A stretch of DNA of 64,000 nt from Advenella sp. S44 (lineage in GTDB: Bacteria > Pseudomonadota > Gammaproteobacteria > Burkholderiales > Burkholderiaceae_B): NCBI RefSeq assembly GCF_002810445.1, contig NZ_NEXS01000001.1:1-64000 (forward strand), read 5' to 3'. Of this stretch, positions 1 to 64,000 are shown one piece after another. Every line of letters begins with the position of its first letter. Within the stretch, counting starts at the first letter, position 1. Both the position numbers and the translations under genes were made by a program. The notes beneath the pieces were generated by a model. That model ran no database searches. It saw nothing but the letters and a program-made list of their open reading frames with translations, and was not told the DNA's origin.

Positions 1-572
1 GGTTTATTTTCTTCTACAAGCGGATCAAACTTGCTGCCTATATTTAAAAACTTGATCTGTTTTATTGAGTTATTCTCTAGATCCGCGAAACGTGACGTAT
101 GAGAATTTCCAGCCAAATTAATCCCTTGACAATAATTTCGGATCGTAAAATTCTTAAAATGCAGATTACTATTGGTTAACGACTCACCATTTTTCTTAGG
201 AATCCGAACCGTAAAAAAAGTTGCCAACCGACTACCTTTTCCATCAAATATTACTGCTCCAGCGGAATTTTCGATCGGAGAAAAATTTACTTGTGCTCCA
301 TTAAGATCCAAGTTCCAAGCAACAGCATCGCCCCTGTGAACCCCCGAAGCAAATAGGATATTTATGATAGATTTTGAAGTCAGGTCATCTCTTTTATTTA
401 GCAATTTCCTTGCCTCTTCTAATGAAGTAACTACCAACGCTTTTTCAGTAGATTCTGAAGTCTTTAGATAGTCAGGAATTACATAAATATTGATCGGGGT
501 AGCCGCATATGCGATCACAGGCAACAATAGTATCACTGAGGTGAACAACGAATATAACGAGGATTTCTTCAT
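1..572 (-). CDS. Secreted protein, probably parallel beta-helix, 3' part beyond window
   Basis: The minus-strand reading frame is open from an ATG at 572 to the window edge, giving about 190 residues. The N-terminus (MKKSSLYSLFTSVILLLP...) is a clear Sec signal peptide with a likely AYA|A cleavage site near residue 23, so the protein is exported. The mature part has short beta-rich stretches with Asn- and Gly-rich turns (for example NFTIRNYCQGINLAGNSHTS), a look typical of right-handed parallel beta-helix proteins such as polysaccharide lyases and epimerases. No catalytic residue can be assigned. It is the last visible gene of the polysaccharide locus, 75 bp after the SGNH hydrolase, so a role in modifying or binding the surface glycan is inferred. 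The C-terminus is missing from the window. Confidence 0.7.
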   Translation of the reverse strand, partial: MKKSSLYSLFTSVILLLPVIAYAATPINIYVIPDYLKTSESTEKALVVTSLEEARKLLNKRDDLTSKSIINILFASGVHRGDAVAWNLDLNGAQVNFSPIENSAGAVIFDGKGSRLATFFTVRIPKKNGESLTNSNLHFKNFTIRNYCQGINLAGNSHTSRFADLENNSIKQIKFLNIGSKFDPLVEENK

Positions 573-647
573 AACTATTCCATCAAAATCTCAACTTGAT
601 ACTGATTAAACCTGAAGGATTTGGGTTCCTAAAACTATGCTCTAGAA

Positions 648-1904
648 TCAAAAGAAGAATAAGTTCAAGTTTGCCTTCAGGAGTTTGACTTCTGTTCTTT
701 TACGCCATAGCCGAAATCCCAACTGTAATTCTTTCGCACCAGCAGGGATATTGAACTTCACGGTATCCTGGATAAGCAATCTAGGGCCTGTAGACAAATA
801 AGAAAATAACCCCACATTATCGGAATACTTTAACCCGACATCCGTAAAAGAGTAATTCTCATGTTCAAATTTTAAACAAAGTAACGCATTGTTCTCGATA
901 GCATCTGCACCACAATCTAATTCATACTCAAGGATCGCGTGCGAAAATTTTGACATATCACTTGGAATAACTACCTTACTTGACCACGACATATCTACCG
1001 TCAAATTGATACTATTCAGGTCTGAGCGATAAACCGATAATCTAGGAGGATCATCCGATTTTTTTAAATACTTTTCTAGACGAGAGGCTAAGACACTCGC
1101 AACCACGCAGGACCCTTCCGCATTAGTATGCACGTCATCAAAAAATAATTTCTTGTTCCCACCCATCGCCTCATGCAAATCGAGCGAGTCGAATCCCTCT
1201 GATCGGAACATTGAATACAGCGTGTCATATATAAGGCTTCTCTTTTCGCACATTTTTCTGTAATAGTTATTATCTAATACATAAAATGAGTCATCAATTT
1301 CATTGATAAACGGTGTATTAGCCACTAACAGATTTATGTTGAAAAATTTGCAAAGCTCCTTCAGCGTTCGATAGACATTTTTAAGTTGCGAAAGATTTTC
1401 TTTTGCAATGTCCGGTTGAGTGCGCTCACTGGCCGACGCCTGATTTAGTGTAGAGAATAATTTGTATTTATTCCAGAACCCCGCCTTGAAGCTCAAAGCG
1501 TGGGTGTCATTAATAGAAATACAAAAAAGGATCGTACATGGCGCATACGGAACGATCTTATTGAGTACAACATTTAGCAAATTTAAGCTCGTTGACCCGG
1601 AAACCCCACTGTTTAATACTTCGACAAGATAGCCACGGTTAAGTAAAATTTTCTCTAGCTCTGAATGTATACGCTGATTTTGCGAAGTATACATATTCTC
1701 AATAAAAGATCCTCCCAATAAAAATATCTTTTGAGAGGATTCAATATAATTCCCAGATATCATGAAACCATCATCGTTTACCGAGCTCGCATACGATAAA
1801 TAGCGATCTAGAGTAGGTCGGATCAACTTATACGACTCTGTCGGAGTATGCACTCGACGGGTCAGTGGTTCCTGCTCTTTTAGACGGATAAGACGTTTTT
1901 TCAT
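648..1904 (-). CDS. SGNH/GDSL-type hydrolase with C-terminal beta-sandwich
   Basis: The 418-residue protein carries the SGNH blocks: GGSF with the candidate nucleophile Ser66, Gly in NSGVSGS (about 100), Asn132 in SINDTH, and Asp256/His259 in DDVHTNAEG. Such enzymes are typically O-acetyl esterases or transferases acting on carbohydrates. No signal peptide or membrane segment is seen, so it is predicted to be cytoplasmic. Residues about 290-418 form a separate beta-rich domain ending in an IP-x5-LQLGFRLW stretch, which resembles a segment of the giant glycosyltransferase at 4290-9479. It lies downstream of the glycosyltransferases on the same strand, which suggests acyl decoration or trimming of the polysaccharide. 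The family is well supported; the substrate is unknown. Confidence 0.7.
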   Translation of the reverse strand: MKKRLIRLKEQEPLTRRVHTPTESYKLIRPTLDRYLSYASSVNDDGFMISGNYIESSQKIFLLGGSFIENMYTSQNQRIHSELEKILLNRGYLVEVLNSGVSGSTSLNLLNVVLNKIVPYAPCTILFCISINDTHALSFKAGFWNKYKLFSTLNQASASERTQPDIAKENLSQLKNVYRTLKELCKFFNINLLVANTPFINEIDDSFYVLDNNYYRKMCEKRSLIYDTLYSMFRSEGFDSLDLHEAMGGNKKLFFDDVHTNAEGSCVVASVLASRLEKYLKKSDDPPRLSVYRSDLNSINLTVDMSWSSKVVIPSDMSKFSHAILEYELDCGADAIENNALLCLKFEHENYSFTDVGLKYSDNVGLFSYLSTGPRLLIQDTVKFNIPAGAKELQLGFRLWRKRTEVKLLKANLNLFFF

Positions 1905-2019
1905 GCTTACATCTAATTATTACGGATGTAATTAGTGTACCGCATTCAATCACGGTAGATAAAAAACTCAATTAACTGTGGTAAGAATTTTGCAGGGCTT
2001 ATAAAAATACTTATGCTTA

Positions 2020-3051
2020 CTACATAAATGAGCCCGCATCGTATGCAATTATTCCTAAGCGATTTTTCTTATGCTCAAATTCCCAATCGCTTTCACAAAT
2101 CAGTTTGGAAAAACGAAATTGATCACCAGGTGATACAAATTGAATACTAAAGTTATGCTTTGAATGTTCAGGCAACGCCCCGACATCGTAGGCGATCACC
2201 GGTAATCCGGTGAGCGCGGCCTCCAACACTCCATAACCAAAGGACTCGGACAATGAGGTACTACAAAAAAAACCTTTTCTATTAACTGCAAAGCGATATA
2301 AGCCCGCCATATCGGCTTGTGAAACATTGAAAAAAATCCTGATACGTCTTTCTAAGCGCATGCTTTGGATTTGATATAGTACATGAGCTAGTCGGTTCAC
2401 ATCGTTTTCCAAACTTGCAACCATAACTCCTACGTATTCTGTGGGAAGTTCTGCCACCACAGTCAAAAAATCTCTAAAATTTTTTGTTCTATCAAATCTC
2501 CCAACCCATATCAGCGGTCTTACAACGCTCCCAAATTGAGGAAATTCAAGAGATGTTCCTTCAGGACAAAAAATGGATGTATCCACAATATTTGGCACAA
2601 TCTTTAGCTTTTCTGCCCATTGTCCAGGAACAAATGGCAGAACTAAATTCAAAGAATATTGACTTGGAACCCATATTTCGTCCAAATGGGAAAGATCTAA
2701 TTGGCAAAATTCTTTCCCTATGGTGGCGAAATCTGAGGTATGAATCTCATAAATCAGTTTACTGCTTGATATTTTTTTTACTAATTCATGCAAAGTTGTA
2801 ATCCGTATTTCATCATATTCTACTTTGCGAATTTCAGTAGCCAAATATTCCGAGATATTGTCGTGATCTATCACTGTGACATTAACATTGTTCAATACAT
2901 TAAAGGATGTTATTCCTCCGAAATTTCTAAGAAAAATAAAATCAAAGTCAACGCTTGGCTCAGCAATAGCTCTGTTCCTATAAACCGTTGTCATCCCACC
3001 CAAACTGCAATTCGGATAAATAGTCAGTACACGTCTACGAGGTAATCTCAT
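2020..3051 (-). CDS. Glycosyltransferase family 4 (GT-B fold)
   Basis: The 343-residue cytoplasmic protein has the layout of a GT4 enzyme. An N-terminal Rossmann half begins near LTIYPNCSLGGMTTVYRN, a linker contains the IWVGRFDRTKNFRDFL motif that starts the nucleotide-sugar domain, and a classical EX7E motif is seen in SESFGYGVLEAALTGLPVIA, expected to bind the sugar-nucleotide donor. The ATG at 3051 lies inside the end of the upstream glycosyltransferase gene (17 bp overlap), so the two are translationally coupled. It probably adds one sugar to the capsule or exopolysaccharide repeat. Donor and acceptor cannot be deduced. The A+T-rich codon use matches its neighbours and differs from genes after 16 kb. 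Confidence 0.85.
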   Translation of the reverse strand: MRLPRRRVLTIYPNCSLGGMTTVYRNRAIAEPSVDFDFIFLRNFGGITSFNVLNNVNVTVIDHDNISEYLATEIRKVEYDEIRITTLHELVKKISSSKLIYEIHTSDFATIGKEFCQLDLSHLDEIWVPSQYSLNLVLPFVPGQWAEKLKIVPNIVDTSIFCPEGTSLEFPQFGSVVRPLIWVGRFDRTKNFRDFLTVVAELPTEYVGVMVASLENDVNRLAHVLYQIQSMRLERRIRIFFNVSQADMAGLYRFAVNRKGFFCSTSLSESFGYGVLEAALTGLPVIAYDVGALPEHSKHNFSIQFVSPGDQFRFSKLICESDWEFEHKKNRLGIIAYDAGSFM

Positions 3052-4135
3052 CGATAAACCCTATTAAAGCTGCAGCTCGATAACTCCATGCCATAGTTTT
3101 TTTGCTAGCCCAAAACCCCTCGCAATTCAGATCCCCATTCAATGTCATCTCTACAGCATCACGTAGACCAGCTGCACTCCCGTCATATATCAAAACATTT
3201 GATTTACCCCTCATCGGCCCATCTGGGCTGGCCAAAACCGACAACCCCATCGACAAATAATCGTAAACTATTATTGGATCAATTGACATGCTTAATGGGT
3301 TTTTCCTCAACGGAACTAGGCCAATTGACCAATTAGAAATAATTTTTTTATAGTTTTTATATTTTCCTCCCTCGAATATTCTTATATTGTCAGGCAAACA
3401 AAGACCCTCAGGAATATCGTCACCTATGATTTCAAACTGTACCGCGGGAAACTCTTGCGCAACGCTCACCACTGATGGCCAGTCCAACCATACAGGATCC
3501 AAGCTTCCAAAGTAACCAACAATATGAGGCCCGATCGGCTTGCCATTGCAACTCTGTTTTGTTTGTAAAGTGCTTCCTTCACCAAGCAACGCCGTTGCGT
3601 TTGGGATAAGCGCTATTTTCCGATCGACGCCAAAGGATCTGGCTTTCTCACGCAATTCCGTACTAACCGCTATTACACCTTCCACGGATCTTGCTATCGT
3701 AGCTTCAACCTGAAAACTATATGATTTTAAGAGCTTCAATCGATGCATATCTTCTAAGTCGTGGCCCATATCATATAAAGTACACCAGCCGCAAGACTGC
3801 AGGCGCTGTATAGCACTAAACGCATGGATATCTGCGGAACAACTAGATACGAAGATATTAAGATTTCCGCAGCGACGCGCCAGCTGCGTCAACACATCTG
3901 AAAAGTGAGAACAATACTCGTGAATCACATATTTCTTGAAGAGAATTTGCAATTTAACGCGCTGGTCCTTTGCTGAAACAAGAATTATGACTGCCGCTCC
4001 AGTACGGGCGATCTCCGCTCCCAAAGAGCAAACCCTCCCCCCACTAAAGCCATCGTCAATAGTTGGAGGGGATGAGTAAAAAATAATCAGCCGCTGTTGC
4101 TCTGAGATATGATTCAGCACTTCTTCGATGAGCAT
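3035..4135 (-). CDS. Glycosyltransferase (GT-B, group 1-like)
   Basis: The 366-residue protein starts with a glycine-rich N-terminal nucleotide-fold segment (DDGFSGGRVCSLGAEIARTG). Its C-terminal half contains GYFGSLDPVWLDWPSVVSVA and DPIIVYDYLSMGLSVLASPD, the donor-binding region of group 1-like glycosyltransferases, although a canonical EX7E is not visible. There is no membrane segment. It sits between the giant glycosyltransferase (154 bp upstream) and the GT4 gene it overlaps by 17 bp. A sugar-transfer step in the same glycan pathway is inferred; specificity is unknown. Confidence 0.75.
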   Translation of the reverse strand: MLIEEVLNHISEQQRLIIFYSSPPTIDDGFSGGRVCSLGAEIARTGAAVIILVSAKDQRVKLQILFKKYVIHEYCSHFSDVLTQLARRCGNLNIFVSSCSADIHAFSAIQRLQSCGWCTLYDMGHDLEDMHRLKLLKSYSFQVEATIARSVEGVIAVSTELREKARSFGVDRKIALIPNATALLGEGSTLQTKQSCNGKPIGPHIVGYFGSLDPVWLDWPSVVSVAQEFPAVQFEIIGDDIPEGLCLPDNIRIFEGGKYKNYKKIISNWSIGLVPLRKNPLSMSIDPIIVYDYLSMGLSVLASPDGPMRGKSNVLIYDGSAAGLRDAVEMTLNGDLNCEGFWASKKTMAWSYRAAALIGFIDEITS

Positions 4136-4289
4136 CTTAAAATGACCTGCCTAGAGTATCTGTAAGAGGTATTCTCACTCGCAAAATATCCAAACATAAT
4201 TGTGCTTAAGATAAAGCAACTGTTTCGTGTTCGTCAACGCTTTCTCTATCGTGTTTCTATGGGCGACATCACCATAGAAAACTTTGATT

Positions 4290-7200
4290 TCATCCGTGTG
4301 ATTTCGCCCCATAGGTGATAACTCCCTGGCGCAGAAAATTTCTTCTCGCCTCAGTAAAAGTAAACTTTTGACTGACAGTTAACACATCGTCTACCAATTT
4401 TTCAATTTGGCTTTTGTCCCTTGAATACTGCATCAATAGCTGCACAGCTTCGTCAACTGTATCTGCAAATAGCGGATACTGCTTACCAAAGACCTCTTCA
4501 TTAATTTCATTACGAGACAAAATAACAGGAACTCCAGCCGACGCATACTCCAGGATTTTTGTTGAAAGTTCTCTAGTATTCTGTTCAAGCTCTTTATGGC
4601 GGAAAGCCCATCCAATATGCATTTCTGGCAAAGAAGACATAACTGTCTCTCGAGCCACTGCTTTGTGCCAGACTATACCGGCACCGTTCTTTAGCCTGTC
4701 AGCAACAAATTTTTTAAATGCAGGATCGTCTGGAGGATTATGTATCTTATCCCCAAAGATATGGAATTCCACATTTTTATCGAAAGCATATAATCGTTCA
4801 AATACCTCAAACATCTCTCGTATACCCCACAATGGGGCAAATTTTCCGGCGTAAATAATTTTTAACGGTTGCTCGTTCCGGAACTTAAGATGGCCCTGCT
4901 TTCCGGCCTTCGGGTCGGGTATCATCGGAGATAAAATCGCCGTCCTTCCTACTGTCTGAGGAAACAGCTCTTCCACATATCGTTTGAATTGCTCTGTTTG
5001 GCACAGTACTCTATTCGAATAATCGAAAATTCTGTTTATTACTGCAAGCTGATCAGCCTTAAACAGATTCTTTTGCTGAGGCAAATCTGTTATGTAAGTC
5101 CAAATCTTATTTTTTAAATACGGAAACTTCGTTGCATTATCGCATAAGTCCATTCCTCGTAAAATGACTGCGCTAAAACCATAATGCGCGTCTTCTTGTT
5201 CAATTGCGATTAACGCTTCTAGCGTAGTTAAATTGGCATTATCGGCTATTCTTGGCTCCACCAACCGAACCTTTCCTGACAAATTTAATAGTGGCGCAAT
5301 AATATGTACACTTTTGATTCGTGATTTGAGAAATAAAGTTACATATACTCCTTTAATGCCGGCTAACGTTTCAGCCAACGACACAGCCCAAATTGCCGAT
5401 CCATCTGTTAAGTTTAGGTTAACATCGCCATAAATGGCTATGTTAATGTTAGTTCGGTCTGCTTCTTTATCATCCTGTTTAAGGTGATAAGTTTTTCCAT
5501 TTTTTATTAATTCAATTTCATGTCGAATCGTATTCTCAAAGCCGGAAATTGATCTTACTTTTTCCGATGCTGATTTCGACATTTTACTAAAGAGTTCTGC
5601 ATTTAAATATAGTTTCTTTATTCCTTCAGCTAACTCCTTAGGGCTTTCTGGGTCAGCCAGAATGCCGCAATTTTCGTCAACGAATTCCGGAATTGCAGCA
5701 ACCCGATTAGTGATGGGAACAAGCCCAGACGACATTGCTTCGTCTCTAGATACGCCCTGAGTATCCATCCGTGAGGGTACTAAAAATAACCCATATTCTT
5801 TGTGCAGTGATGCAATCTCGCTTTGAGTAACAAAGCCCTTATGCAAAGAAACGTTCGCGAAATCTTTGATTGGTTCCAATGTACTTTCAAACAAAGGACC
5901 ATCTCCCACGAACTTAAACTGTAGTTCATTAAAGAACGGTTCCTGAGAAAGCTCTTTTACTGCCTCCACAGAAAGATCGTTTCCGTAAATTGCCGACGCA
6001 TAAGGGCGAATTGACAATATCTTCGCTCTGGAAGATGAGTCTTTGGCTATATATGGGAAAAACTCGTTGTTGACATAATTGGGAATAACGCTATAAGAAC
6101 TCTTCTCTAATCGGCACCCGAAATCACTCTGAACTTCGTTTGCGAGATAATCCGATACGAACACTAGCAATAATTTCTCGCCTACATTTTCGAATATATC
6201 AAGCCACATTTCTTGCGCGCGATCGCTAGCAATCCTAGCCTTCTGGAGCGAGCTAGCGGTGTCAAACCGAACAGCGCGACGATACCAAGGTTGAATCTCC
6301 GCTCCGTGGATCCAAATGTATATACTGATTTTTCCCAGGTATTTCTTGAGTACATTCCAAATTTTTGAATCGATGAAATGCACTATAATCTTCTTCACCG
6401 TACCTTGCTGAAGAAGATTATCTAAAAACTGATAATCGGAACTTAGAACGTCAATACCTTCAAATTCACGGTACTCAATATTTACATGTTCAGATACTCT
6501 AAAAACCTCGAAATCCAAATTTTGTTTCTTATATTCTTTAATCCGAGAATGTAAGAAACCATATTTATACAAATCGCTGTAATCCGGATATTGCTTTGTC
6601 AACACCAGATTCTCAGAGCTAGATAAAAGAACACTTGGCTTCTCACGGAGATCTCCCAAAATCAATCGTTCAAAAGCTGCTTCTCCTGGTCCCTGAAACC
6701 TGAAACCAAGCTTAATCATATGACAATTTTTGGGTATGGTAATTGAGTAAGCAGCGCCAACTTTATTCATTGCGTGCTCTATCTTTTCTCCCTTTGCGTC
6801 AAGAAATACATATATGGTCCTGGCATCACCAGCGACCTCCCCATCGCATAAAAGCTGGAACCTATTATTAGTTTCAAAATTTAACTCGGCCCGAGTGAAT
6901 AGCTTGGTTAGATATATATATTTATGCTGATCCGCTTGTAATGACGATTTGACGACTAGTTTCGAATTCGTAAGCGAAAATCTCAATGTATTTGCAATTT
7001 TCTTCGGCAGGTACGAATAAAGCTCCTTGGCCGAAATCCCAGGAAGTTTTTCAGCAGAATCTACCAGCCCACCTCTCGAACTAGGGTTTATCGTATCAAC
7101 GATACGATAAACCGTATTTTCCAAATCTAAACCTTGGTTATCTATTTCAATGTCGCTTACCATCGAAAGTATACGTGCTAAATCTAATAAGTCTGCGTCC

Positions 7201-9479
7201 CTACAATAGTTGAATTCGTCTGTACTAAAGAATTCTCCTTTAACATTTTTTTCCAGCTGCTCTTCGGAATGAATATTTGCAGCCGCAAACGCAGACAATC
7301 GAAATAGAGAAGCCCTTATACTCAACGAATTAACTGAGTGATACTGAGCCCCATCATTTACTAAGCTTAAAGCGCCTTTTTTTGCGCAGTTGTAGTACGC
7401 AGCCTTCCCTATTACGGGAAAATCGGTAGCATATAATCTAGCTAAGGCCAGATCAGTCAAATAATTAATACCGTAATAGTCCTTTTTGCTGATTGGTGCA
7501 ACAAACTGAGCACCATCCCGTCTTAGCGCAGGCATGAGTTCCGACGCGTCCGTTACCACGGTAGCGAGGCCTTGTTGTTCAGTTCCCGACACGGGCAAGT
7601 TGGTGACGATATAAAGTTTTTTGTTTGGATAATTTTGTTGATCAAAGGAATTAACCAGTATTTTCATATCACCGCGTGTTGCTGCAAACCCGACCACCGC
7701 AATACTGGGATCCGGTAAAGCTAAATTCTTTCTCGTTATTTTAGACAATACAAAAGCTAATCGATGGCTATACGTATGTTCACTTAAAACCTTCCTCAGT
7801 CCTAATAGGCGAAATTTTCTATAATAAACTTCATCCTCACATAGTCTTTTGAGTCTCTCCATTAGTTCAGAGCGCGCATCTGAAGAGACCACCAGATCAC
7901 CAAACAGTGTCCGAAGACCTCGAGAGAAATTACTCACAACTATTGTGTTTGAAGCCATAAGCTCATATACGCGCCTGGCAAACATAGTTTGAGAATACTT
8001 GATTGTATTCATATTGATGCCAAACTTGTAGCCTTTATATGCCTTATCTATTTCTTCGACAGGCAAACATCCAACAATACTGGCGTCGTACTTTTCTGGA
8101 AACTTTAAATGAGGATGAGGATTTTCGAAATTACGGTCATAAATATCGACAGACTTTAACTCTTGCCCAACATCGTAAATGTTATCAAAGTCTCGTTGCC
8201 GCTCCGGATATCGTAGATAGAACGATCCCGCGAAGCTGAAGGCGTCTTTTCGATCAAAGTACTCAATCGGGTTATGACTCGCAGGCTGAGCAGCAAACGG
8301 TAAAAGATATACTCGGCCATGACCTACCTCGAACTTGTATTTCTCAATACAATCCACGTCAGTGGTGAATACGATATCTACTCGCTTTGCAATTGGCAAA
8401 AATCGTCCGAAGTGGAATGGATCTTCCTTATTCCAAAACACGACAGGTATTTGGTTTTGCTTACAATAGTCGATCAACTCTATTGCTTCTTGAGAGATAT
8501 CGCTGATTTTTTTTGCCCAAACTTCCTCAATGCCCTTCCATGCTGACTCCAAAAATAAGATATCGGGCTTTTTTTCGGCTAATTCAGCTTTCCATGTATC
8601 TGGACGAATTTGGAACAAATCACACTCATCTTTAAACGAATGATAAGTAAATTCGTCCATAATGCAAGCCATGCGTAAATTTTTTAAATTTTCGACTAAT
8701 GATTCAAGATCAGACGCATTGTTTTCACGATCGATTTTGTCAGTATTGGCATGAGGTTCGGAATCGTAATTTATTTTTTCCAGTACGATATCATCCGACT
8801 TGCTCCGATCCGAAACAAATTCGGTACTGCTATCCAAATTAGAGATCTGGTCTGTCTTCAATGCAGGCTCAGCAATTTCTCTGCTCTCACTGCGCAGCGG
8901 TTGTTCCTCACTTGTTATATGCGGGTGATTGGTGTTTACGCTTTGGTTATTCTCACTCAATGCTTTTTGTGAAAGAGGTTTATTACTGTTTGCCGTATCA
9001 AGATCGCCTTTCCTTCTCCGCTTCGAATCGCGACGAATGGCTAGCAATGTTTTAGGTAGGTTAACAAATGCACTCCACGATTTGAATCCGTGTATCAGCG
9101 CATATCCGAGTCGAAATGAGACAGTATTTCTCACCATTTCAACTTGGTTTTGGAGATTAATAATTTTTTTATCTAACGATTCGAGACGGATTTTTTGCTT
9201 TCTGGTTAATTCTACTGCCGTAGCATGGTCCTTTTTTACCTCAGCAAGTTCCGTCTTTATTTTTTTGACTTTTCCACGAACCAAACGCCCATATTCCAAC
9301 TCTTTCGCTAACCTACTTTCTACAGCAGAATACTTATCAAGCAGCAATAAAAACTCGTCCGTTCTAGTTCGATTTTGTGTGTTTTCAATCGCATCCTTAA
9401 TCACACTTTCTGGACGCTCTTCATTTGACTTTGACGTACTCATTCCCAATTCCCAACAAGCTAATTTGTTCGTAGACAT
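4290..9479 (-). CDS. Giant multi-module glycosyltransferase (1729 aa)
   Basis: This is the longest gene in the window. Visible modules in order: a coiled coil (about 55-118, heptad-like Lys/Glu/Leu), a polar low-complexity linker (150-265), a CgeB/Glyco_trans_1_2-like GT-B module (270-580, ending in RRVYELMASNTIVVSNFSR), a degenerate GT2-like segment (590-770), a beta-rich segment (850-945), a GT4 module (955-1325, with FVGDGPLFES and PSRMDTQGVSRDEAMSSGL) and a last GT4 module (1345-1725, with IIYAGKFAPLWGIREMFEVF). There is no signal or membrane segment, so it acts in the cytoplasm. An alternative ATG at 9443 (residue 13) has a better spaced purine-rich GGGAA upstream. Several sugar-transfer activities in one chain, perhaps polymerising a repeat, are inferred; which modules are active is unknown. 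Confidence 0.8.
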   Translation of the reverse strand: MSTNKLACWELGMSTSKSNEERPESVIKDAIENTQNRTRTDEFLLLLDKYSAVESRLAKELEYGRLVRGKVKKIKTELAEVKKDHATAVELTRKQKIRLESLDKKIINLQNQVEMVRNTVSFRLGYALIHGFKSWSAFVNLPKTLLAIRRDSKRRRKGDLDTANSNKPLSQKALSENNQSVNTNHPHITSEEQPLRSESREIAEPALKTDQISNLDSSTEFVSDRSKSDDIVLEKINYDSEPHANTDKIDRENNASDLESLVENLKNLRMACIMDEFTYHSFKDECDLFQIRPDTWKAELAEKKPDILFLESAWKGIEEVWAKKISDISQEAIELIDYCKQNQIPVVFWNKEDPFHFGRFLPIAKRVDIVFTTDVDCIEKYKFEVGHGRVYLLPFAAQPASHNPIEYFDRKDAFSFAGSFYLRYPERQRDFDNIYDVGQELKSVDIYDRNFENPHPHLKFPEKYDASIVGCLPVEEIDKAYKGYKFGINMNTIKYSQTMFARRVYELMASNTIVVSNFSRGLRTLFGDLVVSSDARSELMERLKRLCEDEVYYRKFRLLGLRKVLSEHTYSHRLAFVLSKITRKNLALPDPSIAVVGFAATRGDMKILVNSFDQQNYPNKKLYIVTNLPVSGTEQQGLATVVTDASELMPALRRDGAQFVAPISKKDYYGINYLTDLALARLYATDFPVIGKAAYYNCAKKGALSLVNDGAQYHSVNSLSIRASLFRLSAFAAANIHSEEQLEKNVKGEFFSTDEFNYCRDADLLDLARILSMVSDIEIDNQGLDLENTVYRIVDTINPSSRGGLVDSAEKLPGISAKELYSYLPKKIANTLRFSLTNSKLVVKSSLQADQHKYIYLTKLFTRAELNFETNNRFQLLCDGEVAGDARTIYVFLDAKGEKIEHAMNKVGAAYSITIPKNCHMIKLGFRFQGPGEAAFERLILGDLREKPSVLLSSSENLVLTKQYPDYSDLYKYGFLHSRIKEYKKQNLDFEVFRVSEHVNIEYREFEGIDVLSSDYQFLDNLLQQGTVKKIIVHFIDSKIWNVLKKYLGKISIYIWIHGAEIQPWYRRAVRFDTASSLQKARIASDRAQEMWLDIFENVGEKLLLVFVSDYLANEVQSDFGCRLEKSSYSVIPNYVNNEFFPYIAKDSSSRAKILSIRPYASAIYGNDLSVEAVKELSQEPFFNELQFKFVGDGPLFESTLEPIKDFANVSLHKGFVTQSEIASLHKEYGLFLVPSRMDTQGVSRDEAMSSGLVPITNRVAAIPEFVDENCGILADPESPKELAEGIKKLYLNAELFSKMSKSASEKVRSISGFENTIRHEIELIKNGKTYHLKQDDKEADRTNINIAIYGDVNLNLTDGSAIWAVSLAETLAGIKGVYVTLFLKSRIKSVHIIAPLLNLSGKVRLVEPRIADNANLTTLEALIAIEQEDAHYGFSAVILRGMDLCDNATKFPYLKNKIWTYITDLPQQKNLFKADQLAVINRIFDYSNRVLCQTEQFKRYVEELFPQTVGRTAILSPMIPDPKAGKQGHLKFRNEQPLKIIYAGKFAPLWGIREMFEVFERLYAFDKNVEFHIFGDKIHNPPDDPAFKKFVADRLKNGAGIVWHKAVARETVMSSLPEMHIGWAFRHKELEQNTRELSTKILEYASAGVPVILSRNEINEEVFGKQYPLFADTVDEAVQLLMQYSRDKSQIEKLVDDVLTVSQKFTFTEARRNFLRQGVITYGAKSHG

Positions 9480-9657
9480 TTACTGCTCACGTAGCCAGTA
9501 AGCGCTACAGTACAACTCGTACCACTCTATCAACTGGTGTCAGACCGTATTTAATATGGTAAGCCATTTCATACGGCCATAAAGAAGCTATTAGCCGATG
9601 CCACGCCTTCTACGAACCGCTCTAGAAGACGCAATCACCGTTCAACTACTCACAAAA

Positions 9658-10935
9658 CTACCAGATCCCTTTCGTATCCACCAAACGTTGCGTGGCCTGT
9701 ATTTCGGGCTGTATTTCAATAAACTCTTTGTGATCGACTAAAACGACAAGTACATCTGAATTTTTAACGGTATTTGCCAGTTGTCCCAACTTAATTTGCG
9801 TACCCTCAAATCTGCTTGGCAGCTCTTGTATATTAGGTTCCACAGCGGTCACTTGTCCTCTGTATTTTTTCCCTAAGGCTAGTGTAATTTCAAGGGCTGG
9901 GCTTTCTCGTAGATCGTCAATATTTGGTTTGAAAGCCAAACCGAGGCAACCTATTTTTATTTGTTCAAGGCTCTTATCTGCCGTCACTAACTCTTCAACG
10001 GCTTCATGCACTTTTTGCTGGACCCACTCAGGTTTGTGGTCATTCACTTCCCTCGCCATTTTTACGATACGCGCCTCCGCTGGCGTCTTATTAACTATAA
10101 ACCATGGATCAACAGCGATACAATGCCCACCTACCCCACAACCCGGCTGCAGTATATTTACCCGTGGATGATGGTTGGCAAGTTTAATCAATTCCCAAAC
10201 ATTAATGCCAAGCTTATCGCAAATTAACGATAGTTCGTTTGCAAATGCAATATTCACATCTCGAAATGAGTTTTCCGTCAGTTTGCTCATTTCCGCAGTT
10301 CGCGCATCAGTAACAAGCAACTCTCCTTCAACAAAAATTCGATAAACATCGATCGCTTTTTGTGAACAATCTTGAGTAATACCGCCAATAATTCTATCGT
10401 TCTGAACCAACTCTCGTACCACGTGGCCAGGCAATACGCGTTCAGGACAATAAGCGATATGAACATCCATGTCAGTACTTTGCGCACTAGTCGGAAATTT
10501 AAGATCAGGCCTAGCTGCAGCTAACATTTCCACCATCTTCTCGGTGGTACCGACGGGAGAGGTCGATTCCAAAATAACAACATCCCCCTTTTTCAACACA
10601 GGCGCTATTGATTGAGATGCTGCCAGTACATACGACTCATCTGGTTCATGGTCAGCTTTAAACGGAGTGGGCACTGCTATCAGAAAAGCATCAGCAGGCT
10701 CAGGCATATTGGTAGCCCGTAGAAATCCTTCTGAGACAGCGGCGTGCACAATCATATCCAATTCAGGCTCTACGATATGAATCTTGCCTTGATTAATAGT
10801 GTCTATCGCGTGTTGATTTACATCGACACCAATAACCTTGACTTTGCGCGACGCAAACATCGCCGCTGCTGGCAAGCCAATATATCCTAATCCAATTACA
10901 GAAATTGTAGTACTAGCAGATCGTTGTGTTGTCAT
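9658..10935 (-). CDS. wecC: UDP-N-acetyl-D-mannosaminuronate dehydrogenase (WecC/WbpA family)
   Basis: The 425-residue protein belongs to the UDP-glucose/GDP-mannose dehydrogenase family, which oxidises the C6 hydroxyl of a UDP-sugar to a carboxylate with two NAD+. The NAD-binding GLGYIGLP motif is at the N-terminus, ESTSPVGTT follows, and the catalytic Cys272 lies in GCGVGGHCIAVDPWF, a signature of the N-acetylhexosamine-specific branch. Adjacent wecB makes UDP-ManNAc, so UDP-ManNAcA is the expected product, although UDP-GlcNAc or UDP-GalNAc oxidation cannot be excluded. An AGGTGA ribosome site lies just before the ATG. It supplies an acidic sugar for the polysaccharide built by the downstream glycosyltransferases. 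Confidence 0.85.
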   Translation of the reverse strand: MTTQRSASTTISVIGLGYIGLPAAAMFASRKVKVIGVDVNQHAIDTINQGKIHIVEPELDMIVHAAVSEGFLRATNMPEPADAFLIAVPTPFKADHEPDESYVLAASQSIAPVLKKGDVVILESTSPVGTTEKMVEMLAAARPDLKFPTSAQSTDMDVHIAYCPERVLPGHVVRELVQNDRIIGGITQDCSQKAIDVYRIFVEGELLVTDARTAEMSKLTENSFRDVNIAFANELSLICDKLGINVWELIKLANHHPRVNILQPGCGVGGHCIAVDPWFIVNKTPAEARIVKMAREVNDHKPEWVQQKVHEAVEELVTADKSLEQIKIGCLGLAFKPNIDDLRESPALEITLALGKKYRGQVTAVEPNIQELPSRFEGTQIKLGQLANTVKNSDVLVVLVDHKEFIEIQPEIQATQRLVDTKGIW

Positions 10936-10969
10936 TAATTCACCTGTTGATAATATTTACGGTCGTACA

Positions 10970-12091
10970 TTACAAGCGCTTCCGAATCTCATTAATTATT
11001 CGTTCACATGCTTTCCCGTCACCGTAAGGGTTGTGGGAAATGCTCATAGTGTTATATGCATCATCGTTAGTCAGGAGTATGCTAACCTCCCGTTCTATTA
11101 CGCTTGGATCAGTACCAACCAATCTCACTGTGCCTGCCGCAACTGCCTCAGGTCTTTCCGTCGTATTACGCATAACTAACACTGGCTTCCCCAAAGAAGG
11201 AGCTTCTTCTTGGATCCCGCCAGAATCTGTCAAGATAATCGAGGCCCGCCTCATAAGATAAACAAAGGGAAGATAATCCTGAGGCTCGATCAAGTGTACG
11301 TTTAAGACCTTGTCTAAAATACGCCCAACGGGCTCTCTCACGTTAGGGTTCAAATGCACAGGATATAAAAAATCGACATCGGGAAACCGAACTGCTAATG
11401 CCTTAATAGCAGCGCAGATATTGATAAAGCCTGTACCAAAATTCTCGCGACGATGTCCGGTGATCAACACCAACTTGCTGTCCACACGTAAGAAAGGAAA
11501 TTTTCCCTCAAACCGTTCTAATAAACCCTTGTCAGACTCTAACTTCTCTTTAACCCAAAGCAAAGCATCTATAACCGTATTACCAGTGACCAGTATTTCT
11601 TCCGCGGAAACCCGCTCTTTCAGCAAATTTTCTTTGGATTGGTCAGTCGGCGCAAAATGAAATTTAGCCAACGCTCCTGTTAACTTCCGATTCGCCTCTT
11701 CAGGCCATGGAGAGTAGATATCTCCCGTCCGCAGACCAGCTTCAACATGCCCAACGGGTACCTTATGATAATAGGCTGCTAGCGCGGTAGCGAATGTAGT
11801 AGATGTATCGCCATGCACGAGAACTAAATCAGGTTGTTCTTTCTCTAAAACTATCTCTATCCGGTTCAATATTTCAGTAGTAATACCCGCCAACGTCTGC
11901 CCAGGCTTCATTATATTTAAATCATAATCAGGGGCTATCTCAAACAGCTCCAATACCTGATCCAGCATCTGCCTGTGTTGCGCTGTTACGCAGACAACAC
12001 TTCTTATATCGTTCTGTTTCTCGAGCAATTTTACCAGCGGCGCCATCTTAATCGCCTCTGGCCGTGTTCCAAACACAGTTAGAACTTTCAT
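10970..12091 (-). CDS. wecB: UDP-N-acetylglucosamine 2-epimerase (non-hydrolysing)
   Basis: The 373 residues match the usual length of WecB/MnaA, a cytoplasmic GT-B-fold enzyme that interconverts UDP-GlcNAc and UDP-ManNAc. Family motifs are clear: [14 protein letters not shown] at the N-terminus, [29 protein letters not shown] and [27 protein letters not shown] ribosome site is six bases before the ATG. wecC follows 34 bp downstream, so the two form an epimerase/dehydrogenase pair giving UDP-ManNAcA. A hairpin overlapping the end of kpsT separates this gene from the export genes upstream, so biosynthesis and export may be partly uncoupled. Identification is firm at family level. Confidence 0.92.
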
Positions 12092-12197
12092 TTATTCCTC
12101 TTCGTATTTTTCATGTAATCTCCGTAGAACTCTACCCAACATTCATAATCCCACCACATTGTAATTGTAGTTAGTCAGGGTGGCATATTTATGAAAC

Positions 12198-12230
12198 GTA
12201 CAAACAATGAATTAACAAATTGTTTCGTAC
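12198..12230 (-). terminator. Hairpin overlapping the 3' end of kpsT
   Basis: GTACAAACAAT (12198-12208) pairs with ATTGTTTCGTAC (12219-12230) except for one bulged C. The kpsT stop codon (12212-12214) lies in the loop. On the transcript the stem is followed by GTTTCATAAATATG, which is only weakly U-rich, so it may be an inefficient terminator or a 3'-end processing or stability element between the export genes and wecB-wecC. Confidence 0.4.
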
Positions 12231-12871
12231 ATATGTATGCCTTCTTCAATATCTTCGAATTGCAGCACCATGCCATTTTGGACTAAAAGAACATAATCGC
12301 ACATTGCCCGAACCTGAGACATACTGTGGGAAATTAAAATAACCTTAGACTTGCTGATCCTATTCTTAAAAGCCATTTGAGCCTTATTCCTAAAATGAGC
12401 ATCGCCCGTTGACATCGCTTCATCAATTAAGTAGTAATCAAAATCGAATGCAAGACTAAGACCAAACGCTACTCTGGACCGCATACCTGATGAAAAAGTC
12501 TTCACTGGTCGATCGAAGTAGTCTCCTATCTCCGCAAACCGCTCGACGTATTCCACAATCTGACGAAGCTTCTCTCCATCGGCTCCATACACACGGCCAA
12601 CAAATTTCACGTTATCTCTGGCCGTAAGTGAACCTTGAAACCCTCCTGACAGCCCTACTGGCCACGAAACAGAGCCTCTCGTTATAATCTTTCCTCTGTC
12701 GGGCATATCAAGACCAGCAATCATCCGCATAAGCGTAGACTTTCCAGCACCATTTCTACCAATTAAAGCGATATTTCTATTGTCAGGCGCATAAAAGGAG
12801 AGATCACGAAAAATCACAACGCGCCCGGTAGGCGTCATATACGATTTGGTTATATTTCGAACCTCGATCAT
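12212..12871 (-). CDS. kpsT: Polysaccharide ABC exporter ATPase (KpsT/CtrD/BexA type)
   Basis: The 219-residue nucleotide-binding protein has Walker A GRNGAGKS near residue 38, the ABC signature in FSSGMRSRVAFGL and Walker B YYLIDEAMSTGD, followed by the switch His in ILISHSMSQ. Its short length, without the C-terminal carbohydrate-binding domain of Wzt, places it in the KpsT/CtrD group that powers export of finished capsule. Its ATG overlaps the kpsM stop by four bases (ATGA), giving translational coupling. It works with KpsM in the inner membrane and with the KpsE- and Wza-like proteins encoded just upstream. Confidence 0.9.
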   Translation of the reverse strand: MIEVRNITKSYMTPTGRVVIFRDLSFYAPDNRNIALIGRNGAGKSTLMRMIAGLDMPDRGKIITRGSVSWPVGLSGGFQGSLTARDNVKFVGRVYGADGEKLRQIVEYVERFAEIGDYFDRPVKTFSSGMRSRVAFGLSLAFDFDYYLIDEAMSTGDAHFRNKAQMAFKNRISKSKVILISHSMSQVRAMCDYVLLVQNGMVLQFEDIEEGIHMYETIC

Positions 12872-13659
12872 GAGGCCACCAGTTTGAATCGGCGAATTCG
12901 GTAGAGACCTAAAGAAATTAATAACAAGAATACTGACACTTTGAAAGGATAGACAATGGTCACATCCACGTGATCAGGATAATAAGGAAAGGTAGCCAAA
13001 CGCAGCTCATCAATAATATGCACAAATGGATTCCACAAAAGCAAATTTAGCGCATCTGCCGGTAGTACCCAAATCGGAAATAACACACCAGACAAGATAT
13101 AAACTGGAAAAAAGAGAAGTCTGATAAAAACTTTTGAATCAGGAAACACATCAACAATCATGCACAGTAAAAGACCGAGCGCGAAAGAAAATACCACACC
13201 AATAGCCAGCACCGCGGCCCAACGCAATGGGTCCACCATGCTAACTTTATAACCAAATATAAATCCCAATAAAAACATAAATATTAGGTATACGCTAATA
13301 GAAATTATGATTGCAATAACGGCACGAGCAATGATGGTATCGAGTGGCTTTATTTGTCTATAAGCAAAGAGCGCTTTGTTCGCGTCGACGGCAGACATAG
13401 ACTGAAGCGCAATATTTCGCATCAGAAAAAAAGGAACCATCCCCGAGACTAAAAAAAGCGGAAAATCGATCCCACTCCGGACGGAGATGTTCCTAAAAGA
13501 AAATACCATCATATACAACGCTATCTGGGCAGCCGGTTCAAAAAACACCCAAAATGCACCAAACCTTCTCGCACCAAACCGCCCTTGTAGTTCCCTTAAA
13601 ATAAGAGCAAAGAGCACCGAGGTCGTTATGCGCAACGAAGAACGTTTTTCAAGGGTCAT
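12868..13659 (-). CDS. kpsM: Polysaccharide ABC exporter permease (KpsM type, ABC-2 family)
   Basis: The 263-residue inner-membrane protein has about six hydrophobic segments, including FPLFLVSGMVPFFLMRNIAL, a long segment around 115-135 and another near 145-165, as in ABC-2 transporters. The N-terminal LILRELQGRFGARRFGAFW matches the amphipathic coupling region of KpsM/CtrC/BexB proteins. It forms the translocation channel for capsular polysaccharide with KpsT, whose gene overlaps its stop codon. The preceding lipoprotein gene ends 8 bp upstream, so the four export genes form one transcription unit. Confidence 0.9.
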   Translation of the reverse strand: MTLEKRSSLRITTSVLFALILRELQGRFGARRFGAFWVFFEPAAQIALYMMVFSFRNISVRSGIDFPLFLVSGMVPFFLMRNIALQSMSAVDANKALFAYRQIKPLDTIIARAVIAIIISISVYLIFMFLLGFIFGYKVSMVDPLRWAAVLAIGVVFSFALGLLLCMIVDVFPDSKVFIRLLFFPVYILSGVLFPIWVLPADALNLLLWNPFVHIIDELRLATFPYYPDHVDVTIVYPFKVSVFLLLISLGLYRIRRFKLVAS

Positions 13660-13667
13660 AGTCGAAG

Positions 13668-14795
13668 TTATAATCTGGAAAGAGTTCTACCCAATACTAA
13701 CGTTTGAACAATTGGCGAAATGATTTTCTGCCATTCGTATACTGGTGCGTTAGTCACATATACAGCGTCGTCGGGAAACACTTGAAATGCCCGTGCCAGG
13801 AAAATTGCCTCTGGACGGCGCATATCAAGTTTGAATACTTCAGCAGCCGGCTGACCTTCTTTCGGCTCCTGGTTAATCCTAAACACAAATACGCCTTGAG
13901 GATCAGCTTTTTGTTCATCAAGCCCACCTACAGAACCTAGAACCTCTAATAAGCTTGGATTCCTTGCAGGTAAATCTTTTAACCCCGGTTCTTTTACAGA
14001 ACCCATTGCAACAAAACGCTGCCGAGCCCTTTCCAGAATGATCTCTGATCGCGGTGACACCTGCCGATTCTTGCCACCAAGCACGTCGTCATAGTTAACC
14101 GAGTATGCGCTTTTCCCGTTTCTTACTACAACATTGATAAGATGTGGCTCAAGCACTGGTCCACCAGCCATATTCACCGCATCTAAAATAGTGAGTGGCC
14201 CCTGGAGACTAGAAAACCGTCCGGGTGTCTTAACAGCACCTGCTACCAAAACAGAGCCTGATAAATCTCCTACCATCTCACTGTGCACTTGCGGATCAGT
14301 AGCTGCCGCACCTTTTAATTTTTTTCTGACAGAATTATCAACTTGAGTTAGTGTAAACCCACGTACATTGACAGTACCGACATAAGGCAACGAAATTGTT
14401 CCATCAGACGAGACCCGGACGTTATTAAAAATAGTCCCCCCTGCTGACAATGGAGCAAAAACACCACCTTCAGCAGAATCGGAAATCATAATTTTGATCA
14501 CATCTCCAGGGATCAACTGAATAGAAGTTGTTCCTGTCTTAGAAACTTTTGCGGATGCCGGCGGAGGGGCTTTACGTGAGTATTCCGCTATATTATCAGG
14601 AGCCAAGTCAATAAGTGAATACGGCAAAGCTGGATCTTGTCCCGCTGACGACGATGTAATAGCACTGGAATACGGTCCAGTTCCGGATAAGATAGATCCA
14701 CACCCTGCCAACATTACCAAAACACCAATTGCGCTCAAGGTTTTGAAAAATAAACGCTGATTAGTAGAACCAAAGCTAAATGAGAGTGATTGCAT
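13668..14795 (-). CDS. Outer-membrane polysaccharide export lipoprotein (CtrA/BexD/Wza-like)
   Basis: The 375-residue protein has a lipoprotein signal peptide with lipobox LAGC (Cys32), a poly_export domain starting near PGDVIKIMISDS, and two SLBB-like repeats (around SVLVAGAVKTPGRFSSLQG and QRFVAMGSVKEPGLKDL). The length fits the Neisseria/Haemophilus CtrA/BexD and Wza type better than the longer E. coli KpsD. Eight such subunits normally form the outer-membrane pore through which the polymer leaves. It lies between the KpsE-like gene (52 bp upstream) and kpsM. Function is well supported by motif and position. Confidence 0.88.
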   Translation of the reverse strand: MQSLSFSFGSTNQRLFFKTLSAIGVLVMLAGCGSILSGTGPYSSAITSSSAGQDPALPYSLIDLAPDNIAEYSRKAPPPASAKVSKTGTTSIQLIPGDVIKIMISDSAEGGVFAPLSAGGTIFNNVRVSSDGTISLPYVGTVNVRGFTLTQVDNSVRKKLKGAAATDPQVHSEMVGDLSGSVLVAGAVKTPGRFSSLQGPLTILDAVNMAGGPVLEPHLINVVVRNGKSAYSVNYDDVLGGKNRQVSPRSEIILERARQRFVAMGSVKEPGLKDLPARNPSLLEVLGSVGGLDEQKADPQGVFVFRINQEPKEGQPAAEVFKLDMRRPEAIFLARAFQVFPDDAVYVTNAPVYEWQKIISPIVQTLVLGRTLSRL

Positions 14796-14847
14796 AGTAT
14801 TTGTTCACAAAAGAAAGGTTGTGTGTTTGATGTTATTCATGCGTAAC

Positions 14848-15960
14848 TCAATCCATGTGATCTTCAATAGTGGCAACAATAAAACGCACAATGCCCAGAA
14901 GCGCCAATAAGCCAATAAGAATCGTAACTAGGTTATAGGTTCGATTTGGATATACTGCACTATCTGGCAAATTCGGGCTTACAACCACCGCTAAGCTGCG
15001 AAATTTTTTGTTAATCTCTATACGCGTGTTCTGCAAAGAAGCCAAGCTGATTTTATAAGCTTCCTCTGCTATTCCTGCTTGTATGCTTAAATCACGGAAC
15101 TTTGCAGCAACTGTATTGAGCTTGCTCCCACCTCCGTCCTGTGCGATAAGCCGCTGAGTTTCCACCTGCAACTGCTTCTCGATTGCACTGATTTTTCGAC
15201 GCTGCTGCTGAACCTGTGGAGCTCCTGAAGTCAAGGACGATGTGAGGGCACTTAATTTGGCTTTTTCTGTCGCAAGTTCAGCCTCCATTCCAGCGATCAT
15301 GGAAGAGCGTGAAGTGACTGTCGCTTCCGCATCGAGCAAATTATTTTGGGCCTGAAATTGTAACAATTCGTCGCGTTTTACTTCATACGCAGTACGTGCA
15401 GTAGCAAGCTCTCGCTCTACGAATGTCAATTGATCTCGCGTCAGCTTATGCGATAGCTCATTAACAAAATGCTCGCTTTCTCTCAGAATTACATCCAACA
15501 CGCGCTGCGACATATCCGGATCAAATGCTTCAACCTGTATTTGCAGCAACCCCGTCTCGTCATCGAAATGGACCTTGACCAATTTACGATAGAACTCGAT
15601 AGTGTCCGATTGAGAAGCGTCACCGCTAAGCCAGTAAAATGGGTCACTATAAACAGATGTATAGTGCTCAGTCCATTTAAGTTCTTTCTTTAAAACAGTC
15701 AGCATATCATTTGACATAATATACTGCCTTAAGAACAACGTCTCTTCCCGCGAGGTTGGATTCGTCGCTCCCAGCAATAAAGCAAGCCCGGGTGCATTAC
15801 TAATAGCCGGATTGGCATTGTCAGTTTGTCTGACGGCAACCTCAGCCACACTAACATATCTGTTCGTGGCAAATAGGGCGTAATATACGATTGCCACGAT
15901 CATGGGAATCAGAACTATGCCAATAAATAGGAGCCGGTTTTTCGAGGATGAATTTGACAT
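14848..15960 (-). CDS. kpsE: Capsule export inner-membrane periplasmic adaptor (KpsE/CtrB/BexC)
   Basis: The 370-residue polysaccharide co-polymerase-type protein has one transmembrane segment near the N-terminus (about 9-31), a long periplasmic region rich in coiled coil (about 170-310, with repeated Ala/Glu/Gln heptads), and a second membrane segment near the C-terminus (about 343-363). This is the topology of KpsE/CtrB proteins, which bridge the ABC exporter and the outer-membrane pore. It is the first gene of the leftward operon, starting 281 bp from the divergent kpsS-like gene, so the operon promoter should lie in that gap. Confidence 0.87.
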   Translation of the reverse strand: MSNSSSKNRLLFIGIVLIPMIVAIVYYALFATNRYVSVAEVAVRQTDNANPAISNAPGLALLLGATNPTSREETLFLRQYIMSNDMLTVLKKELKWTEHYTSVYSDPFYWLSGDASQSDTIEFYRKLVKVHFDDETGLLQIQVEAFDPDMSQRVLDVILRESEHFVNELSHKLTRDQLTFVERELATARTAYEVKRDELLQFQAQNNLLDAEATVTSRSSMIAGMEAELATEKAKLSALTSSLTSGAPQVQQQRRKISAIEKQLQVETQRLIAQDGGGSKLNTVAAKFRDLSIQAGIAEEAYKISLASLQNTRIEINKKFRSLAVVVSPNLPDSAVYPNRTYNLVTILIGLLALLGIVRFIVATIEDHMD

Positions 15961-16241
15961 CTACAAGTCGCTGATAGTTTAATCGTGCATGGATTGTAAA
16001 ATGAAAACTCCATTCAGATAACGGATTTGGATACGAACAACGGTTTTAACTTAAAGCGAATTTTATCTATCACAAATAACTTGTTGATTTATATGTGAAT
16101 TTTTATTTGCCTTGAAATATAGTTTCATGTATGTTACTGCATGATACAATATTTCCTGTGCATTTTCGCGGTATTCTAGCAACTATGTACGTGAGATTCC
16201 TACAGGAAAGCGTATTTATGGATAAGGACGTTTAAACAATT
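15961..16241. promoter_or_regulatory. A+T-rich divergent promoter region between kpsE and kpsS-like gene
   Basis: This 281 bp gap separates two divergent capsule genes and should hold promoters for both. A possible rightward sigma-70 pair is TTGCCT (16107-16112) and TATGTT (16130-16135) with 17 bp spacing, but it is weak. No clear repeat or operator was seen. An AAGGA-type ribosome site around 16223 supports the GTG start at 16242. Confidence 0.4.
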
Positions 16242-17519
16242 GTGATAATTGAAGGAATCGAAGCGTTCAGCGGCAAAAATATTTTGCTATTGCAGGGGCC
16301 AGTTGGTCCTTTTTTTCGTCGCTTTGCAACCGATCTTCGCAGGCGTGGCGCCAATGTGCATGCGATCAATTTCAATGGCGGTGACTGGCTGTTCAATCGT
16401 AAAAACGCGATCAACTTTCGCAAGCACCCCAGGGAATGGCGCAACTTCTTCGAAAACATCCTGAACGACCTGGACATTGACATTGTCTTTTTATTCGGCG
16501 ACTGCCGCCCCATTCACATTGTGGCTCACCAAATTGCCACCCAGTACGGGGTGCAAATAGGCGTTTTCGAAGAAGGCTATGTGCGGCCCAACTTTATCAC
16601 GCTTGAAAAAAATGGAGTAAATAACCACTCCAGCGCAGCTCGGGAGGCTCAGTTTTATTTCAGCCAGAAAACCATTCCCACGCCAAAAGAAAAACAGGTT
16701 GGTTATGCCTTCCCGCATATGATGCTATGGGCGTTTCTATATTACGTGTGCAGTTTGATGCTCAAGCCGTTCTTCTGGCATTACCGTCATCACCGGCGGC
16801 TGCATATCATTGAGGGGTATATCTGGACCCGCAGTTTCCTGCGCAAGGCCTATTACCGCATCACGGAGCGGAATATGGAAAAAAATCTGACCACAAACCT
16901 GTCCAAACAATATTTTCTGCTGCCGCTACAGGTTTATAACGACGCACAGATCCATACCCACTCGGACTTTGCCACGGTAGAAACCTTTATTCGTCATGTG
17001 GTTACATCGTTTTCCAAGCATGCGCCGCTGGGTACGCACCTGGTTATCAAGCACCATCCCATGGATCGTGGCTATAACGATTATTCCAACTGGTTGCAGC
17101 AGCTGGAGTTTCTTTACGATCTATCGGGGCGGGTTCATTACATTCATGATCAGCATTTACCGTCGTTGCTGGATCACGCCATTGGCACGGTCGTGGTAAA
17201 CAGTACGGTTGGTCTGTCTGCATTGCTGCATGGATCGCCGCTCAAGGTTTGTGGCCGGGCCATGTATGACTTCAAAGGGCTAACGTTTCAGGGAACGCTG
17301 GATGAGTTTTGGCGGGAGGCCGCCGATGAAAAGGTGGACACCAGCCTTTTCGAGGCGTTCCGAAACTATTTAATTGCCACAACGCAGATCAACGGCAATT
17401 TTTATAAACGTATCAAGGGCGAAAAGGCGGCTACGGGTTTGTCCTGGATGGCCCTCGCAAATGGCGCTGGCTCTGTCCAGCCCAACAAGTTTCGTTCCGA
17501 TAGCCATATCCATGGCTGA
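16242..17519 (+). CDS. Capsule polysaccharide biosynthesis/export protein, KpsS-like
   Basis: The 425-residue protein resembles KpsS/LipB, a retaining beta-Kdo transferase that builds the poly-Kdo linker on the lipid anchor of ABC-exported capsules. Visible family features are LLLQGPVGPFFRRFATDLRRRG and INFNGGDWLF at the N-terminus, GVFEEGYVRPNFITLE in the middle and HLVIKHHPMDRG plus TVVVNSTVGLSALLHG in the C-terminal half. The start is a GTG; the ATG 23 bases upstream reaches a stop after five codons. It is divergent from the kpsE operon and has typical high-GC codon use, unlike the A+T-rich leftward genes. The usual partner KpsC is not in the window. Confidence 0.82.
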   Translation: MIIEGIEAFSGKNILLLQGPVGPFFRRFATDLRRRGANVHAINFNGGDWLFNRKNAINFRKHPREWRNFFENILNDLDIDIVFLFGDCRPIHIVAHQIATQYGVQIGVFEEGYVRPNFITLEKNGVNNHSSAAREAQFYFSQKTIPTPKEKQVGYAFPHMMLWAFLYYVCSLMLKPFFWHYRHHRRLHIIEGYIWTRSFLRKAYYRITERNMEKNLTTNLSKQYFLLPLQVYNDAQIHTHSDFATVETFIRHVVTSFSKHAPLGTHLVIKHHPMDRGYNDYSNWLQQLEFLYDLSGRVHYIHDQHLPSLLDHAIGTVVVNSTVGLSALLHGSPLKVCGRAMYDFKGLTFQGTLDEFWREAADEKVDTSLFEAFRNYLIATTQINGNFYKRIKGEKAATGLSWMALANGAGSVQPNKFRSDSHIHG

Positions 17520-17554
17520 CTGCTTTAACGCCCAGCTTTAAGTTACCCGCCCCC

Positions 17555-19516
17555 ATGACGAATAACATGCTGCCCTTGCGCCTCGCCCAGGTTATCGGGC
17601 TGGACAAACCAGGAGTCGTTTACGGTCTGCAACTTGCCCTTAGTGCCTGGCTGGCGTTTGCCGTTGCGTCGTTTCTGCATATTCCCAATCCGTTCTGGGC
17701 CGCCATGCCGGTGTTCGTTGTCGCCCAGGCAACCCGCGGACTGGCGTTCGAACGCGGGCTGTATCGGTTTGTAGGCACGGCGCTGGGTGCCTTGGCCGGC
17801 TTTGGCATGATTCATTTCATTCAGGACGCACCCTATGCTGCGCTATTAATGTTGGCGCTATGGGTCGCCGTGTTCGGCGCCTTGACCCATCTGCTTTACG
17901 GCGTGCAATCTTACGCGATGCTGATGGCGGGGATTACGGCTGTGGTCGTGGTCATTCCGTGCCTGTTCGCGCCCGAGAACTATATGCAACTGGCGCTGGC
18001 CCGGGTGGAATGCACATTTATTGGGGTGATCATGATTACCTTGTCTTCTGCTCTATTCACGCCCAATGCCGATCGTGATCGGTTTTATCTGTCTGTGTGC
18101 GAAGTTGCGGCAAGTGCCTGTCATCTTCTGGGTACAACACTTAAAGGCACGACAAAAGACGGCGCGGCGCAGGAAGCCGAGATTCTGGACAAGATCAGTC
18201 GCCTGGAAGCATCGGGCATTGCGATCATGGCCGGCTCCCCCATCGCCGCAAAACAAAAGCGGGTGATCAATGCCGTGATCGTCTCGACCATCGGCCTGCT
18301 AGCTACCTCGCGCCGGCTACACACTCGAAATAGACCAGGCAAGCCGCTGGCTCCGGAGCTGGGCGATCATCTGCTGATGCTATCGACGCTGACCAAGGAC
18401 AACGCGCCGCAGGTTTTGCGCCCTGAGCCTGTACAGCAAATGCTGGCGTTGGCCCAGGCAACGGACCCGACGTTGGCGCAGCACATGCAACGCCTGCTCA
18501 AAGGGGCCAAGCAGTTGCTGGCCTCGGACCAGGAGGCAGCGCGCTTTGTGTTAGGCACGGATACACCCATGCTTGCGCCCGCGACACATTGGGGGCTGGC
18601 GCGCCAGACCGGTCTGCTGTGTGGGCTGATTACGCTGGTGTCGGCCTCGCTCGCCTATGCGGGCGGCTCTTTTATTGGAGAGATGACCGCGCTGGCCACC
18701 GCCATGTTTTCTCTGGTGCTCGGTTCCATGATCAAGCCGCAGATCGTCGCGCCTTTTCTGCTTAAGGGCATTATTGCCGGCTCGGTTATCGCTGTTGGCT
18801 ATCGGCTTGTGATTTTCCCGCATATCCATAGCACGGAACTGGTTGTGATATCGCTTCTGCCCTTCCTGCTCATTGGCGGGGTGGCCAGGGCCAGCAAAAT
18901 GTTCGGCTTTCCGGCGCTGGATGCTACGATGGCGTTCCTGCTGGGCAGCCAGGCCATGTTGCCGGCACGCGTGGTGACGCCGCTGCAAGTGATGGCAGAG
19001 TCGGGATCTATGATTCTGGCAGCATGCATTGTGGCCGGCGGCTTTATTTTGCTGCCACGGCGCAGTGACCGGCATGTTCATGAAGCCACGCGCACGATTA
19101 ATAAGGATTTATTCAGGCTGATCAATCACAGCGGCAAGCTTGGCGAGCAACGCTGGATGGCACGATCGGTTCGACAGACATTGCGGCTGACGGCGCACCT
19201 GGCCCAGTCAGGGCAGCGGCATAGCCTGGCGCCCGCACATATTGTGTCGGCTTTGAATTTTGGACACAGTATTGCGCAGCTGCACAGTTTGCGAGACACC
19301 TGGACCCCACATACTCGGGACATTCTGCAAGACCTGGACGCGCAACTGAACACCTTTACCGAAGAGCCCAATACGCTCGCCGCCACCCTGATGCAATACG
19401 CCAGGGACGTGCAACAACCCGCGGTTGCGGATGCGCTGTGGTCTGCCTCTGAGGCGTTGATCACCGGACGGGACTTTTTCTCGTACCGCCCGGGCATTCG
19501 CCGCAGCCAGGCGTGA
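17555..19516 (+). CDS. FUSC-family inner-membrane exporter (AaeB/YccS-like)
   Basis: The 653-residue protein has two hydrophobic blocks of about six membrane segments each (about 20-165 and 345-490), separated and followed by cytoplasmic regions. This is the repeated topology of the fusaric-acid-resistance/aromatic-acid exporter family. N-terminal features such as IPNPFWAAMPVFVVAQ and RFVGTALGALAGF are typical. Members export aromatic carboxylates or related toxic acids across the inner membrane, usually with a HlyD-type adaptor, but none is adjacent here. It starts 35 bp after the kpsS-like gene and ends four bases from the convergent GntP-type gene. The substrate is unknown. Confidence 0.82.
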   Translation: MTNNMLPLRLAQVIGLDKPGVVYGLQLALSAWLAFAVASFLHIPNPFWAAMPVFVVAQATRGLAFERGLYRFVGTALGALAGFGMIHFIQDAPYAALLMLALWVAVFGALTHLLYGVQSYAMLMAGITAVVVVIPCLFAPENYMQLALARVECTFIGVIMITLSSALFTPNADRDRFYLSVCEVAASACHLLGTTLKGTTKDGAAQEAEILDKISRLEASGIAIMAGSPIAAKQKRVINAVIVSTIGLLATSRRLHTRNRPGKPLAPELGDHLLMLSTLTKDNAPQVLRPEPVQQMLALAQATDPTLAQHMQRLLKGAKQLLASDQEAARFVLGTDTPMLAPATHWGLARQTGLLCGLITLVSASLAYAGGSFIGEMTALATAMFSLVLGSMIKPQIVAPFLLKGIIAGSVIAVGYRLVIFPHIHSTELVVISLLPFLLIGGVARASKMFGFPALDATMAFLLGSQAMLPARVVTPLQVMAESGSMILAACIVAGGFILLPRRSDRHVHEATRTINKDLFRLINHSGKLGEQRWMARSVRQTLRLTAHLAQSGQRHSLAPAHIVSALNFGHSIAQLHSLRDTWTPHTRDILQDLDAQLNTFTEEPNTLAATLMQYARDVQQPAVADALWSASEALITGRDFFSYRPGIRRSQA

Positions 19517-19520
19517 CGAC

Positions 19521-20903
19521 TTAAAAAGATCCGAACACAGTACCCAGGGTGATCACCGTGACTACGGCAATTAGCGGTATCACAATTGTGACGGCTGCAA
19601 TGTTCAGATAAGACTGGCGGTGCGTCAGCCCGCAAATAGCCAGCAACGTGATAATGGCGCCGCAATGCGGCAAGGTGTCAAAGCCGCCCGCAGACATGAC
19701 CGCCACGCGGTGCAGCAGTTCGGGGCTGATATTGTTTTCCTGCGCCAGGCGCAGGTAGTCTGCCCCAAGCGTTTGCAAGGCAATGCTCAGGCCACCCGAA
19801 GATGAGCCGGTAATACCGGCCAGCGACGTCATGGCAATGTTCTCGGAAATAAGAGGATTGCCAGGCGCTACGCCCAGCACGAATTCCTTGATGATGGCAA
19901 AGCCGGCCAGGCTGGCGATCACCGCACCATAGCCGACTTCGGATGCCGTATTGAAGATGGGCAGCATGGAACCGTAAGCCCCTTTGTTGATGGTCCCTTG
20001 CAGGTCTGTCCAGTGGCGCAGCCGCGTAATAATGAGCCACAGGCAGGCAACGACAAGCGAAATAATGATGGCCCACAGTCCCACCGCGCCTTTCACATTC
20101 ATTGCGGGGAACTTCTCCTTGAGAAAGGCCAGGTCCATCCCTTCGAAGATGCCGTAGGTAAACAGGGCATTGATGCCGATAACCAGGACCAGCGGAATGA
20201 TACTGCTGACAAATGAAATATTGTGGTCTGTGCTGATGACCTCGTCGGCAACGCCATCGTCATGATTGCCATAGCCTTCTCCAGCCGCTTTTGCCTTGCG
20301 GGCGCGACTCACTAGCCACAACATGCCCAGTCCAAACATAATCAGGCCTCCAATAATACCCAGGCCAGGCGCTGCAAAGGCGTTGGTGCCGTAATAGGGA
20401 ATCGGGATGGTATTTTGAATGGCCGGCGTGCCGGGTAATGCCGTCATGGTAAAAGTAAAAGCGCCCAGCGCAATGGCAGCAGGCACCAGTCGTTTGGGGA
20501 TATCTGCCATGTAGAACATGACTTTTGAGATCGGATAGATGGCAAAGGCAACCACGAACAGTGAGACGCCACCGTAAGTCAGGATGCCGCAGGCCAGCAC
20601 AACCGTAAGGATGGCGTGGCGCGGGCCCAGTACCCGCATGATCCAGTTGGCAATAGAGGCGGCTGCGCCCGAGTCGGCCATAAGCTGGCCAAACAGCGCG
20701 CCCAGCAGGAATACCGGGAAGAACTGCAGCAGGTATTTACCCAGCGCAGGCATAAAGGTTTCGGTGTAGATCGGCAAAAGCGCCGCAACGTCGCCAGAGA
20801 GCAAAACGGCCAGAGCCGCCATAAGTGGTGCCAGGATCAGAACGGAATATCCCCGGTACGCCAAGTACATCAGCAGAACCAGAGATATCATGATAGATAT
20901 CAT
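19521..20903 (-). CDS. GntP-family gluconate/organic-acid permease
   Basis: The protein of about 460 residues has 12 or more hydrophobic segments. Its family-type features include GVSLFVVAFAIYPISKVMF, ITGSSSGGLSIALQTLG and a C-terminal MSAGGFDTLPHCGAIITLL stretch, the conserved region of GntP-type transporters for gluconate, hydroxybutyrate or similar acids. The frame is open back to a GTG at 20987, but a hydrophobic GntP start is expected around MISIMISLVLL, so the ATG at 20903 is chosen. A TTG at 20912 is better spaced from the AAGGGG at 20919-20924 and could be the true start. No kinase or dehydrogenase for gluconate is adjacent, so the substrate is open. Confidence 0.82.
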   Translation of the reverse strand: MISIMISLVLLMYLAYRGYSVLILAPLMAALAVLLSGDVAALLPIYTETFMPALGKYLLQFFPVFLLGALFGQLMADSGAAASIANWIMRVLGPRHAILTVVLACGILTYGGVSLFVVAFAIYPISKVMFYMADIPKRLVPAAIALGAFTFTMTALPGTPAIQNTIPIPYYGTNAFAAPGLGIIGGLIMFGLGMLWLVSRARKAKAAGEGYGNHDDGVADEVISTDHNISFVSSIIPLVLVIGINALFTYGIFEGMDLAFLKEKFPAMNVKGAVGLWAIIISLVVACLWLIITRLRHWTDLQGTINKGAYGSMLPIFNTASEVGYGAVIASLAGFAIIKEFVLGVAPGNPLISENIAMTSLAGITGSSSGGLSIALQTLGADYLRLAQENNISPELLHRVAVMSAGGFDTLPHCGAIITLLAICGLTHRQSYLNIAAVTIVIPLIAVVTVITLGTVFGSF

Positions 20904-21292
20904 ACTGAACAAAATAATCCCCTTGTTGAAAGGAAGCGGTGATACGTTTTCAGTACTGGAAAAAAGCAACCGGCCAGTGCGGCACACTGAGTCAGGCCAT
21001 GCGCCGAATTAGTTGATTTTTCCAGTTCATTGAAAGATTGGCAGCCATTATAGGGATTGAATATGGCAGGACAGCACAAGAGTTATCGCATTAGTATTAA
21101 CCCTTAGTTTGGTGTGAGTATGCCAGGGATGGTCCGGGCAATCTGCCAACCGCGAAATGGGAGGGCGAAGGCGCGCCAACGCCCATGTCGCCGCGCTTGG
21201 CTCTCCTTCTTATGACGGCAGTGCAACAACGGCTATGTGCCATCGATAGAGCGCGAAATAGCATTACGCCTCATTAATGGAATATTTTTCGT
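20904..21292. other. Gap between GntP permease and tannase genes
   Basis: About 390 bp separate the two minus-strand genes. The part nearest the permease contains its ribosome site (CCCCTT on the plus strand, 20919-20924). The rest should hold its promoter, but no convincing promoter pair, repeat, hairpin with a T-run or coding frame was seen. Confidence 0.4.
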
Positions 21293-23011
21293 TCAATGAG
21301 CGACGCATTCAAAAGACGCGGCACGATTGATATCGCCACTACCCGTGTATCTTGGCCATGCCGGGTATTCACAAAGCGGACGGGTTCTGCCTGGTACGCC
21401 AGCCGTGTCCGCAACAACTTGTGGTCCCGGCTCAATGCCCTTTTCCACCCAATCCTCCAGTGCACTTAGGGAATCCCAGCTGGCATTGAATACCGTGCTC
21501 ACGGCATGGCCATATCCTGGGATCTCGTAGTATCGCAGGAACTGATCGGCTTTCTGTTTGCCCATAGTTGCACGCACACGTCGCACGTAATCTTCGGTCG
21601 CCCGGGTGGGCACCAGACCGTCAGCAACACCGTGGGTAATCAGTAGCTTGCCGCCGTGATCGGCAAAGGCTGACAAGTCGGTCTGGTTGATATCCTGCAG
21701 CCGGGTCAGCTCATCAATACGTTTGCGCCATTTGCCCGGCCGCTCCGGGTCCAGCGACAGACTGTTGAAAGCGGGGTCCTGTGTAATGAAATACTTGACC
21801 CATTGGTCCCAGAAACCGGCATGGTAAGGCACGCTTTGGCTGCCGGCCGGGTTGGGCGGCATCGGATAAGCGGGCGCAATAGACCCCAGGGTCAGATAAT
21901 TGACGGTTGCCTGCAGTTTGCTGTCGCCTGCGGGGCGCCCCAGGTCCACGCCCCAGACGTTAAAGCCCGCATGGCGTACTTCTCCACTGCCCACCGCAGG
22001 CCGAAACACGATATCAGAGGCCAACACCTTCATGGCCTTGATCTGTGCATCCGACAGGCATTGGTTGCCGGTGTCGCGCCCATTCTCGCAGCGTAAGGGC
22101 CGGCCATCCACCGAGACAGTCGCAGGATCGAACATCCGGTTGCACTGCCGCTGGTTGCTGATCACCCCATCACGAATGCCATCGAGCGCATCGCATGCCT
22201 GCATGCCCGCTTTGTACAAAACAGCCCGCTTTTCCGGATCGGGGTAGGCGCCGGGCGCTGCCAGTGCGCGCGTGATTCGACCGAATTGCAAATCCAGCGA
22301 TGCGGCTGCAAAAGCCGGGTAAAGGGCGATGACGCCATTGAAATCCTGCGGCCACTTTTGAACAACGGCCAGCCCCTCGCGCCCGCCGGTAGAGCCGCCT
22401 GCGAAATATTTCACTTGTGCCGGCTTGCCATAATATTTCGCAATCAGTTGCTGGGCAGTATCATGGGTTTTCTTAAGTGCTTCATAGGAGAAGTTTCTTA
22501 GCGCTTCGCGATTGAGCGCAAATATGCCGGGGTTGGCCGGGTCGTCGGCCAGTTGATGGCCTGAATCGCTGCCATAAGTGGCATAACCAAGACCAATCGG
22601 ATCGGGCTTGTCCACCGGACCGGCCGGCAACAGGTCTGTGGTTTTGGCTGGCACACCATTATATCCCCCGCCACCAATCATCAGCGATTTGTCGTTCCAG
22701 TGTGCAGGCAGGTTCAGCTGGAATTTGATGGCTGGCGCCGTGGGGTCCACCGGCGCAATATCACCCAATACCTTGCAATAGCCTTGATGGGATTTGGGCG
22801 AGTCCGATACCGGCGGCACATACTCGGTAGCGGTGACCGTGGCGCCTCGGGTAGGCAGACCGATAGAGGAAGCCGCAACAGTGCCGCCCTTCAGTTCACT
22901 GCAAGAGCCGATAACCTGATCAGGATCAGCGGTCGCGACACAACCGGCGAGAATGGCCGGGCCGCACACGGCGCCCAGCACAGCGACAAAACGCGAAGGT
23001 ATAGCGGACAT
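21293..23011 (-). CDS. Tannase/feruloyl-esterase-family lipoprotein
   Basis: The ATG at 23011 follows an AGAGGAG ribosome site and gives 572 residues with a lipoprotein signal (lipobox LAGC, Cys24). The frame is open further upstream but without signal character. The alpha/beta-hydrolase core shows nucleophile Ser207 in GGSTGGREG, Asp464 in THGVADGLVP and His502 in GYGHAV, with a calcium-loop-like DALDGIRDGVISN at about 274-286. Relatives hydrolyse tannins, feruloyl or other aromatic esters. Unusually, the Cys before the nucleophile and the Cys after the His, which form a disulfide in the usual CS-D-HC motif, are Gly206 and Ala503. It is predicted to be a membrane-anchored esterase; the substrate is uncertain. 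Confidence 0.82.
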   Translation of the reverse strand: MSAIPSRFVAVLGAVCGPAILAGCVATADPDQVIGSCSELKGGTVAASSIGLPTRGATVTATEYVPPVSDSPKSHQGYCKVLGDIAPVDPTAPAIKFQLNLPAHWNDKSLMIGGGGYNGVPAKTTDLLPAGPVDKPDPIGLGYATYGSDSGHQLADDPANPGIFALNREALRNFSYEALKKTHDTAQQLIAKYYGKPAQVKYFAGGSTGGREGLAVVQKWPQDFNGVIALYPAFAAASLDLQFGRITRALAAPGAYPDPEKRAVLYKAGMQACDALDGIRDGVISNQRQCNRMFDPATVSVDGRPLRCENGRDTGNQCLSDAQIKAMKVLASDIVFRPAVGSGEVRHAGFNVWGVDLGRPAGDSKLQATVNYLTLGSIAPAYPMPPNPAGSQSVPYHAGFWDQWVKYFITQDPAFNSLSLDPERPGKWRKRIDELTRLQDINQTDLSAFADHGGKLLITHGVADGLVPTRATEDYVRRVRATMGKQKADQFLRYYEIPGYGHAVSTVFNASWDSLSALEDWVEKGIEPGPQVVADTAGVPGRTRPLCEYPAWPRYTGSGDINRAASFECVAH

Positions 23012-23344
23012 GGCCTCTCCTCTTTCCTCTATTGCATCTGTAATTGAATTTTTACCAGATACTAAATGCTTTTGAAGAAAATGGAAAGGGCCGCATATAT
23101 ACCGCTCAGGCTCATCTTGACGGCAGCCGATCGACGTGAAGTCCTCAAGAGGCGGCGATGACCGGCAGTTGATTTTCATCCTTTGCCAGCGCCAATCTGC
23201 CGCTGTCCTGACCGGTGTATCCCATTACGCCTGTATTATCCAGTCGGCCTCAAAGGCTGCATTATCCAATCTGGTGTAACCGGCGCGCATTGTCAGAAAG
23301 GCACTGACCGGTCAGCTTGTACCGGTCAGCTTTAACCGATCCGT
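23012..23344. other. Gap with terminator hairpin and direct repeats
   Basis: The gap lies between the end of the seven-gene operon and the tannase gene, and must hold the tannase promoter. ACCGGTCAGCTT occurs twice (23307-23318 and 23321-23332), forming the hairpin annotated separately. Two imperfect TTATCCA-containing stretches lie around 23228 and 23262. No coding frame is credible. Confidence 0.4.
23304..23329 (-). terminator. Hairpin 16 bp after the operon's last gene
   Basis: CTGACCGGT (23304-23312) and ACCGGTCAG (23321-23329) are perfect inverted repeats with an 8-base loop. On the minus-strand transcript they form a 9 bp GC-rich stem shortly after the TAA at 23345, followed by TGCCTTTCTG. 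The U-tract is short, so termination is plausible but not certain. Confidence 0.45.
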
Positions 23345-24406
23345 TTATCGTTCGATCTGTTCTTTCCAGTCACGGTTAAGCTTGGGACGAACTTTATTGA
23401 TGCCGCCCCAGTCCACAACCACGACGTGCTTCATATATTGTTCAAAGTCGCCCAGCATTTCCTTGTGTTCGGTTTTGGCGGCGACATTTTTGTTGGACGG
23501 GTATTGTCCGAATTTAAGCGCGCCTTCCTGTGCCGGGACCGACAACAGATATGAAGCCAGCTTCTGTGACAACTCTGGTTCACTGTTTTTGGCGATCACG
23601 CACTGGGCCACGGCCAGCAGCACTGAACCTTCTTTCGGGTCAACATACTCCACCGGCAGGTTTTTTTCCTGTAGCGAATAAATGGCCGTAGGCGTCAGCG
23701 GGAACAAGGCCGCTTCCCCGGTTTGCGTCATCTCCGAAATTTTGGCAGAGCTCGGAATATAGGCGACCACATTCTTGGCAACGGTGTCTTTAAATTTGCT
23801 CAATGCGTCCTGGTAATTGTTGTCGTCGCCGCCGTCAATACGATTGAGCATCAGGAAGGCATGCAGACCATAAGTGCTGCTGGCGACAGACTGGAAGACC
23901 ACTTTACCCTTGTACTTGGGATCGGCCAGATCTTTCCACGAGGTAGGCGGCGCCCAGTTGTTTTCCTTGAACAGTTTGGTGTTGTAGGCCAGCCCGGTCA
24001 TCGTGGTCATCACGCCGGCTGCCATGTTCTTGCCGATCAGCGTTTCCGGGTACAACTCGGATAAGGCCTTGTCGTCTTTGATGGGTTCGCACAGTCCCAT
24101 TCTGGTTGCGCGATTCATGATGCCATCATCCAGAAACATGATATGCATTTGCGGCTTGTCCTTGAACGCCTGTGCCTTGGCCAGAACGTCTGTTGACGTC
24201 CCTGGCACTACCACGATTTTCACATTGTTGGCTTTTTCAAAGGCTGGAAAAACGTGCTCTTCGAAACCGCGCTGCATGTCGCCGCCGTTCATGCCGACAT
24301 AAAGCGTTTTCTGTTCCGCGCTCGCGTTGGCGCCCGTCAGCATTCCGGCCACAGCCAGCATGCAAGCCATAACGACTGGACGTTTTTTTACTGATACTGA
24401 TTTCAT
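23345..24406 (-). CDS. Periplasmic substrate-binding protein, Pot/spermidine-type ABC importer
   Basis: From the ATG at 24406, preceded by a well-spaced AAGGAA, the protein has about 353 residues with a signal peptide ending near GANASA|EQ. The mature sequence (TLYVGMNGGDMQRGFEEHVFPAFEKANNVKIVVV...) is a family 1/PotD-like solute-binding fold, with ASPKYKGK-like DPKYKGKVVF and SPAQEGALKFGQYPSN features. It is the last gene of the operon, 34 bp after the FAD oxidase, whereas binding-protein genes usually come first. It should deliver substrate to the permeases at 27254-28927. The ligand may be a polyamine, opine or related amine, by analogy with the operon's oxidases. Confidence 0.85.
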   Translation of the reverse strand: MKSVSVKKRPVVMACMLAVAGMLTGANASAEQKTLYVGMNGGDMQRGFEEHVFPAFEKANNVKIVVVPGTSTDVLAKAQAFKDKPQMHIMFLDDGIMNRATRMGLCEPIKDDKALSELYPETLIGKNMAAGVMTTMTGLAYNTKLFKENNWAPPTSWKDLADPKYKGKVVFQSVASSTYGLHAFLMLNRIDGGDDNNYQDALSKFKDTVAKNVVAYIPSSAKISEMTQTGEAALFPLTPTAIYSLQEKNLPVEYVDPKEGSVLLAVAQCVIAKNSEPELSQKLASYLLSVPAQEGALKFGQYPSNKNVAAKTEHKEMLGDFEQYMKHVVVVDWGGINKVRPKLNRDWKEQIER

Positions 24407-24440
24407 CTGTGTTCCTTTTGCCGGCATTGCATGAAGAGAT

Positions 24441-25565
24441 CTACAGCTTGCCGGAATCAGCTGTAAATCTGTCAATTCGAAAATCCTCGATCTCAATGTC
24501 GCTCTTACCACTCACCACAAGCTGCGCCAAGACTTCTCCGGACGCCAGGCCCACCTGGAATCCGGCGCCACTATAGCCAAAGCCATGAAAAAGGCCTGGC
24601 GTCTTGCTGCTTGCGCCAAGAAACGGATTCAGGTCCGGCGTGGCGCCTTCGACGCCGCTCCAGAACCGGATAACACTGGCCGTGGCAATACCCGGAATAA
24701 GCCCGGACAGTCGGCCAAGCAGCATGCTCACGCTCTGATGCGACGGACGGGCATAGCCGGCTGCCACCGACAGCGCGCGACTGCCGCCAAAAACAATATT
24801 GCCGCGTGCGACCTGTCGCGCGTAAATGCCCCCGCCCTGTACACCGAGCACTACATCCATGATGGGCGGCAACGGTTCGGTCACGCCCATTTGCGGATAA
24901 ATTTCCGTCAGCGGTACCGCGTCCCCAAACATCGCCGCGATGCGGCCAGCCCAGGCTCCTGCTGCGTTCACCAGAAAGCGGGACCGGATGCGGTGTCCGT
25001 TTGCTGTTATCGACTCAAAATGCCGTCCGTCATAACGACTCTGTGTAACGGGACTGTGCTCCATCAACCTTGCGCCGCCCTGCTGCGCCGCCCAGGACAG
25101 TGCCGGAGACACCAGCCGCGGATTGGCATGGCCATCGGCAGGACACAGCGACGCCCCCGCAATATCGGTGCTTATCCATGGATAGCGGCTGTGCACCTGC
25201 CGGGCGTCAAGCAATTGCAAATCCAGTCCACAGGATTGGACCTTGCGGTTATATTCCTGCAGACGGTCCATGTCCTGCGCGGTGAATGCAATTTTCAGAT
25301 GGCCGCAACGAATGTACTCGCCATCGATACCAATCAGCTCGGACAACTGCCCCCACAGCTGATGGGAACGCGCCGCCAGCGGCATTTGCGACAGCGGCCG
25401 CCCCTGGCGCCGGACACCGCCGAAGTTGACGCCACTGGCCTTGGTGCCACTTTGCCCCGCGTCGCACAGCAATACCTGCCAGCCATGCTTTGACAGGAAA
25501 TAAGCAGTGCTGGCGCCGATAATGCCCGCGCCGACGATCAACACATCGGCATTCAGGGTTTGCAT
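24441..25565 (-). CDS. FAD-dependent amine/amino-acid oxidase subunit (DAO family, HcnC/SoxB-like)
   Basis: The 374-residue protein begins with a dinucleotide-binding motif (DVLIVGAGIIGASTAYFLSKHG) and has the DAO layout, including GGVRRQGR near residue 50 and the C-terminal PGLFHGFGYSGAGFQVGLASG FAD-binding stretch. Proteins of this length that follow a [2Fe-2S] small subunit and an FAD/NAD subunit form heteromeric oxidases or dehydrogenases such as hydrogen cyanide synthase, opine oxidases or amino-acid dehydrogenases. The start overlaps the upstream FAD/NAD gene by 13 bp. It is likely the substrate-oxidising subunit; the substrate is an amine, opine or N-methyl amino acid by inference. Confidence 0.85.
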   Translation of the reverse strand: MQTLNADVLIVGAGIIGASTAYFLSKHGWQVLLCDAGQSGTKASGVNFGGVRRQGRPLSQMPLAARSHQLWGQLSELIGIDGEYIRCGHLKIAFTAQDMDRLQEYNRKVQSCGLDLQLLDARQVHSRYPWISTDIAGASLCPADGHANPRLVSPALSWAAQQGGARLMEHSPVTQSRYDGRHFESITANGHRIRSRFLVNAAGAWAGRIAAMFGDAVPLTEIYPQMGVTEPLPPIMDVVLGVQGGGIYARQVARGNIVFGGSRALSVAAGYARPSHQSVSMLLGRLSGLIPGIATASVIRFWSGVEGATPDLNPFLGASSKTPGLFHGFGYSGAGFQVGLASGEVLAQLVVSGKSDIEIEDFRIDRFTADSGKL

Positions 25566-26929
25566 GCCGCCCTTCCTATCTGGATCGGTTTGATTGGTGG
25601 CTGGTTGCGCAAACGCTCGACGGCAGACAGGGCAATGCCCTGTTCATGAGCCAGCAGCATGGAAGCGCCCGCAGCGCACATTCTTCCTTGGCAACGTCCC
25701 ATGCCGACACGGGACAGGGCCTTCATTCTGTTTAAGCCAGAAAGCGGATCGTCGCGCAGCATCTGTCGAACGTCGCCCACGCAGATTTCTTCGCACCGAC
25801 ACAACGTGAGCGTATCCGCTGCAGCATCGAGCCAGTGTGCGGGCGGTGCGAACATGGTATCGATGCACTGGCGCGTTTTCCGACCGCGCGTGATGCGCCT
25901 GGCCAGTTGCGCCACCTGTTTTTTTTCGCAAGCGATGCCCAGGTCCTGCAATACGCTGTAGGCGCATTCCATGCCGGTCAGCTCTGCCATATCGGCCCCG
26001 CCAATTCGCATCCCGTCGCCGGCCAGATACACGTTGGGCAGGCTGCTTCGTCCGCCTGCCTGCACTTGCGGCTGCCAGCCCTGATCCTGTTGATCAAACA
26101 CAAAGTCGCAGCCCAGCAGGCTGGCAAGCTGGTTTTCAGATCGCAGACCGAAGCCACAAGCAACGGCATCACACTCCAGCGTTTGCATGGCAGCCTGCGG
26201 CGTTTGCCAACTGATAGATTCGACCGCTTCATTGCCGTTGACGCAGAAGGTTGCCACGCCATGCATCAGTGGTATACCGCGAGTCCGCAACCAGGCCATG
26301 TAATAAATACCCTTGGCGATGAGCCCCGCATCTGCGCTAAATGCCTGCAGCCCTTGCCGCAGCTTGGGAAAAGGACTGGTATCGAGCACCGCCAGCACCT
26401 GTGCGCCTGCCTTGCAATATTGGTAGGCAACCAGATACAGCAAGGGCCCGGTGCCGGCAAGCACCATCCGCTGGCCGATTGCGCACCCCTGATATTTGAG
26501 CGCGATTTGCGCGCCACCCAGGGTATAAACGCCCGGCAAGGTCCAGCCTTCGAACGGCAGGACCCTGTCTGTCGCACCGGTAGCGAGAATCACTTTCTGG
26601 TATGGGATTGCGTCATGCTGGCCATGGCAAGTGACATAGAGCTGCTGCTCGTCCGCATCCCACGCCAAGGTATTGGGCCGATAGTCGATCTGGCCGGACG
26701 CGATCAGGTCTCTTGCGGTATCGTGCAGCGCGCTGGCTTTGCGATGTTCAAATCCGTATAGCTTGCGTGCATCCCGCGTGAAACCCTCGGGCTGCTGGCG
26801 GTAAATTTGTCCACCGGGTTTGGGGGCTTCGTCAATGACGATAGACCGCAAACCCGCCTGTACCAGCACCTGGGCCGCGCGAATGCCTGCCGGCCCCGCG
26901 CCCACAATGACAGGAACCTGCGCCATCAT
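25553..26929 (-). CDS. FAD/NAD(P)-dependent oxidoreductase subunit with BFD-like [2Fe-2S] domain (HcnB-like)
   Basis: The ATG at 26929 overlaps the stop of the ferredoxin-like gene (ATGA), giving about 458 residues. The much longer open frame upstream is antisense-like and lacks motifs. There is an N-terminal FAD motif (VIVGAGPAGIRAAQVLVQAGL), a second nucleotide-binding region around ATGATDRVLPFEGWTLPGV, and near the C-terminus a BFD-like four-Cys site (LCRCEEI and GMGRCQGRMC) that should hold a [2Fe-2S] cluster. This is the HcnB/OoxA/NoxA type of subunit, which passes electrons from the catalytic oxidase subunit. It is tightly coupled to both neighbours. Confidence 0.87.
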   Translation of the reverse strand: MMAQVPVIVGAGPAGIRAAQVLVQAGLRSIVIDEAPKPGGQIYRQQPEGFTRDARKLYGFEHRKASALHDTARDLIASGQIDYRPNTLAWDADEQQLYVTCHGQHDAIPYQKVILATGATDRVLPFEGWTLPGVYTLGGAQIALKYQGCAIGQRMVLAGTGPLLYLVAYQYCKAGAQVLAVLDTSPFPKLRQGLQAFSADAGLIAKGIYYMAWLRTRGIPLMHGVATFCVNGNEAVESISWQTPQAAMQTLECDAVACGFGLRSENQLASLLGCDFVFDQQDQGWQPQVQAGGRSSLPNVYLAGDGMRIGGADMAELTGMECAYSVLQDLGIACEKKQVAQLARRITRGRKTRQCIDTMFAPPAHWLDAAADTLTLCRCEEICVGDVRQMLRDDPLSGLNRMKALSRVGMGRCQGRMCAAGASMLLAHEQGIALSAVERLRNQPPIKPIQIGRAACKP

Positions 26930-27216
26930 CTTGTCTGCTCCGGTATCACAAACCGCATGTTTTCCTGCAGCAGCGTGGAGCAGGCACGCACTCGCTCGCC
27001 ATTTTCCTGCAAGACCACGCAATCCTGGCAGGCCCCCATCAGGCAAAAGCCGGCGCGGGGCGAGCCGGTAAACTCGGTCAGACGCAAATGCGAATTGAGC
27101 GTAAGCAGCGCCGTCATGATCGTATCGCCGTGGCGCGCCGAGCAGGCAACACCATTGACGAAAAACGGACACCGCTTGCGGTCCTGGTCAACCAGGCGCA
27201 TGAAAAGCCCGGACAT
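26926..27216 (-). CDS. [2Fe-2S] ferredoxin-like small oxidase subunit (HcnA-like)
   Basis: The 96-residue protein contains a plant-type 2Fe-2S pattern, Cys-x4-Cys-x2-Cys (CLMGACQDC) followed by a fourth Cys in RVRACST. The N-terminal FFVNGVACSARHGDTIMTALL is typical of the small subunits found with HcnB/HcnC-type flavoproteins. It should relay electrons within the three-part oxidase. It starts 37 bp after the permease gene and its TGA overlaps the next ATG, so the transport and oxidation genes are one operon. Confidence 0.88.
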   Translation of the reverse strand: MSGLFMRLVDQDRKRCPFFVNGVACSARHGDTIMTALLTLNSHLRLTEFTGSPRAGFCLMGACQDCVVLQENGERVRACSTLLQENMRFVIPEQTR

Positions 27217-27253
27217 TACCCTACCCTTTCTGACGCTGATTCGGTGGTCATTG

Positions 27254-28045
27254 TCACTGCTTTCCGATCAAAATTTTGTCCAGACCGTATACGCGATCCA
27301 GTACAAACATGGTAATGGCCGTCAGCAGGATGATCATCGCCGATACGGCCGACAGCATCGGGTTGATGGATTCGGTCGCATACATGTACATCTTGACGGG
27401 CAGCGTAATCGTGGTGGGCGAGGTCAGGAAAACAGACATGGTCAGCTCATCGAAACTGTTGATGAACGCCAGGATCCAGCCGCCAAAGATGCCCGGCATA
27501 ATTAGGGGAAAGGTAATTCGCCGGAATACGGTCCACCGGCCGGCACCCAGCGACTCCGCAGCATGTTCGATACTTTTATCGAAACCGACCAGGGAACCGA
27601 GCACCAGCCGTATCACATACGGGGTCACAATAATCACATGACCCAGGATGAGCCACAGTAGGCTGCCGCGAACGCCGAGCATGGCGAAAAGCCGTAACAA
27701 CGCCACGCCCATGACCAGACTGGGGATCATCAATGGAGATAGAAACAGGCCATTGACTGCATGACGCAAACGAAACTGACCGCGGGCAATGGCGAAGGCG
27801 GCGGGCAGCGCCAACGCAGCGCTGATAGACGCACTGGCAAAAGCGACCCACAGACTGGTCTGGAACGCGCCAATAAAACCCGATTCATTAAAGACGGCCT
27901 TGAACCAGCGCAGCGAAAAACTGGTGGTTGGAATGGACAGCACATCTTGTGGCGTGAATGCGACCAGACACACGATGACCAGCGGCGCAAGAATGAAGAT
28001 GGTGACCAGCGCGTTGAACAGCAGCGAGAGCGGTCCGTTTTTCAT
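27254..28045 (-). CDS. ABC importer permease (PotC-like)
   Basis: The 263-residue inner-membrane protein has about six membrane segments: an N-terminal segment, a core from about 70 to 220 and a last one near the C-terminus. It carries the EAA coupling motif of binding-protein-dependent permeases (EHAAESLGAGRWTVFRRITFPLIMP). This is the PotC/PhnV-type second permease. It follows the PotB-like gene by only 3 bp and would form a heterodimeric channel with it for the substrate that the downstream oxidase uses. Confidence 0.9.
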   Translation of the reverse strand: MKNGPLSLLFNALVTIFILAPLVIVCLVAFTPQDVLSIPTTSFSLRWFKAVFNESGFIGAFQTSLWVAFASASISAALALPAAFAIARGQFRLRHAVNGLFLSPLMIPSLVMGVALLRLFAMLGVRGSLLWLILGHVIIVTPYVIRLVLGSLVGFDKSIEHAAESLGAGRWTVFRRITFPLIMPGIFGGWILAFINSFDELTMSVFLTSPTTITLPVKMYMYATESINPMLSAVSAMIILLTAITMFVLDRVYGLDKILIGKQ

Positions 28046-28048
28046 TGC

Positions 28049-28927
28049 TTACCCCAGACTGCGCTTATAGGAGCGCTCAAGAATTTGATTGTAGGACATC
28101 ATGATGATCAGGTTCATAATGAGCAGCATCATGGCCAGCGCCGCCCCCATGGGCCAGTTCAGATCAATCATGAACTGCTCATAGATGCTGTTGGAGACCA
28201 TGCGCGAGCGGCCTCCGCCCAGCAAAACAGGAATGGCAAACGCGCTTGTGGAAAGGCCGAACACGATCAGACTGCCCGATAGAATGCCGGGGGTCGCTTG
28301 CGGCAGAATGACCCGTTTGATGGTCTGCCATTTGGAGGCGTTCAGCGAATACGCCGCCTTGATGGTTTGCGGATCAATTTTATTGAGCGAAGTCCACACC
28401 GGAATGATCATGAAAGGCAACATGACATGCACCAGGCCAATCACTACGGCAGACGAGGTATACAGCAATGAACCCAGTCCCATCATCTGGGTCAGCTTGC
28501 CGATGGGCGACATCGGGTTGAGCAGCATGCTCCAACCGAACGCCCGTACGACAAGTGAAATAAGCAGCGGCGACAGAATGACAAGCAGGAACACAGAGTT
28601 CCACGGCGCTTTCATGCGACTCAGGATATACGACTCCGGCACTCCGATCAGTACACAAATGATCGTCACCAGGCCCGATATCCACAAGGTGCGCCAGAAG
28701 ACGGTCAGCGTATAGTTACTGGTGAATATTTCAATATACTGATCCAGCGTCCAGCCCGCCTGCACGCCCAGGTCATAATCGTAAGGCCTCAAGGAAAGCA
28801 CGATGGTAAGCACCAGCGGCACGATCAGCAAACCAATGAACAGCAGGGTTAGCGGCATGGCGCCAAGAAAGCTCATGCGCGGCTTGCGGGCCGGCGCGGC
28901 AATAGTGTCCGGTCGGCTCATGATCAC
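28049..28927 (-). CDS. ABC importer permease (PotB-like)
   Basis: The 292-residue protein has a cytoplasmic N-terminal tail, about six membrane segments and the coupling motif KAAYSLNASKWQTIKRVILPQATPG around 190-215. It is the PotB-type partner of the following permease. Its ATG overlaps the stop of the ATPase gene by four bases. In ABC importers of this class the pair carries polyamines, opines, aminophosphonates or similar cations; the downstream oxidase points to an amine-containing compound. Confidence 0.9.
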   Translation of the reverse strand: MIMSRPDTIAAPARKPRMSFLGAMPLTLLFIGLLIVPLVLTIVLSLRPYDYDLGVQAGWTLDQYIEIFTSNYTLTVFWRTLWISGLVTIICVLIGVPESYILSRMKAPWNSVFLLVILSPLLISLVVRAFGWSMLLNPMSPIGKLTQMMGLGSLLYTSSAVVIGLVHVMLPFMIIPVWTSLNKIDPQTIKAAYSLNASKWQTIKRVILPQATPGILSGSLIVFGLSTSAFAIPVLLGGGRSRMVSNSIYEQFMIDLNWPMGAALAMMLLIMNLIIMMSYNQILERSYKRSLG

Positions 28928-30003
28928 GAGTCCCCGACAGATTCTGCAGCCAGCACTTTGAGCGCGCCTTCGTGCCAGTCCAGGCTCACGTTTTCGCCAA
29001 TTTTATAAACCGGCTCATGGTTGTTGATGACAGAAACAATAACCAGTCCAAAAGCCGCCTGGACTTCGTACATCCACATATTGCCAAGAAAGAAACTGTT
29101 CTTTATCGAACCGGCGAACCGTCCCTGGCCTTGCGGGCGAATCACTATTTTTTCAGGACGTACGCAAACCAGCGCCTCGTGTGCGCCGTCACTTGCCGCC
29201 AAGTCCGTCTCGGCTGCCAGCGTAATGCGGTGACCGTCCAAATCGAACTGGCGGCCCTGCGCAGTGGTGGTCAGCGTGACAGCAAAGGCGTTGGTCTTGC
29301 CCACAAACCGGGATATAAAAGGGGTGGCCGGATTCTCATACATGGCGTAAGGCTCATCAATTTGTATGACTTTGCCTTCGCGCATGACAACCACGCGATC
29401 GCTTACCGACAGCGCTTCAGCCTGATCGTGTGTCACCATGATGGTGGTGGTGCCCGCCTGCTGCTGAATCCGGCGTAATTCGAACTGCATCTCTTCACGC
29501 AGATTGGCGTCCAGATTCGATAACGGCTCGTCCAGCAAGAGTACGGGCGGCTGTATTACCAGGGCACGAGCCAGGGCGACGCGCTGACGCTGGCCGCCCG
29601 ACAACTCGCGTGGATAGCGTTGAGCAAATTTTTCCAATTGCGCCATGGCAAGCGCACTTTTTACCCGTGTGGCGATTTCGCTGCCGGGCACTTTGCGCAT
29701 TTCCAGCCCAAAGGCCACGTTTTTTTCCACCGTCATATGCGGAAAAAGGGCGTATGTCTGAAATACGATGCCCAGCCCTCTTTCATTGGGCTTTGCAAAT
29801 GTGATGTCTTTGCCATCCAGAATGATGCTGCCCGCCGTTACATCAACGAATCCGGCAATCATTTGCAAGGTGGTGGTTTTGCCACAGCCGGAAGGGCCAA
29901 GCAGCGACACAAACTCGCCTTTATCGACATCAAGAGACAGTTTATCGACAGCAGTTATGTCCGCAAACGTTTTGGTCAGGCCATGCAACTGCAAAAAAGA
30001 CAT
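28924..30003 (-). CDS. ABC importer ATPase (PotA-like)
   Basis: The 359-residue protein has Walker A GPSGCGKTT (near residue 36), a Q-loop, the signature LSGGQRQRVALARAL, Walker B LLLDEPLSNLD and the switch His in TIMVTHDQ. A C-terminal TOBE-like beta domain (about 270-355) is present, as in PotA/FbpC/MalK-type ATPases. It is the first gene of the seven-gene minus-strand operon. Its promoter should lie in the 290 bp gap shared with the divergent IclR gene. Confidence 0.92.
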   Translation of the reverse strand: MSFLQLHGLTKTFADITAVDKLSLDVDKGEFVSLLGPSGCGKTTTLQMIAGFVDVTAGSIILDGKDITFAKPNERGLGIVFQTYALFPHMTVEKNVAFGLEMRKVPGSEIATRVKSALAMAQLEKFAQRYPRELSGGQRQRVALARALVIQPPVLLLDEPLSNLDANLREEMQFELRRIQQQAGTTTIMVTHDQAEALSVSDRVVVMREGKVIQIDEPYAMYENPATPFISRFVGKTNAFAVTLTTTAQGRQFDLDGHRITLAAETDLAASDGAHEALVCVRPEKIVIRPQGQGRFAGSIKNSFFLGNMWMYEVQAAFGLVIVSVINNHEPVYKIGENVSLDWHEGALKVLAAESVGDS

Positions 30004-30293
30004 ACGTCCTCACTTCGTTCATATTGGGTAGTGTTCCGCCGGCTGCAGCTGTTTAAGAAGCATCCAGACCAATGAATGGATACGGCAGCAACAAGCGCGG
30101 AATGGAAATGACAACTGCCATGCTGGTTATGGCATTGTTTATGACAGCTGTGTTCAAGCCCGCTTATTGTCCCTTGCATGAGCTGATTTATATATTGGTA
30201 TTTCTACTAATAAAATTATTTTGATTTATATTTCAATATTCGGAAAATTAGATGTAATATTAAATAATTAATTTCATTAAACAGAATAACAGT
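30004..30293. promoter_or_regulatory. Divergent regulatory region between Pot-like operon and iclR
   Basis: The 290 bp gap is strongly A+T-rich from about 30180 to 30293. An imperfect inverted repeat, TATTGGTA (30193-30200) and TACTAATA (30205-30212), matches in seven of eight positions with a 4-base centre. It is a candidate site for the IclR regulator or for the operon promoter. No promoter hexamers could be assigned with confidence. Confidence 0.4.
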
Positions 30294-31112
30294 ATGGAAC
30301 AGCAATCATCAGGCACACAAGGCGTGCTTACCAAGGGCTTGGGTATTTTGCGCTTACTTAGCGAGGCGGGCCCGCAAGGGCTGCGCGTGACCGACATTGC
30401 CCGCCAGCTTGAATTGTCGCAGGCAACGGTACATCGTCTTCTGCAAACGCTTATTGCCGAAGGCTTCGTGTTGCAGCGACAGGGAAGCAAATCTTATGCA
30501 CTCACGCTGGCGTTGTTTTCACTGGTAGCCCGAGCGCACCATCAGGAATCTGCGTTACGCACCATCTGCCGCAGTTCCATTCTCAGGATCGTGGGCACCT
30601 TGCAGGACTCTGCGTTTGTGCTTTTGCGCGACCGCTACGATGTCGTGTGCATTGATAAAATGGAAGGCAGCTATATCACACAGTCCCTGACCGGTGGGAT
30701 CGGCGGGCGTATCCCCATCGGGCTGGGTCAGGGAAGCATAGCCATTCTCGCGGCCCTGCCTGAAAGTGAACAAAATGCCATTCTGGCCTTTAACATCCCA
30801 AGGTTTTACCAGGAAGACGGGATTGACGAACCGCAGCTGCGCGCCAGAATCAGACAAGCGCAGCAAGATGGTTATGTGCTCAATACCGGTCCTGGCAAAC
30901 TGACGGGGATTGGCGGTATTGCCGTTGCGTTTACCGATACCGCCGGCTATCCGGTGGGCGCAATCGGCCTGAGCGTACTCACCGAGAGACTGACCCAGGA
31001 TCGTCTGCCCTTCATTGTTGATATTTTGCAGCGAGAAGCGGCCGCAATCAGCAGCAATCTGAGCCCCTTTGATCCTGCACTTGGCAGTCCGCACATGGCG
31101 TTGTCGAACTAA
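30294..31112 (+). CDS. IclR-family transcriptional regulator
   Basis: The 272-residue protein has an N-terminal winged helix-turn-helix (about 14-62, with VTDIARQLELSQATVHRLLQTLIAEGFV) and a C-terminal IclR effector-binding domain of GAF type (about 85-260, with IPIGLGQGSIAILAALPE and GIGGIAVAFTDTAGYPVGAIGLS). It is divergent from the seven-gene uptake and oxidation operon, the arrangement usual for a local regulator, so control of that operon and perhaps of the PuuB-like gene is inferred. The effector is unknown. Confidence 0.9.
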   Translation: MEQQSSGTQGVLTKGLGILRLLSEAGPQGLRVTDIARQLELSQATVHRLLQTLIAEGFVLQRQGSKSYALTLALFSLVARAHHQESALRTICRSSILRIVGTLQDSAFVLLRDRYDVVCIDKMEGSYITQSLTGGIGGRIPIGLGQGSIAILAALPESEQNAILAFNIPRFYQEDGIDEPQLRARIRQAQQDGYVLNTGPGKLTGIGGIAVAFTDTAGYPVGAIGLSVLTERLTQDRLPFIVDILQREAAAISSNLSPFDPALGSPHMALSN

Positions 31113-31129
31113 TTTCTCGTACTCGTAAT

Positions 31130-31144
31130 GCGCATCCGATGCGC
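31130..31144. terminator. Short hairpin between convergent iclR and puuB-like genes
   Basis: GCGCAT (31130-31135) and ATGCGC (31139-31144) form a compact stem with a 3-base loop, 17 bp after the iclR stop, followed by GTATTTCAT on the plus strand. The flanking AAT/ATT can extend it with mismatches. It is a plausible but weak terminator for the plus-strand gene. Confidence 0.35.
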
Positions 31145-31196
31145 GTATTTCATAGTGCCAAGCACCCTGCCGACAGGCGCACGGCGCATTGGCTTG

Positions 31197-32504
31197 TCAG
31201 CGTTCGGCGCTGGCCCGGATCCCCTGGTAGAAAATCGCGCTTTTGACCCCCAATGCCCGCAGCGGTTCGGGAGGCAGCCACGAGGGCCCGCCCAGGCTTA
31301 ATACGGCATCCAGTTCATCAGACTTGCGGTTTAGCATAAGCTCGGCCAGCAGGCGACCGTTTACCGTTCCGCGCAGCACACCCGATCCGTTGCATCCCAG
31401 GGAACCAAAGATCCCGTCGGCCAGTTTGCCGAAAAAGATCCCGCCATTGCGCGTCAGCGCTGTCGTGCCGCCCCAGACGAACTCGAATTCATGAGATGCC
31501 ATCTGGGGAAAGCGCCTTTTATAGTAATTCGTCAGCATCGTGGTATAAGCGGTTGCACTGCGCTCGGACTCGTAGGAGTAAGCGCTACGCACCATGAATC
31601 GGTTGCCCGAAATCTTGCGCAACGTCGTGCCAAGGCGGTGAGCCGGCAGCAAACCCCATTGCGGGGCGGGCCCCAGCGCTGCGGCCTGCTCATCCGAGAG
31701 TGCCGGGGTCAGCCCTGCGTAGGTGTAAATCGCAATCAGACGGTCTTTCAGGAACCCCAGTTTGCGGGCAAATGCGTTATTGGCAAGCACCAGCTGCCCG
31801 GCTGAGAAATCGCCCTTGCTGGTCGACACGGTAAAGCGCCCCGCTACACCGGAAATCCGCTGCGCGAACGTTTCCTCCAGCAGCGAGACATTGTTTGGCA
31901 TTGTGTCGGCCAGGCCCCGATGCATGGCAGCAGGCTGAACGAAAACGTTATTGGTCGTGTAGTAACCAAAATCGTAATATCGCGTCCCCAGTCGCTGTGC
32001 CAGTTGGTCCTGGTCCAGGATTTCGCTATCGATGCCCAGTCGGGCGTTTTTTTCAATGCCCGATAGCAACGACGCCCTGCCTGCAGGCGTGGCCGACGCA
32101 TTATATTTACCGCTATGCTCGTCCCAGTCGCAATCAATATTATTCTGTTGCAAAGTGCGCTTGAGCCACTGCAACCCTTGTTCATAAACCCGGATTTGCA
32201 TGCGTCCCAGCAGATCATCCCGTGCCGGGTCCTTCACGATGCCGGACCGGGGAAAGGTCGACATGAAGCCCGAATTGCGGCTGGATGAGCCCTCGCCGAC
32301 AATGCTGCCTTCCAGAATGAGTACAGTTTTGTCGGGCGCCAGTTCTGCGAGCCGGCGCGCCGCCGACAGCCCGGTAAAACCGGCGCCGATCACAATAAAG
32401 TCGAAGGCACGCGGGCCTTGTGGTTCGGTAATGGGCGTGCGCGCGGGCAGCAGGGCGTTCCAGCCGGAACGGCTGGTATAGTGGGGTAAATAGGGATTTT
32501 TCAC
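31197..32504 (-). CDS. FAD-dependent amine oxidase (PuuB/OrdL-like)
   Basis: The 435-residue flavoprotein has a DAO-type FAD motif (FIVIGAGFTGLSAARRLAEL) preceded by the ~35-residue N-terminal extension typical of PuuB, then EGSSSRNSGFMSTFPRSG and a C-terminal FGSLGCNGSGVLRGTVNGRLLAELML. PuuB oxidises gamma-glutamylputrescine, but relatives act on many secondary amines and amino acids. It stands alone, convergent with iclR and close to the Pot-like operon, so a second oxidation step on a related amine is plausible. No other puu gene is present. Confidence 0.8.
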   Translation of the reverse strand: MKNPYLPHYTSRSGWNALLPARTPITEPQGPRAFDFIVIGAGFTGLSAARRLAELAPDKTVLILEGSIVGEGSSSRNSGFMSTFPRSGIVKDPARDDLLGRMQIRVYEQGLQWLKRTLQQNNIDCDWDEHSGKYNASATPAGRASLLSGIEKNARLGIDSEILDQDQLAQRLGTRYYDFGYYTTNNVFVQPAAMHRGLADTMPNNVSLLEETFAQRISGVAGRFTVSTSKGDFSAGQLVLANNAFARKLGFLKDRLIAIYTYAGLTPALSDEQAAALGPAPQWGLLPAHRLGTTLRKISGNRFMVRSAYSYESERSATAYTTMLTNYYKRRFPQMASHEFEFVWGGTTALTRNGGIFFGKLADGIFGSLGCNGSGVLRGTVNGRLLAELMLNRKSDELDAVLSLGGPSWLPPEPLRALGVKSAIFYQGIRASAER

Positions 32505-32721
32505 GCGTATCGACTTCAGGACAGTAGAACCAAATAGTTTTCCATCATAAGTGGCCGGCCATAATTTTCAATTGTTTTGTCGCTTCGGCACCAAAACGGG
32601 GGCAAATGTGTAATCTATCCGCAACATGACACCACGTGTATTGCTCACCTAATGACACTTACAACACTTATGACATCTGGAATACCGGATGCCTGGCATG
32701 TAACGTGCCCATCGTTACGAT

Positions 32722-33183
32722 TTATTTGATGGCAATATATATGCTGACTTCAATCTCGGTTTCCACGCGTCCGCGGTACACTTCGAAATCGGTAGTATAG
32801 GCGCGCTCTTGCGGCGTATCGTCATGCTTGAAATAATCGCAGATATCCAGCCACACACGGATCACCGTTTCGGGCATTTTTCCCTTGCCGCTAAAGACCA
32901 GGTACTTTCCCGCAGGAATCGTGACCTCGACTAGATCCAGCGTGCATTTTTCCGGTTTCTGGTCGGCCCCTGCCGTAACGGTATACGGACCATCCTGATC
33001 TGATTCGTATCCCGCATAAACGCCATAAACGGGTGCATCTGCGGGCAATTCTGGCACAAGTTCCGTATGCACATCATGCCAGAGCAGCGGCAGCCGTGCC
33101 GTCTTTAATGTTTGTTCATCGGCATTACTGGTGCGCGTCTGAACGCCAAAAACGGGGAACGACGGCAGATTAACGGCTTGCAT
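32722..33183 (-). CDS. GyrI-like/AraC effector-binding domain protein
   Basis: The 153 residues look like a single GyrI-like small-molecule-binding domain: PVYGVYAGYESDQDGPYTVTAG in the middle, the IPAGKYLVFSGKG segment typical of the family, and C-terminal FEVYRGR-x-ETEIEVSIYIAIK. No DNA-binding region is present. Stand-alone proteins of this type bind or hydrolyse small molecules, or inhibit gyrase in the case of SbmC, but the role here is unknown. Pmp3 lies 54 bp upstream on the same strand. Confidence 0.75.
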   Translation of the reverse strand: MQAVNLPSFPVFGVQTRTSNADEQTLKTARLPLLWHDVHTELVPELPADAPVYGVYAGYESDQDGPYTVTAGADQKPEKCTLDLVEVTIPAGKYLVFSGKGKMPETVIRVWLDICDYFKHDDTPQERAYTTDFEVYRGRVETEIEVSIYIAIK

Positions 33184-33200
33184 AGTTTGCCTTTTGCAAT

Positions 33201-33226
33201 GCCATGTAACGGCTGTGCGACATGGC
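33201..33226 (-). terminator. Hairpin between pmp3 and GyrI-like gene
   Basis: GCCATGT (33201-33207) and ACATGGC (33220-33226) are perfect 7 bp arms around a 12-base loop, just after the pmp3 stop on the minus strand and before the GyrI-like gene. No U-tract follows, so a stability or partial-termination role is as likely as true termination. Confidence 0.3.
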
Positions 33227-33237
33227 GTGGTTTCGGT

Positions 33238-33426
33238 TTATAGTTGGCGCGACGCTGCTATTTTTTTATCAGTGTTGTATTGGCTCAGTGCATAGACCGC
33301 CCACAAGGCGGCGGGAAGCCAGCCGATCAGCGTGATCTGCAAAATCAGGCAGATAATGCCGGCAATGGGGCGGCCAATAGTAAAGAACACAATGAAGGGC
33401 AGAAAAATGGCCAGTAGTAATCTCAT
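33238..33426 (-). CDS. Pmp3/YqaE-family small membrane protein
   Basis: The 62-residue protein is almost wholly two hydrophobic helices (about 2-20 and 25-48) with the family's FLPFIVFFTIGRPIAGIICLILQITLIGWLPAALWA-type pattern (positions about 8-43). Pmp3/YqaE proteins are small inner-membrane proteins linked to membrane potential and salt or envelope stress. The start ATG at 33426 is the only sensible one. The gene is complete and of normal length. Confidence 0.85.
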   Translation of the reverse strand: MRLLLAIFLPFIVFFTIGRPIAGIICLILQITLIGWLPAALWAVYALSQYNTDKKIAASRQL

Positions 33427-33637
33427 GAAAAATCCCGTAATACGATGCAGTTTTTATGGCGAGATATAACGTCGCAGATGACGACGAATCGCGTAATATC
33501 ACGGATATATTATAGCGCTGCTCAACCGGCTTGACTGGCCAACAGCGCACCTGGCACAGTTGAAGCATTCGGCCGGATCTACACTATTGCATTCTGCTGT
33601 TGCCCCGCCCTTCGCTTTATTCATATAAGGATCGCGT

Positions 33638-34177
33638 ATGTCACCACAGGATATTCTTGACTTCTGGTTTGTTGAAACTCCTTCTCAGCACTGGTTTACC
33701 AGCGATCCGGCATTTGACGAAACCATTCGCGAGCGCTTTTCCGAGATATGGCAGCAGGCAGCTCGTGGTGAACTAAGCGGATGGCGCGGCGCCATTCGCG
33801 GACGTCTGGCAGAAATTATTGTACTGGACCAGTTTTCCCGAAACATCGGCCGTGGCACGCCCGTCGCTTTTGCCCAGGATCCCATGGCTCTGGTTCTGGC
33901 CCAGGAAGCCACGCGCACCAGCGAATTTGCTGACCTGACCCAGCAGGAGAACAATTTTCTGCTGATGCCCATGATGCACTCGGAGTCGACTATTATTCAT
34001 CAGGCGGCCGAATGCCTGTTTCGCAAATATGGCTCTGATGAGTCGTACCAATTCGAGCTCAAGCACAAGGCCATTATCGACGCCTTCGGTCGTTACCCTC
34101 ATCGCAACGAGATTCTGGGCCGTGCCTCTACGCCCGAGGAAATTGCCTTCCTGAAGCAGCCCGGCTCATCCTTCTGA
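33638..34177 (+). CDS. DUF924 family protein
   Basis: The 179 residues match the DUF924 family: it starts DILDFWFVETPSQHWFTSDPAFDETIRERF, has IVLDQFSRNIGRGTP in the middle and ends with FGRYPHRNEILGRASTPEEIAFL. The family is predicted to be all-helical and TPR-like, and has no established biochemical role. An AAGGA ribosome site is six bases before the ATG. It stands alone, with 348 bp to the next gene. Confidence 0.85.
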   Translation: MSPQDILDFWFVETPSQHWFTSDPAFDETIRERFSEIWQQAARGELSGWRGAIRGRLAEIIVLDQFSRNIGRGTPVAFAQDPMALVLAQEATRTSEFADLTQQENNFLLMPMMHSESTIIHQAAECLFRKYGSDESYQFELKHKAIIDAFGRYPHRNEILGRASTPEEIAFLKQPGSSF

Positions 34178-34525
34178 CGAGGGCCGGCCTTTACCGGTTC
34201 TTAATCGCGCTTGACTGCCATCGCTGGCCGGCCCGCCTGCCTCGGCATGGTTGCCGGCGTTGCTGCTCTCATGAAATAAAAAACGTCAAGGCTTACGCCG
34301 CACTGAATTTTCCGAAGATTCACAACAGAATCAGGCGGTTTGCGGTTTGGTTTTCAGAAAATATTTGACCGTGATTTTTTCTGTGATTATCATTAATTGA
34401 CCAAGCAAATATTGCTTACCCAATCAAATATCTCAATGGATCCGGTTCACTCGGAGATGGGCTTTGCCGCAGGTATTGCCCAATCCCCTTGTTTTTCTGG
34501 CTGATCTTCACGGTTGTCAACTTTC
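34178..34525 (+). promoter_or_regulatory. emrAB upstream region with inverted repeat and Fur-like stretch
   Basis: The 348 bp gap precedes the efflux pair. A perfect inverted repeat, AAGCAA (34403-34408) and TTGCTT (34412-34417) around ATA, lies about 110 bp before the start codon and could be an operator. Just upstream, TGATTATCATTA (34384-34395) matches the core of Fur boxes, while the outer half does not. No regulator gene is adjacent. No coding frame was found in the gap. Confidence 0.4.
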
Positions 34526-35875
34526 ATGAGCTCCAATCCAAGTACATCGACGGCCACCGCCGGCGCGCCGTCCGCCGTTCCCGTCTCTTCTGGTAAACCG
34601 CCCAAAGATAAGCAAAAGAACAAGCCCGCACGCACCAGGCGCAGTTTTCTGTTCAGGCTGCTGTTTCTGGCAATCGTGCTTATTGCCATTATTGCAGGCG
34701 TCATGTATTACCTGCATGGTCGCTGGTATGAGAGCACTGATGACGCCTATGTCCAGGGCAATATTATTCAGATCACGCCGCAAGTGCAGGGAACCGTCGT
34801 GGGCATTTTTGCCGACGACGGAGACTTTGTTCATGCCGGCGATACGCTGATCCGTCTGGACCACACGGAAGCCGAAGTTGCGCTGAACGCGGCCAAGGCG
34901 ACATTGGCCAAAACCGTACGCGAAGTGCGCAGTCTGTACAGCCAGGCCAGCGGCGCCAAGGCCAATTCAGGTGCCCAGCAGGCGCTGGTGCAAGCCCAGG
35001 AATCGGCGGTCAAGGGTGCTAAAACAGCACTGGAAAAGGCCAGGGCCGACTACAACCGTAGGCAGAAACTGGTCAAATCCGGCGCCATTTCCCAGGAGGA
35101 AAGCGCACATGCCAGGGATGTCTTTCTGCAGGCACAAAGCCAGTATCAGTCATCTATCAGCCAACTGGAAGCGACCCGCAGCCAGTTGACGGCATCCCAG
35201 CAGAACGCCGAAGTTAGCAATGCCCTCGTCGCCGGTACGCTGATTAACCAGCATCCCGATATCCTGGTTGCCGAATCCCGATTGAAGGCAGCCTATCTGG
35301 ACTTTGTTCGCAGCACCATCACGGCGCCGACCGATGGCTATGTGGCAAAACGCGCCGCACAAGTCGGCCAGCGCGTGTCGGCAGGCAGCGCACTGATGGC
35401 CGTGGTGCCACTGAAAAACGCCTGGGTCTACGCCAACTTCAAAGAAACACAAATGAAAAACATGCGTATCGGCCAGCCTGTGTCGGTTACCTCTGACCTT
35501 TATGGTGACGATGTGGTGTATGACGGCGTCATCAGCAGTCTGGGCATCGGCACCGGCAGCGCCTTCGCCCTTTTGCCGGCCCAGAATGCCACCGGCAACT
35601 GGATCAAGATTGTGCAGCGGATTCCGGTGCGCGTAGAGTTTGCCAAGCCCGAGCAATTGCAAAAGCATCCGTTGCGCATTGGCATGTCAATGTTTGTCCA
35701 AGCCGATCTGCACAACACCGATGGCGCCGTGCTGGCCAGCGGCGTCAACCCGAACAGCAAGTTGCTGACGACGATTTACGACCAGCAGGTAGCTGCGGCG
35801 GACCGGTTAATTTCGGACATTGTGCAGCAGAATCTGCTCAGCAACGATACAGACAATATAAGCGCTGATGAGTAA
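34526..35875 (+). CDS. emrA: HlyD/EmrA-type efflux periplasmic adaptor
   Basis: The protein of about 449 residues has a Pro/Ser/Lys-rich cytoplasmic N-terminus, one membrane segment (about 41-63), a biotinyl-lipoyl-like half (TDDAYVQGNIIQITPQVQGTV), a long coiled-coil hairpin (about 115-230, Ala/Gln-rich) and the second half (STITAPTDGYVAKRAAQVGQRV). EmrA links an inner-membrane MFS pump to an outer-membrane TolC-like channel, which is not encoded here. An in-frame TTG lies four codons upstream; the ATG at 34526 is preferred. Its last eight bases overlap emrB. Confidence 0.88.
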   Translation: MSSNPSTSTATAGAPSAVPVSSGKPPKDKQKNKPARTRRSFLFRLLFLAIVLIAIIAGVMYYLHGRWYESTDDAYVQGNIIQITPQVQGTVVGIFADDGDFVHAGDTLIRLDHTEAEVALNAAKATLAKTVREVRSLYSQASGAKANSGAQQALVQAQESAVKGAKTALEKARADYNRRQKLVKSGAISQEESAHARDVFLQAQSQYQSSISQLEATRSQLTASQQNAEVSNALVAGTLINQHPDILVAESRLKAAYLDFVRSTITAPTDGYVAKRAAQVGQRVSAGSALMAVVPLKNAWVYANFKETQMKNMRIGQPVSVTSDLYGDDVVYDGVISSLGIGTGSAFALLPAQNATGNWIKIVQRIPVRVEFAKPEQLQKHPLRIGMSMFVQADLHNTDGAVLASGVNPNSKLLTTIYDQQVAAADRLISDIVQQNLLSNDTDNISADE

Positions 35876-37433
35876 CGAGAAATCCGGGACGGCGCCTGCG
35901 GGTTCACCCGCCCAGCCTTTCGCTCCGGCCAGCTTGTGGCTGACCACGCTGGGCCTGTGCCTCGCGACGTTTATGCAGGTGCTCGATACCACGATTGCCA
36001 ATGTGTCATTACCGACCATTGCCGGCAATCTTGGCGTCAGCTCATCCCAAAGCACCTGGATCATTACTTCCTTTGCCGTCAGCAACGCCATTACCCTGCC
36101 GCTCACTGGCTTTCTGAGCCGACGCTTTGGCGAGGTGCGCTTGTTCAATATTTGTACCGTACTGTTTGTGATTACGTCGTTTCTTTGCGGCATTTCCACC
36201 AATATGACGGAACTGATTATTTTCCGGGCTTTGCAGGGCGCCGTGGCCGGCCCGATGTACCCGATCACGCAAAGCCTGCTGATTTCCATTTACCCTGCGG
36301 CTCGCCGGGGAATGGCGCTTTCCATCCTGTCCATGGTCACGGTCGTGGCGCCGGTCGCCGGCCCCATCCTGGGCGGCTGGATAACCAGCAGCTATTCCTG
36401 GGAATGGATTTTCTTTATCAATATTCCGGTAGGACTGCTTGCCAGCTTTATTGTCTTTATCCAGATGCGAGCCCGTCCGATATCGATCATCAAATCCGGC
36501 GTCGACTATATGGGCCTGATTCTGCTGATCCTGGCTGTGGGTTCACTGCAGGTAGTGCTGGACCTGGGCAATGAAAAAGACTGGTTCGAATCTGACTTTA
36601 TCGTAACACTGACGATTGTGGCGGTTGTTGGCACGCTTGCGTTCCTGATCTGGGAACTGACTCACCCTAATCCCATTGTGAATCTGACGCTATTTCGGCA
36701 TCGCAATTTCGCCTTTGGCACCATCGCCCTTATTTTCGGCTACTCTGCATTCTTTGCTATCAGCTTGCTGATCCCGCTGTGGCTGCAGCGCACTCTGAAC
36801 TATGACTCGATGTGGTCGGGCATTGTGTCTGCGCCTATCGGTATTTTACCGGTCTTTCTCGCGCCCGTAGTAGGCAAATATGCCAACCGTATTGATTTGC
36901 GGGTTTTGGCGTGCCTGTCTTTCATTGTGATGTCGTTTACCTCGTTCTGGCGTGCTGACTTCACCACCGACCTGGACTACATGCATATTGCCATGACCCA
37001 GCTGGTACTGGGCCTGGGTGTGGCCTTTTTCTTCATGCCGGTATTGACGATTTTACTGTCCGATCTGCGTGCCGACGAAATCGCCGCCGGCTCCGGTCTG
37101 GCTGCCTTTCTGCGGGTGCTGGGCGGCAGTTTTTCCGCCTCGATTACCACGTTTTTATGGGACCATCGCACTGTCGTCCATCATGCCCACTTGGCAGAAA
37201 ATATTAATGTCTATAATCCGACAGCCGTGGAGGCCTTGAAACAGTATGGAGAAACCACCGAGATTGCTGCCTACAATATCAATAACCTGATCAACCAGCA
37301 AGCCCTGCAGCTATCATTCAACGAAGTATTCTGGGGGCTGGGCTGGCTGTTTCTGTTGCTGGTGGGTCTGGTCTGGCTGACGCGACCACCGTTTATGGCC
37401 AAACCGGGTGCGCCGCCGGCAGGCGGGCACTGA
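35868..37433 (+). CDS. emrB: DHA2-family MFS drug efflux pump (EmrB type)
   Basis: The 521-residue protein has 14 predicted membrane segments. DHA2 features include CLATFMQVLDTTIANVSLPTIAGNLG in helix 1, GFLSRRFGEVRLF (motif A region), and SMVTVVAPVAGPILGGWITSSYSWEWIFFINIPVG (motif C region, about residues 153-187). EmrB pumps export hydrophobic toxic compounds using the proton gradient together with EmrA. The ATG lies inside the end of emrA (8 bp overlap). It ends 33 bp from the convergent T6SS genes. Drug specificity cannot be read from sequence. Confidence 0.9.
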   Translation: MSNEKSGTAPAGSPAQPFAPASLWLTTLGLCLATFMQVLDTTIANVSLPTIAGNLGVSSSQSTWIITSFAVSNAITLPLTGFLSRRFGEVRLFNICTVLFVITSFLCGISTNMTELIIFRALQGAVAGPMYPITQSLLISIYPAARRGMALSILSMVTVVAPVAGPILGGWITSSYSWEWIFFINIPVGLLASFIVFIQMRARPISIIKSGVDYMGLILLILAVGSLQVVLDLGNEKDWFESDFIVTLTIVAVVGTLAFLIWELTHPNPIVNLTLFRHRNFAFGTIALIFGYSAFFAISLLIPLWLQRTLNYDSMWSGIVSAPIGILPVFLAPVVGKYANRIDLRVLACLSFIVMSFTSFWRADFTTDLDYMHIAMTQLVLGLGVAFFFMPVLTILLSDLRADEIAAGSGLAAFLRVLGGSFSASITTFLWDHRTVVHHAHLAENINVYNPTAVEALKQYGETTEIAAYNINNLINQQALQLSFNEVFWGLGWLFLLLVGLVWLTRPPFMAKPGAPPAGGH

Positions 37434-37466
37434 GGCTATTTGCTGGGCAGCAGGCAATGTGTCGAA

Positions 37467-38117
37467 TCAGCCCATATGAATCTGCTTGCCGTCGACCTTG
37501 ACCAGGTCCTTGGCCGTGACGACGGTGTACTTCGAATGCAGACGGGCCGATTGTTCGGCCTGGTAATCAATGGTGCCGGCGCGCAGGTGCTCCACCTCTT
37601 CGGTCAGTTTGAACGACGTGCGGCTCATGAATGACAGGCGGTCCATGATCGACTCATAGACTTTGCCGATCACGCGCATCATGCCGACTGTTGTTTTCAC
37701 TTCGCGACCGGCATAGGTCATATCCTCGACGACGCACTGTCCGGTTTTCGCGCTCAGCTTCAGTTGCGCAGTCGTCAGGTCCAGGGCGGTGCCCCCGTGC
37801 AATTGCATGGCGGCGGCGCTTTGAATATTGACCGAATCAGCCGAGATATTGAGCCGGCCCGGGACGTTGACAGTTGATTCGTTCTGCTGCGCCTGTTCTA
37901 TGACGGCAATCAGATAAACCCGTTCGCGTTCCGGGCCGCTGATGAGCACGGTGTCGCCGATCTGTGGTTGCAACAGACAACTGGCGGCCCGGCGGCAGAC
38001 CCATTCGTAGCCATCGCACTCGACAACAAACTCCTGCGCTTGCTGCTTTTTCACAGTGCCGATCAAATGCACTGGATCGTAGACGGGATAGGTTTTAGGC
38101 TGGACAACTGAAGACAT
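37467..38117 (-). CDS. DUF3540 protein, T6SS-associated
   Basis: The 216-residue protein matches DUF3540: VHLIGTVKKQQAQEFVVECDG near the start, an OB-like GDTVLISGPERERVYLIAVIE, then a repetitive beta region (LNISADSVNIQSAAAMQLHG, LKLSAKTGQCVVEDMTYAG) resembling the needle-like strands of spike proteins. The family occurs in T6SS and related contractile loci, where cargo or spike assembly roles have been suggested but not established. It is the last gene of the tssA-F block, 38 bp after tssF and in the place where tssG usually follows. No membrane or signal segment is seen. Confidence 0.75.
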   Translation of the reverse strand: MSSVVQPKTYPVYDPVHLIGTVKKQQAQEFVVECDGYEWVCRRAASCLLQPQIGDTVLISGPERERVYLIAVIEQAQQNESTVNVPGRLNISADSVNIQSAAAMQLHGGTALDLTTAQLKLSAKTGQCVVEDMTYAGREVKTTVGMMRVIGKVYESIMDRLSFMSRTSFKLTEEVEHLRAGTIDYQAEQSARLHSKYTVVTAKDLVKVDGKQIHMG

Positions 38118-38155
38118 ATTTATTCCTTTGGCGGTTGATCACAACGTACAGCAAT

Positions 38156-40081
38156 TCAGACGGCGGGCCGGGCGCCCATGCGCGGTTTCCAGCGAGCCAG
38201 TTCGCCGTGCTGCATGGTAGACAGCACGAGTTCGGACATCATATTGATGGAAACGTGACGGGCAAAGAATTGCTCCAGCACGGCCCCGAATAAATAAGGA
38301 CTGACACCAGAGAACGCCCCTTCATCCACTTCCAGATGGATACGCGCCCCTCTGCCAAATACGATCGGCCCCGGTACGGGCAAGCGATGGTGCACGGCCT
38401 CGACTCGCACATGCCGCACGCCATTGATTTGCTTGGCAATGGCCGGATCCGCAATATTTGCGTATATTTTTAACATCTCGCGCAGCGTTTGTGCACCTTT
38501 TTCTGTATCCAAATCAATCAGGCTCAAGTAATTGAGACCTAGATGGCTGATCAGGTGCCAGGCATAAGCGCCCTGGGCCAGGGCAGGCCGCGGGCGTGAG
38601 GGACCGCGCAATACCCTGATCCCCTCGATGGGCGCCGACACGCGCAGAGCCAGGTCATTCTTCTGGCCGACTGGCATCAGCATGGGCAAATCACGATTGG
38701 TGCACAGCACGTCCAGGCTAAGATGGCGTAGATCCTCGGAAAACGGCGCCTGATGTTTGTCCACAAGTGAAATAAAAACCTCACTGCCAATGTAACCGGT
38801 ACGCGCGCCATTACGCGCCGCGGTATCGGACATCAGGCGTGGCTCACGCCGCATGGAATAGTAAGCGCCATAGTCATCAGTATCGCTGCCCAGCGAGCCA
38901 AAAAACGGGCGAAATTCCTTCTCTGTCAAATCGGATATGTTCGAGTAGCCGGCGACCCGTGCCGTGTTGTATACCTCGAAGTCCAGGGGTCGGGTTCGAT
39001 CCACCACCAGGTGATATTCGTGCGTGCTGGGCGAGATCGTAATGCGGTCTGCCTTTTTGGGAAACAGATTAATCACAGGTGTGCAGTGCAGGGCCAGATT
39101 CTCTGCGGTAACATTACCTTCCAGCTCTGGCATATCCTTGTCAAACAGAAATGTCAGCTCGAAGCATCGGCTCTGTTGCCCACCTGGTGCATTGGCGCTG
39201 GCTGCGGCAAGGGCGGACGGCAGCTTGAGCGCCTTTTGCATATTGTTGACGCTAAAGAACATGAACCGCGTTGGAAAGGCGAAATATTCCTGAATGATGC
39301 GATAGCCCTGAAAGATGCGAGCTTCGGCCGGCAGCAGGGCCTGATCACTGTCAAATCCTTCATGACGCACGTCATTGACATTGATGCGGTTGATCCATTT
39401 GACCGGCTTTTCGGCGTCATGACACAACACCGTAATGGTGTGTCCCATGATCAACTCCAGCAAGCGCTGCATATGAATATCCTGGCCGTTCAAATGAAAT
39501 ACCAACTGGTCCAGTTTGAATTCGTGCAGCTTGACCCCACCCTTTATTTCCAGCGTGATTCTAAGCGAACTGCGCACGGGCTGGTTGCGGGTATTCAAAT
39601 TCATCCGCTTCAGCGGCAGATCGGGAGGAACGCCGGACAGCTCAGCGGAGACCACTTGCAATGGCCACAGGGTCAAGGCGTGCCCAGTCACAAATTCGCA
39701 GGGCGTCTGCTCCGTTTTTGGGATGCGCCCGCGCATCACGGTTCCCTTGGGCAGAGTAAAGCCCTTGGCCAGACTGCCCTCATTCATGCTGGGCGAGACT
39801 TGCACCACCGCCATGGACGGAGTCGGCGCCAGATAATTCGGATAAACAACTTCCAGCAGCCGTTGGGAAAATTGCGGAAACTCGGCATCCATTTTCATGT
39901 GGATGCGGGCGGTCAGAAAGCTGAAGCCCTCAAGCAAACGTTCGACATACGGGTCTGCCACCTCGATCCCGTTCATTCCCAGACGACCGGCAATCTTCGG
40001 GTAGTGATCCGCAAATTCCTTGCCCATCTCGCGAATGTAGGCAAGTTCACGGTTGTAATAGTCAAGGAAACGCTGTTCCAT
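38156..40081 (-). CDS. tssF: T6SS baseplate subunit TssF
   Basis: The 641-residue protein is full length for TssF/VasA/ImpG. Family features are the N-terminal FLDYYNRELAYIREMGKEFADHYPKIAGRLG, the RLLEGFSFLTARIHMKMDAEFPQ segment and a C-terminal GRGARIHLEVDEGAFSGVSPYLFGAVLEQFFARHVSINMMSELVLST region (about 575-620). TssF forms the baseplate wedge with TssG and TssE. Its A overlaps the tssE stop (TGATG), giving strong coupling. The usual next gene, tssG, is absent; the DUF3540 gene takes its place. Confidence 0.93.
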   Translation of the reverse strand: MEQRFLDYYNRELAYIREMGKEFADHYPKIAGRLGMNGIEVADPYVERLLEGFSFLTARIHMKMDAEFPQFSQRLLEVVYPNYLAPTPSMAVVQVSPSMNEGSLAKGFTLPKGTVMRGRIPKTEQTPCEFVTGHALTLWPLQVVSAELSGVPPDLPLKRMNLNTRNQPVRSSLRITLEIKGGVKLHEFKLDQLVFHLNGQDIHMQRLLELIMGHTITVLCHDAEKPVKWINRINVNDVRHEGFDSDQALLPAEARIFQGYRIIQEYFAFPTRFMFFSVNNMQKALKLPSALAAASANAPGGQQSRCFELTFLFDKDMPELEGNVTAENLALHCTPVINLFPKKADRITISPSTHEYHLVVDRTRPLDFEVYNTARVAGYSNISDLTEKEFRPFFGSLGSDTDDYGAYYSMRREPRLMSDTAARNGARTGYIGSEVFISLVDKHQAPFSEDLRHLSLDVLCTNRDLPMLMPVGQKNDLALRVSAPIEGIRVLRGPSRPRPALAQGAYAWHLISHLGLNYLSLIDLDTEKGAQTLREMLKIYANIADPAIAKQINGVRHVRVEAVHHRLPVPGPIVFGRGARIHLEVDEGAFSGVSPYLFGAVLEQFFARHVSINMMSELVLSTMQHGELARWKPRMGARPAV

Positions 40082-40644
40082 CAGGCGGCTCCTTGTTCCT
40101 GCAGGTCCATGTGGCCGCTTTCCAGGTCAATATCGGTGCGGAACAAAAATTCGCGTGGATAGGGATTGCACCATAGCTTGCCACGGATCTCCAGGCTCAG
40201 CACATTATGGTGTTCAAGCGAAGTCACTTCACTGACACAGGCTACCTCAAGCGAATCGGCCAGGATACGTGGCTCGAAATGAATAATGGCGGTCTTGATC
40301 GATTGCTCCATATCGACCCAGTCTATTTCCGACATGCGCCTGCCGGCCAGGGCCTCTACCCCGAAATTGACGGTGGAACTGCGAACCTGGGGATAGGCCT
40401 GCAGGTCATCCACCGTTTCGATATTCACGGTATTCAATACCCAGCGCAGGTCTCTGAGCACAGCGTGACGCAGCGTATCATAGGTAATCATGACGCTGTC
40501 GCGGCTTTCCTTTTTTTTCAGCGGCTCATTATCGGTGAGCCGATCCAGCAACGCGGGCTGCAGGCGATCCTTGGCAGCGCGACGCTCGCGCATGCCGAAT
40601 GCAGTCCGTTTTCCTGAAATGTCTTCCATATCCATATACGACAC
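40081..40644 (-). CDS. tssE: T6SS baseplate subunit TssE (gp25-like)
   Basis: The 187-residue protein contains the gp25-like lysozyme-fold domain: LRHAVLRDLRWVLNTVNIETVDDLQAYPQVRSSTVNFG, then the EQSIKTAIIHFEPRILADSLEV segment typical of TssE. The N-terminal ~60 residues are charged and longer than in many homologues. TssE joins TssF/TssG at the baseplate and contacts the sheath. It is translationally coupled to tssF by a one-base overlap and lies 58 bp after tagJ. Confidence 0.9.
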   Translation of the reverse strand: MSYMDMEDISGKRTAFGMRERRAAKDRLQPALLDRLTDNEPLKKKESRDSVMITYDTLRHAVLRDLRWVLNTVNIETVDDLQAYPQVRSSTVNFGVEALAGRRMSEIDWVDMEQSIKTAIIHFEPRILADSLEVACVSEVTSLEHHNVLSLEIRGKLWCNPYPREFLFRTDIDLESGHMDLQEQGAA

Positions 40645-40702
40645 ACCTGTGACTATCTTGCTTTTGTTTTAGTTCAGTTTCCTGGCAATACAGGCAGGCG
40701 AA

Positions 40703-41524
40703 TCAGTTTAACTGCCCGTGATGGAACGTGACACTGCGCATATCGAGCAGCGCATATTCGGCCGCGTCGGTCATCCACATTTTCTGCCCCGTTCCGAAAT
40801 AGATATCCTGGCTGATTTCCTGCCAGTCGGTCCGACGTGACAAGTTGCTTGCATCGTCCAGATCTGCGTAGTTTTTATCTGCAGGCGCCGGATAACGCGC
40901 CGGGATCAAGCCGATTTGCGAACGTCCGCTCACAAGCGTGATCTCGGCCTGGACCCAGATCAGATCGGTCAGGCCTTCCGGAGGAATCAGCCGCAATGAC
41001 TGGATCATATCCATGGGAACCCAGCCATAGCGTCCGTTTGCAATGACCTCGCACACGGGCCCGAGCCGGCTGTCGCCATCACACAGCCATTCAAATGGCT
41101 GTCCTTGCTCTTGCCCATTGACCAGCACGGTTCCCGATAGCGTAGGAGCCGCTTCCAGGGCCTGTTCACGCAGGGCCTGGGCGGTCTCGCCATCGCTGCG
41201 CAGTGCTTCGAGCAACATGGCCATCCACTCGGGCGGCTGCTCAAATACGGCGGGTGTTTTCTCGCCACGAAAGACGGCGGCGCGTTCCTGCTCGGCCGTG
41301 ATCGCGCCGGTATACAACACGGCAACAGGTTGGGCCTGGGCATTCATTTCCGAACTCAGTTTCAGTTGCTCAAATGCCTTGTCCCACAGTCCCTTGACAG
41401 CCAGCAACTGGAAAAGCCGGGCACGCAGATCGGCGTCTGCCGGTTTTTTTCTTATTTCAGCCTTCACCTGGTCCAGCTTTTCATCGACGCTTTTGCCGTC
41501 CAGTGCCTTTATGATGCCTGTCAT
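40703..41524 (-). CDS. tagJ: T6SS accessory protein TagJ (ImpE/SciE)
   Basis: The 273 residues match ImpE: an N-terminal TPR-like region (KSVDEKLDQVKAEIRKKPADADLRARLFQLLAVKGLWDKAFEQL), followed by QPFEWLCDGDSRLGPVCEVIANGRYGWVPMDMIQSLRL (about 138-175), a hallmark of the family. TagJ binds TssB and modulates sheath disassembly in some T6SS subtypes. It lies between hcp and tssE; a long hairpin separates it from hcp. Function is assigned by family and synteny. Confidence 0.88.
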   Translation of the reverse strand: MTGIIKALDGKSVDEKLDQVKAEIRKKPADADLRARLFQLLAVKGLWDKAFEQLKLSSEMNAQAQPVAVLYTGAITAEQERAAVFRGEKTPAVFEQPPEWMAMLLEALRSDGETAQALREQALEAAPTLSGTVLVNGQEQGQPFEWLCDGDSRLGPVCEVIANGRYGWVPMDMIQSLRLIPPEGLTDLIWVQAEITLVSGRSQIGLIPARYPAPADKNYADLDDASNLSRRTDWQEISQDIYFGTGQKMWMTDAAEYALLDMRSVTFHHGQLN

Positions 41525-41550
41525 ATTCGTTCCGTTTTAAAAAATGCAAT

Positions 41551-41589
41551 GAGCTAACAGATACCCAGCCGGGGCATACCTGTTAGCTC
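41551..41589 (-). terminator. Long hairpin between hcp and tagJ
   Basis: GAGCTAACAG (41551-41560) and CTGTTAGCTC (41580-41589) are perfect 10 bp arms. The 19-base interior can pair further through CCC/GGG. It lies 53 bp after the hcp stop on the minus-strand transcript, with no long U-tract. It is likely a partial terminator or 3'-end stabiliser that raises Hcp output over downstream genes. Confidence 0.55.
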
Positions 41590-41641
41590 TTGTGGAGTCT
41601 TGCAAGAAGACCCCCTAACTAGTCAAAGAGAAACAACCCGA

Positions 41642-42127
41642 TTAACCGACGACTCGGTTCTGTTTGACGTCATAGGCAACAATAGATTCAGCGCCTTTGC
41701 CACCCTGCTCTGTTTGCTCCCAGTACTGCTGCTTGACTTTGGCTGCCTGGAATGCAAAGCTGACCATCATCGCATCACCGTCGTGGGCGCCTGTGTATTG
41801 GACCGAAGTCACCAGAACGTCTTCCAGTGTGATTTTGGAGTATTCAACCTGTGTACCACCGGCCTTGCAAACGGACACTTCCACTTTGGTCAGGTGTTTG
41901 CCGGTAGCGCAGTGTTTCATCACTGCAGGTGCAGCACGGTCTACACGGGCAACAACGTTCAGGTCGTTAAAGCTGGCTTTTCCTGTACCGCCGCCACCGC
42001 CGGTAGACATGGAACCAGGTTGTGTTGCACCCCATGCAAAAGACTGAATATCGCTCCAGTCCTTGTGGTTGGAATCCTTCGATTCCCCGTTTGCACCTTC
42101 AATTTTCATAAACATATCAACAGCCAC
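41642..42127 (-). CDS. hcp: T6SS tube protein Hcp (TssD)
   Basis: The 161-residue protein starts MAVDMFMKIEGANGESKDSNHKDWSDIQSFAWG, has a Gly-rich loop STGGGGGTGKASFNDL and ends with a typical C-terminal strand (AYDVKQNRVVG). Hcp hexamers stack into the secreted inner tube of the T6SS. It sits between tssC and tagJ in the sheath operon but is flanked by hairpins on both sides (42211-42268 and 41551-41589), suggesting separate control of message level. A CTAGGAG-like ribosome site lies before the ATG. Confidence 0.95.
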   Translation of the reverse strand: MAVDMFMKIEGANGESKDSNHKDWSDIQSFAWGATQPGSMSTGGGGGTGKASFNDLNVVARVDRAAPAVMKHCATGKHLTKVEVSVCKAGGTQVEYSKITLEDVLVTSVQYTGAHDGDAMMVSFAFQAAKVKQQYWEQTEQGGKGAESIVAYDVKQNRVVG

Positions 42128-42210
42128 AATTTTCTCCTAGTGAGCTAATTAATTTGATTTGCGATCAGGCCTTGTGGGCCCGTCTTTGCTTCACATACTA
42201 CTTACTACAG

Positions 42211-42235
42211 AGATATCCCAGACTTGCGGATATCT
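42211..42235 (-). promoter_or_regulatory. Hairpin in tssC-hcp gap (proximal to hcp)
   Basis: AGATATCC (42211-42218) and GGATATCT (42228-42235) are perfect 8 bp inverted repeats with a 9-base loop, in the 185 bp gap upstream of hcp. No U-tract follows. With the neighbouring hairpin at 42244-42268 it gives a structured leader that could affect processing or stability of the hcp message. Confidence 0.45.
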
Positions 42236-42243
42236 GGTTTTGT

Positions 42244-42268
42244 CCGACACATCGTTTGGATGTGCCGG
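42244..42268 (-). promoter_or_regulatory. Hairpin in tssC-hcp gap (proximal to tssC)
   Basis: CCG-A-CACATC (42244-42253) pairs with GATGTG-C-CGG (42259-42268) with one A/C mismatch. A further short GC-rich self-complementary stretch, TGCCCTG/CAGGGCA, lies just upstream on the transcript around 42280-42297. None has a U-tract. They lie right after the tssC stop and are candidates for attenuation or RNA processing before hcp. Confidence 0.45.
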
Positions 42269-42312
42269 TCAATCGTGATTGCCCTGCCCAGGGCAGTATT
42301 GTTCCGGAGCCT

Positions 42313-43809
42313 TTAGTTATCGTTTTGCTTCAAAGACGGTAATTTCGAAACAAGACGCAAAGAGACGGTCAGTCCTTCGAGCTGGTAATGCGGACGCAGG
42401 AAAAACTTGGCTGCGTAATAACCTGGGTTGTCTTCGATCTCTGTCACCTGAACCTCGGCGGCGGCCAGCGGCTTGCGCGCCTTTGTTTCCTGTGACGAGT
42501 TGGCAGGATCACCGTCAACATAATTCATGATCCAGTCATTGAGCCAGCGTTCCATATCGTCACGTTCGCGGAAGGAACCGATTTTGTCGCGCACAATACA
42601 CTTGAGATAGTGCGCAAAGCGGCAGCATGCGAACAGATATGGCAGGCGCGCAGAAAGCCGGGCATTGGCCGTTGCGTCCGGATCGTTATACTCGTGGGGT
42701 TTTTGCAGAGATTGCGCGCCAATGAAAGCGGCAAAATCAGAGTTCTTGCGATGTACCAGTGGCATGAAGCCGTTCTTGGCCAGCTCGGCTTCGCGACGGT
42801 CGCTGATTGCGATTTCTGTCGGGCACTTCATATCGACTCCGCCATCATCGGTCGGGAAGGTATGGCAAGGCAGATCTTCGACTGCCCCGCCGGACTCGAC
42901 ACCGCGAATCGAAGTGCACCAGCCGTATTCCTTGAAGGAGCGGTTAATATTGGACGCCATTGCATAGGCCGAGTTGGCCCAGGTATAGCGCTCGTGTGTT
43001 GCGCCATCGGTGTCTTCTTCAAAATCGAATTCGTCCACCGGGTTGGTACGTGAACCGTAAGGCAGGCGCGCCAGGAAACGCGGCATTGCCAGGCCGATAT
43101 AACGGGAATCTTCAGACTCGCGCAGACTGCGCCAGGCAGCATATTCGGAGTTGGTGAAAATCTTGGTCAGATCACGTGGGTTAGCCAGTTCCTGCCAAGA
43201 GTCCATCTGCATCACTTCAGGCGAGGCGCCAGAGATGAACGGGCAATGGGCGGCCGAAGAGATGCGGGCCATTTCACCCAGCAGCTCGACGTCAGGCGGA
43301 CTGTGATCAAAGTGATAGTCGCCGACAATACAACCTATAGGTTCGCCACCGAACTGGCCGTACTCTTCTTCGTAAACACGCTTGAAAATCGGGCTTTGGT
43401 CCCAGCCAACGCCCTTATAGCGCTTCAGCGTGCGACCGAGCTCTTTCTTGGTGATGCACATCACCCGGATTTTCAGCAGTTCATCGGTCTCCGAATTGTT
43501 CACCAGGTAATGCAGGCCGCGCCAGGCGCCTTCCAGCTTCTGGAACTCTTCATGGTGCATGATCAGGTTGATCTGTTCGGACAACTTGTGATCGATCTCC
43601 GCGATAATTGCCTGAATCGTTGAATAGGCGTCCGAAGACATGGTAACTGTATTGGCCAATGCCTGTTCGGCCAGCGTGCGCACCGCATTTTCAACGGCTT
43701 CGCGGGCCTGATCAGTCTTGGGTTTGAATTCTTTTTTCAGTAAGGAAGCCAGCCCATCGGACTCCAGTCCTTCCAACTGTACCGCTTCTTTCTGTACGCT
43801 CGTGCTCAT
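42313..43809 (-). CDS. tssC: T6SS sheath large subunit TssC
   Basis: The 498-residue protein matches TssC/VipB/EvpB in length and motifs: LSEQINLIMHHEEFQKLEGAWRGLHYLVNN near 95-125, IGCIVGDYHFDHSPPDVELL, ISSAAHCPFISGASP, FLARLPYG, and the C-terminal RLVSKLP. With TssB it forms the contractile sheath that drives the Hcp tube. It starts 13 bp after tssB. Three potential hairpins follow the stop codon before hcp. Confidence 0.96.
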   Translation of the reverse strand: MSTSVQKEAVQLEGLESDGLASLLKKEFKPKTDQAREAVENAVRTLAEQALANTVTMSSDAYSTIQAIIAEIDHKLSEQINLIMHHEEFQKLEGAWRGLHYLVNNSETDELLKIRVMCITKKELGRTLKRYKGVGWDQSPIFKRVYEEEYGQFGGEPIGCIVGDYHFDHSPPDVELLGEMARISSAAHCPFISGASPEVMQMDSWQELANPRDLTKIFTNSEYAAWRSLRESEDSRYIGLAMPRFLARLPYGSRTNPVDEFDFEEDTDGATHERYTWANSAYAMASNINRSFKEYGWCTSIRGVESGGAVEDLPCHTFPTDDGGVDMKCPTEIAISDRREAELAKNGFMPLVHRKNSDFAAFIGAQSLQKPHEYNDPDATANARLSARLPYLFACCRFAHYLKCIVRDKIGSFRERDDMERWLNDWIMNYVDGDPANSSQETKARKPLAAAEVQVTEIEDNPGYYAAKFFLRPHYQLEGLTVSLRLVSKLPSLKQNDN

Positions 43810-43822
43810 TTAACTCTTCCTG

Positions 43823-44389
43823 TTACTTGCTGGTATCGTCTGCGTCGGAGGCCGGGTTGTCTGCCTCAGGGGCAGACGTATCCTTGTTCGGCGCGGCAGC
43901 CAGCGTTTTCATCAAGGCGGGATTTTTCAGCACTTTGCTGATCAGTTCTTCTGCGCCAGTCTTGCCATCCATGTAGGTCAGCAGATTGGCCAGCTCAGTA
44001 CGCGCCTCCAGCAGTTCATTAAGCGCGTCCACCTTGCGCGCCACCTGTGCCGGTGAAAAGTCGTCGATGCTGTCAAAGCTCATGTCCACGCTAAGTACAC
44101 CGTCTCCGGTCAGGGTATTGGGCACTTGAAACGTCACGCGCGGCTTGATGGCTTTCATGCGTTCATCGAAATTATCGATATCTACTTCAAGGAACTTGCG
44201 GTCATTGATATCTGCCTGTGGCACTTCAGACTTACCGGCAAGATCGGCCATAACGCCCATGACGAATGGCAACTGAATGGTTCTTTCGGCACCATAAATT
44301 TCAACGTCATATTCGATCTGCACACGCGGGGCGCGGTTCCGTGCAATGAACTTCTGCCCGCTTCTGCGTGACGACATTCGTGTAGCCAT
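43823..44389 (-). CDS. tssB: T6SS sheath small subunit TssB
   Basis: The ATG at 44389 follows GGAG with 9-base spacing and gives 188 residues; an in-frame TTG five codons upstream has no better signal. TssB features are RAPRVQIEYDVEIYGAERTIQLPFVMGVMADLAG near the N-terminus and RKFLEVDIDNFDERMKAIKPRV. The C-terminal Ala/Asp-rich tail is variable in this family. It pairs with TssC in the sheath and lies between tssA and tssC, the standard sheath order. Confidence 0.94.
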   Translation of the reverse strand: MATRMSSRRSGQKFIARNRAPRVQIEYDVEIYGAERTIQLPFVMGVMADLAGKSEVPQADINDRKFLEVDIDNFDERMKAIKPRVTFQVPNTLTGDGVLSVDMSFDSIDDFSPAQVARKVDALNELLEARTELANLLTYMDGKTGAEELISKVLKNPALMKTLAAAPNKDTSAPEADNPASDADDTSK

Positions 44390-44448
44390 TCTTTTAATCT
44401 CCAACTCGTGGCCGGTTGAACCGGCGGATCATATTTATCTAAATTCGT

Positions 44449-45501
44449 TTACTCTTCGCGTGGCAGCCAAGTTTCAAACTGCTCGGCATTACCCGGGGTG
44501 AGATTTTTCAGCATTTCATGAAAATTAAGCGGGATGGTTTGCTGCACCCGACGAATCAGGAAAGGAGCCGGATGACTCGGTTCATGAATTTCAAAATAAC
44601 TGCTGACTTTCTCCAGCGCAACCATTGCTTCGTCACGCGTCTTGATTTGTACTTCGGTCCACGACACTGATCTTTCTGTCATGTGCTGCTGCGATGATGT
44701 TACGACATCGCCTGCCGATGATTCAAGGGGGTCGCCACTGCCATTGCTGTTTGATGCCGCCTCGTCGGGCGAACTCGCAGACGCGGCTGTTGACGCACCC
44801 AATACGTTTGTGATCAGCTCAAAACTTCGCTGCAGCGACGATACCGACGGCGCCCATTCTGTGCCAAGCCTTTGCGTTACCAGATCCACAATATCCTGCA
44901 GGCTTTTGGCTGCATTGGCCAGTCCACCGATTTCGGGGGCCCCCGCGATGGCTGCCTGGTTCAGCGTTTCCACCAGACGAGCCCGGCCACCCGGGAAAAG
45001 ATCGGCGCGCGAACCTTCCATAATGGACTCAGCGTCACGTAATGCCAACTGGCCATGCGCACCGGTCAGCACATTGGCACTACGTACGCTTCTGCCTACG
45101 CCCAGCATGTCGGCATAAGAATTGAGTGCGTTGATGCGTGGCAATGGATCTTCATAATCGTCTTCAACCAGTTGCGGATAAACGCCGTCCCAGCATTGTT
45201 GCAGTGCATCCTGCGCCAGCCGAATTCCGCTAGCATAACCGACCAGACCATTCTGGGATGTCCAGGCACAGGTCAGCGCATGGATCACGCGCAAATCGCA
45301 AGTCCTGCTACACAGCGCGAGTGCCTGCTTTTCAACCTGGTTCCAGTCAGGCGCCTGGGCATCTATGATCGTTTCGCCAAACTGTTGTTCTGGTTTTTCT
45401 ACAACTGCCTGTTGTAATGCCAAAAAGGCGGCGTCATATTCCAGGTTCTCGCCACCGTTGTCTTCGCTGAATGCTGAGAACAATTCATCAAATGTTTTCA
45501 T
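44449..45501 (-). CDS. tssA: T6SS protein TssA (ImpA type)
   Basis: The 350-residue protein has an ImpA N-terminal domain (about 40-150, with LALCSRTCDLRVIHALTCAWTSQNGLVGYASGIRLAQDALQQCWDGVYPQL), a Ser/Ala-rich linker (about 235-270) and a C-terminal domain (about 280-350) ending LTPGNAEQFETW, as in short TssA variants. TssA primes and caps sheath and tube growth. It is the first gene of the visible T6SS operon; 369 bp of A+T-rich DNA lies upstream and should hold the promoter. Confidence 0.9.
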   Translation of the reverse strand: MKTFDELFSAFSEDNGGENLEYDAAFLALQQAVVEKPEQQFGETIIDAQAPDWNQVEKQALALCSRTCDLRVIHALTCAWTSQNGLVGYASGIRLAQDALQQCWDGVYPQLVEDDYEDPLPRINALNSYADMLGVGRSVRSANVLTGAHGQLALRDAESIMEGSRADLFPGGRARLVETLNQAAIAGAPEIGGLANAAKSLQDIVDLVTQRLGTEWAPSVSSLQRSFELITNVLGASTAASASSPDEAASNSNGSGDPLESSAGDVVTSSQQHMTERSVSWTEVQIKTRDEAMVALEKVSSYFEIHEPSHPAPFLIRRVQQTIPLNFHEMLKNLTPGNAEQFETWLPREE

Positions 45502-45870
45502 GTACCCCGGCTATCCTAAACATGCTTTGTGAAACGCGTGTGACGTTTCGCCGTCAAACAACTTGCGCATATTGCCACACGTTACACATTAAAATTCAGA
45601 TTGAGACTAGGAAAAACCCTAGCGATAACAATAAATTGCATTTGAAATCTTACAAAGTTTATCCAACATCATAAAATTCCATTCTTGATAGAATTATTTC
45701 AATCAAACATAAAAACACTTTATTACATTTGAATACAAACTATTTTGTGGCAATTTGAGGCACTTTTGCCGATGATCACGCATTTTGCGACACAGTTATC
45801 AGCATGCGCAAAACATGCTTACGTTGTTTACAGTGCACAAACAGACTGCTCGCAGCGGTGTTAGCTCACA
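45502..45870. promoter_or_regulatory. A+T-rich region upstream of the T6SS operon
   Basis: The 369 bp between tssA and the TRAP operon end should hold the T6SS promoter. Inverted repeats TGACG/CGTCA (45541-45545, 45552-45556) lie about 40 bp from the tssA start. AGCATG/CATGCT (45801-45806, 45814-45819) could be a weak terminator stem after dctM. Several A+T-rich promoter-like hexamers exist but none is convincing. No gene was found. Confidence 0.4.
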
Positions 45871-47169
45871 TTAGCGCACGTTCTGTGGCAGCCACAATAC
45901 CAGCTCGGGCATCCAGTAAATAATCAGCACTCCAACGATCATCAGAAAAAACATGGGCAGCGAGACCCGGGCGATATAGGGCAATTCCTTTTTGGTCATC
46001 CCCGATAGCACAAACAGGTTAAATCCAACCGGGGGAGTGATCTGCGCCATTTCAATCACGAAGATCAGGAAAATACCGAACCACACCAGATCAAGTCCGG
46101 CAGCCTGCACGGTCGGTAATAGCACACCGATGGTGAGCACCACCATCGAAATACCATCCAAAAAGCAGCCCAGGATGACGAAAAACACCATGAGCGTTAG
46201 TACCAGGCCGAACTGCGACAGGCCCAGCGAGGCGATCCATTCTGCCAGGGCTCGCGGCAAACCGATATAGCCCATCGCCAGGGTAAGAAACTGGGCACCG
46301 GCCAGAATGAGTGCGATCATGCAATACAGCCGTGTCGCGCCCAACAGTGATTCCTTAAATGTCGTCCAGTTCATGGAGCCCTGAAGCAGGGAAAGAATGA
46401 ACGCGCCCACCACGCCCACCGCCGCCGCTTCGGTGGCCGTCGCGATGCCGGTATAGATGGAACCGAGCACGGCGACAATCAGCAGCACCACGGGTATCAA
46501 GTAGCGAGACTCGGCGATTTTCTGGGCGAAGGTCATCTTGTTTTCTTCCGACGGGATGGCGCCGGGGTGAAGCAATGACCAGACAATAATGTAACCCATG
46601 AAGAGACCGGCCAGCAAAATACCGGGTATCACACCTGCGATAAACAGACGAGAGATCGAAACATTGGCGGCAACGCCGTATACGATCATGATAATGGAAG
46701 GCGGAATCAGCAGACCCAAGGTACCGGCGCCCGACAGTGTGCCAAGCACCTGGTCGTCGGGATAGCCGCGACGCTTCAGTTCAGGAATGGTCATTTTGCC
46801 TATCGTGGCACAGGTTGCCGCTGACGAGCCCGAAACAGCAGCAAAGATGGCGCAGCCAATGATATTGGTATGCAACAGTTTCCCGGGAAGACGATTAAGC
46901 CACGGCGCCAGGCCGCGGAACAAATCGGTAGAAAGCCGGGAGCGAAACAGGATTTCGCCCATCCATAAAAATAAGGGTAACGCAGTAAGCGTCCAGCTGG
47001 AAGACGCGCCCCAGATTGTTAGCGACATGGCGTCGCCTGCCGGCCTGGATGAAAACAGCGCCATGGTCAGCCAGGCGCAGCCCGAAAGCGTCAACCCGAC
47101 CCAGACTCCCGCCCCCAGAAAGCCGAATATGGCGACCATCAATACAACTATGACAAGTGACTCATTCAT
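45871..47169 (-). CDS. dctM: TRAP transporter large permease (DctM type)
   Basis: The 432-residue protein has about 12 membrane segments and the DctM signatures SGSSAATCATIGKMTIPELKRRGY and LIPPSIIMIVYGVAA, with CFLDGISMVVLTIGVLLPTVQAAG in the second half. It is the main sodium-coupled transport channel of a TRAP system working with DctQ and DctP, whose genes lie upstream. It is separated from dctQ by 86 bp. The substrate is a carboxylate or related organic acid; the adjacent oxoprolinase gene suggests a cyclic amide acid such as 5-oxoproline, by inference only. Confidence 0.93.
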   Translation of the reverse strand: MNESLVIVVLMVAIFGFLGAGVWVGLTLSGCAWLTMALFSSRPAGDAMSLTIWGASSSWTLTALPLFLWMGEILFRSRLSTDLFRGLAPWLNRLPGKLLHTNIIGCAIFAAVSGSSAATCATIGKMTIPELKRRGYPDDQVLGTLSGAGTLGLLIPPSIIMIVYGVAANVSISRLFIAGVIPGILLAGLFMGYIIVWSLLHPGAIPSEENKMTFAQKIAESRYLIPVVLLIVAVLGSIYTGIATATEAAAVGVVGAFILSLLQGSMNWTTFKESLLGATRLYCMIALILAGAQFLTLAMGYIGLPRALAEWIASLGLSQFGLVLTLMVFFVILGCFLDGISMVVLTIGVLLPTVQAAGLDLVWFGIFLIFVIEMAQITPPVGFNLFVLSGMTKKELPYIARVSLPMFFLMIVGVLIIYWMPELVLWLPQNVR

Positions 47170-47255
47170 AATACTTTCCGCGCAGTATCGCGCATGATTT
47201 GTCCAAGCTGATCGCCCGGCACGGATTACCGAAAGGAGGTCGCCCTCAGGAGCGA

Positions 47256-47765
47256 TCAGGTCTGCATGGAAACAGGTTCTTCCTCTGTGCGGGAATAGCC
47301 TTTTTTCAGGGAACTGATCAGTTCATCCACAATTGCAATACAAAAAAGTACGCAGCCCGTTGCCATACCCGACTGTGGAATCCACAAGGGCGTCGCGTCT
47401 TCTCCGGTAGACAGATCATGGTAAGTGTATGAATCCATCACCAGCTTAATGCTGAACCAGGCCAGCGCACCGGACAGCACGACAGCCACAATCAGGGCAA
47501 ACAAGTTCAGATAATGACGGGCGCGCGGCTTGAGTGCAGACAAAAGGAGCGTGACCCGGATATGTTCGTTTTTTCGAAACGTGCTGGCCAGCGCCAGAAA
47601 GCCGGCCGCAGCCATGGAATAACCGGCGTAGGCATCCAGGCCCGGGAAATTGCTTCCCATCTGGCGAATAATGATGGACCAAAGCACGAACACCAGAATG
47701 CCGATCATGAACAGCCCGGCAAGCCAGGCTGCAACCTCATAGATACAATTGAGCAGGCGTCTCAT
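47256..47765 (-). CDS. dctQ: TRAP transporter small permease (DctQ type)
   Basis: The 169-residue protein has four membrane segments (about 13-33, 48-65, 85-110 and 130-150) and the family's FRKNEHIRVTLLLSAL motif. It forms the membrane component with DctM. Its ATG overlaps the dctP stop by four bases. Typical length and order (dctP, dctQ, dctM) support the call. Confidence 0.9.
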   Translation of the reverse strand: MRRLLNCIYEVAAWLAGLFMIGILVFVLWSIIIRQMGSNFPGLDAYAGYSMAAAGFLALASTFRKNEHIRVTLLLSALKPRARHYLNLFALIVAVVLSGALAWFSIKLVMDSYTYHDLSTGEDATPLWIPQSGMATGCVLFCIAIVDELISSLKKGYSRTEEEPVSMQT

Positions 47766-48736
47766 TTTGCTTTGTAGTCGTTCAACAGTTTTTCACCATC
47801 TGCGCCGGCCTTCTTGGTCCAGTCGGCGATCATGCTTTCACCAATTTTTGTCAGCCCGCTTAACAATTCGCTGGACGGCTTGATGATTTCCACGCCATTT
47901 TTAGCCAACTGTTCGTTATACCAGTTGGTTTTTTCCTGCGACAATTCCCAGCCGGTTTTTTCCGCTTCGGCTGCCGCATCCAGCAACGCTTTGCGCTCTT
48001 TTTCGTCCAGCGCGTCAAACGCTTTTTTGTTTACAATTACCGTATTTTTGGGCAGCCAGGCCTGTGTATCGTACAGTTTTTTCAAATACTCATAGGTCTT
48101 GGTGTCGTAACCCGTAGAGCCCGAGGACATATAGGAGTCGACCACACCCGTAGCCAGTGCCTGCGACAATTCGGCCTGTTGAATCGTGACCGGATGCGCG
48201 CCCACTTCCTGTGCAATTTTCGAAGTCACCGGGCTGTATGCGCGCCATTTAAGGCCTTTCATATCGTCAACCGTATTGAGCGGCTTGTTGGTAAAGATGC
48301 CCTGAGGCGGCCAGGCAACCGAGTACAGCAACTTCATGCCCTGCGATTCCAGTTTCTTTTCCAGGAAGGGCTTCTGGGCCTGATACAGCTTCCATGCCTG
48401 CTCGTAGCCGGTAGCCAGGAACGGCAGACCGTCCAGTTCGTAGATCGGATCTTCGTTGGCAAAGTTGCTCAGCAGAATTTCGCCGACCTGAGCCTGATTA
48501 CCCTGTACAGCGCGCTTGATTTCGGGTGCCTTGTATAGCGAGGCGTTCGAGTGGACGGTGATCTTGAACTCGCCGTCGGTCGCATCGGCCACGGCCTTGA
48601 CGAACTTCATGGCAATTTCAGTGTGGAAATTGGAATCCGGGTAAGCGGTAGGCAGATCCCACTGTGTGGCGGCTGAAGCATTCATGCTTAACAGAGCGGC
48701 AGCAAACGCGGTCAGAACCAGGGCATTTTTTTTCAT
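47762..48736 (-). CDS. dctP: TRAP periplasmic solute receptor (DctP family)
   Basis: From the ATG at 48736, with AAGGA seven bases upstream, the protein has about 324 residues with a signal peptide ending MNASA|ATQ. DctP features include YPDSNFHTEIAMKFVKAV, a helix ending KRAVQGNQAQVGEILLSNF and the SPVTSKIAQEVGAHPVTIQQAELSQALATGVVDS region containing the substrate Arg/helix area. It captures an organic acid in the periplasm and hands it to DctQM. It is divergent from the oxoprolinase gene over a 416 bp gap. Confidence 0.92.
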   Translation of the reverse strand: MKKNALVLTAFAAALLSMNASAATQWDLPTAYPDSNFHTEIAMKFVKAVADATDGEFKITVHSNASLYKAPEIKRAVQGNQAQVGEILLSNFANEDPIYELDGLPFLATGYEQAWKLYQAQKPFLEKKLESQGMKLLYSVAWPPQGIFTNKPLNTVDDMKGLKWRAYSPVTSKIAQEVGAHPVTIQQAELSQALATGVVDSYMSSGSTGYDTKTYEYLKKLYDTQAWLPKNTVIVNKKAFDALDEKERKALLDAAAEAEKTGWELSQEKTNWYNEQLAKNGVEIIKPSSELLSGLTKIGESMIADWTKKAGADGEKLLNDYKAK

Positions 48737-49152
48737 GGGTACATCCTTCAATGTCAGGGTTTACGAAGCCGCAGCACTGCCAAAAGAGAAGCAGTGTAGT
48801 CGGACTGGCAAATTTGGTTATATCAGCATGATGGTTGTCATATTCGAAAGAATATAAGATTTTTGCTACCGGATACGAGAAGAATTTCACAGAAAGGGAA
48901 AACACTGATAAGGTTCGCACCGAAATCGGGCAAAGCGGGTGCTGCTGATCGGAATCAAATCGTCGGTTTGTTACCGGGGATGACTTATTTCAGACAAGTC
49001 AGGCTTGTGCCTCTCGAAAAAGACCGGCGAAGCCATTGGCATGATTTGTGCTGATACACTTGCACGATACCGGTCAGTAATATGACAGGCGCGATAGCAA
49101 GCACGATTTTCAGATTCAAATTTCTTATTCAATACAGGCAGGGACATAAAAC
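48737..49152. promoter_or_regulatory. Divergent region between TRAP operon and oxoprolinase gene
   Basis: This 416 bp gap should contain promoters for both divergent units. An inverted repeat, ATATTC-GAAA-GAATAT (48840-48855), lies about 105 bp from dctP and could be an operator or hairpin. An AGGGA ribosome site precedes the oxoprolinase ATG. No regulator gene or other coding frame is present in the gap. Confidence 0.4.
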
Positions 49153-52100
49153 ATGAGCAAGTGGCAATTCTGGGTAGACCGTGGAGGTACCTTCACCGAC
49201 ATCGTGGCAATTACTCCGCAAAAAAAATTACTTACCAGAAAACTGCTCTCTGAAAACCCAAGCCAATACGAGGACGCAGCGATCGAAGGGATACGCGAGC
49301 TGCTTGAGGTTGCCGCCGGCGATCCGATTCCGGTAGACGTCATTGATGGCGTAAAGATGGGAACCACCGTTGCCACCAATGCACTACTAGAACGCAAGGG
49401 TGAACGGGTGGTTTTTTTGACAACCCGTGGCTTTGCCGATGGGCTGCGAATTGCATATCAGAATCGTCCGCGGCTATTTGACCGGCACATCGTGCTGCCC
49501 GAAATGCTATATGAGCAGGTATTGGAAGCGGACGAACGAATCGCCGCATCCGGCCAGATAATCACCGAACTGGACGAAGCGGCGTTGCAGACAATGTTGC
49601 AATCGGCTTACGACCAGGGCTTACGCAGTATTGCAATTGTATTCATGCACGCCTGGCGTAACGCAGCGCACGAAAAACGGGCAGCCGAACTGGCGCAGCG
49701 CATCGGTTTCACACAAATTTCAGCCTCCCATGAAGTGAGTCCGCTGATCAAGTTCGTATCCCGAGGAGACACCACAGTGGTCGACGCGTATCTGTCGCCA
49801 ATCCTGCGGCGTTACGTGGATCGCGTCGCGGCGCAATTGCCTGGCGTCAATCTGATGTTCATGCAGTCGTCTGGCGGCCTGTCCGACGCCCACCGCTTTC
49901 GGGGCAAGGACGCCATCTTGTCAGGCCCCGCCGGCGGTATTGTCGGGATGGCGCGAAGCAGTCAACAGGCTGGGTACGAAAAAATCATCGGTTTCGATAT
50001 GGGCGGAACATCCACTGATGTATCGCATTTTTCCGGTGCGTACGAACGCGATTACGAGACAGCTGTGGCAGGCGTAAGGATGCGTACACCAATGATGCGA
50101 ATCCATACGGTAGCCGCCGGCGGCGGTTCCATTTTGCATTTTGATGGCGCTCGCCTGCGGGTAGGGCCCGATTCGGCAGGCGCCAATCCGGGTCCTGCGT
50201 GTTACCGCAAGCAGGGGCCGCTCACCATTACCGATTGCAACGTCATGCTGGGCAAGATTCAGCCTGATTATTTCCCCGCAGTCTTCGGCCCCAATGGCGA
50301 CCAGCCGCTGGATGCGCAGATTGTGAAGGACAAATTCGAATTGCTTAGCGAGCAGGTAAGCAAAACCACGGGCCGCCGAGTGAATGCGGAAGATGTGGCA
50401 GCCGGCTTTCTTGCCATTGGCGTACAAAACATGGCAGAGGCGATCAAGCGTATTTCCGTACAGCAAGGTCATGATGTTACACGCTATACGTTGACCACAT
50501 TTGGCGGCGCTGGTGGACAGCATGCCTGCCTCGTTGCAGATGCCTTGGGGATGACAACCGTGTTTGCCCATCCACTGGGCGGCGTACTGTCGGCGTATGG
50601 CATGGGCCTGGCCGACCAGGTGGCCATTCGCCAGCAAACCGTGGAAAAACCACTGGCCGACAGCCTGATTGCCGAACTGGAACTGGTGCGCGACCAATTG
50701 GGAGAGCAGGCCAGCGCAGAGCTGACCACACGTCTGACGCCGGGGGTGCAGATCATTCTGAATACCCGCGTTCAGTTGAAATACCAAGGTACCGATAGCG
50801 CGCTGGAGGTCGATTTTGGCGACGCAGAAAAAATGCTTGAGGCGTTCAATGAGCAGTACCGCCAGCGCTATTCATTTTTGATCGAAAACCGTCCGCTGGT
50901 TGTGGAGTCTTTGCTGGTAGAAGCCGTGATTGCCGGTAGCAGGATTGAAGAGAACACGGTCACGCGACGCGATGACAGCGCACCGGTTGTAGACGCGCGA
51001 CGCCAGATGTACAGCAATGGCAACTGGCACGATACGCCGGTATTTCGACGAGAAAACCTGCAGGCAGGCGATATCGTTGCCGGCCCGGCCATCATTTCAG
51101 AAACCAACCAGACTACGATTGTGGAAGCGGGCTGGTCTGCCAGTCTCAATAGCAAGGATCACTTGATCCTGACGCGTTCAGTACCGCTGCGCAATGCGCT
51201 GGCGGTATCGACCGATGCCGACCCGGTCATGCTCGAAGTGTTCAACAACCTGTTTATGTCGATTGCCGACCAGATGGGATTGAGTCTGCAGAACACCGCC
51301 TATTCGGTCAATATCAAGGAGCGGCTGGATTTTTCCTGCGCGATTTTCGATGCCGAGGGAAACCTGATTGCCAATGCGCCGCATATGCCGGTGCATCTGG
51401 GCTCCATGAGCGAATCGATCAAAACCGTTATGCGGGAGAATGCCGGGAATATGTATCCGGGCGACGCTTATGTGGTGAACGATCCATATCATGGCGGCAC
51501 GCATCTGCCGGATATTACAGTTATTACACCAGTGTTTGATCGGGATAACAAGCAGATAATTTTTTACGTCGGCTCGCGTGGTCACCATGCCGATGTGGGC
51601 GGGCTTACGCCCGGGTCAATGCCTCCGGATTCGACAACTATTGAAGAAGAAGGCGTGCTCTTTACCAATTTCCAGTTGGTGCGCAACGGTCAGTTCCGCG
51701 AAAGGGAAGCGCGTGAGATCCTGGCCAGTGGCAAATATCCAGCTCGTAATCCCGATCAGAACATGGCTGACCTGCAGGCACAAATTGCTGCCAATCAAAA
51801 GGGGGTCAGGGAATTGCATGCCATGTGTGATAATTTTGGACTTGAGGTTGTCCAGGCCTACATGCAGCATGTGCAGGACAATGCAGAAGCGTCGGTGCGC
51901 CGTGTGATTCCGTTGCTGTGTGACGGCCGCTATACCTATAAGCTGGACAACGGCGCGGTCATACAGGTTGCAATCCGGATTCATGATGATCGCGAATCGG
52001 TAACGGTTGACTTTACCGGCTCGTCTGCACAACTGACCAATAACTTCAATGCACCGGCTTCCATTGCCGTGGCGGCCGTCCTGTATGTGTTTCGCACGCT

Positions 52101-52773
52101 GGTAAACGACGAAATCCCACTTAATGCCGGATGCCTCAAGCCAATCAATATTGTAATACCGCCGGCTTCCATGCTTAACCCCGAGCCACCCGCTGCCGTT
52201 GTCGCCGGGAATGTGGAAACGTCAATGTGCATTGTGAATGCGCTTTACGGCGCGTTGGGCGTGCTGGCTGCCAGCCAGGGCACCATGAACAACTTCACGT
52301 TCGGCAATGCGCTCTACCAATATTATGAAACGGTATCCGGCGGCACCGGGGCCGGACCGGTGCGCCTGGACTCCGACGAAGAAGGCTTTGACGGCACATC
52401 GCTGGTGCAGGCGCACATGACCAACTCGCGGCTGACTGATCCTGAGGTGCTGGAACTGCGTTTTCCTGTTCGTCTTGAATCGTATGGCATTCGCCATGGC
52501 TCGGGCGGCAAGGGCAAGTGGCATGGTGGCGATGGCGGCGTGCGACGTATGCGCTTTCTGGAATCGATGACCGCGGCAATTCTTTCCAATAACCGGATAT
52601 ACGCACCTTTTGGCCTAAAAGGCGGCGAGCCGGGGCAAACTGGTAAAAACTTTATCGAGCGCCTTGACGGTACGGTGACAGAATTGGGTCCGCAGGACAG
52701 CGCCGATCTGCAGCCGGGCGATGTATTTGTGATTGAAACACCGGGAGGCGGCGGCTACGGACGGGCAGAATGA
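49153..52773 (+). CDS. Fused 5-oxoprolinase/hydantoinase (HyuA-HyuB)
   Basis: The 1206-residue protein has the full eukaryote-like oxoprolinase layout. A HyuA half contains the N-terminal [13 protein letters not shown] nucleotide motif, [23 protein letters not shown], and the second ASKHA motif in [17 protein letters not shown] HyuB half (from about residue 695) contains [42 protein letters not shown], and ends with ETPGGGGYG. Such enzymes use ATP to open 5-oxoproline or hydantoin-like rings. The fused form and length favour 5-oxoprolinase (OplAH type), but substrate must be tested. The nearby TRAP importer may supply it. It is cytoplasmic and complete. Confidence 0.88.
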
Positions 52774-53175
52774 ACTGAATCGGCGGTGATCGGCCCGCCG
52801 TCCCCAGGTTATAAAAATCGTGTGTCCCTGTGGGGTCAGCCTTTGCTGAATGTGGTGCAAGGCATACCGCTGCAGGCTAGTGGCCACCGGGACCCGGCCT
52901 TGCAGCGCATAACCTCCAATGGGGGAAATTAACGCAGCGATTGACTTAGGGATTGACGGGGGCCGGACAGGTTCCATGGGGCATGGCATTGTCGCTTGTA
53001 TTCTGCCATGCAAACCTGCGGCAATCAGGCAAACGTGTCAGATGAAAGCAATGATCGATATTTCGTTTGTATTGCTCATCGAAGCGGATACACTATGCAC
53101 AGGGGTACCGCTAACGTCCATTGCCCCATAGTAATTTGAGACAACGATAAGAAACAGTCACCCGACGGAGACAAT
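52774..53175. other. Gap between oxoprolinase and Bug receptor
   Basis: The 402 bp gap begins with a GC-rich stem, CGGCGG (52781-52786) and CCGCCG (52795-52800), eight bases after the oxoprolinase stop, which may act as a weak terminator without a T-run. The remainder should hold the receptor promoter; a possible pair TTGCTC/TATGCA around 53074-53101 is weak. GGAG lies just before the ATG at 53176. No gene was seen. Confidence 0.4.
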
Positions 53176-54171
53176 ATGACATTCGTTTATCATCCTGCCG
53201 CGCCAATCCGCTCGCTAATGCTGGCCGCCCTTGCCGCCTGCTGTGTCGCGAACACCGCATACGCCGCTTATCCTGAACGCCCTGTAACCTTGATTGTGCC
53301 CTTCCCGCCAGCAGGCACAACAGACTTGATTGCCCGGCATATTGCCCAGGCGCTGGAAAAAGAGCTGGGTCAGACCATTGTGGTTGAAAATCGTGCCGGG
53401 GCCGGCGGCAATGTCGGCATGGGAGCACTGGCCCGCGCCAAGGCCGATGGCTACACCATTGGCATGGGAACGATCGGCACACAAACCATCAATCAGTTTC
53501 TGTATAAAGATATGCCATTTGATCCGCAAAAGGATTTGGTGCCTATTGCGCAGACAGGCACCACGCCAAACGTGATCGCTGTTAACGCCAACTCGGATAT
53601 CAAATCGCTGAAGGACCTTATTGAAAAGGCCAAAGCAGCAAAAGACAAGAAACTCAGTTATGCGTCTCCCGGCGTGGGTTCGTCGGTGCACCTGACCGGC
53701 GCCTATCTGGAGGATGCCGCCGGCATCAGCATGCTTCACGTTCCATTCAAAGGCGTGTCGGGATCCATGCCCGCGCTGATCGGCGGCCAGGTCGACATTC
53801 TGATGGATAACCTGCCCAGCACGCTATCCCAAGTGAAAGATGGCAAAAAAGTGCGCGGGATTGCGGTGACGGGCGCGCAACGCGATCCTGCCATTCCCGA
53901 TATTCCGACCGTAGCCGAATCCGGCCTGCCCGGATTTGACGTCAACGCCTGGTTCGCCCTTTACGCGCCGGCAGGCACGCCGCCCGAGGCAGTCAACACA
54001 CTGGTGGAAGCCGCAAGACAAGCGCTGGCATCAAAAGACTTGAAACAGAAGTTGGAGCAAACCAGCACCCAGCCGGGCACCATTTTTGGCACGGACATGA
54101 CCGCATTCGAGGACAGGGAACGACAGCGTTGGAACAAGCTTATCCAGGACAAGCACATTGAATCCAAATAA
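53176..54171 (+). CDS. Bug/TctC-family periplasmic receptor
   Basis: The 331-residue protein has a signal peptide ending near NTAYAAYP and the Bug pattern: YPERPVTLIVPFPPAGTTDLIARHIAQALEKELGQTIVVENRAGAGGNVG (positions about 31-80), SYASPGVGSSVHLTGA and HVPFKGVSGSMPALIGGQVDILMDN. These Venus-flytrap proteins bind small carboxylates or amides and are greatly expanded in Bordetella and relatives. No TctAB membrane genes are adjacent, which is usual for orphan Bug proteins. Its stop codon is followed almost at once by the tandem-repeat array. The ligand is unknown. Confidence 0.93.
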   Translation: MTFVYHPAAPIRSLMLAALAACCVANTAYAAYPERPVTLIVPFPPAGTTDLIARHIAQALEKELGQTIVVENRAGAGGNVGMGALARAKADGYTIGMGTIGTQTINQFLYKDMPFDPQKDLVPIAQTGTTPNVIAVNANSDIKSLKDLIEKAKAAKDKKLSYASPGVGSSVHLTGAYLEDAAGISMLHVPFKGVSGSMPALIGGQVDILMDNLPSTLSQVKDGKKVRGIAVTGAQRDPAIPDIPTVAESGLPGFDVNAWFALYAPAGTPPEAVNTLVEAARQALASKDLKQKLEQTSTQPGTIFGTDMTAFEDRERQRWNKLIQDKHIESK

Positions 54172-54195
54172 ATATATTCAAATTGATGCGTTTCT

Positions 54196-54390
54196 GATAG
54201 ACCTTTATGCAGTTCCGATACACATTTTTCGTCAGGGTAAACCTGTTCGTTCCAGATAGGCATATTTCATCCTCGATAAGCAGATTGATCTTAGATGAGC
54301 AGATTCCTTCTAGAGCGACACAGTCATTGTAGAGAAGCGTATTCACTGTAGATAAACATATTCAGTCCCAGATAATTTTATTATTAACCC
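54196..54390. repeat. Degenerate 19-20 bp tandem repeat array, about 10 units
   Basis: Ten consecutive units begin at 54196, 54217, 54236, 54255, 54275, 54294, 54313, 54332, 54351 and 54371, giving spacings of 19-21 bp. The rough consensus is GATAARCAKATTCNNTNTA, with GATA at the front and CAtATTC in the middle best kept. A similar 18-mer at 54167 overlaps the end of the receptor gene. There are no spacers, so this is not a CRISPR. The unit is not a multiple of three, so it is not a peptide repeat. It could be an array of protein-binding sites or an eroded minisatellite. Confidence 0.65.
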
Positions 54391-54406
54391 GTTCCGCGCG
54401 CGGAAC
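54391..54406. promoter_or_regulatory. Perfect 16 bp palindrome before the ThDP enzyme gene
   Basis: GTTCCGCGCGCGGAAC is a perfect palindrome ending 24 bp before the ATG at 54431 and starting exactly where the tandem-repeat array ends. Its TTCCG/CGGAA half-sites look like a dimeric repressor operator. It could also form a short RNA hairpin near the start codon. The cognate protein is unknown. Confidence 0.55.
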
Positions 54407-54430
54407 ACAGTTTAAAAGGTTTATAGATTC

Positions 54431-55987
54431 ATGAACGGAGCAGACAGTCTTTGCGATACCTTGCTGGAAAACGACATTGATGTGTGTTTTGCCAACCCGG
54501 GTACATCGGAAATGCATTTTGTAGCAGCGCTGGATCGCAAGCCGCAAATGCGTTGCGTGCTGGGATTATTTGAGGGCGTTGTGACCGGCGCGGCCGACGG
54601 TTATGCTCGAATGGCCGACAAGCCGGCGGCAACGCTGCTGCATTGCGGACCGGGCATGGCAAACGGCCTTGCCAATATGCATAACGCGAGGCGCGCTCAC
54701 ACCCCCATGGTCAATGTGGTTGGCGATCACGCCAGTTATCATCTGCAATACGACGCGCCACTGACCAGCGATATCGAAAGCCTGGCTACCCCCATGTCCG
54801 ATTGGGTAAGACGGATTCAGTCTGCTGACGACGTGTCTGGTGCAGCGGCAGCGGCCATAAGCGCGGCCAACAGTGGCTACGGCGCTGTCGCTACGCTGAT
54901 CCTGCCGGCTGACGCAGCATGGACTGAAACCGCGACCCCCATACAGAAAGCGCCGCCCGTCCAACGCACCCATGTTGCTCCTGATGCCTTGCGCGCCGCA
55001 ACCGAAGCGCTTAATAACGGTCGCAATACGGTGATTCTGCTTTCGGGCAAAGCACTGCGCAGCAAGGCGCTGGAGACAGCAGCCAGGATTGCCGAACGCA
55101 CCGGCGCCCGACTGATGGCGCAACAGTCCAATGGACGCATCGAACGTGGCGCCGGCCGTGTCCGGATTGAACGCGTACCTTTTAGCGTTGACCTGGCGCT
55201 CAACGCGTTGCAAGACACCGAGCAGTTAATTCTGGTGGGTGCGAAGACCCCGGTGGCGTTTTTTGCTTACCCAGGCAAGCCAGGCGAGCTGGTTCCGGAA
55301 AATTGCAAACGTATTGAATTGACCCAACCGGATGATGATCTGCCCGGCGCACTGGAGGCTTTGGCTGATGCCGTTGGCGCCGTTGGCGCCACCAGCACCC
55401 CTATTACGCTGCTTGCCGAGCGTAGCGATATTGGCCTGCCATCCGGCAAACTGGATGCCGCCGCAGTGATTCAGGCCATTGGCAGCCTATTGCCAGAGAA
55501 CGCAATCATTTGCGATGAGTCGTTGACCTCGGGACGAGACGCATTCAAATCCACTTTTAGCTCGGCACCCCACGATTTTCTGCAGATTACGGGCGGCGCC
55601 ATTGGTATCGGCATTCCGATGGCCACAGGCGCTGCGGTCGCATGTCCGGATCGCAAAGTGGTGCTGATGCAGGCCGACGGCAGCGGCATGTACACGCTGC
55701 AAGCCCTGTGGACACAGGCCCGCGAACAATTGGATGTTGTCACCATCATTTTTGCAAATCGCAGTTATGCCATATTGCATAACGAATTTAAGCAGGTCGG
55801 CGCCGGCGCGCCCGGTCACAATGCCCACCGTATGCTGGATCTGGACAGCCCCGCCTTCGACTGGGTTCACATGGCCAATGCAGCCGGCGTTGAAGCCGCC
55901 CGGGTCACCACAACCGCTGACTTGTCCGATGTGCTGCGAAGCGCCATGGCGCGCAAGGGGCCGTTTCTGATCGAAGCGGTGATCTGA
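54431..55987 (+). CDS. ThDP-dependent enzyme, acetolactate synthase/benzoylformate decarboxylase superfamily
   Basis: The 518-residue protein has the three-domain ThDP fold: a Pyr domain with the catalytic Glu27 in NPGTSEMHF, a central domain (about 185-330) and a PP domain with the metal-binding motif ADG-x25-N (Asp416, Asn443). The first position of GDG is Ala, as seems common in this subgroup annotated as acetolactate synthase-like. It is unlikely to be the housekeeping IlvB, since no small subunit is adjacent. A 2-oxo-acid decarboxylase or carboligase in carboxylate catabolism, with the Bug receptor upstream, is inferred. A strong hairpin follows the gene. Confidence 0.82.
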   Translation: MNGADSLCDTLLENDIDVCFANPGTSEMHFVAALDRKPQMRCVLGLFEGVVTGAADGYARMADKPAATLLHCGPGMANGLANMHNARRAHTPMVNVVGDHASYHLQYDAPLTSDIESLATPMSDWVRRIQSADDVSGAAAAAISAANSGYGAVATLILPADAAWTETATPIQKAPPVQRTHVAPDALRAATEALNNGRNTVILLSGKALRSKALETAARIAERTGARLMAQQSNGRIERGAGRVRIERVPFSVDLALNALQDTEQLILVGAKTPVAFFAYPGKPGELVPENCKRIELTQPDDDLPGALEALADAVGAVGATSTPITLLAERSDIGLPSGKLDAAAVIQAIGSLLPENAIICDESLTSGRDAFKSTFSSAPHDFLQITGGAIGIGIPMATGAAVACPDRKVVLMQADGSGMYTLQALWTQAREQLDVVTIIFANRSYAILHNEFKQVGAGAPGHNAHRMLDLDSPAFDWVHMANAAGVEAARVTTTADLSDVLRSAMARKGPFLIEAVI

Positions 55988-55997
55988 TTCAGTATCC

Positions 55998-56029
55998 GGT
56001 GAGCGCAATGGTATGTTGCTGCGCTCACC
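55998..56029. terminator. Bidirectional hairpin between convergent genes
   Basis: GGTGAGCGCA (55998-56007) and TGCGCTCACC (56020-56029) form a perfect 10 bp GC-rich stem, 10 bp after the ThDP enzyme stop and 28 bp before the end of the convergent lysR gene. It is well placed to end both transcripts, although neither side has a long T-run. Confidence 0.6.
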
Positions 56030-56057
56030 CCCTATGTGTATTCGGTTGTGTATTCAG

Positions 56058-57005
56058 CTACCCTGACTTTCGATCACGCGATTTGACCGGTCTTGCTCCC
56101 AGAAAATCATCGATTTGGGTTTGTACTTCGCTCATTTGAATTCGCATGAACTTAAGAAACTGCTTGGAACTTTCCGAAAATAGTTTATCTGACCGAAACA
56201 GCAGAATCGCGCGAAACTCGACATCAAATAGCGCTCGCTTCAGCAGCAGTCCACTGTCGGCATAACCTATTGCGGTCACAGGATTGGCAACGCCGATGCC
56301 CACCCCTTGCCTGGCCAGCTCACATACGGTTTGCGAATAAGGCGTTTCAACGATACGTCTGGGCACCACGTTGGCGTTCTGCAGCAGGGCATCCAGGCGA
56401 ATGCGACTACTGTCTTCGGCATTAAGTGCGATGAAGTCCATATCCTGAAGATCTGTGAGCGCGATAACCGACTTATTGCGCAATGGATGGTCTTGACGCA
56501 TGACGACCACGCATTGTGTTCTGTAAAACAGCGAGTGTTCCAGCCCGGCCAGTGACATTTCGTCTGCCATTAAACCAAAATCGGCTTGGCCCGAGGTCAC
56601 ATGCGCATGCACGTCCTTGGAACTCATGATTTGTAAAGAGATATAGGTTTCCGGAAAACGCTGGCGAAAGGACGCCACGACATGCGGCAAAAAGCTAAAG
56701 CCCAGCGCAGGGTACACGGCAGCAGTCAATCTGTCCGAACCACCGGACTTCAGGCTGCGAACGCGATGTTCTATTGCCTGCATACCAACAAAATGACGCT
56801 CAATATCATTGAGCAATATTTGCGCCTCGCGGGTGGGGACCAGTCGGCCGCGGATTCGTTCGAACAAACACAGATCGGCCGAGGTTTCCAGCTTGCGCAG
56901 GGATTGGCTGACAGCCGATTGCGAAATGCCTAGCAAAGCCGCCGTCTTGCTGGCCGTCCCGGACACCATGACCGAGCGGAAAATTTCGATGTCCCGGGCG
57001 TTCAT
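56058..57005 (-). CDS. LysR-family transcriptional regulator
   Basis: The 315-residue protein has an N-terminal LysR helix-turn-helix (about 1-60, with TASKTAALLGISQSAVSQSLRKLE) and a periplasmic-binding-protein-like effector domain (about 90-290). It lies in the same direction as the amino-acid ABC genes, 110 bp downstream of the ATPase, and is convergent with the ThDP enzyme. It has no divergent partner, so its target is unclear. The ABC operon or the repeat-associated ThDP gene are candidates. Confidence 0.9.
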   Translation of the reverse strand: MNARDIEIFRSVMVSGTASKTAALLGISQSAVSQSLRKLETSADLCLFERIRGRLVPTREAQILLNDIERHFVGMQAIEHRVRSLKSGGSDRLTAAVYPALGFSFLPHVVASFRQRFPETYISLQIMSSKDVHAHVTSGQADFGLMADEMSLAGLEHSLFYRTQCVVVMRQDHPLRNKSVIALTDLQDMDFIALNAEDSSRIRLDALLQNANVVPRRIVETPYSQTVCELARQGVGIGVANPVTAIGYADSGLLLKRALFDVEFRAILLFRSDKLFSESSKQFLKFMRIQMSEVQTQIDDFLGARPVKSRDRKSG

Positions 57006-57115
57006 ATGCGGCTCCTGGAAGGCTATTGATCGCCAGCGGCGGTAATCACACAGGCATGAATGGCCAGTTCACGCAGACAAGGCCGACCATCCATGACCAA
57101 TTGCCAATGGTAAGG

Positions 57116-57886
57116 CTAGTCCACCTGCCCCAGAAACTGGGTAATGCGCAAATTGCCCTGATCGCTGAAAAAGTGCTCTGCCGACGTATTTTCCAGGATG
57201 GAACCGCGCTCCATGAAGATTATACGGTTTGCGACACTTTTGGCAAACCGGACCTCGTGGGTGACAACGATCATGGTCATACCGTCACGCGCCAGTGCCC
57301 GCATAACCTTGAGCACGTCGTCACGCAATTCGGGATCAAGCGCAGAGGTCGGCTCATCAAACAGGATGACTTCGGGATCCATCGCCAACCCTCTAGCAAT
57401 TGCCACCCGCTGCTTTTGCCCGCCCGACAAATGGGCCGGATACTCATTTGCCTTTTGCGCAAGGCCCACGCGCTCAAGCAACTGCATGCCCTTCTCTGTC
57501 GCAGGCCCTTTGCTCATACCTTGAACACTGATCAATCCCTCAATCACATTTGCGATTGCAGTCATGTGCGGGAACAGGTTGAATGACTGGAAAACCATGG
57601 CCGATTTTCTGCGTATCTGCTGGATCTCTTGCTTTTGCCTGCCTGTATATTGCTGCTTGGGCTGCACCGTGACGCGGATTCCGCCGATTTCGACCATGCC
57701 ACTGTCCGGCTGCTCCAGGAAATTGAGGGATCTCAGCAGAGTGGTCTTTCCGGAACCCGACGGCCCCATGATAACGACCACTTCTCCTTTGTCTACATCC
57801 AGATCGACGCTATGCAAAACGCGGGTTCCCGCGTAGCTTTTGCAAATACCGCGAGCCTGTACTGCGCTTGTGATTTCAGATGTCAT
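57116..57886 (-). CDS. Polar amino-acid ABC importer ATPase
   Basis: The ATG at 57886 overlaps the permease stop (ATGA), giving 256 residues. Motifs are Walker A GPSGSGKTT, signature LSGGQKQRVAIARGL, Walker B VILFDEPTSALDPE and the switch His in VVTHEVRFA, with YPAHLSGGQ typical of GlnQ/TcyC ATPases. It powers the importer formed with the two upstream genes. Association with a beta-lyase-like gene suggests sulfur amino acids such as cystine, by inference. Confidence 0.93.
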   Translation of the reverse strand: MTSEITSAVQARGICKSYAGTRVLHSVDLDVDKGEVVVIMGPSGSGKTTLLRSLNFLEQPDSGMVEIGGIRVTVQPKQQYTGRQKQEIQQIRRKSAMVFQSFNLFPHMTAIANVIEGLISVQGMSKGPATEKGMQLLERVGLAQKANEYPAHLSGGQKQRVAIARGLAMDPEVILFDEPTSALDPELRDDVLKVMRALARDGMTMIVVTHEVRFAKSVANRIIFMERGSILENTSAEHFFSDQGNLRITQFLGQVD

Positions 57887-58533
57887 CGAATATGCCTCGC
57901 ACACCGTTGCTCCAGATAAGTCTGAAGAATTGTCAATATTTGGTTGATGATCCAGTAGATGGCGCCGACCATGAGAAACATCTCCATGTAGCGAAACGTA
58001 GCCGCCCCGACCTGGTCAGCCACGCGAGTCAATTCCACCACTGTGACAGTGGATGCGAGCGAAGTATCCTTGACCAGCGCGATCAGACGGCTGCCTACCG
58101 TCGGAATGGCAATGACCAGGCCCTGGGGCAGGATGATCCGCTGCATCAGTTTGCGATAACTCAGTCCCATGGACAGTCCTGCTTCCCACTGACCTTCGTC
58201 CACGGCATTGATGCCGGAGCGGAAGTTTTCACTCAGATAGGAAGCGGAAAACAGCGTCAGGGCAATAATGGCAGAGGGTACGGGCTCAAGAACAATGCCT
58301 ATGCGCGGCAGGCCAAAATAAATGAGCAGCAACTGCACCAATAACGGCGTGCCGCGAAAGATGGACACGTAAACAAATGCCGTGTAGCGCAGCAACCTGA
58401 ATGACGAGATCCGGGCCAGCGCAATAAACAAACCGAGTATGCAACCCAGTATAAAAGAGCTGGCCGACAACAACAAAGTCAAGAGTAATGCGTTTTGCAG
58501 CAGCGGCAACGCCCGCATGAACAGCTCTAGCAT
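57883..58533 (-). CDS. Polar amino-acid ABC importer permease
   Basis: The 216-residue HisM/TcyB-type permease has about five membrane segments and the coupling motif EGQWEAGLSMGLSYRKLMQRIILPQG near 130-155. It also carries FRGTPLLVQLLLIYFGLP, the standard start of the transport domain in this family. A single permease gene implies a homodimer. It starts two bases after the binding-protein stop and overlaps the ATPase start. Confidence 0.92.
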   Translation of the reverse strand: MLELFMRALPLLQNALLLTLLLSASSFILGCILGLFIALARISSFRLLRYTAFVYVSIFRGTPLLVQLLLIYFGLPRIGIVLEPVPSAIIALTLFSASYLSENFRSGINAVDEGQWEAGLSMGLSYRKLMQRIILPQGLVIAIPTVGSRLIALVKDTSLASTVTVVELTRVADQVGAATFRYMEMFLMVGAIYWIINQILTILQTYLEQRCARHIR

Positions 58534-58535
58534 GG

Positions 58536-59396
58536 TTATTTCCCCTCTGCTGCGATTTCTTCTTTGGCTGCCGCTATTGAATCCAGCATGTTGTAGTCCT
58601 TGCCGACAAACTCATTGCTTATGCGTTCGACAGTGCCGTCCTTGAGCATGCTATCCAATGCGCTATTGACGGCTTCACGCAAGGCGTCCTGTCCTTTTGG
58701 CAGTGCCGCCGCCGCCAACTGGTATGTTAAAGGCTCGCCAACCTCCTTGACCGGGATCCCCTTGGCGTGCGCATACTTCATACCGCCGAAATGCGAAATA
58801 ATGACAGCATCGATCCTGCCATTGGCGATATCATTGAAAATGAGCGCGCCGTTATCGTAGCCCCGGATATCCGAATCAGTCAGATGCTCGCGCGCCCAGC
58901 TTTCGTTGGATGAACCGGTTGACACTCCGACTTTCTTGCCAGCCAGTGTTGCTTTATCTGTAATATCGGTATTGTCATTACGAACGAAAATGCGAAACAC
59001 TTCAACCCCATAGGGGATGGAAAAATCAACCTGCTTGCGACGCGTCTCGGTAGGCGTCATATCGTTCATGACCAGATCGTATTTATCTGTCTTCAATCCT
59101 TCGACAAAGTTCTTATAAGTATCGCCAACAAATTTTATTTTCAGCGTTCCCATGCGTTGCGCCACTTCTTTGGCAATGGCAACATCGTAGCCGGTCAATT
59201 GATTTTTTTCGTCAAGCATGCTCCAGGGTGGGCTGGCCTGAGTATTGGCAATGCGTATGACGCCAGCGCTTTTGATTTTTTCCAGCAGATCCGTTTGCTG
59301 TGCAAGTGCAGGCGCAGCAACGCTCATTCCCCCTATGGCCAAAATCAGCATGCTTGCCAGCTGCCGTGATCCACGTACCCATCTCATTGTTTTCAT
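58536..59396 (-). CDS. Amino-acid ABC importer binding protein (SBP family 3)
   Basis: From the ATG at 59396, with GGAG eight bases upstream, the protein has about 286 residues and a signal peptide ending APALA|QQ. Family 3 features include SPPWSMLDEKNQLTGYDVAIAKEVAQRMG and KYDLVMNDMTPTETRRKQVDFSIPYG, which line the amino-acid pocket, then KVGVSTGSSNE. It is the first transport gene, 130 bp after the beta-lyase-like gene, with a strong hairpin between them. The ligand is a polar amino acid, possibly cystine or cysteine. Confidence 0.92.
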   Translation of the reverse strand: MKTMRWVRGSRQLASMLILAIGGMSVAAPALAQQTDLLEKIKSAGVIRIANTQASPPWSMLDEKNQLTGYDVAIAKEVAQRMGTLKIKFVGDTYKNFVEGLKTDKYDLVMNDMTPTETRRKQVDFSIPYGVEVFRIFVRNDNTDITDKATLAGKKVGVSTGSSNESWAREHLTDSDIRGYDNGALIFNDIANGRIDAVIISHFGGMKYAHAKGIPVKEVGEPLTYQLAAAALPKGQDALREAVNSALDSMLKDGTVERISNEFVGKDYNMLDSIAAAKEEIAAEGK

Positions 59397-59434
59397 ATTA
59401 TGTCTCCACATAGATTTGATGTTGCGTTCCATTC

Positions 59435-59471
59435 GCATCCGGTGCGCCAGTTACGGGCGCATACCGGATGC
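59435..59471 (-). terminator. Strong GC-rich hairpin between beta-lyase and ABC genes
   Basis: GCATCCGGT-GCGCC (59435-59448) pairs with GGCGC-AT-ACCGGATGC (59456-59471), giving 14 pairs with a two-base bulge and a 7-base loop. On the minus transcript it lies downstream of the beta-lyase stop and about 40 bases before the binding-protein ATG. No U-run follows, so attenuation or differential mRNA stability between the two parts is likely. Confidence 0.5.
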
Positions 59472-59526
59472 AACCTCTCTGTCTTTACAGCAGATTTACC
59501 GCTTACCGCCTGTCGTCCTACCCGGT

Positions 59527-60678
59527 CTATTTGCAAGCCTGGACATAGGCGTGCAAGGCGTTTTTTAAATCCTGGATAATCAGTTCGGGATCCTCCAATC
59601 CTGCCGATAACCTGATGATGGCCTGGTCCGTTCTCGAAAACATCCTGTCGCGCTGCATGTGCGCTGGATAGAACGCGATCAGACTGTGTACGCCGCCCCA
59701 ACTGGCGCCAAGCACAAGGTGCTCCAGCGCCGCAAAAAACGCGCGATATGCGTGTTCATTGTCCTGCTTGAGCGTAAACGAAAACAGGCAACCGCCCGGT
59801 CCGAAATCACGTTTCCATACTTCATGCCCCTGATCGCCGGGCAGGCAGGGAAACAGCATGTCCCTCACTTCGGGCTGTTGCTGCAACCATGTGGCAATGG
59901 TCATGGCGTTCTCGCTCTGCCGACGGTATCTGATCTCGAAGGTTTCTAGCCCACGCAACACGAGAAAACAATCATCCGGACTGGTCTGCAACCCCATGAT
60001 GCTTTGCGTCTCGCGCAACTGTGCGAACTGCTGGGCATCATTGGTGATGACGGCACCAAGCAGCAAATCGGAGTGGCCACCGAAAAACTTGGTTGCGGCC
60101 TCGACACACAAATCAACGCCGTGTTCAAGCGGGCGAAAGCCCAGTGGCGAGGCCCAGGTATTGTCCATCATGGTCATGACACCCTGTTTTTTGGCTTCGG
60201 TCACAATTGCCGGGATGTCGGGCATTTCCATGGTGACCGTCCCCGGCGCCTCGACACAAATCATCTTTGTATTGGGTCTGATAAAACGTGATATTTCATG
60301 CGCAATAGCTGGGGGATAATATTCAACCTCGACCCCCAGGCGGGCCAGCCATTTTTCTGCATAGGTTTTCAGGGCGCCATAGCTCGCTGCCGAAATAAGC
60401 AGATGATCTCCACCTTGCACGAATGCCATCACGGCAAGACATAATGCTGCCTGTCCCGATGGCGTCACGGCGCAGTGCCGGCCGCCTTCAAGGCGAGCAA
60501 TCTCCTGCTCCAGCAGACGGGCGGTTGGGGTGCCCGTGATGCCATAGCTGAAGCCGTCCGGTTGCCGCGACTTTCTGTGGATGAAGGATTCAACATCGTC
60601 AAAAACAACGGTAGAGGCGCGCCAGACCGGGGCCGACAGGCCTGCAAATGCTTCGTTTGCTTGGTAATACTTCTTCAT
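59527..60678 (-). CDS. Cys/Met-metabolism PLP enzyme (cystathionine beta-lyase-like)
   Basis: From the ATG at 60678 the protein has 383 residues; an upstream in-frame TTG at 60687 has no better signal. It shows FSYGITGTPTARLLEQEIARLEGG, CAVTPSGQAALCLAVMAF, MMDNTWASPLGFRPLEHG and the PLP-lysine site in AATKFFGGHSDLLLGAV, all hallmarks of the MetB/MetC family. The DNTWASP and GHSD forms are typical of MetC-type beta-lyases that release thiol, pyruvate and ammonia. The amino-acid importer downstream and MocR regulator upstream suggest uptake and breakdown of a sulfur amino acid. Exact reaction is uncertain. Confidence 0.85.
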   Translation of the reverse strand: MKKYYQANEAFAGLSAPVWRASTVVFDDVESFIHRKSRQPDGFSYGITGTPTARLLEQEIARLEGGRHCAVTPSGQAALCLAVMAFVQGGDHLLISAASYGALKTYAEKWLARLGVEVEYYPPAIAHEISRFIRPNTKMICVEAPGTVTMEMPDIPAIVTEAKKQGVMTMMDNTWASPLGFRPLEHGVDLCVEAATKFFGGHSDLLLGAVITNDAQQFAQLRETQSIMGLQTSPDDCFLVLRGLETFEIRYRRQSENAMTIATWLQQQPEVRDMLFPCLPGDQGHEVWKRDFGPGGCLFSFTLKQDNEHAYRAFFAALEHLVLGASWGGVHSLIAFYPAHMQRDRMFSRTDQAIIRLSAGLEDPELIIQDLKNALHAYVQACK

Positions 60679-60743
60679 GGTAGTCAAAACTCAGAATGGG
60701 GAAAGTCTGGCCAGTGTTGCAGAAGTTGATACCAATGGCTACG

Positions 60744-60758
60744 CTTATAATTATTGAC
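60744..60758 (-). promoter_or_regulatory. Candidate regulator site upstream of beta-lyase gene
   Basis: On the minus strand this reads GTCAATAATTATAAG, almost identical to GTCATAATTATAAG at 62263-62276 in the mocR promoter region. CTTATA (60744-60749) and TATAAG (60761-60766) form an inverted repeat around it. It lies about 70 bp before the ATG, in the promoter zone, and may be a MocR-family operator. Confidence 0.4.
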
Positions 60759-60899
60759 TCTATAAGTAAAACTTAAGTGTGGTTGAAAAAACGTCTTTGC
60801 CGGTCGCGAACGTCCGGCAATTTTCAGGCATGTTGCTAGTGCCATCTGGCGATCGCTTTTGTCCATAAAATGTCGGGCCGTCGGCGATCAGGCTCCGCG

Positions 60900-62231
60900 T
60901 TACGCATACTCCGTCAAGCAACGCCTGACCCGCTCCAATGCCAGTTGCAATACGTCAAGCGTTACGGACCCCAGCGCCAGCCGAATGGCATGAGGTACAT
61001 GCACCGTAGTGGCGAAAGGCTCGGCCGTCGACACGGAAATCCGCTCCTGCATGAGAATTTTCGCAATCTGATCTGCCCGTACGTCTTCAGTCAGCGGGAT
61101 CCAGAGAAAGTAAGATGAGGGATGGCCAACGCACGATATACCCGACAGAATTTCGCGAGCCATGGCCTGGCGGCGTCGTGCATCTTCGCGTTTTTCCACT
61201 TCGAGCTGCAATACGGTGCCATCGCGAATCCATTCAATTGTCATGGCACTCATCACACCCGGCGTGCTCCAGGTGGTGGCCCGTATTGCCCGCTCCAGCG
61301 ACTGAATATGGGCAAGGGGTGCCGCGATTAGTCCCACGCGCAAACCAGCGGCAACGTTTTTTGAAAATCCGGTGACATAAATTGTGATATCCGGCGCCAA
61401 CTGGGCGATGGGCGCAGGCGCCTCTTCCACCAGAAAGGCATAGGCCGCATCTTCGATAATAAGCAGATTGTGATTGCGTGCAACAGCCACCAGTTGCAGC
61501 CTGCGTTCCTCGCTCATCACCCAGCCCAGCGGGTTATTCATTGTGGGCATGGTGTAGACGGCTCGTATGCGACGCGCACAACTCAATTTTTCCAGCGCAG
61601 CAATATCAGGACCGTAATTGTCTGCCGGGACGGGCACCAGCTCCAGGTGCAACATATCGGCCAGTACCCGAAAGCCGGGATAGGTCAACGCATCGACCGC
61701 AATCACGTCGCCAGGATTGAGGCATGCCATGGCGGTCACGGCCAGCCCATCCTGCGCGCCATTCACGATTAAAATTTGTTCAGCGCTCACGGTAAGTCCG
61801 CGACTCTCAAGATACTGCGCCAGTGCCTCCCGGTCGTGCTGTCTGCCGCCATAGGGCTGATAACGCAACAACGAGGCCAGGTCACCCGAAGTGGACAATT
61901 GCCGGAGTGCATTACGCAGCAATTCCGTTTGCTGAGGCAACGAAGGGTAATTGAAATTCAGATCGATCATGTCCGCGGCCACCACATGCTGGTCGACTCC
62001 CTGGCCCGGCGCCTGCGTAATAGCACGAACAAAAGTGCCACGGCCGGTTTCACCGCTAACCAGTCCCATGACTTCGAGTTCTGCATATACACGGGTTGCG
62101 GTGACCAGGGACATACCTTCGCGTGCGGCCAATTGCCTATGGGTAGGCAGGCGCGTCCCGGGGGTTAGCTGGCCGGTTCGGATCTGGTGTGCAAACCGAT
62201 CGACAAATGTTTTGTATCTGAGGCGGGCCAT
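60900..62231 (-). CDS. MocR/GntR-type regulator with aminotransferase-like domain
   Basis: From the ATG at 62231 the protein has 443 residues; the frame is open 12 codons further. A GntR winged helix is at the N-terminus (about 1-70, with YKTFVDRFAHQIRTGQLTPGTRLPTHRQLAAREGMS), followed by a type I aminotransferase-like domain (from about 100) containing YTMPTMNNPLGWVMSEERR and the PLP-lysine site TGFSKNVAAGLRVG. MocR proteins sense PLP adducts of amines or amino acids. It is divergent from an EamA exporter and lies directly upstream of the beta-lyase gene, so either or both may be targets. Confidence 0.9.
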   Translation of the reverse strand: MARLRYKTFVDRFAHQIRTGQLTPGTRLPTHRQLAAREGMSLVTATRVYAELEVMGLVSGETGRGTFVRAITQAPGQGVDQHVVAADMIDLNFNYPSLPQQTELLRNALRQLSTSGDLASLLRYQPYGGRQHDREALAQYLESRGLTVSAEQILIVNGAQDGLAVTAMACLNPGDVIAVDALTYPGFRVLADMLHLELVPVPADNYGPDIAALEKLSCARRIRAVYTMPTMNNPLGWVMSEERRLQLVAVARNHNLLIIEDAAYAFLVEEAPAPIAQLAPDITIYVTGFSKNVAAGLRVGLIAAPLAHIQSLERAIRATTWSTPGVMSAMTIEWIRDGTVLQLEVEKREDARRRQAMAREILSGISCVGHPSSYFLWIPLTEDVRADQIAKILMQERISVSTAEPFATTVHVPHAIRLALGSVTLDVLQLALERVRRCLTEYA

Positions 62232-62245
62232 ATGAATATGTATCC

Positions 62246-62274
62246 ATGACAATAATTTGATTGTCATAATTATA
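62246..62274 (-). promoter_or_regulatory. mocR promoter: -10 box and downstream inverted repeat
   Basis: ATGACAAT (62246-62253) and ATTGTCAT (62260-62267) form a perfect 8 bp inverted repeat with a 6-base centre. Directly upstream on the minus strand is TATAAT (62269-62274), a consensus -10 box; no good -35 hexamer is visible. The repeat would cover the transcription start, the usual place for an autorepression operator. Confidence 0.55.
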
Positions 62275-62484
62275 AGTTTTAAGATGGCGTGTTGCTATTG
62301 CGTTCGACATTGAATTTCGGGTCAATAGCAGAGTGATCGCACTGGAAATTGGCTCTCGGCTCAAGTTCAGAAGATCGTTCGGCCCGGGCCGACTCAGGAG
62401 TGAAAACAACTGAAGCATATCCTGTGTTGGCGTCTGCCGTGATGGTACGTGCGGTATTGTGTGGATGTTAATTCGAGTAAAACC

Positions 62485-63363
62485 ATGAAACAGGAAAATC
62501 GCCAGGCCAGCAAGACAGCAGGCTGGTTCAATGGATTTCTGGGCGTGCTGATTTTCAGCGGCTCGCTGCCGGCAACGCGCGTGGCGGTGCTTGAATTTGA
62601 CCCGATTTTCCTGACCGTCGCGCGTGCGACCATCGCCGGCCTTTTGGCCTTGCTGGTGTTGCTGGTGTTCCGGCAGAAACGTCCGACGCGGCCGCAGTTG
62701 GCGCCACTGTTTATCGTCGCCATTGGCGTGGTTCTCGGCTTCCCGCTACTGACGGCACTGGCCTTGCAACATGTGACCTCAGCTCATTCAATTGTGTTTA
62801 TCGGTCTGCTGCCACTGGCCACGGCCATATTCGGCGTCATGCGCGGCGGCGAGCATCCGCGCCCTGCTTTCTGGTTCTTCTCGGTAATGGGCAGCATGCT
62901 GGTTGCCGGCTTTGCACTGTCACAGGGGTTGAGTGCCTCTCTGACAGGCGATTTGCTGATGCTTGCCGCCATCATTGTCTGCGGACTGGGCTATGCCGAA
63001 GGTGCCGCGCTCTCGCGCACACTCGGTGGCTGGCAGGTAATCTGCTGGGCCTTGCTGCTGTCGCTGCCCGCCATGCTGATACTGTCGCTACTGACCTTGC
63101 CTGATACGTTCGCCAACATCAGCTGGCCGGCCTGGACAGGCCTGGCCTATGTGTCCTTGTTTAGTATGCTTATCGGTTTTGTATTCTGGTACCGCGGCCT
63201 GGCCCAGGGCGGCATTGCGGCCGTTGGCCAGTTGCAGTTATTGCAGCCATTTTTCGGCCTGGCGCTTGCTGCAACAATGCTGCATGAGCCGGTAAGCATG
63301 CTGATGGTGGGCGTCACCGTGGCTGTCATTGCCTGCGTCGCAGGATCCAAACGGTTCGCGTGA
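62485..63363 (+). CDS. EamA/DMT-family transporter
   Basis: From the ATG at 62485 the protein has about 292 residues with ten predicted membrane segments in two EamA repeats. The repeats contain FSGSLPATRVAVLEFDPIFLTVARATIAGLLALLVLL in the first half and SLFSMLIGFVFWYRGLAQGGIAAVGQLQLLQPFFGLALA in the second (about 215-250). A GTG 12 codons upstream is possible. Members export amino acids or metabolites. The gene is divergent from mocR over about 250 bp, a common pairing in which the regulator controls the exporter. Its TGA lies inside a hairpin. Confidence 0.88.
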   Translation: MKQENRQASKTAGWFNGFLGVLIFSGSLPATRVAVLEFDPIFLTVARATIAGLLALLVLLVFRQKRPTRPQLAPLFIVAIGVVLGFPLLTALALQHVTSAHSIVFIGLLPLATAIFGVMRGGEHPRPAFWFFSVMGSMLVAGFALSQGLSASLTGDLLMLAAIIVCGLGYAEGAALSRTLGGWQVICWALLLSLPAMLILSLLTLPDTFANISWPAWTGLAYVSLFSMLIGFVFWYRGLAQGGIAAVGQLQLLQPFFGLALAATMLHEPVSMLMVGVTVAVIACVAGSKRFA

Positions 63364-63384
63364 ATGACGTTGTCGTCATTCACG
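63359..63384. terminator. Hairpin containing the EamA stop codon
   Basis: CGTGAATGAC (63359-63368) and GTCATTCACG (63375-63384) form a perfect 10 bp stem with a 6-base loop. The stop codon TGA (63361-63363) is within the 5' arm. It lies between convergent genes (the next ends at 63403) and can act in both directions. The T-richness after it is modest. Confidence 0.55.
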
Positions 63385-63402
63385 TCACGACAGTGTTGAC
63401 TT

Positions 63403-64000
63403 CTATTCCTGTGGGCTGCCCGGCTTCCAGTAATTGCTGATGCGTACTCGTGACTTGTCTATTCCTTTTTCTTCAAGCAAGTACTGACTGATTGCCCGCA
63501 TATGCGCCGCCTGGCCTGCCCCCCAGATATAACCTTCACCTGCCGGCAACGCGAACGTGCGCACCGCATTCACAAGCGCCTGCTCTGACTCAGAGGACCC
63601 CTCGCGATGCAGCCAGGTGATGTTCACCTGCGCCTGGGTTTGAAACGCTTGTTCTTCGGCCGCGTTTTCCACAAGCGCGATGACATAGGCCTTGGCTGCT
63701 GCCGGCAGCTCTTCGAGACGTCGACCAATGGCCGGCAATGCTGTTTCGTCGCCGATCATCAATTGCCAGTCAAAGTTAGGTGTCATGACAAATGAGCCGC
63801 GCGGGCCGGCGACAACCAGCTCATCACCTTCCGTTGCGCCAGCCACCCAACTGGCGGCTGGTCCGTCACCATGCAGTACGAAGTCAATATCCAGTTCCCT
63901 TGTTGCCTCACGGTAGTAGCGCGGCGTGTAATCGCGCGCAGGCGGACGCACCGTGCCTTCAGCAAAGCGCGGTCCTTCTGGCGTGTTGGTCGGAACGATG
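63403..64000 (-). CDS. Siderophore-interacting FAD protein (ViuB/SIP family), 5' end beyond window
   Basis: The minus-strand frame is open from the right edge to a stop at 63403, giving about 198 residues of the C-terminal part. A GTG at 63951 lies inside the FAD domain and is not the true start. The sequence shows ARDYTPRYYREATRELDIDFVLHGDGPAASWVAGATEGDELVVAGPRGSF (FAD-binding domain end and NAD domain start) and a C-terminal GYIWGAGQAAHMRAISQYLLEEKG followed by ISNYWKPG, the SIP-family signature. These cytoplasmic flavoproteins reduce ferric siderophores with NAD(P)H. About 60-80 N-terminal residues are missing. Confidence 0.85.
   Translation of the reverse strand, partial: IVPTNTPEGPRFAEGTVRPPARDYTPRYYREATRELDIDFVLHGDGPAASWVAGATEGDELVVAGPRGSFVMTPNFDWQLMIGDETALPAIGRRLEELPAAAKAYVIALVENAAEEQAFQTQAQVNITWLHREGSSESEQALVNAVRTFALPAGEGYIWGAGQAAHMRAISQYLLEEKGIDKSRVRISNYWKPGSPQE

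Follow-up and report, generated by a model that had tools for sequence, protein, structure and literature searches.

Does a row of evenly spaced, strongly drifted repeats in front of an enzyme gene mark a regulatory site kept in register by selection, or is it the relic of an old duplication? The question is raised by the gap between a transporter receptor gene and a ThDP enzyme gene of Advenella sp. S44 (genome G000), which lies in the window analysed here, the whole stretch of 64,000 nucleotides. A first-pass annotation had described ten degenerate 19-20 bp units at 54196..54390 and had offered both explanations, namely selection for spacing, for example through cooperative protein binding, or an old minisatellite.

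A degenerate tandem array overlaps the receptor gene end

The repeat itself was confirmed. Identity at a lag of 19 was 0.525 over 54195-54375, and the best-lag value was reached by none of 2000 dinucleotide shuffles. Within the gap (54172-54430), the best 114-column stretch showed an identity of 0.579 at lag 19, whereas none of 3000 shuffles was as high (shuffle maximum 0.465). The periodicity thus withstood the shuffle test that had been named as its possible refutation, and the array of this gap came first when the 64-kb window was scanned by lag. A 19-bp wraparound alignment scored 210, compared with a maximum of 108 among 60 mononucleotide shuffles. Because this alignment spans 54148-54382, the array starts inside the receptor ORF and not 3' of it. 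The array is therefore larger than first described, with about 12 units instead of ten. Unit starts from 54217 to 54371 agreed with our alignment, and the start at 54196 is less certain, since indels are placed there. The partial copy that had been suspected over the receptor stop codon proved genuine and is the founding unit. Tandem Repeats Finder, the tool proposed for checking the array, detected only 54324-54364 with the usual scoring, and 54176-54227 and 54246-54375 with relaxed scoring. By shuffles and wraparound alignment, the locus thus carries head-to-tail copies of a unit within the 10-100-bp range of minisatellites, beyond chance expectation. The features of the locus are collected in Table 1.

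Table 1. Positions of the array, its neighbours and a second array (window positions unless a contig is named).
Feature	Position	Strand	Basis or comment
Hydantoinase A/B fusion gene, upstream of receptor gene	49153-52773		ORF/Pfam
Tripartite tricarboxylate transporter receptor gene (TctC family)	53176..54171	+	ORF; Pfam TctC, E 2.4e-70
Degenerate 19-bp tandem array, ~12 units	54148..54382	+	Wraparound alignment vs mononucleotide shuffles
Array unit 1, within receptor ORF	54148..54167	+	Wraparound alignment start; aligns to relatives' gene end
Non-ORF stretch used for unit-origin test	54172..54400	+	Scored vs relatives' receptor end and 700 other gene ends
Last full unit of the array	54351..54370	+	Comparison with relatives; 1/19 changes vs relatives' receptor 3' end
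Perfect palindrome GTTCCGCGCGCGGAAC, outside the array	54391..54406	+	Orthologous place in six genus genomes with the locus
ThDP enzyme gene (acetolactate-synthase-like)	54431..55987	+	ORF; Pfam TPP_enzyme_N and TPP_enzyme_C
LysR-type regulator gene, 3' of ThDP gene	56058-57005	opposite to ThDP gene	ORF/Pfam
Second gene-end array, last codons and stop, ~17-bp unit	G000:C16:141905-142102 (L144)		Absent in G003 and G007

The array is absent from related Advenella genomes

The locus was compared using one genome per species. A DNA search of ten Advenella genomes, including that of S44, gave matches to the query in seven. The orthologous receptor-ThDP pair was found in five congeners, including A. 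incenata (G003), A. kashmirensis W13003 (G005) and Advenella sp. FME57 (G008). The other two are G004 and G007, which we take to be A. kashmirensis WT001 and A. mimigardefordensis DPN7, respectively. All five lack the array and keep the palindrome and the leader. The gap measures 57 bp in G004, G007 and G008, 72 bp in G005 and 73 bp in G003, compared with 259 bp in S44. By eye, the receptor end of G004, G007 and G008 directly joins the leader that in S44 follows the last unit, and G003 and G005 each carry one extra partial unit between receptor end and leader. The comparison of this gap, which the first-pass annotation had recommended, thus found the array itself missing and a trace of repetition in two species. 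Unit numbers across the species are 1, 1, 1, about 2, about 2 and about 12 (S44), with partial units counted by eye, so that unit number differs among relatives, as in minisatellites, here between species only. Conservation at the orthologous site, which would mark a regulator's array, was seen in none of the five congeners with the locus.

Trees of the receptor gene and of the ThDP gene conflict over the position of S44. The alignment of the G004 ThDP gene (G004:C1:4068561-4070104, L024) is split between residues 1-308 and 307-518, with the two parts in different frames, reflecting either a frameshift or a sequencing error. A family-wide DNA search gave matches in 10 of 151 genomes, and the five outside the genus were pieces of 21-45 bp only. 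None of 82 records from a plasmid collection covered 80% of the query; among the matches listed (20 of 82), similarity was confined to the ThDP gene start onward.

The repeat unit matches the receptor gene end

The last codons of the receptor gene, DKHIESK followed by TAA (stop codon 54169-54171), make up the founding unit. The corresponding receptor 3' end reads GACAAACATATTCAGTCCAAATAA in G004, G005 and G007; G008 differs from these only by TAG, and G003 has GACAAGCATATTCAATCTAAATAA. With the relatives' gene end taken as the unit, the non-ORF stretch scored 110, with 104 for the G003 form and 68 for the drifted end of S44 itself. As controls, 700 other gene ends drawn from 840 kb of the same genome scored at most 48, and 200 shuffles of the stretch at most 30. 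In BLAST comparisons with G008 and G004, one set of bases was aligned at two places, the receptor end and the unit at 54351. Since the relatives' receptor end matches that of S44 as well as the array's last unit, and fits better as repeat unit than each of the 700 others, the array is best read as a tandem duplication of the terminal 19 bp of the receptor gene. Where the unit originated, that the five congeners lack the array and that no conserved core is detectable are matters of observation.

We propose that the final 19-20 bp of the receptor gene (GACAAACATATTCAGTCCAA in the relatives, continuing into the stop codon) were duplicated in tandem, presumably by slippage or template switching, and expanded to about 12 copies, either in the lineage of S44 itself or further back in its ancestry. 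The initial copy would have remained the coding end with its stop codon, and the receptor protein would therefore have been unaffected. Later copies would have landed in the gap 5' of the ThDP gene and drifted near-neutrally by point mutation with few indels, which would explain why the 19-bp spacing was retained.

Unit divergence is compatible with neutral drift

Mean identity of the eight core units in register was 0.616 (61.6%), equivalent to a JC distance of 0.54, calculated by hand with inserted bases left out. The high between-unit identity of active minisatellites is thus not seen among these eight units, and the low value indicates a decayed, inactive array and not an active VNTR. At fourfold-degenerate sites of three genes, S44 differs from its five relatives by JC distances of 0.75 (G008) to 0.98 (G005). 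By this yardstick, neutral drift since some time after the species split would be enough. The raw lag-19 identity of 0.525 would correspond to a JC of 0.75, the fourfold-site value of the nearest relative. Alignable intergenic DNA of S44 and G003 differs by 0.215 substitutions per site, a value taken from regions that align throughout and are hence more conserved, compared with 0.38 for the array units among themselves. The higher unit divergence speaks for an older array or for faster change. From the raw JC of 0.75 and the intergenic 0.215 per site, the array may be as old as the species split, or older.

This bears on a second history, in which the array was ancestral to the clade and recombination between its units reduced it to one or two of them in the relatives. 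Such a history would account for the extra partial unit retained in G003 and in G005, for the junction TCYAAATAAATAT common to S44 and G003 and for ATTTCATCC common to the G005 remnant and one S44 unit (both by eye), and it fits a unit divergence above that of alignable intergenic DNA between S44 and G003. However, it requires several independent contractions, and the in-register unit divergence is below the fourfold-site divergence between species. We consider it plausible though somewhat doubtful. It concerns the age of the array and not its function, and is compatible with a gene-end minisatellite.

In 91 orthologous intergenic regions we counted 2800 substitutions and 389 indels, a ratio of 7.2 to 1. 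Because substitutions exceed indels to this extent, regular spacing combined with sequence drift is what neutrality predicts. Within the array, unit columns showed no excess conservation and mismatches were not concentrated (permutation P 0.40 for 8 units and 0.14 for 10, a test of low power). The conserved core positions expected of a regulator's array were likewise not detected across the 8-10 units, at the same low power, and nine unit starts showed no helical phasing (R 0.25, P ~0.56).

These results weigh against the units serving as a series of sites bound by a regulator of the ThDP gene, with spacing held by selection. That idea draws on about 12 evenly spaced units 5' of a probable catabolic gene, on the LysR-type regulator gene nearby and on an unusually intact last unit, which has one change from the relatives' form, compared with 4-8 in the nine other units counted. 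However, the units come from coding sequence, all five congeners keep the gene pair and leader yet lack the array, columns and unit starts show neither excess conservation nor phasing, and promoter-like matches in 54100-54500 are at chance level (1 observed, 1.0 expected), as was the promoter and terminator scan. The near-intact last unit may be due to chance or to constraint beside the leader. We regard a binding-site row as very improbable, and the selection for spacing suggested at first pass finds no support in the columns, the phasing or the five congeners.

As a cis-regulatory element of the ThDP gene, should there be one, the palindrome in its leader would be a better candidate than the array. 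It lies 24 bp 5' of the start codon, and the pattern GTTCCRNNNNCGGAACA occurs once, at the palindrome site, in each of the six Advenella genomes that carry the locus and is missing from the four that do not. The palindrome is probably an operator for the ThDP gene or a hairpin in its leader.

A weaker functional role was also considered, in which the array arose by chance expansion and would now tune downstream expression through the length of the intercistronic RNA or DNA. The rnc-fpg1 repeat of M. tuberculosis offers a precedent with the same layout, so far as the available part of the source describes it (PMC2734929), and the predicted fold of the RNA of 54148-54430 is a little more stable than that of shuffled sequence (z -1.70; as good in 9 of 200 shuffles). 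Against this, the fold signal is weak, an Rfam scan of 52000-57000 gave no match up to E 1, and the unit columns carry no sign of constraint. We hold such tuning to be quite unlikely.

On this evidence the array is, with high probability, a minisatellite that was copied from the receptor gene end, has since decayed by ordinary mutation and probably does nothing by itself; that it drifted near-neutrally and is without function is what we infer, and the unit's identity with the receptor 3' end and the missing array in five congeners bear out the earlier alternative of an old minisatellite. We class it as a decayed intercistronic minisatellite, ordinary in kind, clear in origin and probably neutral. 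Its origin is thereby explained, and regular spacing with drifting sequence need not signal selection.

Other arrays in S44 and related genomes

The first-pass annotation had also advised searching the genome for the unit. A DNA search of the S44 genome found a single place at E 0.001 or better, and the same unit is thus not spread over many genomic places as in MIRU-like families. The pattern GATAARCAKATTC, allowing one mismatch, was considered as a dispersed element linked to the locus and rejected; among the matches listed, it occurs in all ten genus genomes, including those without the locus, at 3 to 17 times the level of a backward-pattern control. The scattered matches appear to reflect codon content (DK[QH]I).

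Arrays as such are not rare. In 464 kb of S44 there were 20 intergenic arrays with a TRF score of at least 70, compared with 1.7 (ten shuffles) or 1.0 (six shuffles). Two samples of G007 gave 8 against 1.3 and 13 against 0.8, and G003 gave 5 against 1.7. The excess over shuffles is not peculiar to Advenella, as four other genera gave 16 against 2.8 (G014), 16 against 5.5 (G017), 8 against 1.8 (G027) and 3 against 1.5 (G010). In the other S44 arrays examined, the unit differs by locus. Among 24 S44 arrays scoring at least 65, 12 had both flanks in the G003 sample, where the gap was shorter in 8 and longer in 4.

The second array of Table 1 repeats the anatomy of the receptor-ThDP array: the relatives' gene end scores 118 as its unit, compared with at most 68 for 700 other ends. 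By eye, the unit of an array at 287083 also spans a stop codon, and an array at 171319 has a unit similar to the ribosome-binding region of the gene that follows it. At 54172 and 287102, none of 700 other gene ends fitted as well as the own end. At 141878, 7 of 700 other ends were as good as the own end, and the relatives' end beat all 700; at 66431 the own end was not the best unit, with 2 of 700 others as good. Two further arrays were observed in S44. A degenerate 22-bp array of about 9.6 copies begins 18 bp past a called stop (G000:C16:158979-159189, L145), and a near-perfect 8-bp repeat, ATCAGAGC, of about 14 copies lies at the 3' end of a called ORF (G000:C16:347914-348028, L155) and is possibly an active VNTR.

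We then asked how often an edge of an intergenic array lies no more than 25 bp from a called stop or start, and also at zero tolerance. Genes were called by a simple script, and the called starts are therefore rough. Near stops, S44 had 9 of 23 arrays scoring at least 80 (expected 4.5, P 0.020) and 15 of 55 scoring at least 60 (expected 10.6, P 0.083). The corresponding counts were 4 of 11 (expected 1.8, P 0.093) and 11 of 43 (expected 6.4, P 0.027) in G007, and 1 of 3 (expected 0.5) and 1 of 17 (expected 2.5) in G003. With zero tolerance at stops there was no clear excess in S44 (3/23, expected 3.3; 4/55, expected 6.7), G007 (1/11, expected 1.2; 4/43, expected 3.4) or G003 (0/3; 0/17). Near starts, within 25 bp, the counts were 2/23 (expected 4.9) and 6/55 (expected 11.3) in S44, 1/11 (expected 1.9) and 5/43 (expected 6.7) in G007, and 1/3 (expected 0.6) and 2/17 (expected 2.6) in G003.

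Arrays anchored at stops with a lag identity of at least 0.55 numbered 4 among 366 stops in S44, 3 among 317 in G007 and 0 among 174 in G003; outside the genus there were 2 among 66 in G014, and none among 83 in G017, 74 in G010 and 83 in G027. Shuffled controls gave 0 in every case. No start-anchored array was found at this limit in the seven sets (384, 342, 189, 77, 81, 88 and 101 starts). At a limit of 0.5, the seven sets gave 6, 8, 1, 3, 2, 0 and 0 at stops (controls 0.67, 0.33, 0.67, 0.33, 0.67, 0 and 0) and 3, 2, 3, 0, 0, 0 and 0 at starts (controls 1.33, 1.33, 1.33, 0.33, 0.67, 0.67 and 0). The four stop-anchored arrays of S44 include neither the receptor-ThDP array nor that at 141905, and in one of them, a perfect 8-bp repeat, the called ORF may extend into the array.

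The tests thus disagree on a gene-end bias, some pointing to one and others not, and purifying selection that removes changes close to starts would account for it equally well. A broader proposal is that Advenella repeatedly makes locus-specific arrays founded on gene 3' ends with their stops, through a gene-end-biased process, such as template switching at transcription ends, and that they pile up as spacer DNA. Because the stop kept in the first copy would make such expansions harmless, they would accumulate between genes as a growing and decaying reservoir. We consider this generalisation unlikely.

Comparison with known repeat systems

In titles and abstract openings, among the literature matches listed, no degenerate gene-end arrays in Advenella were described. 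The first-pass remark that no known element type matches was nevertheless too strong, as intercistronic tandem repeats that vary between relatives are already on record in the available part of PMC2734929. According to that part, the rnc-fpg1 gap of the M. tuberculosis complex holds 279-358 bp of repeats, compared with a few bp in other mycobacteria, and repeat length is tied to fpg1 expression. This repeat, VNTR3239/ETR-F, is the closest in layout, with repeats filling the gap in one lineage and few bp in related species. It differs in having units of 55 and 79 bp and a measured link to expression (PMC2734929, same portion).

Mycobacterial MIRUs, 40-100-bp sequences at 41 places in the account available from PMC2734929, likewise lie between genes and vary in copy number in some cases; they form a dispersed family, whereas each S44 array looked at has its own unit. 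The TAACTGA heptamer repeats of Beggiatoaceae are also tandem repeats 5' of genes, but consist of one fixed heptamer, mostly immediately upstream of start codons, as far as the accessible text of PMC4679880 describes them. Unlike these, the S44 arrays vary in unit sequence and length by locus.

With bacterial minisatellites and VNTRs in general, the array shares a short, locus-specific, intergenic tandem unit whose number varies between relatives. For E. coli minisatellites, a unit identity limit of 90% was used, according to the available part of PMC2884548, whereas the receptor-ThDP units are only about 62% alike. Being far under 90%, the array would be missed by such minisatellite catalogues. 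If the wider pattern is true, decayed gene-end duplications would be an under-recorded source of intergenic DNA that escapes notice at a 90% identity limit.
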